64,000 nt of DNA from Bradyrhizobium sp. CB1015 (lineage in GTDB: Bacteria; Pseudomonadota; Alphaproteobacteria; Rhizobiales; Xanthobacteraceae): the NCBI RefSeq assembly GCF_025200925.1, contig NZ_CP104174.1, positions 5,146,001-5,210,000 of the forward strand. The letters are read 5' to 3'. Under the pieces are notes generated by a model, which had not been told where the DNA came from, did not search any database, and saw nothing but the letters and a program-made list of their open reading frames with translations. Numbering within the stretch: position 1 is the stretch's first letter; every line of letters starts with the position of its first letter. Both the position numbers and the translations under genes were made by a program. This document shows positions 1 to 64,000 of the stretch, one piece after another.

Positions 1-440
1 TCGTCCAGATCGCGCCGCAGCTCGGTGACGGCACTTTCGATCCGGACATCGAGCCGTGCCAGCGCGGCATTGTCGGAATACGTCCTGGGGTCGTCGATGA
101 TCGCGTTGATGAGCTTCCGTGCCGCCTCGGCCTCCTCCTCGAACTTCCGGTCCAACGCCTCGAAGTTGCGAAGCCGCGCCGCATAGGCCTCCTCGTCCGA
201 CGGCGACTCCATCCTGGTCATCACCATCCGCCGCAGCGCCAGCGCCCGCTCCAGCGAGCGGATGTTCGCGCGCGCCAGATGGCTATAGGCCGGGATGTAG
301 CGGTTGGTCAGCTCGTCGAGCAAAATGCCGACCTGGCTGGACATCACCATCGACAGGATCGAGGTGACCAGCATCAGGACGATCAATCCGAGAGCGATGC
401 CGACGATCTTGCGCCGGATCGACTGGTTGAAAATCGGCAT
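1..440 (-). CDS. N-terminal part of a membrane sensor protein (cut by the window edge)
   Basis: The reading frame opens with ATG at 440 (MPIFNQSIRRKIVGIALGL) and runs off the left edge without a stop. Residues about 12-34 form one hydrophobic membrane segment (IVGIALGLIVLMLVTSILSM). A charged helical stretch rich in Glu, Arg and Ala follows, as in the periplasmic sensing helices of chemoreceptors and of HAMP-containing adenylate/guanylate cyclases. From memory of bradyrhizobial relatives, a class III cyclase with a HAMP domain is more likely than a methyl-accepting chemotaxis protein, but the catalytic end lies outside the window. It is divergent from the transglycosylase gene to its right. 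Confidence 0.7.
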   Translation of the reverse strand, partial: MPIFNQSIRRKIVGIALGLIVLMLVTSILSMVMSSQVGILLDELTNRYIPAYSHLARANIRSLERALALRRMVMTRMESPSDEEAYAARLRNFEALDRKFEEEAEAARKLINAIIDDPRTYSDNAALARLDVRIESAVTELRRDLD

Positions 441-755
441 AGGTGCAGGGCAAAGGCTGAAAGGATGAAGCGAGGGAACTCATACACCGGATTTGGCCGA
501 CGGAACACGCGCAATCTGGCCGTTCTGACGTCCTGTGCCGTGCGCAATCGTCGCGCGAGCCCTGATCGTTAACAAAGGTTAAAACCGCTGCCTCTTCCGC
601 CCTTTCGGAAGTTCCCCAGTTCCAATCCGTATTTTGCCGCATTGTTGCGACAGCTTGAGGATGCGACACGATGCCGATGCATCGTTCGATGCCTTGATTC
701 GCAAGCCGCATGTGCGGACCTTGGTTTGTAGTGGTTTCGCAGGGGGGACCATCGA
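441..755. other. Divergent intergenic region between the sensor gene and slt
   Basis: This 315-base stretch lies between two 5' ends and must hold both promoters. It is more AT-rich than its surroundings around 566-590, where GTTAA occurs twice (GTTAACAAAGGTTAA). I see no convincing gene, terminator or RNA in it. The overlapping open frames on both strands show no recognisable protein. Confidence 0.5.
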
Positions 756-2945
756 ATGAACCAGTGCCTACGCTCGCTCGCGTGTGTCGTTGCCGTGGCC
801 GCAATGGCCCTCCTTCCTGCCGAGCTGGCGGCGAAGAGCAGTCACAAATCATCCGCACCGAAGAAGACGCATGAGGCGAAAGGCGGCAAGCATCGCCACG
901 CCGCCGCCGGCAAAGCGCGCCACGGCAAGCACGCCGAGGCCCAGCGCAAATCGAAGAAGACGGTCGAGGAGCCCGCGGACAAGCCGGCGCCGCCGCCGCT
1001 GACCGGCGATCTGGCCGCGCTGAAGGACGCCATCGATCTGACGCGCAAGGGCAAGACCGAGGACGCGAGCGCTGCGCGCGACCGCATCACAGACCCTGCC
1101 GGACAGAAGCTCGCCGACTGGTTCATGCTGCGCCATTCCGAGAGCACCGCGAGTTTCAAGCGCTACGCCGCCTTCCTCGCCGCCAATCCCGATTGGCCGA
1201 GCAGCGCCCTGCTCCGCCGCCGTGCCGAGGCACGGCTGTGGCAGGAGAAGGCCGACGCCGCCATTGTGCACAAGTTCACGATGGATCGCCCGACCAGCGC
1301 CAAGGGCAAGTTCGCGCTCGCGCGGGTGCTGCTCGCCGAAGGCGAGACCGACAGGGCTGCGCGGCTCGTCCGGGAAACCTGGCGCGCGGAAGAATTGTCC
1401 GAGCGGAGCGAAGAGGATTCTTACGAGGCCTTCCGTGATCTGCTCACGGCGGACGATCATCGCGCCCGCATGGACAAGCGTCTCGGCGCCAAGGATTACG
1501 CAGGCGCGCGGCGCGCGGCCAAGCGGCTCGGCGAGGATGCGCTTGCTATCGTCAAGGCCTGTGCCGCCGTCACCGGCAAGGCCAACAAGGCCAAGGACTA
1601 TCTCGCGGACGTGCCGGCCGAAGCACGCCGCGATCTCGGCTATGTGCTATGCCGCGCGCAATGGCACCTGCAGAAGGACCGCATCGACGACGCCGCCGAG
1701 GTGATCCTCGCCGCCGCGCCCGACACCATGGCGGCCCAGGACACCGACGCGTGGTGGCGCGAGCGCCGCCTGCTCGCGCGCAAGCTGCTCGACCAGGGTA
1801 AGTCCAGGACAGCCTACGACGTGGTGCGCACGGCCGCGGTGCCGGAAAAGGAAGTCTATCGCGTCGACCATCACTTCATGTGCGGCTGGATCGCGCTGCG
1901 CTTTCTAAACGATCCCAAGACGGCGATGATGCACTTCGCCGCGATCGATGAAGGCTCGGCCAATCCGATCGCGCTGTCCCGGGCGCATTACTGGCGCGGC
2001 CGCGCCGCCGAAGCCATGGGCGCGACGGCCGATGCGCGCATGAGCTATCGGGCAGCGGCGCGCTATCAGACCGCCTATTACGGCCAGCTCGCCCGCGCCA
2101 AGCTCGGCCTCGACGGAATCGAGCTGCGTGCGCCCTCACCCGTGCTGGCCTCGACCGAGACGCAGCTTGCGGACGAGCGCGTGCGCGCCGCGGACATGCT
2201 CTACGGCATCGGCGAGCGCGACATGGTGTTCTACTACGCCGAGGATTTCGCCAAGGAGAGCACCGACGTCGCCGCGCTCGAGGCGCTCGCCGAGCTCGCC
2301 GGCCGGCGCAACGATGCGCGCGTGATGCTGGAGGTCGGCAAGACCGCGCTGGCGCGCGGGCTCGCGCTCGACCATTACGCGTTCCCGACCATCGGCATTC
2401 CCGAGCACAAGCAGGTTGCGCCTGCGATCGAGACCAGCGTGATCTATTCGGTGGCGCGCACCGAGAGCTCGTTCGATCAGCGCGACAAGTCGCCGGCCAA
2501 CGCGGTCGGGCTGATGCAGGTAACGCCGGAAGCAGGCCGCGACACGGCAAAACGCTTTGGCCTGACCTACGACTGGGACAGGATGGTGTCCGATCCCGTC
2601 TACAACACGCAGATGGGCGCGGCCGAGCTCAGTGCGCTCCTGTCGGAATATCGCGGCAACCAGATCATGACCTTCGCCGGCTACAATGCCGGCCGCGGCC
2701 GCGTGCGCGAATGGGTACAGGCGCGCGGCGATCCACGCGACCCCAACGTCGATCCGGTCGACTGGGTCGAGCGCATCCCGCTGTCGGAGACGCGAAACTA
2801 CGTCCAGCGCGTGATGGAGAACGTGCTGGTCTACCGCGCAAGGTTCGAGGGCAGCGGCATGGTCGCCGGCAAGAGCGACCAGCGCGTGGTGACGCACGAG
2901 GCCGGCGCAGCGGAGCCAATGGCGGCCGCAGCACCCGTTCCCTGA
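756..2945 (+). CDS. slt: Soluble lytic murein transglycosylase
   Basis: A 729-residue exported enzyme that cleaves peptidoglycan between MurNAc and GlcNAc, leaving a 1,6-anhydro end. Residues 1-26 are a signal peptide (LACVVAVAAMALLPAELAA). A Lys/His/Ala-rich linker (about 27-75) follows, then a long alpha-helical superhelix like the Slt70 doughnut domain, and a C-terminal SLT catalytic domain at about 555-690. The catalytic acid is Glu570 in ARTESSFD; the GLMQVTP and FAGYNAGRGRV motifs are intact. The length is normal for alphaproteobacterial Slt with the basic linker. It is transcribed alone and faces the small-protein operon convergently. Confidence 0.93.
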   Translation: MNQCLRSLACVVAVAAMALLPAELAAKSSHKSSAPKKTHEAKGGKHRHAAAGKARHGKHAEAQRKSKKTVEEPADKPAPPPLTGDLAALKDAIDLTRKGKTEDASAARDRITDPAGQKLADWFMLRHSESTASFKRYAAFLAANPDWPSSALLRRRAEARLWQEKADAAIVHKFTMDRPTSAKGKFALARVLLAEGETDRAARLVRETWRAEELSERSEEDSYEAFRDLLTADDHRARMDKRLGAKDYAGARRAAKRLGEDALAIVKACAAVTGKANKAKDYLADVPAEARRDLGYVLCRAQWHLQKDRIDDAAEVILAAAPDTMAAQDTDAWWRERRLLARKLLDQGKSRTAYDVVRTAAVPEKEVYRVDHHFMCGWIALRFLNDPKTAMMHFAAIDEGSANPIALSRAHYWRGRAAEAMGATADARMSYRAAARYQTAYYGQLARAKLGLDGIELRAPSPVLASTETQLADERVRAADMLYGIGERDMVFYYAEDFAKESTDVAALEALAELAGRRNDARVMLEVGKTALARGLALDHYAFPTIGIPEHKQVAPAIETSVIYSVARTESSFDQRDKSPANAVGLMQVTPEAGRDTAKRFGLTYDWDRMVSDPVYNTQMGAAELSALLSEYRGNQIMTFAGYNAGRGRVREWVQARGDPRDPNVDPVDWVERIPLSETRNYVQRVMENVLVYRARFEGSGMVAGKSDQRVVTHEAGAAEPMAAAAPVP

Positions 2946-3020
2946 TCGACGCCGCCGGGGCTGGACGCGGCGCCTGCAAGGATACGGTGCTGCGGCTTCC
3001 ACGCGAGTGCAGTCGCGCCG

Positions 3021-3383
3021 CTAGGTGTCACCTCCTTCCATGGTGATCGGATCGCGACTGTCCAAATATGCGCCGGTCAAAGCTCTCGCGAAGGTCCAGG
3101 CGTTGATCGTGCAGCTCCACCACCAGACGGCACTCATGACCGTCAACGTCTCGATCATGCTGCCAGCGGCAAGCTCGACGCTCCCTAGGGCCGGTTCTGT
3201 CCGCCCAGACACCGGCCATTGCATGAACAGCGTGGAGAATTCGCCGCGCCGATAACAATTGTCGTCACAGTAACGGCGCTGCGTCCGCGCATGGCGCACG
3301 TAGCCGGAGCGAAGTGACCGCGAGCATGTGCTGCACGTGGCCGCGTGCAACGGGGGCTCGTGATTGACCACGACGAACTTCAT
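3021..3383 (-). CDS. Small Cys-rich (CxxC...CxxxC) protein
   Basis: A 120-residue protein starting at MKFVVVNHEP. Residues near the N-terminus carry CSTC, 18 residues, then CDDNC, a four-cysteine arrangement resembling a zinc ribbon. The C-terminal half has a Trp-rich hydrophobic patch (MSAVWWWSCTINAWTF) and ends in GGDT. The start overlaps the stop of the gene upstream as ATGA (3380-3383), implying translational coupling. A longer frame upstream of this Met is a shadow of the neighbouring gene. It shares its cysteine spacing with the genes at 3380-3568 and 3993-4202. Function unknown; zinc binding is inferred from the cysteine spacing only. Confidence 0.6.
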   Translation of the reverse strand: MKFVVVNHEPPLHAATCSTCSRSLRSGYVRHARTQRRYCDDNCYRRGEFSTLFMQWPVSGRTEPALGSVELAAGSMIETLTVMSAVWWWSCTINAWTFARALTGAYLDSRDPITMEGGDT

Positions 3384-3568
3384 GAAGCCGCTCTCACGCC
3401 ATCTTTCGCGAGCGTCTCGCAGAACAGCGCGTAGCACTGATGATTGCAGTAAGGCAGACGGGTCGCGATCTCGCGCAGATAGCTGCCGCTGATCGGCTCG
3501 CCGCACTGCATGCACGAGGTCTGCCGGAACGGGGTCCGGCCGTTGACCAGCACGAACGCGAATCTCAT
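3380..3568 (-). CDS. Small Cys-rich (CxxC...CxxxC) protein
   Basis: A 62-residue protein (MRFAFVLVNGRTPF...) with CMQC, 18 residues, then CNHQC: the same four-cysteine pattern and exact spacing as the protein encoded immediately downstream. It is coupled on both sides by ATGA overlaps: its ATG (3566-3568) overlaps the stop of the secreted protein gene and its stop overlaps the next ATG. This tight packing is the main evidence that it is real. Possible zinc-binding microprotein; no enzymatic motif is visible. Confidence 0.65.
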   Translation of the reverse strand: MRFAFVLVNGRTPFRQTSCMQCGEPISGSYLREIATRLPYCNHQCYALFCETLAKDGVRAAS

Positions 3569-3957
3569 GTGGCACCTCCCAAAGCGAAGCAGTAAACGCT
3601 GTCGAGCGGAGACAGTGCGGGCGGTGGAGCGCACAGATGGTTTCGGCCGTCCGGATTATCCCTGTTTCGCTCCACCTTTTGCGGTGGGATCAGAATGTAT
3701 CTCCCGTCCTCCCGGCGCCGCGCATAGATCTGGCCGTCGATGTACTTGATGTCGGTCGGATAACAGTCGGCGCTGTTGCAACAACTGACGCTCGGGTTGT
3801 CCGGCATGTGCCAGGTGGAATAGAATTTTTCGTGCAGCGCCTGGTCCTGGGGTGGGTGCTGGCGATGAACTGCACCGTGCCCCGTCTCCTGTGCCTGGGC
3901 GGCCGCGATGGGGACGATGAGAACGATCCAGCAGAAGAGCTTGCATGAGCGGTTCAA
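3565..3957 (-). CDS. Conserved secreted small protein with four cysteines
   Basis: A 130-residue exported protein. I take TTG at 3957 as start because GGAGG sits 7-8 bases upstream; the product then begins MNRSCKLFCWIVLIVPIAAA, a clear signal peptide ending near AQAQ. The mature part has a HEKFYSTWHMPDNPSVSCC segment, a further Cys in CNSADCYP, a Lys/Arg-rich central strand region (IYARRREDGRYILIPPQKVE) and a last Cys near the end (NHLCAP). I recall similar unnamed proteins in Bradyrhizobium. It belongs to the four-gene minus-strand operon and overlaps the next gene by ATGA. Function unknown; the cysteines could form disulfides in the periplasm. Confidence 0.75.
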   Translation of the reverse strand: MNRSCKLFCWIVLIVPIAAAQAQETGHGAVHRQHPPQDQALHEKFYSTWHMPDNPSVSCCNSADCYPTDIKYIDGQIYARRREDGRYILIPPQKVERNRDNPDGRNHLCAPPPALSPLDSVYCFALGGAT

Positions 3958-3992
3958 CGCACGGCCTCCCGGATCAGCTCTCCAATCCAGCC

Positions 3993-4202
3993 TTATGCGA
4001 CCTGGGCCCGAAACAACCACCGGCGGTCGCGTTCGCTTCGCGTGCGGAAACGATCAACGCACTTCTTGGAGCAGAGCGCCGTGCGCCAGGAATAGTAGCG
4101 GATCAGGCCAAACTTGCCGCCGCACACGGCACAGCCATTGACCGAGGAGCAACTTTCGGACGCCGATAGGCGACGCTCAGGAAGTACCGACATATCGCAC
4201 AT
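3993..4202 (-). CDS. Small Cys-rich protein, first gene of the microprotein operon
   Basis: A 69-residue protein with CAVC, 16 residues, then CSKKC, followed by a basic tail (RFRTRSERDRRWLF). The start ATG at 4202 has AGGGAGA about 6 bases upstream. It is the promoter-proximal member of the operon 4202 to 3021, whose later genes overlap by four bases each. The pattern resembles MYM/FCS-type or ribbon zinc fingers, and the basic tail would be compatible with nucleic-acid contact, but this is inference from composition. Confidence 0.65.
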   Translation of the reverse strand: MCDMSVLPERRLSASESCSSVNGCAVCGGKFGLIRYYSWRTALCSKKCVDRFRTRSERDRRWLFRAQVA

Positions 4203-4311
4203 TGTTGTCTCCCTCTGTTGCTTGCACTTTTCTCAGTTGTTCCCTTCGACACTCCCGATGGTCGAGAGGCTAGTCCGCCGGGCACGAAGCGCTCAATTGT
4301 ACGGAGGTAAA

Positions 4312-4431
4312 ATGGCCGACATGACTAGGAATGGAGGAGCTATACCTAGGTTTGTCCCGTATTCGCCCGGGCCTACGCTGCTCGAGTTCAACGAGACGGC
4401 GCACGACGCTCCGGCTGCACGGCCACCGTGA
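4312..4431 (+). CDS. Possible 39-residue peptide gene with a strong ribosome-binding site
   Basis: ATG at 4312 is preceded by GGAGGT four bases upstream, one of the best Shine-Dalgarno sequences in the window. The frame runs 39 codons (MADMTRNGGAIPRFVPYSPG...) to TGA at 4429. It lies alone in the 394-base space between the divergent microprotein operon and the PAS kinase gene; apart from it I see nothing certain there. There are no membrane segments or cysteines. It could be a genuine microprotein, a leader peptide of the kinase operon, or chance. Confidence 0.35.
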   Translation: MADMTRNGGAIPRFVPYSPGPTLLEFNETAHDAPAARPP

Positions 4432-4596
4432 AACCTTGCCGGCACGGTCTCCTTGAAGCGCCGCAATGGACCCGGCGGCGAGCGGACTGTCCAAAGGCGA
4501 ACGTCATGACGGCCGATCCGACTTTGGCTGGAATTGCTCCTCTCGCCGCAACGTGCTCTACTCACGTTCACACAGAGAGTGCCGGGAGCGTCTGCG

Positions 4597-6582
4597 ATGA
4601 AGCCTGGCCGGGCAGCGACGTTCGGGAAGTCAGCCACGCAATTCCTCGTCGGCTGTCTGAGGCAAACTGTCCCGGCTAAGCAGCGCACCGATCCCAATGC
4701 CGCCGACTTGCTCGAGGCGGTCAAGCAGTGGCAGCAGGTGTTCGAGCACACGCCGGTCATGTACTTCATGGTCGATCCGGCCGGTACCGTGATCAACGTC
4801 AACACGTTCGGCGCCGAGCAGCTGGGCTACACGCCGGAGGAGTTGATCGGCCGATCCGTGCTGGATGTCTTCCTTGCGGAAGATCGCCCGACTGTCCGCG
4901 CCTGTGTCGCGTTGTGCCTCAAGACCCTTGACCAGTCGCACACCTGGGAAATCCGGAAGGTTCGCAAGGACGGCTCGATGTTATGGGTGCGCGAGAACGC
5001 CAAGGCCATGCTGAGGGCCAATGGCGGGCCAATCGTGCTGGTCGCCTGCGAGAACATCACCGAGCGCAAGGAGGCAGAGAACGCGCTGCGACAGAGCGAG
5101 GCTTACCTCGCCCAGGCGCAGGAATTGAGCCACACCGGTAGTTTCGGCTGGAAGGCCGCAACCCGCGAGATCACCTGGTCCAAAGAGACCTATCGCATCT
5201 TCCAATGCGAAGAGGGGAGGAAGCCCGCGATCCCATTCATGCTCCAGCGGATCCATCCGGAGGACCGGCTCGCCGTGCAGCAGACGACGGGCCGGGCGGC
5301 GCGCGAGGGGGAAGATTACGATCACGAATACCGGCTGGTGATGCCCGACGGTTCCATCAAATACGTTCGAGCGGTGGCACGGGCGACGCGAGATTCCAAC
5401 GGTCGCGTGGAGTTCGTCGGATCGGTGACCGACATCACGGCGACCAAGGAGGCCGAACGCAGGCTTCGTGAGAGCGAGCAGCGCTTTCGAGACTACGCCG
5501 AAACCGCATCTGACTGGTTCTGGGAAACCGGGCCGGACCACCGCGTCACCCAGATATCGGAACACTCGGATACCAACACTGTCCCCGCGGGCCTGATCGG
5601 GCTCACACGCTGGGACATTGCTCCCGACGCCGCTCTCGAGCCCGAAAAATGGCGGCAACATCGAGCGGCGCTCGACGCTCACGTCCCGTTCCGCGACTTG
5701 GTGTATCGCAGCAAAGACCGCAATGGGCAGCCGATCTACGTCCGAACCAGCGGTAAGCCGTTCTTCGACGCCGACGGCGCTTTCCTGGGCTACCGCGGCG
5801 TTTGCTCAGACGTGACCGCAGCCATCCGGGCCAATCAAGCCGAAGACGCGCTACGCAAGGCCCAGGCCGAGCTCGCCCATGTGACACGTGTCACGACACT
5901 GGGTGAGCTGACCGCTTCGATTGCCCACGAAATCAATCAGCCGCTCGCTGCAGTGATCGCAAACGCCGACGCCTGCCTCGCCTGGCTGCAGCGCAGTCCG
6001 CCGGATCTCAAAGCGGCCCGCCGCTCCGTGGAATGGATCATCGAGGACGGCAGGCGTGCCGGCGACGTGATCCGTCACGTTCGAGCGCTCGCCAAGCAGT
6101 CTGACATCGAGATGGTTCCGATCGACGCCAATGCGATCGTGCGCGAGGCCGTCGCGCTCGTTCAGCGCGAGATGGCCAGCCACGCCGTGTCCGTCCGCAT
6201 GGAGCTGTCGTCGGCACTGCCAAAGATCTTTGGCGATCGCATCCAATTGCAGCAGGTCCTGATCAACCTGATCATGAACGGGATCGAGGCCATGGAAGAC
6301 GTTCACGATCGCCCGCGCGAGCTGGCGATCCGATCAGAGGCGAGCGGCGATGGCGCGATGCAGGTGAGTGTTTCCGACCGCGGAGTCGGCATCAGCGAAC
6401 AGGCGATAGACCGCCTGTTCACGCCGTTCTTTACCACGAAGTCCTCCGGCATGGGCATGGGTCTGTCGATCTGTCGATCGATCATCGAGGCCCATGGCGG
6501 ACGACTTTCCGCCATGCCAAATCAGGAGCGCGGCGCGACTTTTCAGATTACCTTGCCCCTCCACCGAGAGGAAGCATCGTGA
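4597..6582 (+). CDS. Soluble PAS-sensor histidine kinase (three PAS domains)
   Basis: A 661-residue hybrid-less sensor kinase without membrane segments. Domains in order: PAS at about 45-160 ([14 protein letters not shown] ... [11 protein letters not shown]), PAS/PAC about 170-290, a third PAS about 300-420, then HisKA with phospho-accepting His444 ([10 protein letters not shown]) and an HATPase_c domain with N box ([12 protein letters not shown]) and G boxes ([15 protein letters not shown]). I chose ATG 4597 because GGGAG lies about 9 bases upstream; an in-frame ATG at 4534 would add 21 residues. The stop overlaps the next gene as GTGA, so kinase and regulator are coupled. The architecture is of the FixL/NodV type, but no heme-PAS assignment can be made. 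Confidence 0.9.
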
Positions 6583-7250
6583 CCGAGCGCGCGGACTCTT
6601 CGCCGCCGCAGAAGGATGGCGATCAGCCCATTGTCCTCATCGTCGACGACGACGCGTCCATGCGCCGTGCGCTCACCAATCTGTTCGAGTCGGTCGGTCT
6701 CAAGGTCGAAGCATTCGGCTCGGCGCCGCAGCTTCTCCAGGCCAAGCCGCCAGACGTCCCAAGCTGCCTGGTGCTCGACATCCGCCTGCCCGGAACGAGC
6801 GGCCTCGAGCTGCAGGCCGACCTTGCCAAGGCAAATATCCACACGCCCATCATCTTCATCACCGGTCATGGCGATATTCCCATGACGGTTCGGGCCATGA
6901 AGAGCGGGGCGATCGACTTCTTGACCAAGCCGGTCCGCGATCAGGACATTCTCGACGCAGTCCAGGCCGCGATCGAGCGAGACCGCAAGCGCCGCGACCT
7001 CAACAGGACGGTCTCGACGGTCAGATCACGCTTCGAGACACTGTCCTCGAGAGAGCGAGACGTATTGTCGCTGGTGACGTCCGGCCTGATGAACAAGCAG
7101 GTGGCCGCCCAGCTCGGATTGGCTGAAATCACCGTCAAAATCTACCGCGGCCAGATCATGCGGAAAATGGGCGCGAAGTCGCTGGCCGATCTGGTGAGAA
7201 TGAGCGAGGCCCTCGGGATTGGCCCGAACAAGTCCGATTCACAAACCTAA
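6579..7250 (+). CDS. FixJ/NodW-type response regulator
   Basis: A 223-residue two-domain regulator: receiver domain (about 18-130) with phospho-acceptor Asp67 in LVLDIRLPG and conserved Lys in LTKPVRDQD, and a LuxR-type helix-turn-helix at about 150-215 ([31 protein letters not shown]). GTG at 6579 is the start and overlaps the kinase stop (GTGA). Length and layout match FixJ and NodW; paralogues of NodVW are numerous in bradyrhizobia, so the target genes cannot be named. It is the likely partner of the adjacent PAS kinase. Confidence 0.9.
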
Positions 7251-7344
7251 GTATGAGTTTTCAATCGTGACCGGCAGGTCCACCTTACGCCTTTATGTTG
7301 GCCGTGGCGACGGCAAGCGTAATTCCCGGCGAGGAGCGGACGTC

Positions 7345-7728
7345 TTGTCAGTGGCTTCGGTCATCTCGGTGCTTGACGACGACCCTTACGTTCGGGCCGC
7401 GATCAATAATCTCTTGGAATCGCGCGGATACAACGTCCACACATTCGCCTCGGCGGAAGAGTTCTTGAGCTCGACGGATTCGAGCGACACCTCGTGCGTG
7501 ATCGCCGACGTGCAGATGCCGCTGATGTCCGGAATCGACCTGTTGGCGCAGATGCGGGCGCAGGGTTCGGCCACGCCTTTCATATTGATCACAGCTTTCC
7601 CGGATGAGGGCGTGCGGGTGCGGGCGCTCAATGCGGGCGCAATCTGTTTTCTCGGTAAGCCGTTCGCTGCCTCGGATCTGATGCAATGCCTGGACCAGGC
7701 GCTGGCACCAGATCACCAAACCACGTAG
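7345..7728 (+). CDS. Single-domain response regulator (receiver only)
   Basis: A 127-residue receiver with phospho-acceptor Asp55 (VIADVQMPLMSG), acidic pair near the N-terminus (LDDDPYV), Thr in ILITAF and Lys in CFLGKPF. No output domain follows. I take TTG 7345 as start since GGAG sits 8 bases upstream and the receiver fold begins at once; longer in-frame starts reach back into the preceding gene. It lies about 95 bases after the FixJ-like gene, so it may be co-transcribed and act as a phosphate sink, a relay, or a competitor for the same kinase. Confidence 0.85.
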   Translation: MSVASVISVLDDDPYVRAAINNLLESRGYNVHTFASAEEFLSSTDSSDTSCVIADVQMPLMSGIDLLAQMRAQGSATPFILITAFPDEGVRVRALNAGAICFLGKPFAASDLMQCLDQALAPDHQTT

Positions 7729-7837
7729 TGAGCGCCCCGCTGCCAGCAAACGCGGCGCTGACCGAGATGGCCGCGTTGCGGCCTGCTCAGAATATTCGCG
7801 GTACCTCGCCACACCGCGAGGCCTGCGCCGCCCGGTT

Positions 7838-8809
7838 TCAATCCACCTTGATGTTCGCCGCCTTGATGATCGGCCACCATTTCGCGATCTCCGCCTTCTG
7901 CCGCGTGCCGAGCGCTTCGGGCGTGAGCTGATCCTTGGGCGTCATCTCCAGGCCCTGGCTTTCGAGCTGCTTCCTCACCGCAGGATCGTTCAGCGCTTCG
8001 ACGGCCGCGACGTTGAGCTTTGCGACGATCTCCTTCGGTGTGCCCTTCGGCACCCACATGCCCGACCACAGCGTCATGTTGAAGCCTTTCAGGCCCGCCT
8101 CCTCCGCAGTCGGGATTTCGGGCGCGGAGGCGAGGCGCTTGTCGTCGGTGACGGCGTAGGCGCGGATGGTGCCGGCGCGGACCTGGCTGATGGAGTTGGA
8201 GGTCTGGTCGACCATGATGTCGATCTGGCCGGCGATGAGATCGTTCAATGCCGGCGCAGTGCCGCGATACGGCACGTATTGCAGCTTGATGCCGGAGACG
8301 CTCTCGAAATAGACGCCGGCAATGTGGCTGCCGGAGCCCGCGCCGGCCGTGCCGGCGGTCGGCGGCGACGGCCGCGACTTCAGCCAGTCCAACAGCTCCT
8401 TCAGCGAGGTCGCGGGCACCGCATTCTTGCTGACCACGATCATCGGGTTGCTCGGCAGCAGCACCACCGGCTCGAGATCGGCGACGAGGTCGAATTTGAG
8501 CTTGTAGACGGCGCCGTTGGCGACGTGGGTGCCGAGGTGGCCGAACGAGATGGTGTAGCCGTCCGGCGGCGATTGCACGGCACGGCCGACACCGATCGAG
8601 CCGCCTGCGCCGGTCACGTTCTCGACCACCAGGGGCTGGCCGAGCGAGCCCCGCATCCGCTCGGCGAGTACGCGTGCCATCGCATCCGAAGGCCCGCCGG
8701 CCGCGAACGGCACGATGATGGTGATGGGATGGGAGGGATAGTCGTCGGCGCGCGCGGCGCCTGCAACCGCGAGAACAGCAATCAGCGCAGCCCAGAAGGC
8801 CTTCTTCAT
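7838..8809 (-). CDS. TctC/Bug-family periplasmic substrate-binding protein
   Basis: A 323-residue exported binding protein for a tripartite tricarboxylate (TTT) type transporter. Residues 1-22 are a signal peptide (MKKAFWAALIAVLAVAGAARA), followed by the family hallmarks YPSHPITIIVPFAAGGPSDA, the GAGGSIG loop and PYRGTAPAL. No TctA/TctB membrane genes are present, as is usual for the expanded Bug family, so the ligand is unknown. A frame reading further upstream is only the shadow of the threonine synthase gene. It follows that gene by about 80 bases on the same strand, and co-transcription is possible. Confidence 0.9.
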   Translation of the reverse strand: MKKAFWAALIAVLAVAGAARADDYPSHPITIIVPFAAGGPSDAMARVLAERMRGSLGQPLVVENVTGAGGSIGVGRAVQSPPDGYTISFGHLGTHVANGAVYKLKFDLVADLEPVVLLPSNPMIVVSKNAVPATSLKELLDWLKSRPSPPTAGTAGAGSGSHIAGVYFESVSGIKLQYVPYRGTAPALNDLIAGQIDIMVDQTSNSISQVRAGTIRAYAVTDDKRLASAPEIPTAEEAGLKGFNMTLWSGMWVPKGTPKEIVAKLNVAAVEALNDPAVRKQLESQGLEMTPKDQLTPEALGTRQKAEIAKWWPIIKAANIKVD

Positions 8810-8889
8810 GGTCTTCTCCCCAGCGATGTCGATATTGTTCTTGCTCTTCCCGCGTACGGGAAGAGGATCATTCGTGGCGTATTGCCGCG

Positions 8890-10131
8890 CTAGAACTTCG
8901 AATAGTCGATCGGCTTGTGGCGATCGAGCGTGCGGGTGACCGGCGGCAGCGGGTATTTGAGGCCGGTCGCACAGTTGAACAACATGACGCGGTCGGTCTT
9001 GCTGACGCGACCGTCGGCGAGGCCCTCCTTGTAGGCGGCGTAGGTCGCAGCACCCTCGGGGCAGAGCAGCAGCCCCTCCTCGCGCGCGACCTCGTTCAGC
9101 GCCGCCGAAATCTTGTCGTCGTCGACCGCGATGGCAAAGCCCTTGCTCTCGCGCACCGCCCGCAGAATGAGAAAATCGCCGATCGCCTGCGGCACGCGGA
9201 TGCCTGAGGCGATGGTGTGGGCGTCCTCCCAGCGCGTCGCATGCTCGGTCCCGGCCTCGTAGGCACGCACCATCGGCGCGCAGCCGGAGGCCTGCACCGC
9301 GACCATGCGCGGGCGCTTCGAACCGATGAAGCCGATCTTCTCGAGCTCGTCGAACGCCTTCCACATGCCGATCAGGCCGGTGCCGCCGCCGGTCGGATAG
9401 AAGATCACGTCGGGCACGTCCCAGCCGAGCTGCTCGGCGAGCTCCAGGCCCATCGTCTTCTTGCCTTCGATGCGGTACGGCTCCTTCAAGGTCGAGGTGT
9501 CGAACCAGCCGACCTTGGCCTTGCCCTCGCCGACAATCTTGCCGCAATCGTCGATATAGCCGTTGACGCGGTAGACGGTCGCACCCTGCAGCTCGATCTC
9601 GCTGACGTTCACTTCGGGCGTGTCGGCGGGGCAGAAGATCGTGGTCTTGATGCCGCAGCTCGTCGCATAGGCCGCGAGCGCCGCGCCGGCATTGCCGTTG
9701 GTCGGCATCGCCATGTGCTTGATGCCGAGCGCCTTGCCCATGGATACCGCCATGACGAGGCCGCGCGCCTTGAACGAGCCGGTCGGCAGTCGTCCCTCGT
9801 CCTTCACGATGATCTCGCCGCCGCCGAGCTTCGCACCCAGCTTCGGCAGCCGGATCAGGGGCGTCGTCACCTCGCCGAGCGAGACGATGTCCTTGCATTT
9901 GCGCACCGGCAGCAGCTCGCGATAGCGCCACATGTCGCCAGGCCGCTGCGCCAGCGCGTCCTTGGTCAGTGCCTTCTTCACGCCGGCGAGGTCGTAGCGC
10001 ACCAGAAGCGGCTTGCCGGCCTTGGAGAGGTTGTGGACCTGGTCGGCCGCATAGTGATCACCCTCCATCGCGCATTCGAGATGGGTGACGAAGGTCGGGC
10101 GTTCGATGGTGAGGTTGTCGTTGTCGTGCAT
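8890..10131 (-). CDS. Threonine synthase-like PLP enzyme
   Basis: A 413-residue fold-type II PLP enzyme. The PLP lysine lies in PTGSFKARG, the substrate/phosphate loop in PTNGNAGAALAAYA, and the phosphate-binding glycine loop in YPTGGGTGLIGMW. This pattern is that of threonine synthase, which turns O-phosphohomoserine into threonine and phosphate. It is separate from any thrA or thrB gene and sits before a Bug-type binding protein, so a related amino-acid lyase or racemase role is possible. The start MHDNDNLTIERP is the only good Met and leaves a repeat element upstream. Confidence 0.75.
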   Translation of the reverse strand: MHDNDNLTIERPTFVTHLECAMEGDHYAADQVHNLSKAGKPLLVRYDLAGVKKALTKDALAQRPGDMWRYRELLPVRKCKDIVSLGEVTTPLIRLPKLGAKLGGGEIIVKDEGRLPTGSFKARGLVMAVSMGKALGIKHMAMPTNGNAGAALAAYATSCGIKTTIFCPADTPEVNVSEIELQGATVYRVNGYIDDCGKIVGEGKAKVGWFDTSTLKEPYRIEGKKTMGLELAEQLGWDVPDVIFYPTGGGTGLIGMWKAFDELEKIGFIGSKRPRMVAVQASGCAPMVRAYEAGTEHATRWEDAHTIASGIRVPQAIGDFLILRAVRESKGFAIAVDDDKISAALNEVAREEGLLLCPEGAATYAAYKEGLADGRVSKTDRVMLFNCATGLKYPLPPVTRTLDRHKPIDYSKF

Positions 10132-10171
10132 GGCTTCTTTCTTCTTGCTTATGCCAGTGATCTCTGTCGTC

Positions 10172-10269
10172 CGTCATTCCGGGGCGATGCATCGAACTAT
10201 GGTGCGCAATTGCGCACCTGAGAATCTCGAGATTCCGGGTTCGCCTCTTCGAGGCGCCCCGGAATGACG
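10172..10269. repeat. Intergenic palindromic repeat (CGTCATTCCGGGGCG type)
   Basis: The element starts CGTCATTCCGGGGCG and ends CGCCCCGGAATGACG, so the 15-base ends are inverted and complementary; the interior has its own palindrome (GTGCGCAATTGCGCAC). It fills nearly all the space between lpdA and the threonine synthase gene. Such elements are widely dispersed in bradyrhizobial intergenic DNA (recalled, not searched). The transcript would form a long hairpin that could act as an attenuator or mRNA stabiliser. Confidence 0.75.
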
Positions 10270-10275
10270 TGTGCC

Positions 10276-11697
10276 TTAAATATTCAACACCCGTCCATAC
10301 GCATCCAGCACGGCTTCCTTCATCATCTCCGACAGCGTCGGATGCGGGAAGACCGTGTGCATCAGCTCTTCTTCGGTGGTCTCCAGGTTCATGGCGACAA
10401 CGTAGCCCTGGATCAGCTCGGTGACCTCGGCACCGACCATGTGAGCCCCTAACAGCTGGCCGGTCTTCTTGTCGAAGATGACCTTCACCAGGCCCTGATC
10501 CTCGCCGAGCGCGATCGCCTTGCCGTTGCCGACGAAGGGGAAGCGGCCGACGCGAATCTCGCGGCCGCTCTCCTTGGCCTTGGCTTCGGTCAGGCCCACG
10601 GAGGCCACCTGCGGATGGCAATAGGTGCAGCCCGGGATCATGTTCTTGTCCATGGGATGCGGATTGAGGCCCTTGATCGCCTCGACGCAGATCACGCCTT
10701 CATGCTCGGCCTTGTGCGCGAGCATTGGGGGACCTGCGACGTCGCCGATGGCGTAGATGCCGGGAACGTTGGTCTTGCCGTGGCCGTCGACCACGATGAT
10801 GCCGCGGTCGGTTTTAACGCCGAGCTTTTCCAGGCCGAGATTTTCAATGTTGCCGACGACGCCAACCGCCGAGATCACGCGCTCGAACTCGGTCGTGACA
10901 GGCTTGCCCTTGCCGTCGTCGATGGTGGCGACGACACTGTCGGCCTTCTTCTCCAGCTTCGTGACCTTCGTCGAGGACATGATCTTGATGCCCTGCTTCT
11001 CCAGCCGCTTGCGGGCGAAACCCGCGATCTCGGCATCCTCGACGGGGAGGATCTGAGGCAGCACCTCGACCACGGTGACATCGCTTCCCATGGTGTGGAA
11101 GAACGAGGCGAACTCGATGCCGATCGCGCCGGAGCCGACCACCAGCAACGACTTCGGCATCCGCTCCGGCACCATTGCCTCGAAATAGGTCCAGACCAGC
11201 TTCTTGTCGGGCTCGAGGCCGGGCAGCACGCGCGGCCGTGCGCCGGTCGCGACGATGATGTGCTTGGCCTGATAGGTCCCCTCGCCCAGCGCGCCCTTCG
11301 GGCCCTCGACGTCGGACTTCTTCACCGTGACCTTGCCGGGCGCGTCGATCGAGGCGGCGCCCCAGATCACGCTGACCTTGTTCTTCTTCATCAGGAAGCC
11401 GACGCCGTCGTTCAGCCGCTTGGAGACGCCGCGCGAGCGCTGCACCACGGCCTTCGGATCGAACGAGACCTTCTCGGCCGACAGGCCGTAGTCCTTGGCA
11501 TGCTGCATGTAGTGATAGATCTCGGCCGAACGCAGCAGCGCCTTGGTCGGGATGCAGCCCCAGTTCAGGCAGATGCCGCCGAGATAGGACTTCTCGACGA
11601 TCGCCGTCTTGAAGCCGAGCTGGGCGGCGCGGATCGCGGTGACATAGCCGCCGGGGCCGGAGCCGATGATGATGACGTCGAAGGATGTATCGGCCAT
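10276..11697 (-). CDS. lpdA: Dihydrolipoamide dehydrogenase (E3)
   Basis: A 473-residue flavoenzyme that reoxidises dihydrolipoamide in the pyruvate dehydrogenase complex and passes electrons to NAD+. The N-terminal FAD Rossmann motif is GSGPGGYVTAIRA, the redox-active disulfide is in GGICLNWGCIPTKALL, a second nucleotide-binding motif is GSGAIGIEF, and the C-terminal dimer interface carries the catalytic His-Glu pair in FPHPTLSE. The length is typical. It is the last gene of the minus-strand pdh operon, behind a small membrane protein gene. Confidence 0.95.
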   Translation of the reverse strand: MADTSFDVIIIGSGPGGYVTAIRAAQLGFKTAIVEKSYLGGICLNWGCIPTKALLRSAEIYHYMQHAKDYGLSAEKVSFDPKAVVQRSRGVSKRLNDGVGFLMKKNKVSVIWGAASIDAPGKVTVKKSDVEGPKGALGEGTYQAKHIIVATGARPRVLPGLEPDKKLVWTYFEAMVPERMPKSLLVVGSGAIGIEFASFFHTMGSDVTVVEVLPQILPVEDAEIAGFARKRLEKQGIKIMSSTKVTKLEKKADSVVATIDDGKGKPVTTEFERVISAVGVVGNIENLGLEKLGVKTDRGIIVVDGHGKTNVPGIYAIGDVAGPPMLAHKAEHEGVICVEAIKGLNPHPMDKNMIPGCTYCHPQVASVGLTEAKAKESGREIRVGRFPFVGNGKAIALGEDQGLVKVIFDKKTGQLLGAHMVGAEVTELIQGYVVAMNLETTEEELMHTVFPHPTLSEMMKEAVLDAYGRVLNI

Positions 11698-11714
11698 AGC
11701 GGCTCCCGTTCAAC

Positions 11715-11948
11715 TCAAGAAGCGCCGCGGGCGCGGCGCTTGACCAGAAAAGATCTCAGCAGCCATTCGAGCACCACCACCAGGACTATGATGGCGAGCG
11801 CAGTGAGCACGATTGGCTGGGCGATGTTCCGTGCCAGTTGCTCGCCGGCAAAGAACGCAGAGTGAAGAAAATCGAGCCCGACCGGGTTGAGTGCGACGAC
11901 AACTCCGAGCAGCAGCGATATCCATGGCCAGCGGGTCCGGACATGCAA
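11715..11948 (-). CDS. Small two-helix membrane protein within the pdh operon
   Basis: A 77-residue protein with hydrophobic segments at about 9-25 (ISLLLGVVVALNPVGL) and 43-62 (IAQPIVLTALAIIVLVVVLEWL), and a basic C-terminal tail (KRRARGAS). GAGGGGG lies about 9 bases upstream of the ATG. It sits between pdhC and lpdA with short gaps of 17-22 bases, so it is almost certainly co-transcribed with them. No family is recognised. Possible roles in anchoring the complex are speculation. Confidence 0.75.
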   Translation of the reverse strand: MHVRTRWPWISLLLGVVVALNPVGLDFLHSAFFAGEQLARNIAQPIVLTALAIIVLVVVLEWLLRSFLVKRRARGAS

Positions 11949-11970
11949 GGTTGCCCCCTCTGCCGCGGCG

Positions 11971-13326
11971 TCAGACCATCATCATGACGGGGTTTTCGAT
12001 CAGCTGCTTGAACGCGCCGATCAGCTCGGCGCCAAGGGCGCCGTCGATGGCGCGATGATCGCAGGACAGGGTCACGCTCATCATGTGCGCGATCTCGATC
12101 TTGCCGCCGCGCACCACGGGACGCTCCTCGCTGGTGCCGACCGCGAGGATGGTCGCATGCGGCGGATTGATCACGGCAGTGAAGTGGCTGATGCCGTACA
12201 TGCCGAGGTTGGAGACGGCGGTGGTGCCGCCCTGATATTCCTCGGGCTTCAATTTGCGGGAACGTGCGCGCGCGGCAAAGTCCTTCATCTCGTTGGAGAT
12301 GGTCGACAGCGTCTTGGTCTCAGCCTTGCGGATGATCGGCGTGATCAGTCCGCCCGGCATCGCCACCGCGACGCCGACGTCGGAATGATGGTGCTTGACC
12401 ATGCCGCTTTCGGTCCAGCTGACGTTGCAGTTCGGGATCTTCTGCAGCGCCACCGCCATCGCCTTGATGACGAAGTCGTTGACCGAAATCTTGTAGAGCG
12501 GCTTTTTCTCCTTGTCCTTGGGCGCAGCCGCATTGATCTCCTCACGCGCGGCGAGCAGCTTGCCGATGTCGCAGTCGATGGTGAGATAGAAGTGCGGGAC
12601 GTTCTGGATCGACGCAGTCAGGCGCTGCGCGATGGTGCGGCGCATGCCGTCATGCGGGACAATGTCGTAGGAGCCCGGCTCGAACAGCGACAGGATCTGC
12701 TTGTCCGACATGGTCGGCGCAATCGCCGGCGCGCCTGACGGCGCCGCGGCGGGTGCCTTGAGGCCCTTGCCGGATTTGGCCTGCTCGACGTCGCGCGCGA
12801 CCACGCGGCCGTGCGGGCCGGTGCCGGTGACCATGCCGACATCGATGCCGGCTTCCTTGGCAAGGCGGCGCGCAAGCGGCGATGAGAACACGCGGCCGCC
12901 ATGACCATTGGCCTGGGCGGCCGGAGCTGCGGCCTGCGGCGCGGGTGCTGCGGCGGGCGGCGCCGCGGCCTTGGGCGCCGCCGGCGCAGGCGCAGGGGCC
13001 GGTGCGGCCGCGGGAGCTTGCGCAGCCTTGGGCGGGGCGGCCGAAGCGCTGGGCTTTGCACTCCCTGCGGCCTTCACGTCCTCGCCCTCGCCGGCGAGCA
13101 CGGCGATCACGTCGTTGACCGGAACGTCTTGCGTGCCCTCGGGCACCAGGATCTTGGCGATCGTGCCCTCGTCGATCGCCTCGACCTCCATGGTCGCCTT
13201 GTCGGTCTCGATCTCGGCGATGACGTCGCCGGACTTGACCTTGTCGCCCTCCTTCTTCAGCCACTTGGCGAGGTTGCCCTTCTCCATCGTCGGCGAGAGA
13301 GCGGGCATCAGGATGTTGATGGGCAT
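11971..13326 (-). CDS. pdhC: Pyruvate dehydrogenase E2, dihydrolipoamide acetyltransferase
   Basis: A 451-residue E2 that moves acetyl groups from lipoyl-lysine to CoA. An N-terminal lipoyl domain (about 1-78) has the lipoylated Lys in [13 protein letters not shown] long Ala/Pro-rich hinge (about 85-140) follows, then the E1/E3-binding domain (VFSSPLARRLAKEAGIDVGM) and the catalytic domain, which ends with the HRxxDG active-site motif in LSCDHRAIDG. There is a single lipoyl domain, as usual for alphaproteobacteria in which E1-beta carries the other. Confidence 0.95.
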   Translation of the reverse strand: MPINILMPALSPTMEKGNLAKWLKKEGDKVKSGDVIAEIETDKATMEVEAIDEGTIAKILVPEGTQDVPVNDVIAVLAGEGEDVKAAGSAKPSASAAPPKAAQAPAAAPAPAPAPAAPKAAAPPAAAPAPQAAAPAAQANGHGGRVFSSPLARRLAKEAGIDVGMVTGTGPHGRVVARDVEQAKSGKGLKAPAAAPSGAPAIAPTMSDKQILSLFEPGSYDIVPHDGMRRTIAQRLTASIQNVPHFYLTIDCDIGKLLAAREEINAAAPKDKEKKPLYKISVNDFVIKAMAVALQKIPNCNVSWTESGMVKHHHSDVGVAVAMPGGLITPIIRKAETKTLSTISNEMKDFAARARSRKLKPEEYQGGTTAVSNLGMYGISHFTAVINPPHATILAVGTSEERPVVRGGKIEIAHMMSVTLSCDHRAIDGALGAELIGAFKQLIENPVMMMV

Positions 13327-13389
13327 GCTGACCTCAAGAAGAACTTTGCAAAACGTCGTCTTTCGACAGCGAAGACGAACAGACCGGGT

Positions 13390-13842
13390 TTAGTTGCCGA
13401 TGTCGCCCTGCCACAGGCGCTCATTGGCAGGGATGGAACGCCAATTCTTCATCATGGTGATGGAGCGGTCGTCGGCAAGGTCGATCCAGGGGATGCCGAA
13501 CTTGTCGAGGATGTCCTTGGAGCCGGGGAAAGTGATGGACTCTCCGATCACCACCAGCTTGACCTTGAACAGCGCGAGCGCGCCGGCGCACATCGAGCAT
13601 GGCGACAGCGTCGTGTACATGACGGTGTCGTGGAACGAAATCGCGCCGGCCTCACGCAGGCAGCTCATCTCCCCGTGCAGAATGGGATTGTTCTCCTGCA
13701 CGCGGTTGTTGTGGCCGCGGGCGATGATCTTGTTGTCGCGCGTCAGCACCGCGCCGATCGGCAGCCCGCCCTGCGCGATCGAGGCTTCCGCCTCGCGGAT
13801 CGCCTCGAGCATGAAATCGTAATGATAGGATTCGATCGCCAT
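13390..13842 (-). CDS. Nucleoside/cytosine-type deaminase
   Basis: A 150-residue zinc deaminase of the CDA fold. The zinc ligands and proton shuttle are visible: His and Glu in LHGEMSC and the two cysteines in SPCSMCAG. The C-terminal part (FGIPWIDLADDRSI) resembles the yeast cytosine deaminase/nucleoside deaminase group rather than TadA. It starts MAIESYHYDF. It lies inside the pdh gene run between the DUF5076-like gene and pdhC, with a 2-base gap to the former, an unusual position for a nucleotide-salvage enzyme. The exact substrate (cytosine, guanine or another base) cannot be read from sequence. Confidence 0.85.
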   Translation of the reverse strand: MAIESYHYDFMLEAIREAEASIAQGGLPIGAVLTRDNKIIARGHNNRVQENNPILHGEMSCLREAGAISFHDTVMYTTLSPCSMCAGALALFKVKLVVIGESITFPGSKDILDKFGIPWIDLADDRSITMMKNWRSIPANERLWQGDIGN

Positions 13843-13844
13843 GG

Positions 13845-14147
13845 TCAGTGCCCCTTGCCGCGCGGCGTGGTGGTGCCGGTGTCGGTGGGACGCTCGATCT
13901 CGGCCTGGAACATGTCGAGGATCCGGTTCAGCGCGTCCTCCTCGGTGTATTCGCTCTCGCGCGCATAGGCGCGCGCGGCGTGGCGGGCGAGATCGACGAG
14001 TAAGAGGCCCCACATATCGGGCTCCTCGAAGGCGCGCTGGAATGCCATCGACAGCCCGCCATCCAGCACGAACACGCGCAGGATCTCGACCGCGTCGTCG
14101 CGGGTCATGACGTCGGGCGGAAGTGGCTGCTCCTTGGGGCCCGCCAT
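13845..14147 (-). CDS. DUF5076-like small acidic protein
   Basis: A 100-residue soluble protein (MAGPKEQPLPPDVM...). It is helical, with a central patch WGLLLVDLARHAARAYA and an acidic segment EYTEEDALNRILDMFQAEIE. I believe it corresponds to the uncharacterised DUF5076 family from memory of rhizobial pdh loci. Its gene lies 3 bases after pdhB and 2 bases before the deaminase gene, so it is co-expressed with PDH. Function unknown. Confidence 0.7.
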   Translation of the reverse strand: MAGPKEQPLPPDVMTRDDAVEILRVFVLDGGLSMAFQRAFEEPDMWGLLLVDLARHAARAYARESEYTEEDALNRILDMFQAEIERPTDTGTTTPRGKGH

Positions 14148-14150
14148 GGT

Positions 14151-15533
<1,383 letters not shown>

Positions 15534-15561
15534 GTCTTCTCCAAAGAAAGCTTGCGCGCGT

Positions 15562-16584
15562 TCAGCGGTACACGTCGGTCCAGAGCTCGGCGGCATCCGG
15601 CTCGGGATCATGCTGGGCGAAATCGGCGGACGCGTTGACGATGTCGCGCACCTCGGCGTCGATCGCCTTCAGATCGGCCTCGCTGACCTTGGCGGCGAGC
15701 AGGCGATTGCGCACCTGCTCGATCGGGTCCTGGTCGTGGCGAACCTTCTCGACCTCCTCGCGTGTGCGATATTTTGCAGGATCGGACATCGAGTGGCCGC
15801 GATAGCGGTAGGTCTGCATCTCCAGGATGTAGGGACCCTTGCCGGCACGGCACCAGGCCGCCGCCTCCTCGCCCGCCGCCTTCACGGCGCGGACGTCCAT
15901 GCCGTCGATCTGCTTGCCGGGGATGTTGAAGGAGACGCCGCGCTTGGAGAAATCCTGCTGCGCCGAGGCGCGCGAGACGGAGGTGCCCATGGCGTAGCGG
16001 TTGTTCTCGATGACGTAGATCACCGGCAGCTTCCAGAGCTCGGCCATGTTGAAGCTCTCATAGACCTGGCCCTGGTTGGCCGCGCCGTCGCCGAAATAGG
16101 TGACGCTGACATTGCCGTTGCCGCGATAGTGGTTGGCAAAGGCGAGACCGGTGCCGAGCGAGACCTGGGCGCCGACGATGCCGTGGCCGCCGTAGAAGTG
16201 CTTCTCCTTGCTGAACATGTGCATGGAGCCGCCCTTGCCCTTGGAATAGCCGCCGCGGCGTCCCGTGAGCTCGGCCATCACGCCGTTGGCGTCCATGCCG
16301 GTCGCAAGCATGTGACCGTGGTCGCGATAGCCGGTGATGACCTGATCGCCCTCTTTCAGGGCCATCTGCATGCCGACCACCACGGCCTCCTGGCCGATAT
16401 AGAGGTGGCAGAAGCCGCCGATGGCGCCCATGCCGTAGAGCTGGCCGGCCTTTTCCTCGAACCGCCGGATCAGGAGCATGTCGCGGAGCGCCTTGAGCTC
16501 CTGCTCCCTGGTGAATTCCGGGGGCGAACCGCCGTCGGTCTTGTCCTGTGGAGCGCTTGCGGCGGCTTTCTTGGGTGCGGCCAT
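15562..16584 (-). CDS. pdhA: Pyruvate dehydrogenase E1 alpha subunit
   Basis: A 340-residue thiamine diphosphate enzyme subunit that decarboxylates pyruvate with E1-beta. The ThDP/Mg motif is [17 protein letters not shown] ... ENN, and the phosphorylation-loop region [19 protein letters not shown] is intact. The N-terminal 20 residues are an Ala/Lys-rich extension. It is the first gene of the minus-strand pdh operon, with 264 bases of promoter region between it and the aldehyde dehydrogenase gene. Confidence 0.96.
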
Positions 16585-16848
16585 GGGAATTCCGGGTCAG
16601 AGAAAACTTTCGCCCTCTCTAACCCAAGTCAAACGCCCTTGGAAAGCACCGCGGCGGCATGGCACGACTTTCATTATGCCGCACTGCAGCGTGATCGAAA
16701 TATTGGAAAATCTTTGGCGCTGATCAGGCAACAAATCTATGCACGCCATGGCGTGCGCAGATTCGTGACCGGATCAAGAACGGAGCGTGCGCCAATCCCG
16801 ACATTCGGAGCGGACGGCGCCGAAGCGGCGCCGCCCTGTCCGACCCGA

Positions 16849-18366
16849 TCAGAAGAAGCCGAGCTTCTTCGGGCTGTAGCTGACCAGGAGGTTCTTGGTC
16901 TGCTGGTAGTGATCGAGCATCATCTTGTGGGTCTCGCGCCCGACGCCCGACTGCTTGTAGCCGCCGAACGCCGCATGGGCGGGATAGGCGTGGTAGCAGT
17001 TGGTCCAGACCCGGCCGGCCTGGATCTCCCGGCCGAAGCGGTAGCAGCGGTTGGCGTCGCGGCTCCAGACACCGGCTCCCAAGCCGTAGAGCGTGTCGTT
17101 GGCGATCGCGAGCGCCTCTTCGTCGGTCTTGAAGGTCGTGACCGAGACGACGGGGCCAAAAATCTCCTCCTGGAAGATTCGCATCTTGTTGTGGCCCTCG
17201 AACACGGTCGGCTGGACGTAGTAGCCGCCGGCGAGATCGCCGCCGAGATCGGCACGTCCGCCGCCGGCCAGCACCTTGGCGCCCTCCTGCTTGCCGATGT
17301 CGATATAGGAGAGAATCTTGCTGAGCTGCTCGCTGGAGGCCTGCGCGCCGATCATGGTCGTGGCATCACGCGGGTCGCCCTGCTTGATCGCGGCGACGCG
17401 CTTGAGCGCCCGCTCCATGAAGCGGTCGTAGATGTCGGCGTGGACCAGCGCCCGGCTCGGACAGGTGCAGACCTCGCCCTGGTTCAGCGCGAACATGACG
17501 AAGCCCTCGATCGCCTTGTCGAAGAAATCGTCGTCCTCGGCCGTGACGTCCTTGAAGAAGATGTTCGGCGACTTGCCGCCGAGCTCCAGCGTCACAGGGA
17601 TGAGATTCTGGCTGGCATATTGCATGATCAGCCGGCCCGTCGTGGTCTCGCCGGTGAAGGCGATCTTGGCGATGCGGGGGCTCGACGCCAGCGGCTTGCC
17701 GGCCTCGAGGCCAAAGCCGTTGACGATGTTGAGCACGCCTGCCGGCAGCAGGTCGGCGATGATCTCGGCGAAGACCATGATCGAAGCCGGGGTCTGCTCG
17801 GCGGGCTTGAGCACCACGCAATTGCCGGCGGCCAGCGCCGGCGCGAGCTTCCAGCAGGCCATCAGAAGCGGGAAGTTCCAGGGAATGATCTGGCCGACCA
17901 CGCCGAGCGGCTCATGGAAATGATAGGCGATGGTGTCGTGATCGATCTCGCCGATCGAGCCTTCCTGGGCGCGCACCACACCGGCGAAATAGCGGAAATG
18001 GTCGATCGCAAGCGGCAGGTCGGCGGCGCGGGTCTCGCGGATCGGCTTGCCGTTGTCCCAGGTCTCGGCAATCGCGAGGCGCTCGAGATTCTCTTCCATG
18101 CGGTCGGCGATCCGATTCAGGACCGCGGCGCGCTCGGCGACACTGGTGCGGCCCCAGGCGGCCTTGGCGGCATGCGCCGCGTCGAGCGCCGCCTCGATGT
18201 CCTGCGCGTCGGACCGCGCGATCTTGCAGACCACCTGACCGGTCAGGGGCGAAGCATTGTCGAAATATTTCCCGGAGATCGGCGCGACGAACTTGCCGCC
18301 GATGAAATTGTCGTAGCGTTCGGCAAAGGGAACTTTGGTGACGCTGAGGAATTCCACCTTGTTCAT
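16849..18366 (-). CDS. NAD+-dependent aldehyde dehydrogenase (AcoD/ExaC type)
   Basis: A 505-residue aldehyde dehydrogenase that oxidises acetaldehyde or similar short aldehydes. The NAD-binding/active-site motifs are intact: [20 protein letters not shown], the general-base Glu in LELGGKSPN and the catalytic Cys in [11 protein letters not shown]. The C-terminus [10 protein letters not shown] is characteristic of the AcoD/ExaC group linked to ethanol and acetoin use. The adjacent minus-strand AcoR-like regulator gene supports that assignment. A perfect 20-base palindrome lies about 115 bases upstream of the start. Confidence 0.92.
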
Positions 18367-18480
18367 TGATCACTCCCGATGTTGCTGTTTGCGCTTGTCG
18401 TCGCGTGTTCGCGACTTGCGCAGACGATGATGCGGGAGGCGTTTTCTGTCAGCCCGGGCGGACGCGATGGCGAAGCGGAC

Positions 18481-18500
18481 CTGTCGCAGTTCTGCGACAG
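18481..18500. promoter_or_regulatory. Perfect palindrome, candidate operator of the aldehyde dehydrogenase gene
   Basis: CTGTCGCAG-TT-CTGCGACAG is a perfect inverted repeat with 9-base arms. It lies about 115 bases upstream of the aldehyde dehydrogenase start, a usual distance for an upstream activator site of Fis-type HTH regulators, and the neighbouring gene encodes such a protein. I found no clear -24/-12 sigma-54 promoter between site and gene. Confidence 0.45.
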
Positions 18501-18523
18501 GTCATGGACACGGCATCACCATC

Positions 18524-18668
18524 GTGTCCCGGACGCGCTGCAACGCTTTTGGCGTTGCTGCGCAGAGCCGGGACCCAGCAGGCAAGATAGGAGAATGCGG
18601 CGACATGGGCCCCGGCTCAGCAGCGCACCACGTCGCAAGGACGACGCGCTGCGCTGCGTCCGGGGCAC
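18524..18668. repeat. Intergenic repeat (GTGTCCCGGACGCGCTGC type)
   Basis: This roughly 145-base element opens GTGTCCCGGACGCGCTGCAACG and closes with GCGCTGCGTCCGGGGCAC, so its ends are inverted. It has an inner palindrome (CAACGCTTTTGGCGTTG) and a GAGCCGGGACCC / GGGCCCCGGCTC pair. I recognise it as a repeat family common in Bradyrhizobium intergenic DNA (from memory). Together with the palindrome at 18481 it accounts for most of the 332-base gap 18367-18698; no gene is visible there. Confidence 0.65.
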
Positions 18669-18698
18669 GGGATCGGAGTTTCGAGTAAACAGCACAGC

Positions 18699-19661
18699 TC
18701 AGTGGTTCAGCTCGAACCGCTTCAGCTTCCGGTGCAGCGTGGCGCGGCTGACGCCGAGGGCCTTGGCGGCGGCGGAAACATTGCCGCCGGCGCGCAGCAG
18801 CGCGCGCTGCAGCACCGCACGCTGGCCTCCGGCGAGATGATCGTGCGCGGCATCGCCACCGAGCAGATCGGCCGCGGGCACCGGCCGCAACGCACCGCCG
18901 GGCGCGATGCCGAGCGCCAGCCGGGCGGAGCGCGTTGCGCCGATCACCAGATCATCCGCATCGACCGCAACGAGGCCGCCGCAGCTTCCGTCCGCCGCCT
19001 GCGTCAGCACGATGCGGGCATGGGCGAAGACCTTGCGAAACAGGTCGGCCTCGATCCGCTTGGCCGCCTCGCCCGCCGCGAGCGCGATCAGGCTGGCGAA
19101 GGCGTCGGTGCGGTCGGCGCGGCAGGAGGAGACGTCGAGCACGCCCGCGAGCGCCGCCTCGTGGTCGTAGATCGGAACGGCGGTGCAGCTCAGAAGCGTG
19201 TTGCGGGCAAAGAAGTGCTGGTCGCGATCGATGGTCAGCGGACGCTGCTCGACAAGGCAGGTGCCGATGCCGTTGGTGCCCTCATGCTCCTCGCTCCAGA
19301 GCGCGCCCGTCCACAGGCCCCAGGATTGAAACGTCGCATCGTCCGCCACCGTGCCGCGGCGATCGACCGGCACGCCCTCGCAATCGGCGAGCAGCACACA
19401 GCAGCCTGCAGCGCCGACGGCCTGATAAAGCCGGTCCATCGCGCCCTGCGCGGCCGCCAGAAGCGGCGCGATGCGCTCGCGCGCCCGCTGCAGCTCGGCT
19501 TCGGTCAGCCGCATCGGCGCGGCGTGGCCGCCGGGATCGAGATGATGCAATCGGGAGGAACGGCGCCACGAGGCCACGAGCGCGGACCGAGCCGCCTGGC
19601 CTGACGCGATGGCGGCCTCAACGCGGGCCGCGTGATGCCGGGGCATTGTCCCATTCATCAC
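18699..19661 (-). CDS. AcoR-like GAF/Fis-HTH regulator without AAA+ domain
   Basis: A 320-residue regulator. The N-terminal half matches the sensor region of AcoR-type activators: an RxSWRRS-like start, then a GAF domain at about 70-200 (GCCVLLADCEGVPVD, EEHEGTNGIGTCLVEQRPLTI, SCTAVPIYDHEAALAGVLDVS). The last 45 residues are a Fis-type helix-turn-helix (GNVSAAAKALGVSRATLHRKL). The central sigma-54-interacting AAA+ domain of a full AcoR (about 240 residues, GAFTGA loop) is absent, with the two parts joined directly in one open frame. It is therefore unlikely to activate sigma-54 polymerase alone. The neighbouring aldehyde dehydrogenase gene is the obvious target. Confidence 0.85.
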   Translation of the reverse strand: MMNGTMPRHHAARVEAAIASGQAARSALVASWRRSSRLHHLDPGGHAAPMRLTEAELQRARERIAPLLAAAQGAMDRLYQAVGAAGCCVLLADCEGVPVDRRGTVADDATFQSWGLWTGALWSEEHEGTNGIGTCLVEQRPLTIDRDQHFFARNTLLSCTAVPIYDHEAALAGVLDVSSCRADRTDAFASLIALAAGEAAKRIEADLFRKVFAHARIVLTQAADGSCGGLVAVDADDLVIGATRSARLALGIAPGGALRPVPAADLLGGDAAHDHLAGGQRAVLQRALLRAGGNVSAAAKALGVSRATLHRKLKRFELNH

Positions 19662-19875
19662 AGTTTCCTCCGGATAGCAGTGTAGGACGCGCCAGTGCTG
19701 CCCGGTTGATCTGCGTCAACTTCAGCGAGCGCCACCAAAGGCATGAGCCCACCGCGGCACCGCCGTCAAGGCAACCGCCCGGTTCCGAAGTTACGACCTT
19801 CGCAGGAGGCGAAGGGTACGGTGGTCGGATTTCAGCAGCGACTTTCGCTGCTGGCTTTCAGAAGCTGCGGATGGG

Positions 19876-20193
19876 CTAGTTCGCCGGGATCATCCGAACG
19901 AGATCGCGCGGATGGACATAGTCGAGCTGGAAGCGCGCGCGCTCGTCCAGCATGTCCGGGTCGATCTTCTCGGACCGCAGCAGCGACACCCGTTGTTCGC
20001 TCCTGGCGCGCTCGCGCTTGAGCTGAGCCAGCTCGCTGGTCAGCGCGATGATCTCCTGGTCGAGCTCCTGGCGGGCGTTGAGACCGTATTTGCCGGTGTA
20101 GGCGTTGACGCCGAAATAGCCGACGATCGCCGCCGCCATCGCATAGAGGGCAAGGCCGGTCAGGATCGATTTCAGGCGCGCGCGGGAGACCAT
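19876..20193 (-). CDS. FtsB/DivIC-type septum formation initiator
   Basis: A 105-residue bitopic membrane protein: a short basic N-terminus, one membrane helix at about 10-30 (GLALYAMAAAIVGYFGVNAY), then a coiled coil (LDQEIIALTSELAQLKRERARSEQRVSLL) and a DPDMLDERAR motif typical of the family. These proteins bridge FtsL and FtsQ in the divisome. In alphaproteobacteria the gene commonly lies near eno and pdhA, as it does here. Confidence 0.88.
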   Translation of the reverse strand: MVSRARLKSILTGLALYAMAAAIVGYFGVNAYTGKYGLNARQELDQEIIALTSELAQLKRERARSEQRVSLLRSEKIDPDMLDERARFQLDYVHPRDLVRMIPAN

Positions 20194-20254
20194 CTTCGGA
20201 AGATGGGACAGGTTGGTTAAGGGAGTGCTAATTGCCCTCTCTCAAGACGCCAAT

Positions 20255-20341
20255 CGTCATGCCCGGGCTTGTCCCGGGCATCCACGTTCTTCGGTGAGGT
20301 CGGCAAAGACGTGGATGGCCGGGTCAAGCCCGGCCATGACG
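20255..20341. repeat. Intergenic palindromic repeat (CGTCATGCCCGGGC type)
   Basis: The element reads CGTCATGCCCGGGCTTG ... CAAGCCCGGCCATGACG with complementary ends and an inner inverted pair (ATCCACGT / ACGTGGAT). It fills the gap between the FtsB-like and FMN-reductase genes and belongs to the dispersed rhizobial hairpin repeats, a relative of that at 10172-10269. Confidence 0.75.
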
Positions 20342-20355
20342 GAGAGAGTGAGTGC

Positions 20356-20907
20356 TCAGCCCTGATTCTTCGCCACATGCGCGGCGAAGGCATCGATGTA
20401 TTGCTGCAGCACCGTCTTGAGGGAGTCCTTGGTCAGGTTGCCGTCCGCATCGAAGGCATCGCCGACGCCATTGAGATAGATTTCCGGCTGCTGAAGAATC
20501 GGACCGGAAATGCCAGGCAGGATGGTCTGCAGATGCTTGGCCGCGCTGACGCCGCCGAGCGGCCCCGGCGAGTTGGAGATGATGCCGACCGGCTTGCCGA
20601 GGAATGAGCTCTTGCCATAAGGCCGCGAGGCGACGTCGATGGCGTTCTTCAGGACGCCCGGAATCGAGCGGTTGTATTCGGGCGTGACGAACAGGACGCC
20701 GTTCGACTTCTGGAGCTTGTCGCGGAAGGCGAGCCAGTCCGCGGGCGGCGCGCCCTCGAGGTCCTGATTGAAGAACGAGATGCCCGCCGGCGTGATCACC
20801 TCGAGCTTGAGCGAGGCAGGCGCGAGCTTGGCGAGCGCATTGGCGATCTTGAGCGAGAAGCCGTCCTTGCGCAGGCTGCCAGCGATCGTGACGATATTAT
20901 AGGCCAT
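20356..20907 (-). CDS. NADPH-dependent FMN reductase
   Basis: A 183-residue flavodoxin-fold reductase. The FMN phosphate loop is GSLRKDGFSLKIANAL, and the isoalloxazine-contacting segment is FVTPEYNRSIPGVLKNAIDVASRP, both diagnostic for the ChrR/YieF/ArsH-like NADPH:FMN or quinone reductase family. Such enzymes make two-electron reductions of quinones, chromate or azo compounds. No regulator or metal gene is adjacent, so the physiological substrate is not indicated. Confidence 0.9.
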   Translation of the reverse strand: MAYNIVTIAGSLRKDGFSLKIANALAKLAPASLKLEVITPAGISFFNQDLEGAPPADWLAFRDKLQKSNGVLFVTPEYNRSIPGVLKNAIDVASRPYGKSSFLGKPVGIISNSPGPLGGVSAAKHLQTILPGISGPILQQPEIYLNGVGDAFDADGNLTKDSLKTVLQQYIDAFAAHVAKNQG

Positions 20908-21051
20908 TGAGGGTCCTTGAAGGCTTGAGCGTGAATGCCGGACAGCACTTAAGCCATCCGGACCGATAGATGCAAGTGCATGAACTGGTCCGATTTGGAA
21001 ACGCAGCGTTTCTGGAAATGGGTCCGTTGGCGCTCCGTCCAGACCACGATC

Positions 21052-21083
21052 AAAAGCAATCAGGCCGCCAAGCGGCGGCCTGA
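21052..21083 (-). terminator. Rho-independent terminator of the MDR oxidoreductase gene
   Basis: On the minus strand the sequence ATCAGGCCGCC-GCTT-GGCGGCCTGAT forms an 11-base-pair GC-rich stem followed by TGCTTTT. It lies about 30 bases after the stop of the oxidoreductase gene at 21110. Confidence 0.8.
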
Positions 21084-21109
21084 TGTGTCTCGATAACCGA
21101 CCGAAGCGA

Positions 21110-22243
21110 TCACTTGTTCGGGTTGATGAGGAATTTTTCGCCGGTGGCCCGCTTGGCGTAGACCGCGATATTGGCGGGATCGAGCGCCTCGGCGAGCGAC
21201 ACCACCTTGGTGTAATGGCTGGCGAAGGTGGTCTTCAGCTCGGATGCCACGCGCTGGCGCAGGCGGCCGATCTCGGCCGGACCGATGTTCTGAAGGAATG
21301 GCGTGAGCAGCCAGCCGCCGACGCCCCAGCTCAGGCCGAACGAGCGGTTCAGCTCCGTCGGCCGGGTGTCGAGGCTGCCATAGATGTAGACCTGCTTGTA
21401 CACGTTGGAGCCGTAGCGGCTGTATTCCTTCGCGGTCTTGTTGGCCGCGATTTCCATCGCGGTCAGGATCTGGCTCGCCAGCTTGCCGCCGCCGATGGCA
21501 TCAAAAGCGATCGTGGCGCCGGTCTCGACCAGCGCGTTGGTGAGATCGTCCATGAAATCAGGCGCGCTGGAATCGACGACGTATTTGGCGCCGATCTTGT
21601 GCAGGATGTCGGCCTGCTCCTTGTTCCTGACGATGTTGACGAGGCCGATGCCGTCCTTGATGCAGATCTTGTTGAGCATCTGGCCGAGATTGGAGGCGGC
21701 GGCCGTGTGCACGAGCGCCTTGTGGCCCTCCCGCCGCATCGTCTCGGTCATGCCGAGCGCGGTCAGCGGATTGACGAACCAGGAGGCGCCGTCGGCAGCC
21801 GTGGTGCCCGGCGGCAGCTCCATGACGTCGCGGACCTTGAGCACGCGGTACTGCGTGTACATCGCGCCGCCGATCATCGATACCGTCTTGCCCAGCAGGG
21901 CCTTCGCCGCGTCCGACGATCCGGTCCGGATCACCGTGCCGGCGCCCTCGTTGCCGACTGGCAGCGACTGATCGAATCTCGCCGCCATCATCCGCATCGC
22001 CGCCTCGGGCATCGTGGCGGTGATGACCGGCATCTCCTTGGTGCCGGAGACCTTGGCGGCCGACATGTCGGCCGGCCCGATCAGGAGCCCGAGGTCGGAC
22101 GGGTTGATCGGGGTGGCCTCGACGCGAACCACGACCTCATCGTCGGCCGGCTCTGGCGTCGGGACCGTCACGAGAGACAATTCCAGCTCGCCGCTCTTCT
22201 TGAGCAGCGAACGCAGTTCCAGTCCGGTCTTGCCGTCACTCAT
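21110..22243 (-). CDS. Zinc-binding (MDR) family dehydrogenase/quinone reductase-like
   Basis: A 377-residue medium-chain dehydrogenase/reductase. The N-terminal GroES-like domain contains the substrate-side segment VVVRVEATPINPSDLGLLIG, and a Rossmann domain follows. The catalytic zinc-site cysteine/histidine pattern of true alcohol dehydrogenases is not evident, so it probably works without catalytic zinc, like quinone or enoyl reductases. The segments PVGNEGAGTVIRTGSS and DAIGGGKLASQILTAME are typical. It is monocistronic with its own terminator, and the substrate is unknown. Confidence 0.85.
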   Translation of the reverse strand: MSDGKTGLELRSLLKKSGELELSLVTVPTPEPADDEVVVRVEATPINPSDLGLLIGPADMSAAKVSGTKEMPVITATMPEAAMRMMAARFDQSLPVGNEGAGTVIRTGSSDAAKALLGKTVSMIGGAMYTQYRVLKVRDVMELPPGTTAADGASWFVNPLTALGMTETMRREGHKALVHTAAASNLGQMLNKICIKDGIGLVNIVRNKEQADILHKIGAKYVVDSSAPDFMDDLTNALVETGATIAFDAIGGGKLASQILTAMEIAANKTAKEYSRYGSNVYKQVYIYGSLDTRPTELNRSFGLSWGVGGWLLTPFLQNIGPAEIGRLRQRVASELKTTFASHYTKVVSLAEALDPANIAVYAKRATGEKFLINPNK

Positions 22244-22289
22244 GTCGATCCTCCCCTGTCCTTCTGTTCGCGCGGATCGAGACGCCGGC

Positions 22290-23591
<1,302 letters not shown>

Positions 23592-23747
23592 TTAGGGCTG
23601 ATCGGTGCCGCGGGTCTTACACGGGCCGCAAGCAAATGTGAACGCTTGGACGCACCGCTTCGGCTGACGCGTGAAGCACCCAAGACTAAACTTGAGAACG
23701 CTGGGTCTGCGCGTCCATCCTCAATCCCAAGAAGCCGAGGTAACGCC

Positions 23748-24725
23748 ATGAATCGCCGCCAGTTTCTTGCTTCGAGCGCCGCCGTCCTTGCCACCCGCCC
23801 AAGTCTTGCGCAGGAGGCCCCGTTCCGGACGAAATATTTCCCGATCAGCGCCGGCATTGGCTTGCACGATCTCACGCCCGCCTCTGATGGCACGGTCTGG
23901 TTCACCGCCCAGGGCAAGGGCCTGCTCGGCAGGCTCGATCCCCGGGATGGCCGTTTCAAGACGGTCAGTCTCGGCCAGGGCGCCGCCCCGCACGGTGTGA
24001 CCATCGGCCCCGACCGCGCCCCCTGGATCACCGAAGGCGGCCAGAACGCGATCGCGCGGGTCGACCCTTCCGACCTCAGCGTCACGCTGTTCCGCCTGCC
24101 GGAAAAGTTCACCTCCGCCAATCTCAACACCGGCGTGTTCGACAACGACGGCACCTATTGGTTCACCGGGCAATCCGGCTATTACGGGCGGCTGTCTCCG
24201 AAGACCGGAGAAATGAATGTGTTCAAGGCGCCGAAGGGGGTCGGCCCCTACGGCATCACGGTCACGCCCAAGGGCGATGTCTGGTACGCCTCCCTCGCCG
24301 GCAGCCATATCGCGAAGATCGACCGCGCAGGCGGCAATGCGACCGTGGTCGAGCCGCCGACACCCAACCAGGGCGCGCGGCGCGTCTGGTCGGATTCGAG
24401 GGGCCGGATCTGGGTCAGCGAGTGGAACAGCGGCCACGTCTCGGTGCATGATCCCGCCGACGGCTCCTGGAAGACCTGGAAGCTGCCGGGCGAACGTCCC
24501 CGCGCCTATGCCGTGTACGTCGACGACAAGGACAAGGTCTGGCTGACCGATTTCTCCGCCAATGCCATCGTGCGCTTCGATCCCGCCACTGAGCGGTTCA
24601 ACGTCTTCGTCAGCGACAAGGCAAATGCCAACGTCCGCCAGCTCGACGGCCGTCCGGGCGAGCTGTGGGGCTGCGAGTCCGGCAACGACCGCATCGTCAT
24701 GATCCAGACGATCGCCGCTGGTTGA
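23748..24725 (+). CDS. Exported Vgb-like (streptogramin lyase-type) beta-propeller protein
   Basis: A 325-residue protein with a Tat-like or Sec signal ([21 protein letters not shown]) and a beta-propeller made of repeats such as [44 protein letters not shown] and [21 protein letters not shown]. This is the virginiamycin B lyase/NHL-like fold, in which catalytic His and Glu residues decide lyase activity; I could not assign them securely. The export signal argues for a periplasmic sugar- or lactone-acting role rather than antibiotic resistance. Confidence 0.8.
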
Positions 24726-24777
24726 CGGCAGCGGCATTTGCGTCCATCCCGGCATCCGAAAAAGGATGTTGACGACG

Positions 24778-25230
24778 ATGGCGAAAAAATCCCTCCAGCT
24801 CGGCCGTGCGGTTGAGTGGCCGCACACGCCGGAAGAAGCCCAGCTCGACCGCGTGCCCAATCCGCAAAAGGGCACGGATTATCTGGTACGCTTCACCGTG
24901 CCAGAATTCACCTCGCTCTGCCCGGTCACGGGCCAGCCGGATTTCGCGCATCTGATGATCGACTACGCGCCGGGGGCGTGGCTCTTGGAGTCGAAATCGC
25001 TCAAGCTCTACATCGCGAGCTTCCGCAACCACGGCGCCTTCCACGAGGACTGCACCGTGATGATCGGCAAGCGCATCGCTTCCGAGATCAAGCCGAAATT
25101 CTTGCGCATCGGCGGCTATTGGTATCCGCGCGGCGGCATCCCGATCGACGTGTTCTGGCAGACCGGCCGTGTGCCGAAAGGCCTGTGGGTGCCCGAGCAA
25201 GGCGTCGCGCCTTATCGCGGACGGGGCTAA
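24778..25230 (+). CDS. queF: NADPH-dependent 7-cyano-7-deazaguanine reductase
   Basis: A 150-residue enzyme reducing preQ0 to preQ1 in queuosine synthesis. The substrate thioimide cysteine lies in [14 protein letters not shown], the QueF motif [16 protein letters not shown] is complete, and the C-terminal Glu/Arg segment ends VAPYRGRG. I chose ATG 24778 ([11 protein letters not shown]) because the ATG at 24766 abuts the AAGGA sequence and would leave no ribosome-binding site. No preQ1 riboswitch was seen in the short leader. The stop codon lies within the start of a repeat element. Confidence 0.95.
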
Positions 25231-25329
25231 AGCGCGATGCGATGAGGATGAATCGTCATCGCGCTTTAGGTTGTTGTTTGAGCATGATCTTTTCGGAAAA
25301 CCGCTTCACACTTTTCCGGATCATGCTCT
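25227..25329. repeat. RIME-like mosaic element with two palindromes
   Basis: The first palindrome is CTAAAGCGCGATG (25227-25239) against CATCGCGCTTTAG (25257-25269). The second is GAGCATGATC (25280-25289) against GATCATGCTC (25319-25328), enclosing TTTTCGGAAAACCG...CTTTTCCG. Two palindromes in about 103 bases fit the description of Rhizobium-specific intergenic mosaic elements (about 108 bases, two palindromes, recalled from the literature). The first arm overlaps the queF stop codon, so the element may supply the 3' end of that mRNA. Confidence 0.8.
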
Positions 25330-25346
25330 GGTTGGAGACGAAGACG

Positions 25347-26147
25347 ATGAGATCAATCTCGGCAACATTCCGTAATTTTGTGCTGGGCGTCCTCGGCGTG
25401 CTGTTGCTGACCGGCACATCGTCGGATGCCGCCGAGGTGCGGGTGATGATTTCGGGCGGGCTGACGGCGGCCTACAAGGCGCTCGTGCCGGAATTCGAGA
25501 AGGCCAGTGGCAACAAGGTGCTCACGGAATATGGGCCGTCGATGGGAACGACCGCGAACGCGATTCCCGTCCGGCTCGAGCGCGGCGAGCCGGCCGACGT
25601 CCTGATCATGGTGGGCTATGCCCTGAGCGACCTCGCGAGCAAAGGCAAGGTCGTGGCCGGTAGCCAGGTCGATCTCACGAGGTCGCCGATCGGAATCGCG
25701 GTGAAATCGGGCGCGCCGAAGCCGGACATCAGCTCGGCCGATGCCCTCAAGCGCGCGCTGCTGGCGGCGAAGACGATCGCCTATTCCGACAGCGCCAGCG
25801 GCGTCTATGTCTCGACCGAGATGTTCGACAAGCTCGGCATCACTGAGGCCATGAAGGACAAGGCGCGCAAGATTCCGGCAACGCCTGTCGGCGAGATCGT
25901 CGCGCACGGCGAGGCCGAACTCGGCTTTCAGCAGATCAGCGAATTGAAGCCCGTCAAGGGCATCGACATCGTCGGGCCGCTGCCGGACGAATTGCAGAAG
26001 ATCACGATCTTCTCGGCTGGAATTGCGACGGGCGCGAAGGAGCCAGAGGCCGGCCGCGCCTTGATAAACTTCCTCGCCTCCCCCGCCGCGCGCGAGGCGA
26101 TCATCGCGAGCGGGATGGAGCCTATTCCGGCTGGCGGGGCCAAATAA
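25347..26147 (+). CDS. Orphan molybdate-type ABC substrate-binding protein
   Basis: A 266-residue exported binding protein (signal peptide about 1-29, FVLGVLGVLLLTGTSSDA). The mature part matches the SBP_bac_11/ModA-like family: VRVMISGGLTAAYKALVPEF, PADVLIMVG, SDSASGVYVSTEMF, GEAELGFQQISEL and the C-terminal ALINFLASPAAREAI. No modB or modC is nearby, and residues that would define molybdate specificity cannot be judged by eye. GGAG lies about 10 bases before the ATG. Confidence 0.82.
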   Translation: MRSISATFRNFVLGVLGVLLLTGTSSDAAEVRVMISGGLTAAYKALVPEFEKASGNKVLTEYGPSMGTTANAIPVRLERGEPADVLIMVGYALSDLASKGKVVAGSQVDLTRSPIGIAVKSGAPKPDISSADALKRALLAAKTIAYSDSASGVYVSTEMFDKLGITEAMKDKARKIPATPVGEIVAHGEAELGFQQISELKPVKGIDIVGPLPDELQKITIFSAGIATGAKEPEAGRALINFLASPAAREAIIASGMEPIPAGGAK

Positions 26148-26165
26148 CGCGTCTCTCAGTGCGCC

Positions 26166-28039
26166 TCAATACGCGCTCAGCAAGTCCACCTTGGCATTCG
26201 CCAGCACCAGCCGCCGTGCCAGGATGGCGGCGAGGTTGCGCATGATCTTCAACGACGTTTCCGGGTGCAGCCGGCGGTAATCGGCAAAGCTGTCGAGTGG
26301 CAGTTCGAGGCAGGTGACGGGCGTGTCTGCGAAGACGTCGGCGCTACGGCTTTGCTCCAGGATCGCCATCTCGCCGAATTCCATGCCGGGGCCCAGCGAG
26401 GCGAGTCGCACGCCGCTGCGCAGCTTCACGCTGACCATGCCGCTCTGGAGAAAGAACAGCGAATTGGCGGGCTCGCCGGCCGCGATGATGCGCTGGCCGG
26501 CCGCGTAATGCCGCGTGGTCGACAGCTTGATGATGGCGGCGATCTCCTCCGCGCCGAGCTCGGCGAGCAGCGCCTGCTCGCCCAGATGTGCGCTCTGCTT
26601 GAGGTCGGTGAAGCCGCCGAAGCGGTAGATCACCTGGTCTTCGGCCCATTCGATGGCATCGTCGAGCAGCGCGAAGCGGCGCAGCCGGCGCGGCTCGGCG
26701 GTGCGTGCGGCGATCGCGCTCCACACCGCGGAGGTGCCCTCGAAGCCGGACAGAATGGTGGTGACGCCGGCATTGCCGAGCGCAGTCAGCGTATCGCCGA
26801 GCAGCTCGGCGCCGGCCGCGGTGATGTCGGGAACGCGGCGGAAGTCGATGATCAGCAGCGGCGCGTTCGGCGGCTCGCTGGTGAGCCTTCTGGTAACGTA
26901 GTCGATCGTGGCGAAATTCATCGCGCCGACCAGCTCGAGCACGCGGATGTCGCTGTGGCGTTCGTCGAGGATCTGCTGCTCGTGCGGCTGGCGGCTGCGG
27001 CGCGAGGAGATGCCGTAGACGTCGTAATCCGCCATGATGCTGGTGCGGACGTCTGCGTTGCGGTTGAGCATGTGCAGGTCGAACCGCGCCGACAGCGCCT
27101 CGCAGACCTTCAGGCCGCGCACGCTGTTGAAATGGTTGTCGAGCAGCGGCGAGAAGGTGCCGAGCCCGAGCTGCGAGGGCAACGCCGCGACGATGCCGCC
27201 GCCGACGCCGCTTTTGGCGGGAATGCCGACGCGATAGGTCCACTCGCCGGCATAGTCGTACATGCCCGAGCTCGTCATCACCGAGAGCGTGCGCGCGACG
27301 ATGTGCGGCGTGATCACCTGCACGCCCGTCACCGGATTGATGCCGCGATTGGCGAGCGTTGCCGCCATCACCGCGAGATCGCGCGCGGTGACCAGGATCG
27401 CGCATTGCGGAAATAGACGTCGAGCACTGCATCGACTTCGTCGGGCAGCACCGCGTAATTCCGCAGCAGCCAGGCAATCGCCCGGTTGCGGTTGCCGGTC
27501 GCGGTCTCCGAGGTGTGCACGGCCTCGTCGACGCCGAGCTCGCGGCCGGCGAACGCGCTGAGCTTGGCGCGGACGCGCTCGAAGGCTCCCTTCCCTTCGA
27601 CCTCATAGATCAGGCCCGAGCAGGCGATGGCGCCGGCATTGACCATGGGGTTGAAGGGGCGGTTGTCGTTGGTGAGGCGGATCGAGTTGAAGGCCTCACC
27701 GCTCGGCTCGACGCCGATCGTGGCCGAGACGCGCGCCTCGCCGACCATCTCCAGCGCCAGCGCGAAGACGAAGGCTTTGGACACCGACTGGATCGTGAAC
27801 GGCACCTCGCTGTCGCCGACCTCGTAGACATGGCCGTCGATGGTGACGAGCGCGATGCCGAAATGATCGGGATTGGCGCGCTTCAGCTCGGGAATGTAGT
27901 CGGCAAGCTCGCCGGAATTGTCGGTCCGGAATTCGGCGTGGCAATCGGCCAGGAAACGCCGCAGCGGCGGCTTGGTGAGATATCCGGTCGAACGGTGCGT
28001 ACCGGCTGCGCTGGCCGAATGGCTGGTCTGGACGTCCAC
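26166..28039 (-). pseudogene. glsA: Glutaminase-STAS-cyclic-nucleotide-binding fusion, frameshifted
   Basis: Reading from GTG 28039 (GAGGTG 7 bases upstream), the product is a glutaminase A: TGYLTKPPLRRFLADC, the nucleophile serine in QSVSKAF, and NAGAIACSGL. Near 27407 one base is missing: YFR is followed by out-of-frame NARSW and a stop at 27368. Restoring one C gives YFRQCAILVTARDLAVMAATLANRG, the expected glutaminase sequence, which continues in the next frame through the rest of the catalytic domain, a STAS domain (IRVLELVGAMNFATID...) and a cNMP-binding domain (FGEMAILEQSRSADV) to 26166. The intact protein would have about 624 residues. As it stands both halves lack part of the active site. 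A GTG/ATG overlapping the stop could restart translation of the second part. A sequencing error is the alternative. Confidence 0.88.
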
Positions 28040-28177
28040 GGTCTCACACCTCGATTTGCCCAGAATCGAAGCAATTCGTGTGCCATGTATACCGGGCCGA
28101 CGGTGTCGTGGTGGGGAGCGATGCCCGCTGGAGTCGCGCCCTATCGGGGCGGGGATGATTTGGGCGGCCCTTCGCAT

Positions 28178-28210
28178 GGTGGGCGGGGACGTCCCGCCCA
28201 CCCTTTTTTT
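28178..28210 (+). terminator. Rho-independent terminator on the plus strand
   Basis: GGTGGGCGGGGAC/GTCCCGCCCACC forms a strong stem followed by CTTTTTTT. The T-run makes it a plus-strand terminator. No intact plus-strand gene ends just before it; the sequence upstream (28110-28150) ends with a GVAPYRGG reading that may be a gene remnant. It separates the glutaminase 5' end from the cyclase fragment. Confidence 0.7.
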
Positions 28211-28217
28211 GTCCGCG

Positions 28218-28595
28218 TCAGGTGATCGCGATCGGACAGCCATTGCTGCCGGTAGCGCCTTTGATCGGCGCTGGCGTGAAGCAGTAGACGAACTGGTACT
28301 TCTTGTCGGCAATCAACTCGTCAAAGATCAGGTTCTCGTGGTTGAGAATGCCGTGCTTGGTCTGCAATTCGGCGTGAACCACGAAGGCGAGCGACTTGTC
28401 GGGATTGGGCACCACTTCGACCGCCCAAGTGTCAGCCGCAGTCAGCGCGAGATCCTTCTCGATGATCCACTTCGCGGCATCGAGGCCGATTCCAGGCTCG
28501 CCGCTATTGAAGCGATCATTGTTCTTCATCCACAGGGAGCCCCAGCCGGTGTGGAACATGATCGCATCGCCCGGCTTGATGTCGCTCTCCGCGTC
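28218..28595 (-). pseudogene. C-terminal remnant of a cyclase-family (kynurenine formamidase-like) hydrolase
   Basis: The last 125 or so codons of the frame are recognisable: DIKPGDAIMFHTGWGSLW, GIGLDAAKWIIEKDLALTAADTWAVEV and a C-terminal half ending GATGSNGCPIAIT, as in the Cyclase (PF04199-type) family. The N-terminal two thirds, with the metal-binding HxGTHxD motif, are missing. Upstream of about 28595 the DNA instead encodes a CobW remnant on the opposite strand. It is therefore a truncated gene joined to unrelated sequence. The exact junction is within 28585-28610. Confidence 0.75.
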
Positions 28596-28970
28596 GCCAA
28601 GGCGGCGCATGAGCGCGGCCATCATCACGATGACGGTCATGCCCATCACGAGCATCACGGCCACGATGCATCGATCCTTAGCTTCATGATCGCATTCGAC
28701 GATCCTCTTGACTGGATGGCCGTATCGCGCTGGCTCGCGCATCTGCGCGCCAGCCGGGGAGAGGACCTCTTGCGGGTCAAGGGCATCTTGAATCTTCGCG
28801 ATGAAGCGACGCCGGTCGCCGTCCATGGCATCCACCACGTCTTCCATCCGCCGGTGGCGCTTGCAAAATGGCCCCATGCCGACCGCCGTTCGCGCATCGT
28901 GTTCATCACCCGTGGCATTACGCGTCACGAGGTGCTTGACCTCTGGCAGGGAGCCCACGCGGGCGCCTGA
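28596..28970 (+). pseudogene. C-terminal remnant of a CobW/P47K-family GTPase
   Basis: The plus-strand frame ending at TGA 28970 encodes a His-rich stretch (HHHDDGHAHHEHHGHD) followed by the CobW C-terminal domain: FDDPLDWMAVSRWLAHL, DLLRVKGILNL, VHGIHHVFHPP and DRRSRIVFITRGI. This matches COG0523 metallochaperone GTPases, but the GTPase domain with its Walker A and CxCC motifs is absent; upstream DNA belongs to the cyclase fragment. There is no start codon with a ribosome-binding site. It marks a deletion or rearrangement point. Confidence 0.75.
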
Positions 28971-29026
28971 GCTCCACAAGGCACCTCGCGAAGCTTTTTG
29001 AAAGGGCGCTTCTCCGGGACGCGCCC

Positions 29027-29138
29027 TCAGACGCGGGCATCTGACAGCGCCCGCTGCCGCAGCAGGCGGGCACAGAGCAGGCCCAGCACCACCATGATCG
29101 CTGCGCTTGCGAGCAATGTCGGCACCTTGCCGCCATGC
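29027..29138 (-). pseudogene. 3' remnant of an MFS transporter, duplicate of the gene at 33458-34669
   Basis: The frame encodes HGGKVPTLLASAAIMVVLGL and LCARLLRQRALSDARV before its stop. The complete transporter at 33458 ends with nearly the same residues (VCARLLKQRAPSDALA), and the DNA also matches, about four bases in five, up to 29138/33569, where similarity stops abruptly. Both copies have the same orientation. A GGGCGC...GCGCCC-TTTC hairpin just downstream (about 29000-29026) may be the old terminator. Confidence 0.8.
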
Positions 29139-29262
29139 AACTCGTCGCCGTGGCCTTTGGCCCGCGCCGGGAGGTTCAGGCGCTGAACCCCGCTGTCGTG
29201 GGCTAGGGGTTCTATATTGTCGCGGGGGCTTATGCAAAGCTCGGTCACGTTTGACCATCGAG

Positions 29263-29298
29263 AGAAAACGGCCTCGGCCGACAGCGACGAGGCCGCTC
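29263..29298 (-). terminator. Rho-independent terminator of the serine hydrolase gene
   Basis: On the minus strand GCGGCCTCG ... CGAGGCCG forms a GC-rich stem followed by TTTTCTC. It lies 14 bases after the stop of the beta-lactamase-family gene at 29312. Confidence 0.75.
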
Positions 29299-29311
29299 TC
29301 GCATCACGGTC

Positions 29312-30505
29312 CTAGCTTGCCAAGCGCTGCCTCAGGCTCTGGTAGAACGCCGTCTCGAAGTTCATATAGCCGATGAACGATGTCGGATCGCCGAAGGGCA
29401 GAATCTGGGTGGCCCAGAACCCGCCGACGTTGTTCTGCCGATCGATCCAGTAGAACAGGTTGGCAAGCCCGGCCCAGCCCAGCGCGCCGGCGGGACGTCC
29501 CGTCGGGGCTTCCTCGTCGTTGATCATGAAGCTCAGCGCCCAGGATTTGGATTGGCCCGGAAAGAATTCCGCGTCGTTGCACAGCGACGGGATGACACCC
29601 GTGATCGGCGTCACCTTCCTGTCGCCCAGATGGTTCTTTTCCGCCATCCGGACGGTTTCGGCTTTCAGCACGCGGCCGTGCTCGCCAGCCCCGTCATTCA
29701 GCCACATGCGGATGAAACGCATGTAGTCGCCGACCGTGCCGTACAGGCCGTGGCCGCCCATATGGACTTCGGGCTTTGCCGGAAGCTCGAAATCCATCGG
29801 CGTCAGCGACCCGTCGGCGTTTCGCGCGTGGATGCCGGCCAGTTTCTGGCGCATCGCGTCGGTCAGCTCGAAGGTCATGTCCTTGATCCCGAGCGGTTCG
29901 AAGATGCGCGTCTTGAAGACTTCACCGAGTCGCTTGCCCGTGATGGCCTCGACGATCTGGCCGCACCAGTCGAGATTTGTCCCATAGTCCCAGCGCTCGC
30001 CGGGATCGAACAGCAGCGGGGTCATCAGGCAGGCCTTGGTCGCGGTGATCACGCTGGGCTGCCCCTTTTCCTGGGCCAGTCGGTTATAGATGTGGTTGAT
30101 GAAATCGTAGCTGAGGCCCGCCGTGTGGGTCATCAGCATGCGCGTGGTAATATCGCGCTTCGGTGCACGCAGGATCGGCTCGCCCGCTGCATCGAAGCCC
30201 TCGATTACCTGCAGCTTTCCGATCTCGTTCGCGTAGCGCTTCGCGGGCGCATCGAGATCGAGCTTGCCCTCCTCGATGAGTTGCAGAACGGCCGTGCCGG
30301 TAATCGCCTTGGTCGTGGAGAAAATGGCAAAGACACTGTCGGTGGTCATGTCGGCCGGCTGATCGAGCCGGCGTTTGCCGGCCGCGCCTTCATAGATGTT
30401 GCGCCGGCGGTCCGTCACCATTGCGACAACGCCGGGCACGCGCGGCGTCGATGTGACGACGCCGTCGAGAACGGCATCTGCCGTCGCGCCAAAATTCTTG
30501 ATCAT
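29312..30505 (-). CDS. Beta-lactamase-family serine hydrolase (EstB-like esterase)
   Basis: A 397-residue serine hydrolase of the class C beta-lactamase/esterase fold. The SxxK nucleophile motif is in [18 protein letters not shown], and the YxN-type tyrosine is in [15 protein letters not shown]. No signal peptide is visible, so it acts in the cytoplasm, which favours esterase over beta-lactamase activity. I use ATG 30505 ([10 protein letters not shown]), with GGAAGGA about 7 bases upstream. It lies 56 bases after the Baeyer-Villiger monooxygenase gene on the same strand; an esterase would hydrolyse the ester or lactone that enzyme makes. Confidence 0.88.
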
Positions 30506-30561
30506 GATCGTCCTTCCCGTGCTGGATTGATTGATGTGGTCGATGCTCGCATCGCGAGCGC

Positions 30562-32202
30562 TCATTGCATCGCGAAGCCCTCGTAACCGTTCACCGCGAC
30601 CTCGTCGCATTTCTGCCGATACGCGCCGACGCCGCCGCAGTACGACAGAACACGGCGCGGCTTGCCTTCGACGTTCGAGCCCAGGTACCAGGAATTGGTT
30701 TTCGCGATCAGCGTTGCGTTCGCGATCTCGTCGTGATGGGCCACCCAGCCGTCCTGGGCGTCCTTTGTCGGCTCGATCACCTTCAGGTCCTTGCTGCGCA
30801 TGTACTTGATGCAGTCATCTATCCATTCGACCTGCTGCTGCAGGCAGGTGGTCATGTTGCACAGCGCGGCCGACGGAGCGAGCGGAACGGCGGTCGTGAA
30901 CAGGTTGGGATAGCCGTGAACCTGCAGGCCCATCGTGGTGCGGATGTCCCTGCCCCAGTCCTCCCTCAGCGATCGGCCGCCCCGGCCCCTGATATCGATG
31001 CGCGTCAAGGCACCGGTGCCGGCGTCGAAGCCGGTTGCAAGGATAATGACATCCAGCTCATGGACCGTACCGTCAGCGGTCTGAATACCCGTGGGCGTCA
31101 CGCGATCGATCGGATTGCTCTTGACGCTGACGATCTCGACGTTGGGACGATGGAAGGCCTCGAGGAAGTTCTGCTCGAGCGGTACACGGTGCGTTCCGAA
31201 CCCATATTCGGCAGGAATCAACGCATCGCACAGTTTCGGATCCCCGAGCCGCTCGCGCATCTTCCCGCGCACGAATTCGGAGATCTCGGCATTGACCTCC
31301 GGGTCGAAGAACAGCTCGGCGAACGAGGATATCCAGAGCTTCAGCGAACCGTCATTCCAGCAAGCCTCGATCACCGCGCGGCGGCGCTCCGGCGTGAGGT
31401 CCGCCCAGGCGTGCTCGAAGTCGTATTCAAAGCCGGTGAAGGTGCGCGGCAGGCGTTCGGTGAGCGACTTGAACCTCGACTTGTAGTCCTCGACTTCCGC
31501 GGCTCCAAATTTCGGATTCTTCATCGGGATGATGTATTGCGGCGTGCGGATGAACACCTTGAGATGGCCGACATCGCCGGCGATCGTCTGGATGACCTGG
31601 ATGCCGGTCGCACCGTTGCCGATGACTCCGACGCGCTTGCCTGCGAGGTCGACAGGCTGCTTCGGCCAGCGCGCCGTATGGAACAACTGGCCCTTGAAAG
31701 TCTCCTGCCCCGGAAACGATACGTAGGGAGCCGACAGCATGCCGCAGCAGGTGACTAGAAACTGGGTGTCGATCACGTCGCCCCGGTCGGTCGTGACCAG
31801 CCAGCGCTGCGTGGCCTCGTTGAAATGCGCGCTCTTGACCGTCGTGCTGAACTGGATGTCCTTGCGCAGATCGAGACGGTCGGCGACGTAGTTCATCCAG
31901 CGTTCGATTTCGGGCTGGCCCGGAAATTTCTCGCTCCAGCTCCAACCCTTGTAGAGCTCCTCCGAGAAAAGATACTGGTAGATATAGGCCTCGGAGTCGA
32001 AGCGCGCGCCGGGATATCGATTCCAATACCAGGTGCCGCCGACGCCTGACGCGGCGTCGATCCCCCTGACGCTCAATCCCTGCTCGCGCAGACGATAGAG
32101 TTGATAGAGCCCGGCGACGCCGGCTCCGACAACCAGGGCATCGAACCTCGCGGTTCCATGCGAACCGTTGCTTCCATTGGATTTGGTCACGGCTTCCGCC
32201 AT
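30562..32202 (-). CDS. Baeyer-Villiger-type flavin monooxygenase
   Basis: A 546-residue FAD/NADPH monooxygenase inserting oxygen next to a ketone. The FAD Rossmann motif is GAGVAG (26-31), the Baeyer-Villiger fingerprint [12 protein letters not shown] is at 169-180 (FxGxxxHxxxWP), and the NADPH Rossmann motif is GNGATG (195-200). [17 protein letters not shown] near residue 55 is typical of cyclohexanone/phenylacetone monooxygenases. I chose ATG 32202 for its excellent GAGGAGG ribosome-binding site. A Ser/Gly/Asn-rich N-terminus precedes the fold. The divergent AraC gene is the likely regulator. The true substrate is unknown. Confidence 0.92.
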
Positions 32203-32516
32203 TTTTTTCCTCCTCGGTGGTTTTTGGGTGCGCAAGCCCTTCCCCACCCGTCATGCGATCGGATGGTGGTGCAGTGCGTCATTGTTGATCCCATCAGTGC
32301 GGGACAGCGGAAAGCTATGAGTATTCCGGCGGCTGGAGCTTGAACAAATCTGACAATTCTTTGAACGAAGCCGCCCTCCCTTACCGGCACTGCAGTTCGG
32401 CAACGCGGCTCGCTTGGCAAATGGCAAAACCGGCTTATGCTCGTCTCCGCCGTTCGGCCAATGAGAAGCAGAAGCGGTCAACCGCGCCTTAGAATTCAGG
32501 GAAGGAGTCTCGGGCG
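32203..32516. other. Divergent promoter region between the monooxygenase and AraC genes
   Basis: This 314-base region separates two divergent starts and should contain the operator for the AraC protein. It is AT-richer than the flanks around 32336-32370 (TTGAACAAATCTGACAATTCTTTGAACG), where the TTGAAC motif recurs in direct orientation about 22 bases apart, a spacing compatible with AraC half-sites. No gene is apparent. Confidence 0.45.
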
Positions 32517-33404
32517 ATGGGCCAATTCATCACGGTCGAGGAACTGCCACGCTACGCTCCCGGCCAATTGATGCTGGACAGTTCCGCGGTGGGCAAGACT
32601 GACTTTCGGCTGCGCGTCTTCCGCTATGCGCCGTCCGACATCTGGGTGCCGCCGTCGGAGAATTTCCTGATCGTCGTCTATCGCGAAGGCACCACGTCGA
32701 TGAACCGCCGTGTGACCGGCGCCTGGAAGCAGGATCACGTCGGACGCGGCGTCACAACCCTGCTGACACGTGCGGAGCCTTCGAACTGGCGCTGGAGCAA
32801 TGACCTCGAAGTCAGCCATTTCTACATCTCGCCGAGCCTGATGACGAAGACCGCGAGCGAGGCATTCGACCGCGACTCAGAAGGCGTCGAACTCCACGAT
32901 CTGCTCAGGATCGAAGATCCGGTGCTGACCTGGATCGGCGACCGAATGGTGCAGGAAGTGTCCGAAGGCGGTCCGGGCGGCCGGCTCTGCTACGATGCGC
33001 TGGCACTTCAGGCGAGCGTGCACATCTTGCGAAAATATGCCTCGGTGGAATTCAAGCTGCCCTGTTCGCAGGGGCGCTTCAGGCCAGCGCATGCAAGGCT
33101 GATCGAGGACTATGTCGAACAGAACATCTCCAGCAACATCACGCTCGAGGAGCTAGCCAATATCTGCAACTGCTCGCCCGTGCAGTTCGCGCGCAAGTTC
33201 CAAGTGCACTATGGCATGCGGCCGCATGCCTATGTCCTGAGCCGCAAGGTGGAGCGCGCCTGCCAACATTTGCGCAAGGATCGGCTCGCCCTGAAAGAGA
33301 TTGCGCTCTTGAGCGGATTTTCCGATCAAAGCCATCTCAATCGGATTTTCCGCAGACACATGAACATCACGCCGGCCGAGTATCGCAAGAACTGCGTGAG
33401 CTAG
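32517..33404 (+). CDS. AraC-family transcriptional regulator
   Basis: A 295-residue regulator with an N-terminal sensing region (about 1-180, no recognised fold) and a C-terminal AraC double helix-turn-helix at about 195-293: ISSNITLEELANICNCSPVQFARKF and LKEIALLSGFSDQSHLNRIFRRH. The ATG follows GGAAGGAG with good spacing. It is divergent from the monooxygenase-esterase operon and probably activates it in response to the substrate. Confidence 0.92.
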   Translation: MGQFITVEELPRYAPGQLMLDSSAVGKTDFRLRVFRYAPSDIWVPPSENFLIVVYREGTTSMNRRVTGAWKQDHVGRGVTTLLTRAEPSNWRWSNDLEVSHFYISPSLMTKTASEAFDRDSEGVELHDLLRIEDPVLTWIGDRMVQEVSEGGPGGRLCYDALALQASVHILRKYASVEFKLPCSQGRFRPAHARLIEDYVEQNISSNITLEELANICNCSPVQFARKFQVHYGMRPHAYVLSRKVERACQHLRKDRLALKEIALLSGFSDQSHLNRIFRRHMNITPAEYRKNCVS

Positions 33405-33457
33405 CCTCCTCCACCCAGTCCAGCGATCCAACCGGACATGCATCGTGTCGCCACCTG

Positions 33458-34669
33458 TCAGGCCAGCGCATCGGACGGTGCACGCTGCTTGAGCAGCCGC
33501 GCGCAGACGAGGCCCAGCACCACCATGATCGCGGCGCTTGCGAGCAATGTCGGCACCTTGCCGCCATGCTGCAGTCCGAAGCCGTAGGCGAGCGGCCCCA
33601 CCGTCTGCCCCATGAAGAAGAAGAACGAATGCAGCGACATCGCGGTCGCCCGCGCCCCGATCGACAGCTCGCTGGCGAACACCTGCAGACAACCATGGAT
33701 CATGTAGAAGCCCCAGCCCATCGCCAGCATGCTGGCAAATTGCAGCTGCCAGCCGGGACCGAAAGCGAGCGCGCCGAGCTGCAACGCCACGAGGCACGCG
33801 CCCGCGATCATCATGCCCTTGACGCCGAGCCGCGGCAGCATGCGCGAGACGGTGAGCGTGTAGAGCAACCCGCCGACCGCAAATCCAGCGATCACGATGC
33901 CCGCGATCGACAGCGATTTCTCGCCGAGATCGAACAGGAACGCGGCGATGAAGGGAAACAGGCCGAACACGCAGCAACCTTCGACGAACACGGCCGAATA
34001 GCTGTAGCGCGTGTTCGGATTGGAGAAGATCGTGCGATAGCCCTGCCGCAACGTCCTGAAATCCGTCTTCGGCGGTGCTGTCAGCGCAGCCCCGCGAAAC
34101 CCCGCCGCAACGGCCGCGGCCGCGATCAGCCCAAGCGCGCCGAGGATCACGAGCACGCCGCGCCAGCCGATGAAATCGCCGATGATTCCGCTGGCGGATG
34201 AGCCGAGCAGATTGCCGGTCATCGAGCCCGCCATCGTGCGCCCGATCGCAACCTGCCGCTTGGCCGGCGCAACGAGATCGGCGGTGAGGCCAAGCGCGAC
34301 CGGAAACACGCCGCCCGCGGCGATGCCGGCCAGGATGCGGCTTGCGAACAGGCCCGAGAAGGAGGTGGCAAGCGCGCCGAGGATGCAGGCGACGCCGAGC
34401 AGCGCCAGGCACGCCGTCATCAATCGCGCCTTGCCGAACAGATCGGCGGCAGCTCCAATCGCCGGCTGAACCAGCGCGTAGATCAGGGCGAAACCGGCCG
34501 CGATGCTCGCCGCCGTCGTGATGCTGATGGCGAAATCATCCGCGACATGCGGCAGGACGGGATCGAGCGCGCGCGTCGACAGCGCGGCCGAGAAGCCGGC
34601 GAGCGCAATGATGTTGATCGCAGGCGGAAATTTCTGGTCGGACGACGGCCTGTTCACAGGCTGGTGCAT
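33458..34669 (-). CDS. Major facilitator superfamily transporter
   Basis: A 403-residue, twelve-helix MFS protein. The loop 2-3 signature is seen as GAAADLFGKARLMTACL, with a matching repeat in the second half (GGLLYTLTVSRMLPRLG). It resembles the DHA1 drug-efflux/arabinose-efflux group; the substrate is unknown. Its ATG overlaps the kdsA stop by one base (TGATG), so it is coupled to kdsA. Its last 110 bases are duplicated at 29027-29138. Confidence 0.9.
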   Translation of the reverse strand: MHQPVNRPSSDQKFPPAINIIALAGFSAALSTRALDPVLPHVADDFAISITTAASIAAGFALIYALVQPAIGAAADLFGKARLMTACLALLGVACILGALATSFSGLFASRILAGIAAGGVFPVALGLTADLVAPAKRQVAIGRTMAGSMTGNLLGSSASGIIGDFIGWRGVLVILGALGLIAAAAVAAGFRGAALTAPPKTDFRTLRQGYRTIFSNPNTRYSYSAVFVEGCCVFGLFPFIAAFLFDLGEKSLSIAGIVIAGFAVGGLLYTLTVSRMLPRLGVKGMMIAGACLVALQLGALAFGPGWQLQFASMLAMGWGFYMIHGCLQVFASELSIGARATAMSLHSFFFFMGQTVGPLAYGFGLQHGGKVPTLLASAAIMVVLGLVCARLLKQRAPSDALA

Positions 34670-35532
34670 CAGCGCGTGGTGCTCTTTGACGTATTCTTAG
34701 CCAGTGCGTCGAACGCCATCAGCCGGGCGATAAGCCCCTCGAACTCGCGCAGTGGCACCATGTTGGGGCCGTCGGAAGGCGCGCGATCGGGATCGGGATG
34801 GGTCTCGATGAAGACGCCGGCAACGCCGACTGCGACAGCCGCGCGCGCCAGCACCGGCACGAATTCGCGCTCGCCGCCCGAGGACGTGCCCTTCCCGCCC
34901 GGCTGCTGCACCGAATGGGTGGCGTCGAAGATGACGGGCGCGCCGGTGGTGCGCGCCAGGATCGGCAGCGCGCGCATGTCCGAGACGAGCGTGTTGTAGC
35001 CGAACGAGGCGCCGCGCTCGGTGACGAGCACGTTCGGATTGTCCGCGCTCGTGATCTTGGTCACGACGTTGGCCATGTCCCAGGGCGCCAGAAACTGGCC
35101 CTTCTTGACGTTGACGACCTTGCCGGTCGCAGCCGCCGCCAGCAGCAGATCGGTCTGCCGGCACAGGAAGGCCGGGATTTGCAGGATGTCCACCGCCTGC
35201 GCCACCTCGGCGCATTGGGTGGCCTCGTGCACGTCCGTCAGCACCGGCAGGCCGAGCGAAGATCGGATCTCGGCGAAAATCGGCAGCGACTGGGCAAGGC
35301 CCAGCCCGCGCGCCGCCGCCGCGCTGGTGCGGTTGGCCTTGTCGAACGAGGTCTTGTAGACGAGGCCGATGTTAAGCCGCGCCGCGATCTCCTTCAGCGC
35401 GGAGGCCACCTCCAGCGCATGCTGGCGGCTCTCGAGCTGGCAGGGTCCCGCAATGACCGAGATCGGCAGATCATTGCCGAATTTGACTTTGCCGATGGTG
35501 ACGACCGGCGCCGCTGACGTCGAAGAGCTCAA
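34669..35532 (-). CDS. kdsA: 3-deoxy-D-manno-octulosonate 8-phosphate (KDO8P) synthase
   Basis: A 287-residue enzyme condensing arabinose 5-phosphate with phosphoenolpyruvate for the lipopolysaccharide core. Motifs: [16 protein letters not shown], the [11 protein letters not shown] loop, [24 protein letters not shown] and [12 protein letters not shown] take TTG 35532 as start since GAGGG lies 7 bases before it and the product then matches the family length; an upstream ATG would add about 19 atypical residues. It is coupled to the downstream MFS gene. Confidence 0.95.
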
Positions 35533-35649
35533 GGCAAATCCCTCGTTTCGGCGCGACCATAGCCGCCATGAGGGTCGGATCAACCCCATTCGCCCGGGAG
35601 CGTTCGAATATCAGGGTTGCGCCAGGGTTACCTGCCCGCCCGCCGCCCG

Positions 35650-35976
35650 CTACTTCACCGCCGAGAAGGCGGTCGGCGCCAGGATCTGGCTGACGATGTT
35701 GGCAACGATCTGGCCGTCGGCTTCGCTCTCGGCGCGCGCCTTCATCCAGTCCGGATCGGTCATGAACGCGCCCCACTTCGTCTCGCGCTCGGCAAGCGAG
35801 TCCCAGGCGAGGAAATAGGTCAGCTCCTGGTTGGATTCGCCGATCAGGGTGGTGAAGAACCCGGCCTGCTTGATACCGTGCTTCTCCCAGATCTTGAGCG
35901 TGGCGGTCTCGAACCGCTTGAGCAAGGCCGGCAGGCGGCCTGGCACGCAACGATACTGGCGCATTTCGTAGATCAT
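35650..35976 (-). CDS. NIPSNAP-family protein
   Basis: A 108-residue protein with the ferredoxin-like dimeric alpha/beta-barrel pattern: MIYEMRQYRCVPGRLPALLKRFE, AGFFTTLIGESNQELTYFLAWDSLAERETKWGAFMTDPDW. NIPSNAP proteins are small, of uncertain function, and often accompany oxidative metabolism genes. It stands alone between kdsA and the TPR gene. Confidence 0.88.
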   Translation of the reverse strand: MIYEMRQYRCVPGRLPALLKRFETATLKIWEKHGIKQAGFFTTLIGESNQELTYFLAWDSLAERETKWGAFMTDPDWMKARAESEADGQIVANIVSQILAPTAFSAVK

Positions 35977-36190
35977 TCATGCTCCTCCCTGACAGGAGCG
36001 GCGGTTATACCCGCTGGCCACAACTCTGTCTTGAGCCTCACCCGGGGGCCCCTCATGGCGTTTGGCGCATGGCTCGATAGCGCGGGGCCGGCGCTCTTGA
36101 TAATGTGCAGGCTCGGACCGGGGGTATCAGCCGCCGACGGTCCGAGAGCAATCGGCGAAACGACCGAAGCGATCAAAGGGGGCGAAGGCA

Positions 36191-37849
36191 ATGACCTATT
36201 TTGATCTCGGACCCTACAGCCGCAAAATCACCACGACTTCGCCTGATGCGCAGCTCTGGTTCGACCGAGGGCTCAACTGGGTGTTCGGATTCAACCACGG
36301 CGAGGCGATCAAATGTTTTCGCAAGGCGCTCGAGTTCGATAGCAGCTGCGCCATGGCGCATTGGGGCATCGGCTACGCCGCGGGTCCCAACTACAACCTG
36401 CCCTGGGTCCGCTACGACGCGCAAGGCCGTCAATTGGCGCTCGCGACGTCATACGATGCGACGCAGGACGCGCTCGCGCAGGCGGATAAGGCCAGCCCGG
36501 TCGAGCAAGCGCTGATCCGCGCCTTGTCGGCGCGCTATCCGCAGCGCGAAGCGATCGAGGACATGGCCCCGTGGGACAAGGCCTTCACGCGAGAGATGCG
36601 AAAGGTCTTCGCCACGTATCCCGACGATCTCGAGGTCCGAGCCATCTTTGCCGAATCGATCATGAACGAGACGCCGTGGCTGATGTGGGACCTCGAGTCT
36701 GGAGAACCCACCAAGGGCGCCGGCACCGAGGAATGCAGGGCCGTGCTCGAACAAGCTTTCGATCGATGGCCGGCTGCGTGGAATCATCCGGGGCTGCTTC
36801 ATCTCTACGTCCACCTCATGGAGATGTCGCCCTTCCCGCAACGGGCGATGCGGGCTGGCGACCGGCTGCGCGGGATCGCCCCCGAGTGCGGCCATCTGAT
36901 CCACATGCCGACGCATCTAGACGTGCTGTGCGGGCAGTACAACGACGTCCTGCTCTACAATCAGAAGGCTCTGGCGACCGACCGCAGGTTCCTCGCTTAT
37001 TCGGACGATCCGGGTGTCTACCTGGTCTATGTCATCCACAACTTCCACTTCGCCATCTACGGCGCGATGTTCCTGGGTCAATACGCCCCCGCGATCGCAG
37101 CGGCCGAGGAACTCATTGCCACCGTGCCCGAGCCGGTGCTGCGCATTCAATCGCCCCCCATGGCGGACTTCCTGGAAGGCTATTTGACGATGAAGCAGCA
37201 TGTTCTCGTGCGTTTCGGCAAATGGCACGACATCATTGCTCAACAGCTGCCGGAGGATCGGCAGCTATACTGCTCGGTGACGGCGATGATCCACTACGCC
37301 AAGGCGGTGGCTCATTCGGCGCTTGGCCATGTCACTGAGGCCGAAACCGAGAAAGCGTTGTTCGCACAGGCGAAGACGCGCGTGCCGGAGAGCCGGCTCG
37401 TGCACAACAACAAGGTCGTCGCCCTGCTCGGCGTGGCCGAAGCCATGTTGAATGGCGAACTGGAATATCGCAAAGCCAACTACGACTTTGCGTTCGCTGA
37501 GCTGCGCAGATCCGTCGCGCTCAGCGACGCCCTGCCCTATGATGAGCCGTGGGGATGGATGCAGCCACCGCGTCACGCGCTCGGCGCTCTGCTGCTGGAG
37601 CAGGGACGAATCGAGGAAGCCGAGGCGGTGTACCGTTCCGATCTCGGCCTCGACGGAAAGCTGAGCCGGGCCTGCCAGCATCCCGATAATCTGTGGTCGC
37701 TTCACGGCTTGCACGAATGTCTCATGCGGCGTGGCGACAATGCCGAGAGGCCGCTGATCAAGCAGCGACTTGACCTCGCCCAGTCGCGGGCGGAGGTGCC
37801 GATCAAGGCATCCTGCTTCTGCCGCAGGATGGACATCGCGGCGGCGTAG
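36191..37849 (+). CDS. Tetratricopeptide-repeat protein with conserved His clusters
   Basis: A 552-residue soluble protein without signal or membrane segments. Helical TPR-like pairs run throughout: FNHGEAIKCFRKALEFDSSC near the N-terminus, YAPAIAAAEELI in the middle, LLLEQGRIEEAEAVYRSDLG near the C-terminus. Between 195 and 290 there are closely spaced histidines (NHPGLLHLYVHLMEMSPFP, CGHLIHMPTHLDVLCGQY, IHNFHFAIY) that could bind a metal or belong to a catalytic pocket. I know of similar unnamed TPR proteins but no assigned function. It stands alone, divergent from the NIPSNAP gene. Confidence 0.85.
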   Translation: MTYFDLGPYSRKITTTSPDAQLWFDRGLNWVFGFNHGEAIKCFRKALEFDSSCAMAHWGIGYAAGPNYNLPWVRYDAQGRQLALATSYDATQDALAQADKASPVEQALIRALSARYPQREAIEDMAPWDKAFTREMRKVFATYPDDLEVRAIFAESIMNETPWLMWDLESGEPTKGAGTEECRAVLEQAFDRWPAAWNHPGLLHLYVHLMEMSPFPQRAMRAGDRLRGIAPECGHLIHMPTHLDVLCGQYNDVLLYNQKALATDRRFLAYSDDPGVYLVYVIHNFHFAIYGAMFLGQYAPAIAAAEELIATVPEPVLRIQSPPMADFLEGYLTMKQHVLVRFGKWHDIIAQQLPEDRQLYCSVTAMIHYAKAVAHSALGHVTEAETEKALFAQAKTRVPESRLVHNNKVVALLGVAEAMLNGELEYRKANYDFAFAELRRSVALSDALPYDEPWGWMQPPRHALGALLLEQGRIEEAEAVYRSDLGLDGKLSRACQHPDNLWSLHGLHECLMRRGDNAERPLIKQRLDLAQSRAEVPIKASCFCRRMDIAAA

Positions 37850-37891
37850 CCGGACGTGCGAGCAAGACTTCGTCAGGTAAGACCGAGCCGG

Positions 37892-39535
<1,644 letters not shown>

Positions 39536-39689
39536 CTAATCCCTCGAATTCGATTCGCCAAAGCGATTCGTATTCCGCCCCAAAGATTTTGCGGGCCTGT
39601 GGGTGATCCAGAACTAAGAGTGGTGACAGTGCCTTGATGGGGATTGTTGATGCAGGACGGTAGCCATCGCCCTGCATGGCCCCCCTGCT

Positions 39690-40073
39690 TTATTGCGAGC
39701 GTGGCACCTGAGGACCGGTCGGAGCCGGTGCCTGCTGCTGCTCGTCGGCCTTCTTGAGCGAATCCAGGATACCGCCCGAGGTCGGCGGCGCGATCGGCAA
39801 TCCGCCGGCCGGCTGGGTCTGCGCGGGCTGGCCGATGATCGACGACGGCTTGCGGTCGTAACCGGCATACCAGGACAGGAACAGGCTGGTGAGGAAGAAG
39901 CCGACGGCCAGGATCGCCGTGGTCCGCGTCAGCAGGTTCGCCGTGCCGCGGCTCGACATGAAGCCCGCGCCGCCGCCCATGCCGAGGCCGCCGCCTTCCG
40001 ACTTCTGGAGCAGGACGGCACCGATCATGACGGCGACGATCATGAGGTGGATGACGATTACAACGGTCTGCAT
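39690..40073 (-). CDS. secG: Preprotein translocase subunit SecG
   Basis: A 127-residue SecG: first membrane helix at about 2-22 (TVVIVIHLMIVAVMIGAVLLQ), the conserved cytoplasmic loop KSEGGGLGMGGGAGFMSSRGTANLLTRTT (split in two here by the helices), and a second helix (ILAVGFFLTSLFLSW). A Pro/Gln-rich tail follows, as in other alphaproteobacteria. It supports SecYE-driven export. Order tpiA-secG-pyrG is typical of the class. Confidence 0.95.
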   Translation of the reverse strand: MQTVVIVIHLMIVAVMIGAVLLQKSEGGGLGMGGGAGFMSSRGTANLLTRTTAILAVGFFLTSLFLSWYAGYDRKPSSIIGQPAQTQPAGGLPIAPPTSGGILDSLKKADEQQQAPAPTGPQVPRSQ

Positions 40074-40212
40074 GATATCCTTCCGTCACAAGCGGGCGGC
40101 GCCTGACGGCGGCCGATCGCGCTTCGCGGGTTTTCCTGAAGTTGCGCGGTGTTACACGATCGGAGGTGGCAATGCCACCCCCGATCGGGCCCGGACCCGC
40201 GGTTCGGGTTAG

Positions 40213-40968
40213 CTAGGGGCACCCCTTCGCAATCGCAAGGAAATCGGCCGCTTTCAGGCTGGCGCCGCCGACCAGAGCCCCGTTGACGTTCTTCACCGCC
40301 ATCAGCTCGGCGGCATTCGAGGGCTTGACCGAGCCGCCGTAGAGAATCCGCGTCCCAGCCCCCTCGTCCTTGAACCTGGAGGTCAGGAGCTCCCGGATAA
40401 AGCCATGAATCTGCTCGACATCCTTGGCTGTGGGGGTCAGCCCGGTGCCGATCGCCCAGACCGGCTCATAGGCCACGACCAGATTGGCCGCCGTCGAGCC
40501 ATCCGGCAGTGAGCCGTCGAGCTGCCCACGCAGGATATCCAGGGTGTGGCCGGCGTCGCGCTGGCCCTGCGTTTCGCCGACGCAGACGATCGCAATGGCC
40601 CCGGCGCGCCAGGCCGCCTCGGCCTTCTGCCGGATCAACGCGTCGCCCTCGCCGTGGTCGGCGCGGCGCTCGGAATGGCCGACAATAATGGCGGTTGCTC
40701 CCCCATCCACGAGCATTTCGGCAGCGATATCGCCGGTATGGGCGCCGGAAGCCTTGGGGTGGCAGTCCTGGGCCCCGACCGCGACCTTCTTGCCGCGCGC
40801 CTTCTCGGCGAAGGCCGCAACCAGGGTCGCCGGCGGGCAGACCAGCAGGTCGGCCTTGCCAGCCACGTCTGCCGCGCCGTTGAGCATGGCGTCGAATTCG
40901 GCAACCTGGGCCTTCAGGCCGTTCATTTTCCAGTTGCCGGCGATCAGCGGTCGGATGGCGTCGGTCAT
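40213..40968 (-). CDS. tpiA: Triosephosphate isomerase
   Basis: A 251-residue TIM barrel interconverting dihydroxyacetone phosphate and glyceraldehyde 3-phosphate. The catalytic Lys is in GNWKMNG, the electrophilic His in VGHSERR, the base Glu in [13 protein letters not shown], and the phosphate loop is [15 protein letters not shown] 12-base inverted repeat without a T-run (about 40158-40188) lies after the stop and could form the transcript end. Confidence 0.97.
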
Positions 40969-41190
40969 GTCAATGTCCAGCAGAATGAGGTTTGTGCATG
41001 CGCTAGCAGAGGACCTGCCGCAGTTCCAGAGACCAGGAGCGTTTGACCGCAGCTTCTCGCCGTCGCATGAGGCGAGGTTGCGGGGGGAAAGCCGCCACTT
41101 TATGATGATCTATCAATTTGGTGACGCGCTTTTGCGGAATCTGCATTAAGACGCGCTCCGTTCCCCTCCTGACCAAACAAGTTGGACCAA

Positions 41191-43089
41191 ATGCTCCGAG
41201 GAATGCGCAAGGCCTCATCGAACTGGCTCGGCAAGACCATTATGGCCGTGGTGATGGGCGTGTTGATCGTCAGTTTCGGCATTTGGGGCATCGCCGACAT
41301 CTTTAAGGGCTTCGGCCAGTCCACGGTGGCCAAGATCGGTCGCACCGAGATCTCGCTCAACGAGTTCCGGCAGATCTACACCGACCGCCTGCAGCAGATC
41401 AGCCGGCAGTTCGGCCGCCCGCTGACGCCCGACCAGGCGCGCGCCTTCGGCCTGGATCGCCAGGTGTTGCAGCAGACCATTGCCGAGGCCGCGCTCGACG
41501 AAGAGGCGCGCCGGCTCGGACTCGGCCAGTCGGACGAGCAGATCCGCCAGCTCATCATGAACGACCCCAACTTCAAGGGCGTCGGCGGTAATTTCGACGC
41601 GAACCGCTTCCAGGCCCTGATCCGCAACTTCGGCTACACCGAGCAGCGCTATGTTGCCGAGCAGCGCAAGGTGTCGCTGCGCCGGCAGATCACCGGCACG
41701 GTCGGCGCCGGCCTCGAGCCGCCAAAGGCCATGATCGACGTGCTGACGCGGTTCCAGAACGAGCAGCGCGCCATTGAATTCGTCAAGCTCGACGCCGCTC
41801 AAGCCGGCGCCATCGAGGCGCCCTCGCCCGAAGCCCTCGCGACCTATTTCGAGGACCACAAGGTCCAGTTCCGCGCGCCCGAATATCGCAAGATCGCCTT
41901 CGTCGTGATCTCGCCGGAAGAAATCGGCAAATGGACCGAGGTTTCCGATGAGGACGCCAAGAAGATGTTCGAGCAGCGCAAGGACCGGCTCGGCACGCCG
42001 GAGAAGCGGCAGATCCACCAGATCGTGTTTCCCAATGAGGCCGAGGCAAAGGCGGCACGCGAGCGCCTCGCCGGCGGCATGTCGTTCGAGGACCTCGGCA
42101 AGGAGCGCGGGCTGAGCGCTTCCGACGTCGATCTCGGACTGGTGACCAAGTCGGCGCTCGACCCTGCGGTCGGGACGGCTGCATTCGCGCTTCCGGCCGG
42201 TGAGATCAGCCAGCCGATTCAGGGCGCCCTCGGCACCTCCATCGTCAAGGTCGACAAGATCGAGCCGGGCAATGAGGCCGATTACGCCAAGCTCGCCGGC
42301 GACATCAAGCGCGAGATCGCGACTGAGCGCGCACGCGTCAAGGTCGCCGATCTCCGCGACAAGATGGAAGACGAGCGCGGCGGCGGCTCCAGCGTGATCG
42401 ACGCGGCGCAGAAGCTCGGCCTCACCGCCGTGACCATCGACGCCGTCGACCGCTCCGGCCGCGCCCCGAACGGCCAACCGGTCGCCAACATCCCGCAGGG
42501 CCTCGACGTGGTGTCGCAGGCCTTCAACACCGACGTCGGCGTCGACAACGACGCGATCTCGTTTAGGGGCGGCTATGTCTGGTACGACGTGCTCGCCATC
42601 ACGCCCTCGCGCGACCGCAATCTCGACGAGGTCCGCGACCAGGTCGAGGCGCGCTGGCGCCAGGACCAGATCGCGACCAAGCTGAAGGCCAAGGCGACCG
42701 AGATGGTGCAGAAGCTTGAAGCGGGCGGCAAGCTCGCCGACGAGGCCGCCGCGGTCGGCGCCAAGCTCGAGACCGCGACCGGCTTCAAGCGCGACGACTC
42801 GCCCGCCGGCGTGCCCGGCACCGTCGTGGCGGCGGCCTTCCGCACTGCCAAGGACGGCATCGGACAGACGGCCGTGAGCGGCGGCAGCGAGGTGATCGTC
42901 TTCCGCGTCACCGACATCGTCGATCCCGCGGTCGACTTTGCCTCGGACGCGGTCAAGAAGCTGAAGGAGAGCCTCGACCGGGCCCAGACCGAGGAGCAGG
43001 TCGCTTCCTACGTCAACAAGCTTGAAACCGACATCGGGACCACCATTAATCAGGCCGCCTTCGCGCAGGTGACCGGCGCGAACCAGTGA
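41191..43089 (+). CDS. ppiD: PpiD/SurA-like periplasmic peptidyl-prolyl isomerase
   Basis: A 632-residue membrane-anchored chaperone. ATG 41191 (MLRGMRKASSNWLGKTIMAV) is preferred over an upstream TTG. Residues about 13-36 are the membrane anchor (TIMAVVMGVLIVSFGIWGIADIF). A SurA_N-like region with LNEFRQIYTDRLQQISRQFG follows, then a parvulin domain at about 240-360 (KRQIHQIVFPNEAEAKAARERLAGG) and a second chaperone-like half. It helps outer-membrane and periplasmic protein folding. Position upstream of trpD is conserved in related genomes to my knowledge. Confidence 0.93.
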   Translation: MLRGMRKASSNWLGKTIMAVVMGVLIVSFGIWGIADIFKGFGQSTVAKIGRTEISLNEFRQIYTDRLQQISRQFGRPLTPDQARAFGLDRQVLQQTIAEAALDEEARRLGLGQSDEQIRQLIMNDPNFKGVGGNFDANRFQALIRNFGYTEQRYVAEQRKVSLRRQITGTVGAGLEPPKAMIDVLTRFQNEQRAIEFVKLDAAQAGAIEAPSPEALATYFEDHKVQFRAPEYRKIAFVVISPEEIGKWTEVSDEDAKKMFEQRKDRLGTPEKRQIHQIVFPNEAEAKAARERLAGGMSFEDLGKERGLSASDVDLGLVTKSALDPAVGTAAFALPAGEISQPIQGALGTSIVKVDKIEPGNEADYAKLAGDIKREIATERARVKVADLRDKMEDERGGGSSVIDAAQKLGLTAVTIDAVDRSGRAPNGQPVANIPQGLDVVSQAFNTDVGVDNDAISFRGGYVWYDVLAITPSRDRNLDEVRDQVEARWRQDQIATKLKAKATEMVQKLEAGGKLADEAAAVGAKLETATGFKRDDSPAGVPGTVVAAAFRTAKDGIGQTAVSGGSEVIVFRVTDIVDPAVDFASDAVKKLKESLDRAQTEEQVASYVNKLETDIGTTINQAAFAQVTGANQ

Positions 43090-43103
43090 GTTGAAAGCAC
43101 GCG

Positions 43104-44117
43104 ATGGACGACCTGAAATCGATCATTGGAAAAGTGGCGACCGGCGCCAGCCTGTCGCGTGACGAAGCCGCCTCCGCCTTCGATGCCATGATGAGCGGCG
43201 AGGCCACGCCCTCGCAGATGGGCGGGCTCTTGATGGCGCTGCGGGTGCGCGGCGAGACCGTGGACGAGATCACCGGCGCGGTCGCGGCAATGCGCTCGAA
43301 GATGCTGACCGTGCAGGCGCCGCCCGAGGCGGTCGACATCGTCGGCACAGGCGGCGACGGCTCCGGCTCGGTCAACGTCTCGACCTGCGCGTCCTTCATC
43401 GTCTCGGGTGCCGGCGTGCCCGTGGCCAAGCACGGCAACCGCGCGCTGTCGTCGCGCTCGGGCGCCGCCGACGTGCTGGCCTCGCTCGGGGTGAGGATCG
43501 ATCTCAAGCCCGAGCAGGTCGGCCGCTGCGTGCGCGAATGCGGCATCGGCTTCATGTTCGCCCCCGCCCACCATCCCGCCATGAAGAACGTCGGCCCGAC
43601 CCGGGTCGAGCTCGCCACGCGCACCATCTTCAATCTGCTCGGCCCCTTGTCCAACCCGGCCGGCGTGAAGCGGCAGATGGTCGGCGTGTTCTCCAGGCAG
43701 TGGGTGCAGCCGCTCGCGCAGGTGCTGAAGAACCTCGGTTCACACTCCGCCTGGGTGGTGCACGGCTCCGACGGTCTCGACGAGATCACCCTCACCGGCC
43801 CGACCTTCGTCTCCGCGCTCCACAACGGCGAGATCCGGAGTTTCGAGGTGACGCCGGAGGAAGCCGGGCTCCCGCGTTGCGAGGCCGGTGCGCTCAAAGG
43901 CGGCGACGCCGATGCCAACGCGATCGCGTTGCAGAGCGTGCTCGACGGCAAGCCGAGCCCCTATCGCGACGTGGCGCTGCTCAACGCCGCCGCCGCGCTG
44001 GTCGTGGCCGGCCGCGCCAAGGACCTCAAGGAGGGCGTCGCGATCGGCGTCCGCTCGATCGACAGCGGCGCGGCCAACGCGAAGCTGAAGCACCTGGTCG
44101 CGGTCTCCAACGGCTGA
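43104..44117 (+). CDS. trpD: Anthranilate phosphoribosyltransferase
   Basis: A 337-residue enzyme joining anthranilate and phosphoribosyl pyrophosphate in tryptophan synthesis. The PRPP motif is [50 protein letters not shown] and [10 protein letters not shown] are intact. It begins 14 bases after ppiD and is followed by trpC 8 bases on, giving the operon ppiD-trpD-trpC-moaC. Confidence 0.97.
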
Positions 44118-44125
44118 ACTCCCGC

Positions 44126-44947
44126 ATGTCCGACATCCTGACCAAGATCGAGACCTACAAGCGCGAGGAGATCGCGGCGGCAAAGCGCGCGCGGCCGCTC
44201 TCCACCGTCGAGGCACAAGCCAAGGCCGCCTCCGCGCCGCGCGGCTTCCTGCGCGCGATCAAAGCCAAGCACGCCAATGGCGGCTACGCGCTGATCGCCG
44301 AGATCAAGAAGGCCTCACCCTCCAAAGGTCTCATTCGCGCCGATTTCGACCCGCCGGCACTCGCAAAGGCCTATGAGGCGGGCGGCGCAGCCTGCCTGTC
44401 GGTGTTGACCGACACGCCCTCGTTCCAGGGCCATCTCGACTTCATGGTGGCTGCGCGCGAAGCAACCTCGCTCCCCGTGTTGCGCAAGGATTTCTTGTTC
44501 GATCCCTACCAGGTGGTCGAGGCCCGCGCGCACGGCGCCGACTGCATCCTGATCATCATGGCGGCGCTCGAGGACGCCGCCGCCGGAGAGCTCGAGGACG
44601 CCGCCATGTCCCATGGCATGGACGTCTTGATCGAGATCCACGACCGCACCGAGCTCGACCGGGCGCTGAAGCTGCGGTCGCCGATGATCGGCGTCAACAA
44701 CCGCAATCTGCGCACCTTCGAGACCACCCTGGCGACCAGCGAAGCGCTGGCGCCGCTGATCCCCGGCGATCGGCTGATGGTCGGCGAGAGCGGTATCTTC
44801 ACGCCCGAGGACCTCGCCCGGCTGGAGCGCGTCGGCATGTCGACCTTCCTGGTCGGCGAGAGCCTGATGCGGCAGGCCGACGTCACGGCAGCGACGCGCG
44901 CGCTGCTCGCGCGCGAGGCCAGCGCGCGCGCCACAGGCACGCGCTGA
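44126..44947 (+). CDS. trpC: Indole-3-glycerol phosphate synthase
   Basis: A 273-residue TIM-barrel enzyme. Conserved: [15 protein letters not shown] (catalytic Lys), [40 protein letters not shown] and MVGESGIF. The start [15 protein letters not shown] is the family norm. The stop overlaps the moaC ATG by one base (TGATG). Confidence 0.97.
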
Positions 44948-45477
44948 TGGCGCGCAAGACTTCCACGACCAAGACTTCCACGACCAAGTCTTCGAAGAAA
45001 GCGGGCCCCGCCCTCAGCCATATCGGCGCCTCAGGCGAGGCACGGATGGTCGACGTCTCGGACAAGCCCGCGACGGAGCGGCTTGCCGTCGCCGAGGGGC
45101 GCGTCGTCATGACCAGGACGACGTTCGACCTGATCGTGTCCGGCAACGCCAAGAAAGGCGACGTGCTCGGCACCGCGCGCATCGCCGGCATCATGGCTGC
45201 CAAGCGCACCTCGGAGCTGATCCCGCTCTGTCATCCGCTCGCGCTGTCCAAGGTCATCGTCGACATCGAGCCTGACCCAAAGCTGCCGGGCTGCGTGATA
45301 CGGGCCAGCGTGAAGGTGACGGGACCGACCGGCGTCGAGATGGAGGCGCTCACGGCAGTGTCGGTCGCCTGCCTCACCATCTATGACATGATCAAGGCAG
45401 TCGAGCGCGGCGTGCGCATCGAGGGCATCCATCTGGTCGAGAAGCTCGGCGGCAAGTCCGGCCATTACCGCGCCTGA
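44947..45477 (+). CDS. moaC: Cyclic pyranopterin monophosphate synthase with N-terminal KTSTT repeats
   Basis: A 176-residue molybdenum-cofactor enzyme, acting after MoaA. The core has [19 protein letters not shown], the active-site segment [12 protein letters not shown], and [23 protein letters not shown]. The first 22 residues are an unusual Lys/Ser/Thr extension made by a 15-base tandem repeat (44956-44970 and 44971-44985), each coding KTSTT, ahead of KSSKK. Normal MoaC proteins start just before LSHI. The start is fixed by the TGATG overlap with trpC. Downstream, moeA, its usual partner, is about 15 kb away. Confidence 0.95.
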
Positions 45478-45653
45478 AGCGGGCTTGCGTTAACGCCCCA
45501 CTTTCGCGCCGCGCGCATGGATTGCTTTTGCGCGCGACCGTTCATGTCTCGTTAACCGCGCTTCCTAACTTAACCTCCACACCGTCCCCGTAAACCAACG
45601 GGTGTTCTCAGGCTCATGAATTGATCCTGACGTGTGCGCGGCAACGATCCAGC

Positions 45654-48386
45654 ATGAAGATGAAATTCGGCAGTCGTCTCTTTGACCAGGTCTTCGTGCG
45701 CAGCGGTCCGATCCGCTGGCTGGTAGTGGGCGGCACGCTGCTGATCGTGGCCATCGCCATAGGCTCGGTCCTGATGGCGCAGAACTTCCGGGAGCGGGCG
45801 CTGCGCAATTCCGGCCGCGAGCTGGAAAACACCGTGCTGCTGCTCGCTCATCATTTCGACCAGCAATTGCAGGATTTCGCCGTCATCCAGAAGGATTTCG
45901 TCGACTACGTCCGCACCACCGGAATTGCGACCGGAGAGGACTATCGCAAGCGCCTCTCGGGTGAGGACGTGCACCGGATGCTGCGGTCGAAGATCGAGGC
46001 GCTGCCCTATATGGGCGGCGTCAACATCATCGACGCTGAAGGCAATCTGGTCAATTCATCGACCGCATGGCCGGCCCCGAAGGTCAATGTCGCCGATCGC
46101 GCCTACTTCCGCACCTTCAAATACGATCCCTATGCGCCTGATGTGCTGATCGAGCCGCTGCACAGCCGCATCTCCGGTGCATGGACCATTCTGGTCGCCC
46201 GCAAGGTCGTCGGGCCACGCGGCGAGTTCCTTGGTGTGGTCGGACGCGGCATCGAGCCCGGCAACTTCGAGAAATTCTTCGCGTCCGTCGTGCTCGGCGA
46301 AGGCGCAACGATCTCGATGCTGCATCGCGACGGCACGCTGCTCGCCCGCTATCCGCATTCCGGCGAATTGATGGGACGAAACTTCAAGACCGGTCCGTTC
46401 GAGCAACAGAGGGTGTTCGGGCTCGATCATTTCGCCGGCCGCTTCAACAGCCCCGTCGACGGTGAGGACCGGCTGGTCTCCTCCCGTGCCCTGCCCCACT
46501 TCCCGATCCTGATGATGGCCACCACGACGCGCGCGGCGGCCCTGGCGGATTGGCGCGAGCAGATCGGCATGCTGATCTCGGTCGCGGTCTCTTCCGCGCT
46601 CGCGATCGCAGGCGTGCTGATTGCCGTCGTGCGCAAGCTGCTCGAGCAGCACCGCCTTTCGCGCGAACGGCTGACGCTGGAAAAGCAGCGACTCGACCGC
46701 GCCGTCAACAACATGACGCAGGGTCTCCTGCTGTTCGACGCCGAGCAGCGGCTCGTGGTCTGCAACCAGCGCTACATCGAGATGTACGGCTTGTCGGCCG
46801 AGGTCGTGAAGCCCGGCTCCAGCTTCCGCGACATCATCGCCCATCGCAAGGCAACCGGCTCGTTCACCGGCGACATCGATGCCTACGTCGCACGCGTCCT
46901 GAAGGACATCCATCTCCGCAACTCCATGGTGGTCGATACCGCCGATGGCCGCTCGATCCACATCCTCAACGAACCGCTCGCGGATGGCGGCTGGGTGGCG
47001 ACCCATGAGGACATCACGGAGCGCCGTCGCATCGAAGAGCGCATCACCCACCTCGCCCATTACGATGCGCTGACGGACCTGCCCAACCGCGCCATGTTCC
47101 ACGAGCATCTGCGGCAGGAGCTGGCCGCGGTCGGCGACGGCGAGCAGATCGCGGTGCATTACATCGACATCGACGAGTTCAAGGGCGTCAACGACGCGCT
47201 CGGCCATCTCGTCGGCGACGAGCTGTTGAAATCGGTCGCGGCGAACCTCCGCCGCTGTGCGGGCCCAGCAGACTTCGTGGCGCGCCTAGGCGGCGACGAA
47301 TTCGCCATCGTGCAGGGCGCGGTGACGTCGTTGGATCAGGTCAACGAGCTCGTCGCACGCGTCTTCGACACCATCCGCACGCCGTTCGACTGCATGGGCC
47401 ATCATCTCACCAGCGACGCCAGCATCGGTATCGCGCTCGCGCCGGACCACGGCACGGCGCTCGACCAGATCCTGAAGAATGCGGACATGGCAATGTACGC
47501 GGCCAAGTCCGCCGGACGCCGCACCTACCGCTTCTTCGAGCCGGACATGGACGCCAAGGTCCGCGAACGCCGCCAGCTCGAGGGCGACCTGCGTCACGCC
47601 ATCGCGCAAGGAGGGCGCGAAGGCGGGCTCGAGGTCTATTACCAGCCCTGCCTCGGCCTGAAGGACGACCGCATCACCGGCTGCGAGGCGTTGGTGCGCT
47701 GGCGCCATCCCGAGCGCGGCTGGGTCTCGCCGGCCGATTTCATCCCGATCGCCGAAGACACCGGCCTGATCAACGAGATCGGCGAATGGGTGCTGGCGAC
47801 CGCGTGCCGGGACGCGGCAAGCTGGCCCGACGACATCCGCCTCGCCGTCAACGTCTCGCCGGTGCAGTTCAAGAGTGGCACGCTGGCGCTGAAGATCATG
47901 GCGGCGCTCGCCGCCTCGAACCTGCCGGCGAGCCGGCTCGAGCTCGAGATCACCGAGGCGGTCCTGATCCGCGACGACGATGCCGCGCTCGCGATCCTGC
48001 ACCAGCTCCGTGCCATCGGCGTGCGCATCGCGCTCGACGATTTCGGCACTGGCTATTCGTCGCTGAGCTATCTGCACCGCTTCCCGTTCGACAAGATCAA
48101 GATCGACCGCTGCTTCGTCGACGACATCGCCCGCCCCGACGGCTCCGCCAGCATCGTTCAGGCCGTCGTCAACCTGGCGGCCGCCCGCCGCATGACCACG
48201 ACGGCCGAGGGTGTCGAGACCGAGGAGCAGCAGCGCCTGCTGCGTACGCTCGGCTGCTCCGAGATGCAGGGCTACCTGTTCAGCGCCGCCAAGCCCGCCG
48301 GCAAGATGCTGGAGCTGTTCGCGCTGCACCGCAGCCGGCTCGCCCAGCGCGAAGGCAGCGAGAGCCGCCGCCGCGAGGTCGGTTAG
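45654..48386 (+). CDS. Membrane-bound GGDEF-EAL protein (c-di-GMP cyclase/phosphodiesterase)
   Basis: A 910-residue sensor. First membrane helix about 21-41, periplasmic dCache-like sensor about 45-300 (VADRAYFRTFKYDPYAPDVLI is typical), second helix about 308-328, a PAS domain (MTQGLLLFDAEQRLVVCNQRYIEMYGL), GGDEF domain with GGDEF at 546-550 and EAL domain with EAL at 678-680, DDFGTGYSS and KIDRCFVDD loops intact. Both activities are thus possible. I use ATG 45654; a TTG 33 bases earlier has a poorer context. Its stop overlaps the convergent sigma-factor gene by four bases. Confidence 0.92.
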   Translation: MKMKFGSRLFDQVFVRSGPIRWLVVGGTLLIVAIAIGSVLMAQNFRERALRNSGRELENTVLLLAHHFDQQLQDFAVIQKDFVDYVRTTGIATGEDYRKRLSGEDVHRMLRSKIEALPYMGGVNIIDAEGNLVNSSTAWPAPKVNVADRAYFRTFKYDPYAPDVLIEPLHSRISGAWTILVARKVVGPRGEFLGVVGRGIEPGNFEKFFASVVLGEGATISMLHRDGTLLARYPHSGELMGRNFKTGPFEQQRVFGLDHFAGRFNSPVDGEDRLVSSRALPHFPILMMATTTRAAALADWREQIGMLISVAVSSALAIAGVLIAVVRKLLEQHRLSRERLTLEKQRLDRAVNNMTQGLLLFDAEQRLVVCNQRYIEMYGLSAEVVKPGSSFRDIIAHRKATGSFTGDIDAYVARVLKDIHLRNSMVVDTADGRSIHILNEPLADGGWVATHEDITERRRIEERITHLAHYDALTDLPNRAMFHEHLRQELAAVGDGEQIAVHYIDIDEFKGVNDALGHLVGDELLKSVAANLRRCAGPADFVARLGGDEFAIVQGAVTSLDQVNELVARVFDTIRTPFDCMGHHLTSDASIGIALAPDHGTALDQILKNADMAMYAAKSAGRRTYRFFEPDMDAKVRERRQLEGDLRHAIAQGGREGGLEVYYQPCLGLKDDRITGCEALVRWRHPERGWVSPADFIPIAEDTGLINEIGEWVLATACRDAASWPDDIRLAVNVSPVQFKSGTLALKIMAALAASNLPASRLELEITEAVLIRDDDAALAILHQLRAIGVRIALDDFGTGYSSLSYLHRFPFDKIKIDRCFVDDIARPDGSASIVQAVVNLAAARRMTTTAEGVETEEQQRLLRTLGCSEMQGYLFSAAKPAGKMLELFALHRSRLAQREGSESRRREVG

Positions 48387-48994
48387 GTCGGGCCCCGGTT
48401 GTCGGCGCAACGGCACTCCCAGAAGCTTTCCTCCAGGCAAACGACACAGGTTTGCTCGAGGCGCTCCTTCAGCGCTTGTCGTGCCCGGTGGAGCCGAACG
48501 GTCAGGTTATTGACGGTCACGCCGAGGTCGGCGGCAACGAAATCCCGCGGCTCGCCGCCGAGATCGATCCGTCTGATGACTTCGGCATGCTCCGACTTCA
48601 GCAAGGACAGATGGACGTGGAGACACTCGCAGACTACGGCATTCGCCGCGGCGTCCTGCTCGGCCGGCAGCCGATCGTTGAGCTCATGCGGGAACGGCAT
48701 CTCCCGCGTCCTGCTCCTTGATGCCTGGCGGTGGAAGTCGGCGATGGTCGTCGCCAAAACCCTGCTCAGCCAGCCTCGAACCGAGTCCGCGTCGCGAATG
48801 TCGCCGGACCGCTCCAATGCGCGCAACACGAATAGCTGGAGCACCTCTTCCGCTTCGGCACGGCCGCCAAAGCGTCGCTGCAGATAGCTGCGCAGGCGAT
48901 CGTAGCTGCCGACGAGCGCGGCACGAACGACCGTGTCCTGCACGTCCAGGGAGCCGGCTGGCTGTACCGGCAAAGTCTCGTTCGGCGATTTCAT
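48383..48994 (-). CDS. ECF sigma factor with Cys-rich C-terminal tail
   Basis: A 203-residue sigma-70 family factor with region 2 (YDRLRSYLQRRFGGRAEAEE, RGWLSRVLATTIADFHRQ) and region 4 (LLKSEHAEVIRRIDLGG, VAADLGVTVNNLTVRLHRAR). The last 20 residues are CVVCLEESFWECRCAD, a CxxC...CxC cluster beyond region 4 that could bind zinc or sense redox or metal. I start at 48994 because AAGGA lies about 8 bases upstream; the ATG at 49012 lacks a ribosome-binding site. No anti-sigma gene is adjacent, so the tail may itself control activity. It lies at the end of the minus-strand redox gene block and probably directs part of it. Confidence 0.87.
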   Translation of the reverse strand: MKSPNETLPVQPAGSLDVQDTVVRAALVGSYDRLRSYLQRRFGGRAEAEEVLQLFVLRALERSGDIRDADSVRGWLSRVLATTIADFHRQASRSRTREMPFPHELNDRLPAEQDAAANAVVCECLHVHLSLLKSEHAEVIRRIDLGGEPRDFVAADLGVTVNNLTVRLHRARQALKERLEQTCVVCLEESFWECRCADNRGPT

Positions 48995-49306
48995 GACCTG
49001 TCGTCCTTGCATGCCATTGGGCAGATCGCTTCGTTGCAGCGAAATTCGTCAGATCGCGCGCAAGCGCGATCCGCGGAGGCAGCAGCTCCCGAATGAGAGT
49101 CGTGAGCGATCGTCGCTATCGTGCACGCGCGGCGACCTCGCCTTGGCGCGAGCCAATGATCGCCCTGTCGACGTTCTTCCGCTCAACGCGCAGCGTCACG
49201 CAAGCGCCTGGCGCATCGCCATCATCCGCCGGGTACGGCACCCGTCACAGACGTGTCGATCCGCGCTCGGACCTGGAGCAACGCGGTACGATCTTCGGGA
49301 GCTATC
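48995..49306. other. Gene-poor stretch upstream of the ECF sigma gene
   Basis: This 312-base region lies between the secreted Cys/His protein and the sigma gene, both on the minus strand. Short frames exist on both strands, but none has a ribosome-binding site, domain or membrane helix, and in particular no anti-sigma factor is seen. It should hold the sigma-factor promoter. I identified no clear ECF-type GGAAC/CGTT pair. Confidence 0.4.
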
Positions 49307-49702
49307 TCAGGCGATAGGGGGCCGATAGTGGCGGCGGAACGCGCCTTCCTCGCCGATCACGTCCGGCTGCGCTTCGCAGCGCGAATGCGGCGACACGAAC
49401 TCCGCGATCCCGGGAGCTTGGGGCGACACCGCGCTGAAGCACAACACCGAGCCACAGCAGGCCGCATGCCGGTCACCGGGCTCGTCCCGGTCGTTGTCAC
49501 AATCTCCGTCTTTTGCAACGTCGTGCGAATGCACCGCCGGTCCGGCATCAATTTGATCGTGCGCATGCGCGGGTTGCTCGCACGGTATCGAAGTGAGGGG
49601 AGCGATCGAGATGGCGAGAGACGGTGTCATCGACGCAAACAGATAGGCGATGGCGACAAGCCATCCCCACCACCGTCGCCTTGGCTTGATCGAGCCAATC
49701 AT
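49307..49702 (-). CDS. Small secreted Cys/His-rich protein
   Basis: A 131-residue protein starting MIGSIKPRRRWWGWLVAIAYLF with a signal peptide ending near ASMTPSLA. The mature part is rich in His, Asp and Cys (HAHDQIDAGPAVHSHDVAKDGDCDND, HAACCGSVLCF). This recalls the DUF2946-type secreted proteins found with copper and ECF genes, but I cannot confirm the family. A sigma-70-like promoter lies right upstream (49728-49756). It is positioned between the cytochrome genes and the sigma gene on the same strand. Confidence 0.6.
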   Translation of the reverse strand: MIGSIKPRRRWWGWLVAIAYLFASMTPSLAISIAPLTSIPCEQPAHAHDQIDAGPAVHSHDVAKDGDCDNDRDEPGDRHAACCGSVLCFSAVSPQAPGIAEFVSPHSRCEAQPDVIGEEGAFRRHYRPPIA

Positions 49703-49727
49703 TCCCGCACCGCTGCTTACCTTGGAA

Positions 49728-49756
49728 AATATAACTCTGGTTGTATCATAGGCCAA
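49728..49756 (-). promoter_or_regulatory. Sigma-70-like promoter of the secreted Cys/His protein gene
   Basis: On the minus strand TTGGCC and TATATT are separated by exactly 17 bases, and the -10 lies about 25 bases before the ATG at 49702. The spacing is ideal, and the -10 matches five of six consensus bases. Transcription would start near 49720, giving a short leader. Confidence 0.55.
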
Positions 49757-49925
49757 CAGAAAACGGCGCATGCCGAGCCAGTCATGTGGGACCGACCTCG
49801 CGCCGCACGGAATTTGTCGGCTTCGGCAAAGACACCCGCCTCGAGACGGCCCATTGTAAAGCAGACCAAGAAATATTTCCGCTGGCCTTGTAATGTTGGA
49901 AGCCCACAAGCGTCGCCATCAACCA

Positions 49926-50702
49926 TCAATGGTGCTTCATCCAGCCGACGTTCTTGATGCTATTGAACGAGTCCGTCATGTGGCACAGAAAGCATTGATC
50001 GACCGATGCGTGCTCCTGTCCCGCGATCATCCGATCCATCATGAAATGACCCATATAGTGGCTCGGCGGCGCCTGATGGCATTGGGCGCAGTCCTTCGAA
50101 GTTGGCGACGGATGCAGGAAGCCCACGATTTTCCAGGACGCCAGCGCATGGCAATCGGCGCATTCCCGTCCAAACAATCCGCGGTGCGGCTCCCGGTTGC
50201 TGTGGCAGCTGGCGCAATCGAGCGCGGCCTTTTCGGGCCAGTCGGACTTTGGCAGGCCCAGAAACTCCGTCAGATCGGCTCTCAGTTGATCGACCGCGGT
50301 CCGCTCGAACACCCTATTGCCGGAAGCCGCCATCGTGACTTGCAGCAACGACGCATGGTTCATCCGGATCGGCCGCAAGTCGCCGGCGTGCTCGCGATGG
50401 CAACCGGAACATTGACCGCCCACGACGGCATGAAACGCCGTCGATTGCTTGGCAAGATCCGCGGCCGAAGGCGCATGACACGTGATACAGGCGGCTGCCT
50501 CGACGCCTTTGACCGGCGTATGGCAGCTCTCGCATCTGTCGGACAGAAATGCATGCTTGCCGGACAGCGGCCCGGGATTGACGAGCCTTGTCCAGCCCGG
50601 GACGAGCCCAGGGCTGCCTCGGTACAGGGCAATCGACGCGGCCGCCGCACTTGCGACCGCCAGGGTCGCGACCACGACGTAAAGCAGGCCCCGGACGGTC
50701 AC
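49926..50702 (-). CDS. Membrane-anchored heptaheme cytochrome c
   Basis: A 258-residue protein with an N-terminal membrane anchor or uncleaved signal (about 4-27, LLYVVVATLAVASAAAASIAL) and seven CxxCH heme-c motifs: CESCH, CITCH, CSGCH, CASCH, CADCH, CAQCH and CFLCH. Extra histidines (HREH, HRGLF, HYMGHF) can serve as distal ligands. The spacing resembles the cytochrome c3/c7-like, NapC-independent families, but no close assignment was made. GTG at 50702 overlaps the stop of the cytochrome b gene (GTGA), so both are co-translated. It should carry electrons through the periplasm. Confidence 0.85.
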   Translation of the reverse strand: MTVRGLLYVVVATLAVASAAAASIALYRGSPGLVPGWTRLVNPGPLSGKHAFLSDRCESCHTPVKGVEAAACITCHAPSAADLAKQSTAFHAVVGGQCSGCHREHAGDLRPIRMNHASLLQVTMAASGNRVFERTAVDQLRADLTEFLGLPKSDWPEKAALDCASCHSNREPHRGLFGRECADCHALASWKIVGFLHPSPTSKDCAQCHQAPPSHYMGHFMMDRMIAGQEHASVDQCFLCHMTDSFNSIKNVGWMKHH

Positions 50703-51406
50703 GCGAGCCACCGCAGCCCATAATAGACCTCGGTCGCCACGTGCACCGCGAGCAGCGCGTACATGACGATCGCCGCCAGGACGTGCAACCCGATCCACTG
50801 CATGAAGATCGCCTTGACCGCCTCGCCCGATCCGATCGCCGTTTCGAGATCGGAAATGCCGTCGACGAGTTGCAGCAGCGGCACGTCTCGCAACGCCAGT
50901 GCTTGCATCTCGCCCCCGTCTCCCTGATCCCGATCGGGCGACGACATCGCTGCGGCGGTGCGCTCATACGCCGACCTCAAGGTCGCCAGGTGCGACTGCT
51001 GCTGGCGCAGCTGCGTCGCGGTCTGCGGCAGGTAATAGCGACCGACGAATCCGGTGACGACCACGATCAGCATGCTGGTCAGAAGGGCGATCCCGAGCGG
51101 ACTCTGGAGCTTGTGCCCGGTATGCAGCTGCGCGAGGAATGCAGCGACGATCCCGGCATAGGCGTGAAACGCCAGGAGCGTCGGCATCGACACGCATCGC
51201 GTGACGAGAGCCTTGAGCCTCGTGCTGTATTTCGTCATGGGATAGGCGAGAAGCAGGATCATCAGCGCGGCCGCGCTCGCGCCGAGGACGAAGCCGGCGA
51301 GGCTTCCGGCAAAACGGCTGTCGGAATGAAGCAGGAAAGCCGGCGCCAGCAGCAGCAGGGCCGTCAGCACGGCGTCGGCGATCAGGCGCTCTCTCCCGTT
51401 CATCAT
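50699..51406 (-). CDS. Diheme-type membrane cytochrome b-like protein
   Basis: A 235-residue protein with about five membrane helices. One helix carries His residues spaced by 13 residues (FHAYAGIVAAFLAQLH), and the last does too (LHVLAAIVMYALLAVH); two His pairs of this spacing are the usual bis-His ligation of two b hemes across a membrane. A periplasmic or cytoplasmic loop (about 125-190) is polar. Family assignment beyond cytochrome b561/ferric-reductase-like is uncertain. It lies one base after the reductase gene and overlaps the cytochrome c gene, fitting a reductase to b to c electron path. Confidence 0.72.
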   Translation of the reverse strand: MMNGRERLIADAVLTALLLLAPAFLLHSDSRFAGSLAGFVLGASAAALMILLLAYPMTKYSTRLKALVTRCVSMPTLLAFHAYAGIVAAFLAQLHTGHKLQSPLGIALLTSMLIVVVTGFVGRYYLPQTATQLRQQQSHLATLRSAYERTAAAMSSPDRDQGDGGEMQALALRDVPLLQLVDGISDLETAIGSGEAVKAIFMQWIGLHVLAAIVMYALLAVHVATEVYYGLRWLA

Positions 51407-51407
51407 G

Positions 51408-53411
51408 TCAGGCCTCGACGACCAGATCCCCGACCGATCTCGCCTGGCAGGCCAGGATGAGACCGTTCGCCTTGTCCTCCGCGGTCAGGGCGTCCTGAAC
51501 CTCCATCGTCACGTTGCCTTGCAACAGATGCGTCTTGCAGACGCCGCAGACCCCTGCCCTGCAGGAATAGTCGATCGCAACGCCGGCGCTCTCGGCAACC
51601 TCCAGCACGCTCTTGTCCGGCGGCAGCGCCGCCACCTTGCCGGATTTGGCGAAGCGAATAGTCGCCGTTGCCGGGCCGATTGGCGCGGCTCCTCGGTTGC
51701 CCGCTTCTCCTTCCGCCATCTGCGCGTCGCTGGCGGCCTTGCCGGGCGGTGGCACGGCGCCGCGGGCCGGCCCGAAGGCTTCGGTCTTGATCTGCTCGCC
51801 CGGAACGCCGAGGCCGATCAGGGTTTTGCGGAGCGCCTCCATCATTCCGGGCGGACCGCACAAATGAACGCGCCGCTTCGCCAGATCCGGCACCGCCTGC
51901 GTGAGGAATTCGGCCGTGATCTGCCCCTCGCGTCCCATCCAGGACGTGCCGGCGGCCCGCATCATCGTGGCCGCGACGTGCAGGTTGTTCATCCTGCGCT
52001 GGAGGTACTCCAATTCGTCGCGGAAGATGAACTGCTCGGTCGTCTGTGCACCGTAGACGAGGTAGATCTGGCCGGGCCAGGCGATGTCCGAGAGATAGCG
52101 GATCGCAGCCATCAGCGGCGTGATGCCGACCCCGCCACCGATCAGGACGACGCTGTCGGCCTCCGTGCCCGTGAACGTAAAGGCGCCGGACGGACCCGTG
52201 ACCTCGACGAGGTCCCCCTCCTTCAGCTGGCCGTGCATGTAGTCGGACAGCAGCCCACCTTCCTGGCGCTTGATCGTGGTCTCGACATAGGCGGTCTGGG
52301 CCGCGGACGAGGCGATCGTGTAGGAACGCCTGACCGTCTGTCCGTCAATCTCGATGGCATAGGTCAGGAACTGCCCGGGCAGGAACGTAAACGGAATCGC
52401 ACCCCCCTCCGCCGCCTGCAGACGGAAGGTCTTCACGTCAGGCGTCTCCCGATAGATCGCGCAGACCCTCAGCTTGCCCTTCCAGGGGCCGCTCGCCGCA
52501 CCGCGCGGCACTCGGCGGTCTGTATCCCTGAAAGCCGTCGTTCCGCCGCTGTCGTTCGGCCGGCCGGCGGCTGGCGTGGTTACAACTGGCGTGGTTACCA
52601 CTGACGTGACCGCAGCCGGAGCCACCGCCACGCGGGTCAGCCGGTCGACGAGCGCGTTCGCCCGGCGCATGCGCGCGACGTAAATGGCGAGCATCCCCAC
52701 CGAGAACAGCGCCAGCAGCGCCATGGTGGTGACGTGAAACCAGGAGATTCCGGTCGTGCCGTCATCGGCATCCATGGAGCTTCGGGCAGGCAGCAGGTTC
52801 ATCTGCGACTTGAACCAGGCCTGCGCGATCTGCTGCGGCGGCTTGCCTTCGTGAAGCGAACGCACCGCGACCACGCCGCTCTGGACCGCGTTCAGGGACT
52901 CGCGAAGCCGGCGCGAGGCCTGATCCGCGGCAACGATGTCGCCGCCGGCGATGGCGTGCCGCAGGTCCATCTCGGCATCCGCCAGGCGATCGGCCTCGGC
53001 GCTGATCCGCGCGCGCGCCTGGCTCTCCAGGCTGCTCCTCTGCTCGGCGGACAGCGCCGGCATCTCCATCAATGCCGGATAGAACGCCTTGCGCGGCCGG
53101 CCCATCATGCCGTCCATTCCACTCATCATTCCGGCCGACGAAGCGCCGGGCGGCCCGCCAGCCGCGCGCCCATCGCTCGGACCTGCCGATCCCTCCGGCT
53201 TCAGCTTCGTCTCGCCGCCGGCTCCGGCGGGATGGTGCGCCGCGTGATCGCCCTCAGCCTCCGCAACCTGCCAGCGCTGGGCGAACCTTTCGACGGCAGG
53301 CATTGCGCCGCGGCTGACGTCGGATGCCGGCGCGGCCATCGCGGCGAGCTGGCTCGCCAGAATGCCCAGCGCAAGCAGGCCGAAGCGACGTCGAAGGGAC
53401 GGACCGGACAT
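51408..53411 (-). CDS. Membrane-anchored FAD/NAD(P)/[2Fe-2S] reductase with periplasmic Met/His-rich domain
   Basis: A 667-residue fusion. Signal peptide about 1-27; periplasmic helical segment about 28-222 with a His/Met-rich part (GDHAAHHPAG, MMSGMDGMMG near 95-103) and an LSAEQR motif recalling LTXXQ metal proteins; one membrane helix about 224-246; a Val/Thr-rich linker; an FNR-type FAD domain (PGQFLTYAIEIDG, RRSYTIASS); an NAD(P) domain (GGGVGITPLMAA, HLCGPPGMMEAL); and a plant-type [2Fe-2S] ferredoxin with Cys617, Cys622, Cys625 and Cys655. Toluene-dioxygenase-like reductases have the last three parts but not the membrane and periplasmic portions. It would take electrons from cytosolic NAD(P)H to the adjacent cytochrome b. 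Confidence 0.85.
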   Translation of the reverse strand: MSGPSLRRRFGLLALGILASQLAAMAAPASDVSRGAMPAVERFAQRWQVAEAEGDHAAHHPAGAGGETKLKPEGSAGPSDGRAAGGPPGASSAGMMSGMDGMMGRPRKAFYPALMEMPALSAEQRSSLESQARARISAEADRLADAEMDLRHAIAGGDIVAADQASRRLRESLNAVQSGVVAVRSLHEGKPPQQIAQAWFKSQMNLLPARSSMDADDGTTGISWFHVTTMALLALFSVGMLAIYVARMRRANALVDRLTRVAVAPAAVTSVVTTPVVTTPAAGRPNDSGGTTAFRDTDRRVPRGAASGPWKGKLRVCAIYRETPDVKTFRLQAAEGGAIPFTFLPGQFLTYAIEIDGQTVRRSYTIASSAAQTAYVETTIKRQEGGLLSDYMHGQLKEGDLVEVTGPSGAFTFTGTEADSVVLIGGGVGITPLMAAIRYLSDIAWPGQIYLVYGAQTTEQFIFRDELEYLQRRMNNLHVAATMMRAAGTSWMGREGQITAEFLTQAVPDLAKRRVHLCGPPGMMEALRKTLIGLGVPGEQIKTEAFGPARGAVPPPGKAASDAQMAEGEAGNRGAAPIGPATATIRFAKSGKVAALPPDKSVLEVAESAGVAIDYSCRAGVCGVCKTHLLQGNVTMEVQDALTAEDKANGLILACQARSVGDLVVEA

Positions 53412-53433
53412 GATCTTGCGTTCACATCGGCGG

Positions 53434-54141
53434 TCAGAACGATGCGATCAGAGGCAGCAGGATCGTATCGGCGGTCTGCTTCTGACTTTCGTTCAGCGAG
53501 GCGTAGAGCCGCGTGAAAGCCAGGCGAGCCGACTTGATCGCCTCCAGACGCTCGGACAAGTGTCGCTCATAGTGCTCCAGACGATCCGCACTGCCGAGCC
53601 TGTCGTCCATGACGAGCATCTTGCGCGCTTCCAAGAGGTGCTGCCGGCTCGACCGCAAAGCATCCGCGACGCTGTTCCAGTCCGCACTCTGCTTGTCGCT
53701 GATCTGCAGCTCCGCCTTCAGGAAAGCGATCCGCCCTTCGAGCCGCTCGGTCACATCCGCCGGACCGCTCATTGCGCCACTGCCGCCGGATGAGCTCATC
53801 TGGCCGCGCATCATCTTCTCCATCATCTGCATCATCATCGGCATCATCTGCATCATGCCGGAGTTCTCCTGGCAGCCGGCACCCTGGCAGTCCCGCATCT
53901 GGCCTTGCGGCGACATCTTCATCTTGTCGTCGTTCATCCGGCCGCCGCCCATGCTCTGAGATTGCCCTGCCGGCTGGCCCATGTTCATCTTGCTGCCGGA
54001 ATCCGAGGGGTCGGGCATCTTCATCTTGTCGTCGTCCATCATCGCGATCTGAGCAGGACCGGCGGAATATGCCGGCGCAACCGGCCCCAGGACGAGCACG
54101 GCGAATGTAGCTGCGCTCATGACGAAATTTCTCGAGTTCAT
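53434..54141 (-). CDS. Met-rich LTXXQ-family periplasmic protein (Spy/CpxP-like)
   Basis: A 235-residue exported protein. I use ATG 54141 because GGAG is 7 bases upstream; the ATG at 54147 is too close. Signal peptide about 1-26 (FVMSAATFAVLVLGPVAPAYS). Then a Met/Asp/Lys-rich region with repeated DDKMKM motifs, and a run of MMQMMPMMMQMMEKMMRG. The C-terminal half is helical with two LTXXQ-like motifs (LQISDKQSADW and SLNESQKQTAD), the Spy/CpxP signature. Met clusters suggest copper(I) binding. The gene lies 22 bases before the reductase gene. Confidence 0.82.
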   Translation of the reverse strand: MNSRNFVMSAATFAVLVLGPVAPAYSAGPAQIAMMDDDKMKMPDPSDSGSKMNMGQPAGQSQSMGGGRMNDDKMKMSPQGQMRDCQGAGCQENSGMMQMMPMMMQMMEKMMRGQMSSSGGSGAMSGPADVTERLEGRIAFLKAELQISDKQSADWNSVADALRSSRQHLLEARKMLVMDDRLGSADRLEHYERHLSERLEAIKSARLAFTRLYASLNESQKQTADTILLPLIASF

Positions 54142-54253
54142 GTTCATTCTCCAGGTTTGGTCCGGATGATTGTCTGCTCGCCGACGACGAGGCAGCGCGC
54201 GGCGGGTCGAGCCAAATAGACGCAAGGCGCCCGCAACTCTTACGGCGGACATG

Positions 54254-54664
54254 TCAGAGGCCGCGCGCAGCATCGCCCGCCTCCCTGTCATGCCTTCGCC
54301 ACGGCCATCGCCCCTCGATTTCAATCTGAAGCGAGAAGCTCAGGAACGTACGGATCACGATGATCAATGCCAGGACGGCAAGCCGGTCCAACGACGGCAC
54401 GATCGCGACCATCCCGATGATGTCGGCGGCGATCAGGAATTCGAGGCCGAGCAGGATGCCGCGACCAAGATTGGCGCGATAGGACCGGAATGCGTCGGCA
54501 GGCGCACCGCCGCGCATCTCGTTCAACGACCAGACCGTCGCAGCAAGCACCCCGCAGACGATCACCACCACCCCGAGCAGCTCGATCGTCGAAGCGATCC
54601 AGTGCAGGCCGTGCAGGACGAAGCCTCGAATCTCCTCCGTGAAGATGGGCTCGGAATTGATCAT
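54254..54664 (-). CDS. DUF1622-like small membrane protein
   Basis: A 136-residue protein with three membrane helices (WIASTIELLGVVVIVCGVLAA, ILLGLEFLIAADIIGMVAIV, LAVLALIIVIRTFLSFSL) and a C-terminal IEIEGRWPW segment. This is the DUF1622 pattern as I recall it. ATG 54664 overlaps the opgC-like stop as ATGA. Function unknown; it could be a channel-like or scaffold component of the envelope block. Confidence 0.8.
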   Translation of the reverse strand: MINSEPIFTEEIRGFVLHGLHWIASTIELLGVVVIVCGVLAATVWSLNEMRGGAPADAFRSYRANLGRGILLGLEFLIAADIIGMVAIVPSLDRLAVLALIIVIRTFLSFSLQIEIEGRWPWRRHDREAGDAARGL

Positions 54665-55986
54665 CCGCCCGCCTCCTGGGCCGAGCGGCTCCTGTCGACG
54701 CCCTTCGACCACGTCCGGTAATAGGCGATGATCGTCATGATCCACAAACCCGCTGCACCGACGATCAGCTGGGCCCATATTCCCTCGGATCCGGACTCGA
54801 GCACGAAATGCGCGACGAAGGACAGAAACAGGCCGACGCAGAACACCGACAACGATTGCTGGCCGCATCTGATCAAGGGTTGCAGCAGGGGCGACTTGAG
54901 GCCTGGCCAGTCGATCGGGATGAGCCGGACGACGATGAGCATCAGGCTCACCAGATGGATGAGGCGATAGGGACCGAGATTGGTCTTGTCGTTCGGAATG
55001 AAGGTCGCGGCGAGCCCTTCAGGGACGAAATCGCGCAGTCCCGGGATTCGTTCGGCCAGAGTCACGACCAGCGCAAAGAGCAGGACGGCACAGCTGAAGG
55101 CGAGCGCCGTGCGTGACGACAGCAGCCAGCGGCTCGCCGTCGCCCCTCCCAAGGCCAGCCAGGCGCCGAACACGAACAGCAATTGCCAGGCGAACGGATT
55201 GAAGTACCAGACCCCAGCCGGATAGGACGGCAAATTCCATCCGTAATGGCGGGCCGCAACATACAGACCGAGCGAGCCGATCATCACCGCATTGCGCCAG
55301 CGCAGCATGACCCACAGCACGACGGGAAACGCGGCCATCAGCACGATATAGAGCGGCAGCACGTCGAGATTGAGCGGCTTGAACTTGAGGATCAGGCCCT
55401 GTGCGAGCGTCTCGACCGGAAAATTCATCAGCGGCGCGACGTTGAACTGATCCATCAGATGAAGATCGTCGTACCTGTGCGCGACGTAGTGCACGGCGGT
55501 GAGATAGACGAAGAACAACAGCAGGTGAGCGACATAGAGCTGCCACACGCGCCGCAGCAGCCGGGTTGCTCCGATGACGAAGCCACGCTCCATCATCATC
55601 GCGCCGAACACGAAGGTCGCGGTATAGCCGGAGATCAGCACGAACAGATCGGCCCCGTCGCTGAAGCCGTAATTGCGCGTCGTGAACCAGACCAGCGCGG
55701 AATCCGGAATGTGCCCGAGAAAGATCAGCCAATTGGCGAGGCCGCGAAACAGATCGAGACGCAGATCGCGCCGCGGCACGACCAGCACGGATCTGATCGT
55801 CATCGTCTCCCAGAGCCGACGACGCAACAGCAGCACAGCTTGCAGCGGCTGCGCGGGGTTCGAAACAGTCTCTTCGGCCAACGGCGGGTTCTCCATCCTG
55901 ACGATCGGCATTCGGATCGCAACCTCGTCGCCGCTCATTCGCACCGGCACGCTAAGTTGCGTCATCGTGGCCGGCTTGACGGACAT
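54661..55986 (-). CDS. OpgC-family membrane acyltransferase
   Basis: A 441-residue protein with about ten membrane helices. It matches OpgC, which adds succinyl groups to osmoregulated periplasmic glucans: RDLRLDLFRGLANWLIFLGHIPD, RNYGFSDGADLFVLISGYTA, and a C-terminal helix rich in Phe/Val. A cytoplasmic N-terminal stretch (about 1-75) is polar. The start is uncertain: I use ATG 55986, but TTG 56028 or a later Met are possible. It is coupled to the DUF1622-like gene and is the first gene of the minus-strand block. No opgG/H is nearby. Confidence 0.85.
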   Translation of the reverse strand: MSVKPATMTQLSVPVRMSGDEVAIRMPIVRMENPPLAEETVSNPAQPLQAVLLLRRRLWETMTIRSVLVVPRRDLRLDLFRGLANWLIFLGHIPDSALVWFTTRNYGFSDGADLFVLISGYTATFVFGAMMMERGFVIGATRLLRRVWQLYVAHLLLFFVYLTAVHYVAHRYDDLHLMDQFNVAPLMNFPVETLAQGLILKFKPLNLDVLPLYIVLMAAFPVVLWVMLRWRNAVMIGSLGLYVAARHYGWNLPSYPAGVWYFNPFAWQLLFVFGAWLALGGATASRWLLSSRTALAFSCAVLLFALVVTLAERIPGLRDFVPEGLAATFIPNDKTNLGPYRLIHLVSLMLIVVRLIPIDWPGLKSPLLQPLIRCGQQSLSVFCVGLFLSFVAHFVLESGSEGIWAQLIVGAAGLWIMTIIAYYRTWSKGVDRSRSAQEAGG

Positions 55987-56354
55987 CAAGCTCGATCGAC
56001 GCACCAGCCAAATCTTTTTGTAGTTCAATCGCGTAATGAATCACGACGCTTCTCGTCCTCGAGCGGAAGGTCACCTGCCAGCGACTGCTATGGTCCGCCC
56101 GGCCACATGATCGAGGGCGTCGCGCGAGGCTCGCGATTTGGCGCGTCGGCTCAATATTTTTCTCTGTAAGAAGATCGTCGCTTCGCGTCGCCTGTAGTAA
56201 TTCGACGCGTCCTGCATCCAAGCACGCAGGCATGCGCATCGGCATGTTGATCTTGCTCAACCCGAACGATCACGGTCCGGGTTTGGTTGCGGCTCGATCA
56301 AGCCACCGGGACTTGATTGGCACCAACTCGACAATATCGAACAGGAGAAACCAA
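55987..56354. other. Divergent region between opgC-like gene and His-rich repeat gene
   Basis: This 368-base gap separates two divergent starts. It is AT-rich around 56150-56170 (CAATATTTTTCTCTGTAAG). A FixK-type box sits at 56247-56260. I found no further gene, although the minus-strand promoter of the redox block must be here. Confidence 0.5.
56247..56260 (+). promoter_or_regulatory. FixK/FNR-type box upstream of the His-rich repeat gene
   Basis: TTGATCTTGCTCAA matches the bradyrhizobial FixK2 pattern TTG(A/C)-N6-(T/G)CAA exactly. It lies 94 bases before the ATG at 56355. If activation occurs at the usual -40 distance, transcription would start near 56294, leaving a 60-base leader. A chance match cannot be excluded from one site. 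Confidence 0.45.
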
Positions 56355-56609
56355 ATGAGTCACCGTAAGCTGATCATCGCGGCCGCGATCATGTCCTTCG
56401 TCGCGCTGCCTGCGATGGCGCAGAAGAGCGCGACCGACGAGAAGAACGGCCATCACTATTCAGGCGGACCGAAGACCGAGGTCCCCCATCACATGGGCAA
56501 GAAGGAAAAAGATGGCGAAACGACCAGCGGTTCCGGCGGCAGCCACCATTATGGCGGCGGGCCGAAGACGGAAGTCCCGCACCACACCGGCGCGAAGAAG
56601 CCGCAATGA
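56355..56609 (+). CDS. Small secreted His-rich protein with a tandem repeat
   Basis: An 84-residue protein with signal peptide (about 1-22, LIIAAAIMSFVALPAMA). The mature 62 residues hold two copies of HHYxGGPKTEVPHHxGxKK (first near 33-52, second near 63-82), joined by a Gly/Ser-rich linker. AGGAG lies 7 bases before the ATG. Clustered His pairs suggest binding of copper, nickel or zinc in the periplasm; this is inference. It sits beside, and divergent from, the redox block. Confidence 0.75.
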   Translation: MSHRKLIIAAAIMSFVALPAMAQKSATDEKNGHHYSGGPKTEVPHHMGKKEKDGETTSGSGGSHHYGGGPKTEVPHHTGAKKPQ

Positions 56610-56653
56610 CCATGGCTTGCCGTGCCGCGATCCCGAGCTGGACGGCGCTGCAA

Positions 56654-56690
56654 ACGAAAGCGCCCGGAAGCGGTCATCCGCTCCCGGGCG
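56654..56690 (-). terminator. Rho-independent terminator of the CtpA-like gene
   Basis: On the minus strand CGCCCGGGAGCGG-ATGA-CCGCTTCCGGGCG forms a long stem followed by CTTTCG. It lies about 26 bases after the stop of the protease gene. Confidence 0.75.
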
Positions 56691-56715
56691 ATCCATGATC
56701 TTGAGGTCGTAAGGT

Positions 56716-58104
56716 TTAGTTCGGCACTGCAGCCTTCGTCGCAGGCTTGGCAGCGACGGCATTTGCCGTAACGCCGTGGAGGAAGTCGTAGGCCGCGTGC
56801 AGGGCCTTATCGTCCTTCTCGTCCGGCGGAACGTAGGACTGCGATCCGGTCTGCTCGCTGCCGTCGGCGGCCGACAGATGGCCGCGCATCTGGGACTCCG
56901 CCATGGTGTCCATCCGCCCCTTTAGCTCGGGCGGCACGTCCTGGAGGATCTCGATGTCGGGCGCGATGCCCTGGGCCTGGATCGAGCGGCCCGACGGCGT
57001 GTAGTAGCGCGCCGTGGTCAGCGCCAGCGCGCCGTGGTCAGCGCCGAGCGGAATGATGGTCTGCACCGAGCCCTTGCCGAACGAGCGCGTGCCAATGATC
57101 GTCGCGCGCTTGTGATCATGCAGTGCGCCGGCGACGATCTCAGAGGCCGATGCCGAGCCGCCGTTGACCAGCACCACCAGCGGCTTGCCTTTGGTGAGGT
57201 CACCGCCATGGGCGGTGAAGCGCTGCGTCTCTTCCGGAGAGCGGCCGCGGGTCGAGACGACCTCGCCGCGCTGCAGGAAAGCGCTCGACACCGACACGGC
57301 CTGGTCGAGCAGGCCGCCAGGATTGTTGCGCAGGTCCACCACATAGCCGGCGAGTTTCTCCTGCGGGACCTGCTTGGAGATTGACGCGATCGCCTTCTTC
57401 AGGCCGTCGGTGGTCTGCTCGTTGAACGAGGTGATGCGGATATAGCCGATGTCGCCATTCTCGACGTGGAAGCGCACCGGCCGCACATGGATGATCTCGC
57501 GCGTGATCGCAACGTCGAGCGGCGCATCCGCGCCCTTGCGGATGATGGTGAGCTTGGTCTTGGTGTCGACCGGTCCCTTCATCTTGTTGACCGCCTGCTC
57601 GAGCGTCATGCCCTGCACGGCCTCGCCGTCGATCTTGCTGATGAGGTCGCCGGACATGATGCCGGCCTTCGAAGCCGGCGTGTCGTCGATAGGCGAGACG
57701 ACCTTGACGAGGCCCTCCTCCATGGTGACCTCGATGCCGAGGCCGCCGAACTCGCCGGACGTGGTCTCCTGCATCTCGGTCCAGGCCTTGGCATTCATGT
57801 AGCGCGAATGCGGATCGAGCGAGGTCACCATGCCGGTGATCGCCCCCTCGATCAGCTTGGCATTGTCGGGCTTCTCGACATAGCTGGCCTTGACCCGCTC
57901 GAACACCGCGCCGAACAGATTGAGCTGGGCATAAGCATCGTCCGCGCTCACTGCCGCCCGCGCCGCCCATACGCCGCCCTGCGGGCTGGCTAGCAAAAAG
58001 GTCAGACACGCTCCGGTGAGCGCGCCCAAGGGGAACAGCAGGGATTTCCGCATGGATGAGGGTGCCTTCTGCTTGGCGGTTCTCTTGAGGCTGGGAGGCG
58101 CCAT
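56716..58104 (-). CDS. S41-family carboxy-terminal processing protease (CtpA)
   Basis: A periplasmic serine protease of about 462 residues. Signal/anchor near 20-45 (LLFPLGALTGACLTFLLASP), an N-terminal helical cap (YAQLNLFGAVFERVKASYVEKPDN), a PDZ domain (GGLGIEVTMEEGLVKVVSPIDDTPA) and an S41 core with the Ser-Lys dyad in VNGGSASASEIVAG and GTRSFGKGSVQ. The start is uncertain: ATG 58104 is used, with ATG 58053 and 58125 as alternatives. Rhizobia often have a ctpA elsewhere, so this may be a paralogue. Confidence 0.92.
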   Translation of the reverse strand: MAPPSLKRTAKQKAPSSMRKSLLFPLGALTGACLTFLLASPQGGVWAARAAVSADDAYAQLNLFGAVFERVKASYVEKPDNAKLIEGAITGMVTSLDPHSRYMNAKAWTEMQETTSGEFGGLGIEVTMEEGLVKVVSPIDDTPASKAGIMSGDLISKIDGEAVQGMTLEQAVNKMKGPVDTKTKLTIIRKGADAPLDVAITREIIHVRPVRFHVENGDIGYIRITSFNEQTTDGLKKAIASISKQVPQEKLAGYVVDLRNNPGGLLDQAVSVSSAFLQRGEVVSTRGRSPEETQRFTAHGGDLTKGKPLVVLVNGGSASASEIVAGALHDHKRATIIGTRSFGKGSVQTIIPLGADHGALALTTARYYTPSGRSIQAQGIAPDIEILQDVPPELKGRMDTMAESQMRGHLSAADGSEQTGSQSYVPPDEKDDKALHAAYDFLHGVTANAVAAKPATKAAVPN

Positions 58105-58358
58105 GCAAATGGCGATCCAGCCCATCTCTCACAATAGCATTCTGGTTTCTTCAAGGCCGGCATGCCACACCGGCGGGTCGACCGAAGAAATCCCTTCGCC
58201 TTGGCCTAAACTTTTGGCAACGTTCCGAAACTATTCCGACGCAAGACAACACCGGTCGGGCCGCCCACGCCTCGCAGCTATGCGATTTTAGGATGGTTTT
58301 GGAGGGCCGGACGCGATAGGCGATGGCGATAAGACTTCAAATTCTCGGGAGGACAACA

Positions 58359-59492
58359 ATGAATGAAGCGCCCCGCATCCGGCCGGAACGGAACGTCGAG
58401 CTCGGTGCCAGCGACGAGCCGTTCCAGAACCTGCACGAGTTCGTCCGGAAGGCGCGCGCCAACCTCAACCAGAATGCCTGGGACTACATCGTCGGCGCCG
58501 CCGAGACCGAGACCACGATGCGGCGCAACCGCATGGCGCTCGACGAGATCGCCTTCCGCCCGCGCGTGCTGCGCGACGTGCGCAAGGTCGATGGCAGCGT
58601 CGAGCAGTTCGGCCGCAAGATGCGGCTGCCGGTGCTGCTGGCTCCCGTCGGCGCACTCGAAATCTTCGATCCGGATGGCGCGGCGAGCGTCGCGCGCGCT
58701 GCAGGCACGTTCGGCGCGGCGCACATGCTGAGCTCGGTGTCCGAGCCCGGTCTTGAGAAGACCGCCGAGGCTGCTCCCGATGCACTGCGTCTCTATCAGC
58801 TCTATGTCCGCGGCGACGATGCCTTCGTTGCCGACGTCGTCAGCCGGGCCGAGAAGAATGCTTATGCCGCCTTCTGCCTCACCGTCGACACCGCCCATTA
58901 CAGCCGTCGTGAACGTGACATCGCCAAGCGCTACGTTCGCGAGAGCCGCCTGCGCGCCACCGGCGGCGATTTCCAGAAGGGCCTGGAGTGGCGGACCGTG
59001 AAGATGATCAAGGACAAGTTCAAAATTCCGCTGATCCTCAAGGGCATCGCCACCGCCGAGGATGCGCAGATCGCGCTCGATCACGGCGTCGAGTGGATCT
59101 ACGTCTCCAATCACGGCGGCCGCCAGCTCGACCACGGCCGCGGCGCCATGCACGTGCTGCCGGAGATCGTCAACGCCGTGAAGGGCCGCGCCAGGATCAT
59201 GGTCGACGGCGGCTTCTGCCGCGGCACCGACATCGTCAAGGCGATCGCGGCGGGCGCCGACCTCGTCGGCATCGGCCGGCTGCAGTGCTGGGCGCTGGCG
59301 GCAGCCAGCGAAGCCGGCGTCGCGCGGATGCTGGAGCTGCTCGAAGACGAGGTGCTGCGCTGCCTCGGCCTGCTGGGCGCCACCTCGTTCGCCGAGATCG
59401 ACAAATCCTGCCTGCATCCGGCGACCGCCACCAACGCGCCCAGCGTGTTCAGCGCGTTCCCGCTGTTCGACCACGAGCCCTATCGTTACTGA
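58359..59492 (+). CDS. FMN-dependent alpha-hydroxy-acid oxidase/dehydrogenase
   Basis: A 377-residue TIM-barrel flavoenzyme of the lactate/glycolate oxidase family, oxidising L-2-hydroxy acids. The catalytic His and FMN-phosphate loops are in YVSNHGGRQLDHGRG, VDGGFCRGTDIVKAI and LVGIGRLQCWALAA; the N-terminal half has APVGALEIFDPDGAASVARAA and a LYQLYVRGD motif. GGGAGG lies 7 bases before ATG 58359. It is followed 28 bases later by a HAD phosphatase gene. The substrate is not evident. Confidence 0.9.
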   Translation: MNEAPRIRPERNVELGASDEPFQNLHEFVRKARANLNQNAWDYIVGAAETETTMRRNRMALDEIAFRPRVLRDVRKVDGSVEQFGRKMRLPVLLAPVGALEIFDPDGAASVARAAGTFGAAHMLSSVSEPGLEKTAEAAPDALRLYQLYVRGDDAFVADVVSRAEKNAYAAFCLTVDTAHYSRRERDIAKRYVRESRLRATGGDFQKGLEWRTVKMIKDKFKIPLILKGIATAEDAQIALDHGVEWIYVSNHGGRQLDHGRGAMHVLPEIVNAVKGRARIMVDGGFCRGTDIVKAIAAGADLVGIGRLQCWALAAASEAGVARMLELLEDEVLRCLGLLGATSFAEIDKSCLHPATATNAPSVFSAFPLFDHEPYRY

Positions 59493-59520
59493 CGTGCCAA
59501 ACTGAAGTGAAAAGGACGCA

Positions 59521-60144
59521 ATGACATCGCTCTCTCCCGGCAGCGCGGATGCGCTGCTGTTCGACCTCGGGCGCGTGGTGCTCGACATCGACTTCTCCAA
59601 GGCGATCGCCTGCTGGGCGGGACATGCCGGCTGCCAGCCCGAGGCCATCATCGCGCGCTATGTGCGTGACGAAGCCTACCGCCTGCACGAGATGGGCAAG
59701 ATCAGCGACGCAGACTATTTCGCCTCGCTGCGCTCCTCGCTCGGGATCGGTATTTCGGACGCGCAGTTCCTGGAAGGCTGGAACGCGATCTTCGCCGGCG
59801 AGATGCCCGATATTGCCGAGTTGCTGGCGCGCGCGGCCAAGCAGATGCCGCTCTATGCCTTCTCCAACACCAATCGGCCGCACGTCGACTATTTCTCGAA
59901 GGAATATGCTGGCCTGCTCGGCCATTTCCGCGAGCTTTATTTGTCCTCCAGCATCGGGCTGCGCAAACCGGATGCCGAGGCGTTCGACCACGTCGTCGCG
60001 GCCATCGGCGTGCCGGCCGACCGCATCGTGTTCTTCGATGATCTCGCCGAGAACATCGAGGGAGCGCGGGCGCGCGGCTTGACCGCCGTGCATGTCACCT
60101 CGCCGCTTGATGTCGGGAACGCATTGAAAGCGCTGGGGATCTGA
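59521..60144 (+). CDS. HAD-IA family hydrolase (YihX-like)
   Basis: A 207-residue HAD phosphatase. Motif I is LLFDLGRVVLDIDF, where the usual second Asp (DxD) is replaced by Gly, as in the YihX subgroup; motif II is YAFSNTNRPH and motif IV VFFDDLAENIEGARA. YihX acts on alpha-glucose 1-phosphate in E. coli; the substrate here is unknown. It is probably co-transcribed with the hydroxy-acid oxidase gene. Confidence 0.88.
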   Translation: MTSLSPGSADALLFDLGRVVLDIDFSKAIACWAGHAGCQPEAIIARYVRDEAYRLHEMGKISDADYFASLRSSLGIGISDAQFLEGWNAIFAGEMPDIAELLARAAKQMPLYAFSNTNRPHVDYFSKEYAGLLGHFRELYLSSSIGLRKPDAEAFDHVVAAIGVPADRIVFFDDLAENIEGARARGLTAVHVTSPLDVGNALKALGI

Positions 60145-60256
60145 GCCACAGGAAGTCGGACCGTGCTCAGTTCCAGGAGCTAAATTTGCTTGAGATGCGG
60201 AACCCAATCACTTTGTGCATTTTTATACAGAGTTCCGGGAACGGAATACCACCTTT

Positions 60257-60272
60257 CGGACTCATGAGTCCG
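60257..60272. promoter_or_regulatory. Perfect 16-base palindrome before the 67-residue protein gene
   Basis: CGGACTCATGAGTCCG is fully self-complementary and lies 28 bases before the GTG at 60301. A palindrome of this length could be an operator for a dimeric repressor. It could also be a short hairpin in the leader, which cannot be told apart from sequence. Confidence 0.35.
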
Positions 60273-60300
60273 TTGGGACTTCTACATTGGATCGATCGAC

Positions 60301-60504
60301 GTGCTGGGCAAGACCTATCTCACCAAGCAAGCCTCTCTCCTGCTCGAATTCGCCAGAACCACCTCGGATTCTGACCTCTCCGCCAAGCTGATCAGCAAGG
60401 CCGCCGACCTGAAATCCCAGGCCGATCCGCTGCCCGACAAGGATCAGGGTCCCAAGCCGCCCGACGTTGTGGACGTCAGTCCGGGCGATCTGACGGGGCG
60501 TTGA
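60301..60504 (+). CDS. Small conserved hypothetical protein
   Basis: A 67-residue soluble protein beginning at GTG 60301 (VLGKTYLTKQASLLLEFART...). It has a helical N-terminal half (ASLLLEFARTTSDSDLSAKLISKAADLKSQ) and a Pro/Asp-rich tail (PPDVVDVSPGDLTGR). I believe similar short proteins occur in Bradyrhizobium, but no function is known. It is followed by a 27-residue membrane peptide gene 4 bases on. Confidence 0.55.
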   Translation: MLGKTYLTKQASLLLEFARTTSDSDLSAKLISKAADLKSQADPLPDKDQGPKPPDVVDVSPGDLTGR

Positions 60505-60507
60505 ACG

Positions 60508-60591
60508 ATGTTGGCCGTGGCGCTCGTCATTCTCGTCCTTGCCATGGCTCCGGTCTGTCTCGTCTTCCGCATCATGCCGCGGCGCACTTGA
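60508..60591 (+). CDS. Possible 27-residue membrane peptide
   Basis: ATG 60508 starts a 27-residue frame that is almost wholly hydrophobic (MLAVALVILVLAMAPVCLVF) with a basic end (RIMPRRT), i.e. a single membrane helix with a positive tail. GGGG lies about 10 bases upstream. It is only 4 bases after the stop of the preceding small gene, which suggests coupling. Small size makes it uncertain. Confidence 0.4.
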   Translation: MLAVALVILVLAMAPVCLVFRIMPRRT

Positions 60592-60715
60592 GCCGACCTC
60601 CTCCACCCCGCGATCACGCAGGATAAATCATCCCGCGTGCTGCTTTGCCTCACGCCTGCTCTCGGCTAGAACTCTCGCCGCCCATTTGACTTATGTGCCC
60701 AGCAGGAGTTCGCCC

Positions 60716-61924
60716 GTGGCCCTGATGCCGGTTTCTGACGCGCTCGCCGCGGTGCTGGCCGGCGCCGAGCCGCTGGCTGAAGAGATGGTTTGCCTCGACG
60801 AGGCCTACCATCGTGTGCTCGCACATGATGTCGCGGCGCGGCGCACGCAGCCGCCGGAGGCGATGTCGGCGATGGACGGCTATGCCGTACGCGCGGCCGA
60901 CGCGGCAATCGATTCCAGGCTGACCGTCGTCGGTGAGGTCGCGGCGGGTCGGCCGTTCGCGGGAAGGGTCGGCCCTGGCGAAGCCGTGCGGATCTTCACG
61001 GGCGGCGTCGTTCCCGACGGCGCCGATGCCGTCGTGATTCAGGAGGACACGGTTGCCGACGGTAAGCATGTCACGATCAAGGAAGCTGCAACTTGGGGCC
61101 GGCACATCCGCCCTGCAGGCGTCGACTTCCGCGAAGGGGACGTGCTGCTGCGCAAGGGAACCCGTCTCACCGAGCGCGATCTCGCCCTCGCCGCGGGAAT
61201 GAATCATCCGCATCTCGCCGTTATCCGCCGCCCGAGGGTCGCGATTCTCGCCAGTGGCGATGAGCTGGTGATGCCGGGCGCCGCGCCCGGTCCCGGCCAG
61301 ATCGTCTATTCCAACGGCTATGCCCTGCACGCGCTCGCCCGCAGCGAGGGCGCCGAGACCATCGACCTCGGAATTGCCGCCGACACGCTGGAGGCCACGT
61401 CCGCCGGCATCCGCCGCGCACGCGAGAGCGGCGCCGACATCCTGGTCACGACCGGAGGTGCCTCGGTTGGCGACCACGATCTGGTCCAGCAGGCGCTCAA
61501 GAGCGAAGGCATCGCGATGGCGTTCTGGAAGATCGCGATCCGGCCCGGCAAGCCGATGATGCACGGTCGACTCGGCGCGATGCGCGTGATCGGCCTGCCC
61601 GGCAATCCCGTGTCGTCATACGTGTGCGCCTTCCTGTTCATGGTGCCCTTGATTCGCGCCCTGGCGGGCCGTTCAGTGATCCATCATCAGCGCGAGCGCG
61701 CCGTGCTGGGCCGCGACCTCGGCGCCAACGACCAGCGCGAAGATTATCTGCGTGCGCGGCTGGAGGCGCGCGATGACGGCACGCGCGTCGCCCTTCCCGT
61801 CAGCCATCAGGACTCCTCCCTGCTTGCGAATCTCGCTGCGGCACAGGTACTTCTCGTGCGCGCACCGTTCGCGCCGAAGGCCGAGGCCGGCACGCCCTGC
61901 GAGGTGCTGCGGCTACCCGTCTGA
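60716..61924 (+). CDS. moeA: Molybdopterin molybdenumtransferase
   Basis: A 402-residue enzyme inserting molybdate into adenylylated molybdopterin. GTG 60716 is the start, with AGGAG 8 bases upstream. Motifs: MSAMDGYAVRAAD, IFTGGVVPDGADAVVIQED, ASGDELVMPG, TGGASVGDHDLV, FWKIAIRPGKPMMHG and GLPGNPVSS. It acts with MoaC, whose gene lies about 15 kb upstream, and precedes lexA; moaC-moeA-lexA is normally contiguous in relatives as I recall. Confidence 0.96.
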   Translation: MALMPVSDALAAVLAGAEPLAEEMVCLDEAYHRVLAHDVAARRTQPPEAMSAMDGYAVRAADAAIDSRLTVVGEVAAGRPFAGRVGPGEAVRIFTGGVVPDGADAVVIQEDTVADGKHVTIKEAATWGRHIRPAGVDFREGDVLLRKGTRLTERDLALAAGMNHPHLAVIRRPRVAILASGDELVMPGAAPGPGQIVYSNGYALHALARSEGAETIDLGIAADTLEATSAGIRRARESGADILVTTGGASVGDHDLVQQALKSEGIAMAFWKIAIRPGKPMMHGRLGAMRVIGLPGNPVSSYVCAFLFMVPLIRALAGRSVIHHQRERAVLGRDLGANDQREDYLRARLEARDDGTRVALPVSHQDSSLLANLAAAQVLLVRAPFAPKAEAGTPCEVLRLPV

Positions 61925-61985
61925 GCTGCCGGGCCACACGTATTCCGCGAGCTTGGCATCGTTCACCATAAATTAAGCAGTTGCG

Positions 61986-62000
61986 GAACACATATCGAAC
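61986..62000. promoter_or_regulatory. Alphaproteobacterial LexA (SOS) box
   Basis: GAAC-ACATATC-GAAC fits the GAAC-N7-GAAC direct-repeat LexA box of alphaproteobacteria exactly. It lies 101 bases before the lexA ATG and implies autoregulation of lexA by its own product. A further GAAC-like sequence (GTTC at about 62013) follows. Confidence 0.85.
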
Positions 62001-62100
62001 ATATAGTGTCCGTTCATGATTTGTTTCGAGGATGTAGCGGCTTATTGCCGACTTCGTCGTCTCGGAATCGAACGACATCAACCGGGGGACTTTGGTCGAG

Positions 62101-62802
62101 ATGTTGACGCGCAAACAATACGAGCTTCTGCGGTTCATCAGCGAACGTCTGAAGGAAAGCGGCGTGCCGCCGTCCTTCGACGAGATGAAGGATGCGCTCG
62201 ACCTGCGCTCGAAGTCAGGCATCCATCGCCTGATCACTGCGCTCGAGGAGCGCGGCTTTATTCGCCGCCTGCCCAACCGCGCCCGTGCCATCGAGGTGAT
62301 CAAGCTGCCCGAGCTCCAGGCCGCCGCCGGCAATCGCCGCGGCTTCACCCCGAGCGTCATCGAGGGCAACCTTGGCAAGGTGCGCGCGAGCTCCAGCCCC
62401 CCCGCGGACGAGAGTGAGCGCCCCGTCGCGGTACCCGTGATGGGCCGCATCGCGGCCGGCACGCCGATCGAGGCGCTGCAGACCCGCAGCCACACCATCA
62501 GCGTACCGCCGGACATGCTCGGCTCGGGCGAGCACTACGCGCTCGAAGTGCGGGGCGATTCGATGGTCGAGGCCGGCATCCTCGACGGCGACATGGCGCT
62601 GATCCAGCGCAATGAGACCGCCAATACCGGCGACATCGTGGTGGCGCTGATCGACGACGAGGAGGCCACGCTCAAGCGCTTCCGCCGCCGCGGCGCCTCG
62701 ATCGCGCTCGAACCCGCCAATGCGGCCTACGAGGTCCGCATTCTTCCGCCGAACCGCGTGAAGATCCAGGGCAAGCTGATCGGGCTTTACCGGAAGTACT
62801 GA
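62101..62802 (+). CDS. lexA: SOS repressor LexA
   Basis: A 233-residue repressor-protease. The N-terminal winged helix ([38 protein letters not shown]) binds the SOS box. The C-terminal S24 domain has the Ala-Gly cleavage site in [13 protein letters not shown], nucleophile Ser in [11 protein letters not shown] and Lys in EEATLKRF. I use ATG 62101 ([10 protein letters not shown]) by comparison with known alphaproteobacterial LexA; an in-frame TTG 9 bases upstream is the alternative. A LexA box precedes it. Confidence 0.97.
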
Positions 62803-63089
62803 TACCGAAAGTCGCGAGCGCCGCGCGCGCTTCGATCGGTATGGTCGATGCAAGATTGGAGCGGATACTTGTCCGCTCCGGCTGGATGGTCTCTCTGGTT
62901 TCTGCGCTGACTGTCCGGCCCCTCCTCCCGCGCGACATTCGCCCATGCAGACACGCAGCCCTTTCGCTCCGCCGGTAGAGTTGTGCCGGCAGCGCTGATA
63001 GTGCCGGCCAAATGCAAGGACGCGAGGTTTGTTCCTATCGAATCCGGGAAAGATAATGTGATCGCGTGCTGCGGATGCGAGCCGCAGAT
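62803..63089. other. Gap between lexA and the conserved small protein gene
   Basis: Together with the leader that follows, 386 bases separate lexA from the next start. GGAGCGGATACTTGTCCGCTCC near 62856-62877 is an inverted repeat without a T-run and might mark the lexA mRNA end. I see no gene or RNA with known features in 62803-63089. Confidence 0.45.
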
Positions 63090-63120
63090 TTGCCTACAAC
63101 CAAGCAGAGCGTTGTATACT
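63090..63120 (+). promoter_or_regulatory. Sigma-70-like promoter of the conserved small protein gene
   Basis: TTGCCT (63090-63095) and TGTATA (63113-63118) are separated by 17 bases; TATACT overlaps the -10 at 63115. The transcript would start near 63125, giving a leader of about 64 bases that contains the two hairpins described next. Confidence 0.5.
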
Positions 63121-63136
63121 TCCACCCTGATAGAGG

Positions 63137-63181
63137 CCTGCGCCTCCAAAGGAGGTGCGGGTCGCTATCCTCGCATGAGGA
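63137..63181 (+). promoter_or_regulatory. Leader with two hairpins, the second covering the ribosome-binding site
   Basis: Hairpin 1 pairs CCTGCGCCTCC (63137-63147) with GGAGGTGCGGG (63151-63161), an 11-base-pair stem (two G-U pairs) with loop AAA. Hairpin 2 pairs TCCTC (63168-63172) with GAGGA (63177-63181), loop GCAT; GAGGAG is the Shine-Dalgarno sequence of the gene at 63189. This arrangement could shut down translation until the second hairpin melts, as in an RNA thermometer, or switch through competition by the GGAGG of hairpin 1. It is not a known riboswitch to me. Confidence 0.45.
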
Positions 63182-63188
63182 GCACCCG

Positions 63189-63623
63189 ATGTGTGACTAC
63201 AGCCTGCATGCCGTCGCGACGCGCCCCGCTGAAGTTGGCGAGACGATCGTCACGACAACCTTCCGCGGCACCTCGACACGCGGCTTCGCCTCCGAAGCCG
63301 ATCTGTCCGTCGCGGTCTGCCTGCTGCCGGGAACGGAGCTCGCTTTCGCCGACAACGTCCGTTACGACAACCGCTGGATCTGGACGCGCACCGTCAACTC
63401 CCGCGTTGGCAAGTTCGGCAAGATCGACCCGCACATTCCCGATCGCCATCATGACGCGATCGAATTTCCCGACGGCAAGTACGTGCTGGTGACACAGCTC
63501 GTCGAAGGCCAGCGCGCGACCGTGCTGCAACTGCCGGTTACCCAGCCTCTTGGTGAGCGCGAGCACAAGCCGCAGGTCGTCGCCGACACGCGGTCCACGA
63601 TCACGCGCCTGCCGATCGGCTGA
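63189..63623 (+). CDS. Conserved hypothetical protein
   Basis: A 144-residue soluble protein starting MCDYSLHAVATRPAEVGE, a beginning I recall from a family common in Bradyrhizobium and without assigned function. It is mostly beta-strand (ETIVTTTFRGTSTRGF, SVAVCLLPGTELAFADNVRYDN), with a His pair (DRHHDAIEF) near the middle. The ATG follows GAGGAG, which the leader can mask in a hairpin. No neighbour shares its strand downstream. Confidence 0.75.
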   Translation: MCDYSLHAVATRPAEVGETIVTTTFRGTSTRGFASEADLSVAVCLLPGTELAFADNVRYDNRWIWTRTVNSRVGKFGKIDPHIPDRHHDAIEFPDGKYVLVTQLVEGQRATVLQLPVTQPLGEREHKPQVVADTRSTITRLPIG

Positions 63624-63750
63624 CGTCGTCGCCCCCCGGCCGATGGGTCGAGGGCCAGAATTGAAATGCCATCGCCGGCCGAGGCCGGCGAGATGGTAGG
63701 GTTTGCGTCCTGCGGGAATCCCGTCGGACGGACATCCCTCGCGTCTATCC

Positions 63751-64000
63751 TCAATCGTCGGCCTGCAAGTCGGCCTCCGATGGCGTTGCGTCCCGGTTGC
63801 GGGGCACGGCCGTCTTCGGCACAAGGTTGCGGTCGAAATCCCCCTCGCCGGCGCCGGCCGGCAGCCAGGGACGGCTTGCTCCTCTCGCCCTCACCGCCTG
63901 CACCGAGAAACCCTCTCCGCTTCGCGTCAGAGCCAGCGCGCCCTGACTGGCAAGACGCGCCCGATCGACCACCATCGCCGCGCAGTCGGGCGGCGCGGGC
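63751..64000 (-). CDS. comEC: C-terminal end of a ComEC/Rec2-family protein (cut by the window edge)
   Basis: The minus-strand frame enters from the right edge with PAPPDCAAMVVDRARLASQG and stops at 63751 after SEADLQADD. The pattern of a C-terminal PPDCAA ... VDRxxL xxxGALAL fits the beta-lactamase-like tail of alphaproteobacterial ComEC, the DNA-uptake channel, and comEC follows lexA in related genomes as far as I recall. Only about 82 residues are visible, so the identification rests on this end and on context. Confidence 0.6.
   Translation of the reverse strand, partial: PAPPDCAAMVVDRARLASQGALALTRSGEGFSVQAVRARGASRPWLPAGAGEGDFDRNLVPKTAVPRNRDATPSEADLQADD

Follow-up and report, generated by a model that had tools for sequence, protein, structure and literature searches.

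A trio of adjacent genes, encoding a membrane-bound reductase (RED), a membrane cytochrome b (CytB) and a heptaheme cytochrome c (CytC), is the robust unit of an eight-gene cluster on the minus strand (48383-55986) of the 64,000-nucleotide stretch of Bradyrhizobium sp. CB1015 DNA analysed here (the window). We tentatively read the three products, with a confidence that falls a little short of even, as a complex of copper-stress loci that carries electrons from NAD(P)H across the membrane to the periplasm, where it most likely reduces Cu(II) or a copper-handling protein in its oxidised state. This reading draws on the domains of the proteins, on invariant residues of heme and metal type, on the contiguity of the trio, on its linkage to copper genes and on CorE-type motifs in an ECF sigma factor of the cluster.

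The initial annotation had described the eight genes as one close-packed block with several overlaps of 1-4 bases. ORF inspection together with Pfam and NCBIfam scans found all eight genes with the domains it had named (Table 1), and 4-base overlaps do occur at the OpgC/DUF1622 (ATGA) and CytB/CytC (GTGA) junctions; RED and CytB are instead separated by a 1-base gap. The close packing does not extend to the whole block, since intergenic gaps of ~105 bp (DUF1622-LTXXQ), 223 bp (CytC-CysHis) and ~310 bp (CysHis-ECF) speak against one unit of eight genes, and OpgC, CysHis and the ECF gene come and go among loci, so that joint transcription of all eight is improbable. Conserved non-coding DNA upstream of CysHis suggests that this gene has a separate promoter. 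The most likely start of CytC is the GTG at 50702 and that of CysHis is 49702, giving a CysHis product of 131 aa for which the Pfam and NCBIfam scans returned no family.

Table 1. Features of the cluster, in window coordinates
Feature	Position	Strand	Description and basis
OpgC-type acyltransferase, first gene	54661..55986	-	PF10129, 457 bits
DUF1622 three-TM protein	54254..54664	-	PF07784, 85 bits; hydropathy
LTXXQ/Spy-type periplasmic protein	53434..54147	-	PF07813, 67 bits; 12.2% Met
RED	51408..53411	-	667 aa; PF00970, PF00175, PF00111 (FAD, NAD, [2Fe-2S] domains)
CytB	50699..51406	-	235 aa; five predicted TM segments (hydropathy)
CytC	49926..50702	-	Membrane-anchored seven-CxxCH c-type cytochrome, c7/c3 kind; PF14522
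CysHis	49307..49702	-	N-terminal hydrophobic segment, His-containing stretch, CCGSVLC motif (alignment)
ECF sigma factor	48383..48994	-	PF04542 above cut-off; PF08281 22.0 bits, below 25.7 cut-off
Conserved non-coding block before OpgC	55997..56042	-	14-row alignment
Two conserved non-coding blocks before CysHis	49703..49900	-	15-row alignment

RED lies upstream and CytC downstream of CytB in all 30 genome loci of a census that ranged from Nitrobacteraceae to Polyangia, and since CytB was the sole query, this flanking is more than chance would give. A chain from NAD(P)H through membrane b hemes to periplasmic c hemes had been proposed from the letters of the window, and the adjacency of the corresponding genes holds well outside Rhizobiales, in Sphingomonadales, Legionella, Alteromonas, Variovorax, Pontibacter and a Polyangia MAG, so the proposed chain corresponds to a conserved, contiguous module. 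The trio is likewise contiguous in all 16 plasmid regions inspected, with CytC split between frames in one. Many of the genomes and plasmids sampled are closely related to one another. In a tblastn search across the same 30 loci, LTXXQ was found in 27 (two of these matches covering at most half the length, one of the two at 31% identity), OpgC in 24, CysHis and ECF in 20 each and DUF1622 in 17. OpgC is thus a less constant, variable member of the cluster; DUF1622 is a tightly linked accessory gene, its linkage to the trio on the 16 plasmids being tighter than that of CopB or multicopper oxidase genes. No paper describing or naming the trio was among the matches listed in our literature searches, whose coverage mostly did not extend to subscription papers.

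Hydropathy places a hydrophobic segment at about residues 10-28 of RED, followed by a predicted periplasmic domain rich in Met and His and a TM segment at about 227-245, after which come the FAD, NAD and [2Fe-2S] domains; two weaker peaks (261-279 and 419-437) were not counted as TM segments. In RED, H56, H59 and H60 (HxxHH) are present in at least 90% of 14 aligned rows, and H226 and M230 are invariant (14/14). CytB carries two pairs of His residues with 13 residues between, H81/H95 and H208/H222, which are invariant in 26 aligned rows, as are H27 and H98, making six invariant His in total. Its Pfam scan returned DUF4405 alone, at 23.0 bits and below the 26.7 cut-off of that family, and the ferric reductase transmembrane domain, which we take to be PF01794, was absent. 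A sequence search of CytB against the PDB at E <= 1 returned no related-looking heme protein. AlphaFold2 models of CytB (helical, mean pLDDT 77) and of the RED N-terminus (mean pLDDT 68) had no Foldseek match at E <= 0.001, and we therefore make no claim about their folds. CytC matches the cytochrome c7/c3 profile (PF14522) at 35.2 bits against a cut-off of 24.8. All 24 CytC sequences extracted, that of the window included, contain seven CxxCH motifs; one further strong genome match (L065) has an open CytC frame with six. For CytC, two weak matches only, to a tetraheme-type and a 16-heme cytochrome, were obtained from the PDB by sequence at E <= 1. Among 398 genomes, 35 gave a match to CytB, in 28 of them to a distant relative, and all 23 of these 28 that yielded a locus have an adjacent open frame with 4-14 CxxCH motifs. 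The upstream frames of three such loci (L012, L075 and L089) encode an FAD/[2Fe-2S] reductase in L075 and, in the other two, a Na/H exchanger and a protein without a family. The three-part plan may be older than the RED-CytB-CytC family itself.

These domains lay out an electron path, for which we infer the topology, the heme pairing, the direction of flow, control by the sigma factor and Cu(II) as acceptor. RED would take electrons from NAD(P)H on the cytosolic side via FAD and [2Fe-2S] and pass them to the inner heme (H81/H208) and then the outer heme (H95/H222) of CytB, and from there to the heptaheme CytC. The chain would most likely reduce Cu(II) in the periplasm, or an oxidised protein that handles copper, and so yield the Cu(I) form used by CusF and by Cus or P-type exporters. 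RED and LTXXQ may hold or sense metal through their Met/His-rich parts, and the ECF sigma factor would turn on at least its neighbouring genes.

The start of the ECF gene is most likely 48994, because the reading from an upstream start stops after 3-4 residues in five relatives. Between the sigma2 and sigma4 matches lies a CXC motif (CEC), and the C-terminus carries a Cys-rich tail, CVVC-x7-CRC. The CXC and the tail pattern C-x2-C-x7-C-x-C are present in 15 of 15 readable rows of an alignment from which five truncated rows were dropped and the partial L020 was left out. CorE is a copper-dependent ECF sigma factor with CXC in its linker and a Cys-rich C-terminus, as outlined in parts of two papers (PMC8999054, PMC3107203). 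The cluster ECF shares the linker CXC and the Cys-rich C-terminal domain that mark CorE-like factors (formerly ECF44), a likeness seen at the level of motifs, and its relatives adjoin copper genes, as CorE does. A gapped-dyad promoter scan, run with no shuffle control, gave one weak shared pair. We propose no binding site for the sigma factor, since the pattern derived from the conserved non-coding blocks turns up at few positions in the other 15 loci that were scanned and its stricter form has no match in the window.

The assignment to copper or another soft metal, also made at the outset, fits the neighbourhoods of many relatives and the CorE-like features of the ECF factor, but not the window's own clade, in which no CopB or copper oxidase gene is found near the cluster. 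On plasmids, a gene for CopB or a multicopper oxidase (Cu-oxidase_3) lies within 15 kb of the trio in 11 of 16 regions against 4.1 expected (Fisher p 0.002), a statistic of moderate weight, the plasmids being rich in metal genes and some of them closely related. The shortest distance to such a gene is 61 kb in Alteromonas, 29 kb in Pontibacter and 21 kb on a Glaciecola plasmid, and two of the 16 plasmids have none. Annotation of the same regions names copper genes in 13 and heavy-metal genes in two more. Among 17 chromosomal copies, seven have CopB or the oxidase within about 15 kb, one more has it at 24 kb and nine have none near. A block of TolC, multicopper oxidase, cupredoxin and CusF genes precedes the ECF gene in three relatives, and a tree suggests that the clade of the window has lost the oxidase block. 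The window's genome has its nearest oxidase match ~2.2 Mb from the cluster and no match to CopB.

The multicopper oxidases of these islands run the opposite reaction, which speaks against a Cu(II) reductase, and the presence of hydrogenase, AdhP and other energy genes in some islands leaves room for an acceptor other than copper. The trio could instead be an electron sink that passes surplus NAD(P)H to periplasmic acceptors (oxygen via the multicopper oxidase, peroxide, or protons via a neighbouring hydrogenase) in anoxia or when metal blocks respiration, the copper genes being mere co-passengers of a survival island. Glaciecola and Alteromonas do have NiFe hydrogenase operons one gene from the trio, and L026 and pBBta01 have them ~7-10 kb from it, and AdhP occurs in four plasmid regions, DUF3141 in three loci, G6PD in two and phosphoketolase in one. 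Two papers (PMC8478169, PMC4781885) describe islands of Alteromonas that carry hydrogenase and metal genes, and neither has the word cytochrome in its main text. We nevertheless consider a sink unlikely, given that a hydrogenase is named in 3/16 plasmid regions and AdhP in 4/16 against copper genes in 13/16, and that RED itself keeps its Met/His-rich metal-type parts. The Met-rich nature of LTXXQ and of the RED domains would also suit periplasmic repair, in which electrons mend oxidised Met or Cys or re-reduce copper proteins such as CopG rather than free copper; DUF411 genes, presumably encoding CopG, occur in five of the 16 plasmid regions, but no methionine sulfoxide reductase is among the named products of these annotated regions, and we regard repair as distinctly improbable. 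Least probable is a ferric reductase for iron uptake, a role in keeping with the database name 'iron reductase' borne by many CytB homologues, with a diheme plan resembling that of ferric reductases and with a still unidentified inorganic ferric iron reductase that Bradyrhizobium japonicum is said, in part of PMC10760861, to possess, but at odds with a CytB that lacks the ferric-reductase Pfam domain and with the annotated products of the 16 plasmid regions, where copper genes recur and no iron-uptake gene does (one divalent metal transporter is present).

Reduction of copper or of a copper-handling protein thus remains our preferred reading. A more specific version, which we hold to be possible but doubtful, would make the trio a bacterial metalloreductase of a so far unnamed flavo-heme transenvelope class, devoted to cupric reduction in the periplasm and belonging to copper-resistance islands; with a neighbouring multicopper oxidase it would allow the redox state of periplasmic copper to be set at the expense of NAD(P)H, most usefully under oxygen shortage, with the oxidase unable to work. 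Copper resistance is usually described in terms of efflux, binding and oxidation. If the proposal is correct, the trio, which is widespread, frequently plasmid-borne and frequently linked to copper islands, would bring in a reductive arm that consumes energy, and DUF1622 would gain its first functional lead.

Eukaryotic metalloreductases of the Fre/NOX type use NAD(P)H, FAD and two membrane hemes held by 13-spaced His pairs to reduce metal outside the cell. The trio resembles them in its use of NAD(P)H and FAD and in two predicted membrane hemes on His pairs of the same spacing in predicted TM helices. It differs in that the FAD and NAD domains sit not on the heme polypeptide but on RED, which has an additional [2Fe-2S] domain and its own periplasmic metal-type domain, in the absence of a ferric reductase domain from CytB and in the addition of the heptaheme CytC. 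CytC shares its multiheme c-type character with OmcA/MtrC, but has seven CxxCH motifs rather than ten and scores 23.9 bits against the cut-off of 209.3 for the decaheme profile. Within the genus of the window, Bradyrhizobium japonicum has FsrB, a periplasmic siderophore-iron reductase, and FrcB, a diheme ferric reductase by the title of the work cited for it (both from part of PMC10760861); these serve iron and are likened to the trio by description rather than by sequence. Reduction of Cu(II) has precedents on both sides, according to part of PMC7558416, in eukaryotic heme reductases that use NADPH or ascorbate to reduce Cu(II) extracellularly and in CcoG, which resembles our reading of the trio as a membrane-bound bacterial Cu(II) reductase and, unlike the trio, works without a heme relay.

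The reductase RED, the cytochrome b CytB and the cytochrome c CytC (the trio) form a widespread redox module that is frequent in copper-resistance islands. A genome scan that used only the CytB alignment as its query returned 30 loci, in every one of which RED precedes and CytC follows CytB, including a locus from a Polyangia MAG at approximately 40% identity. According to tblastn, the accessory genes occur at 27 (LTXXQ), 24 (OpgC), 20 (CysHis), 20 (ECF) and 17 (DUF1622) of the same loci. CytC carries seven CxxCH motifs in 24 of 24 extracted sequences, and six are found in an open frame beside the CytB match in L065, a further strong genome match. The window sits within one 8.41 Mb contig and the closest named relatives of CytB are from Bradyrhizobium. 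The eight minus-strand genes claimed by the initial annotation, together with their domains, are all present. CytB is patchy within the genus, matching 12 of 98 genomes (11 strongly); in the phylum sample, 35 of 398 genomes gave matches, seven of them strong over the full length.

The trio is also carried on plasmids, with 52 plasmid records matched by the CytB of the window and 49 by one Sphingobium CytB. From both match lists 16 regions were picked for variety rather than at random, spanning alpha-, beta- and gammaproteobacteria and Bacteroidota. RED adjoins CytB in all 16, and a seven-CxxCH CytC comes next in 15; in plasmid region L056 the seven motifs are split over two frames. The annotation splits RED into two pieces in L056 and gives it a short N-terminus in L057. 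On pBBta01 one RED is annotated short, beside an IS3 transposase. The L051 copy of a protein encoded next to CytC on two Alteromonadaceae plasmids (see table) had no match in Pfam or NCBIfam.

Copper genes are annotated within 12–15 kb of the trio in 13 of the 16 plasmid regions. The Rhizorhabdus (L046) and Methylophaga (L047) regions instead contain heavy-metal regulators or pumps and DUF411, and the Pontibacter region is annotated with RND efflux genes only. In a profile search, CopB or Cu-oxidase_3 lay within 15 kb of the trio on 11 of 16 plasmids versus 4.1 expected from random placement (Fisher p = 0.002, based on the 14 records that gave at least one match, the other two having none; distances were taken from the first copy where a plasmid has several). 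The more distant matches were 61 kb away in Alteromonas, 29 kb in Pontibacter and 21 kb in Glaciecola. Among 17 chromosomal copies from 16 genomes, seven lie within ~15 kb of these genes and one at 24 kb; the remaining nine have neither nearby, and eight of these are from Bradyrhizobium, namely the window genome and seven with CytB 80–94% identical. The version carried by the window looks like a reduced, chromosomal one.

On nine of the ten plasmids that have DUF1622, this gene is no more than 6.6 kb from a trio copy (39 kb on the tenth; Fisher p = 6e-7). It is absent from four of 16 genomes; in the other 12, several of which are close kin so that the counts are not independent, it is within 5.3 kb of the trio in nine and the sole copy in 11. 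In the remaining three it is 14.6 kb away, 52.5 kb away or on a different contig.

At locus L029, an outer-membrane efflux protein, a multicopper oxidase, a cupredoxin and CusF are among the proteins encoded in the interval from CytC to ECF, and sequence clustering gave an identical order of these four gene clusters at L023, L027 and L033. ECF comes after this oxidase block in L027, L029 and L033 and was not seen in the available stretch of L023. In a FastTree tree built from joined alignments and rooted by hand (one deeper node has support 0.26), L023 and L026 (0.95) are sister to L024 plus the window clade (1.0 for each of these two groups), while the remaining oxidase-block loci L027, L029, L033 and L036 fall just outside (0.91). 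This placement suggests that the oxidase block may have been lost in the window's clade. Distant CytB relatives adjoin multi-CxxCH cytochromes in 23 of 23 loci, one of which (L075) also has a reductase, a possible sign that such electron chains belong to an older superfamily.

Additional features observed in the window and in related loci
Locus	Coordinates	Feature
Window	55997-56042 and 56130-56175	conserved non-coding elements before OpgC, CATTAC...CAAAAAGATTTGG and CTTACAGAGAAAAATATT
L029, L033		similar non-coding elements ~1.2-1.5 kb ahead of the OpgC match
L044	4113-6267	plasmid pBBta01, Bradyrhizobium sp. BTAi1; with L035, three CytB places
L035		as L044
L051	13488-14711	~407 aa protein between CytC and NiFe hydrogenase operon, Alteromonadaceae plasmid
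L052	13497-14720	as L051
L059	4607-5622	Caulobacter copper island, different pair: periplasmic heavy metal sensor and CXC-less sigma factor
L075	353-3187	distant CytB relative with FAD/[2Fe-2S] reductase upstream
L067-L089		distant CytB relatives, adjoining cytochromes with 4-14 CxxCH

RED comprises a hydrophobic N-terminal segment, a Met/His-rich region, a TM segment at ~227–245 and then FAD, NAD and [2Fe-2S] domains. FNR-type FAD/NAD domains joined to plant-type ferredoxin domains relay the electrons of hydride one by one, and two hemes across a membrane are held by bis-His pairs 13 apart. CytB has five predicted hydrophobic segments, and His 27, 81, 95, 98, 208 and 222 are invariant in a 26-row alignment. 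Given positive charges at its N-terminus and within its 59–70 loop, TM3 and TM5 would run parallel, placing the H81/H208 pair inside and the H95/H222 pair outside; H27 and H98 would then be periplasmic and may be available for another role. Cu(II) is the favoured candidate electron acceptor, in view of the neighbouring genes, of the sigma factor and of the metal-type residues that RED itself contains.

Non-coding DNA is conserved ahead of OpgC and of CysHis, which suggests at least two transcription starts in the block. Counted from the upstream start, 49012, residues 128–130 of the ECF sigma factor form a CXC between the sigma2 and sigma4 matches. All 15 readable rows contain both this motif and a near-terminal C-x2-C-x7-C-x-C; five rows shortened by start choice and the partial L020 were left out. 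The sigma factor of the Caulobacter island (L059) has no CXC. No name for the trio was found among the papers listed by the literature searches. Two reports on CorE give it two features, a linker with CXC and a C-terminus rich in Cys, and describe activation by Cu(II) and inactivation by Cu(I) (PMC8999054, PMC3107203). Judged by its sequence, the ECF of the window appears CorE-like, having both features. The kinds of parts in this system are known; their combination makes a new variant.
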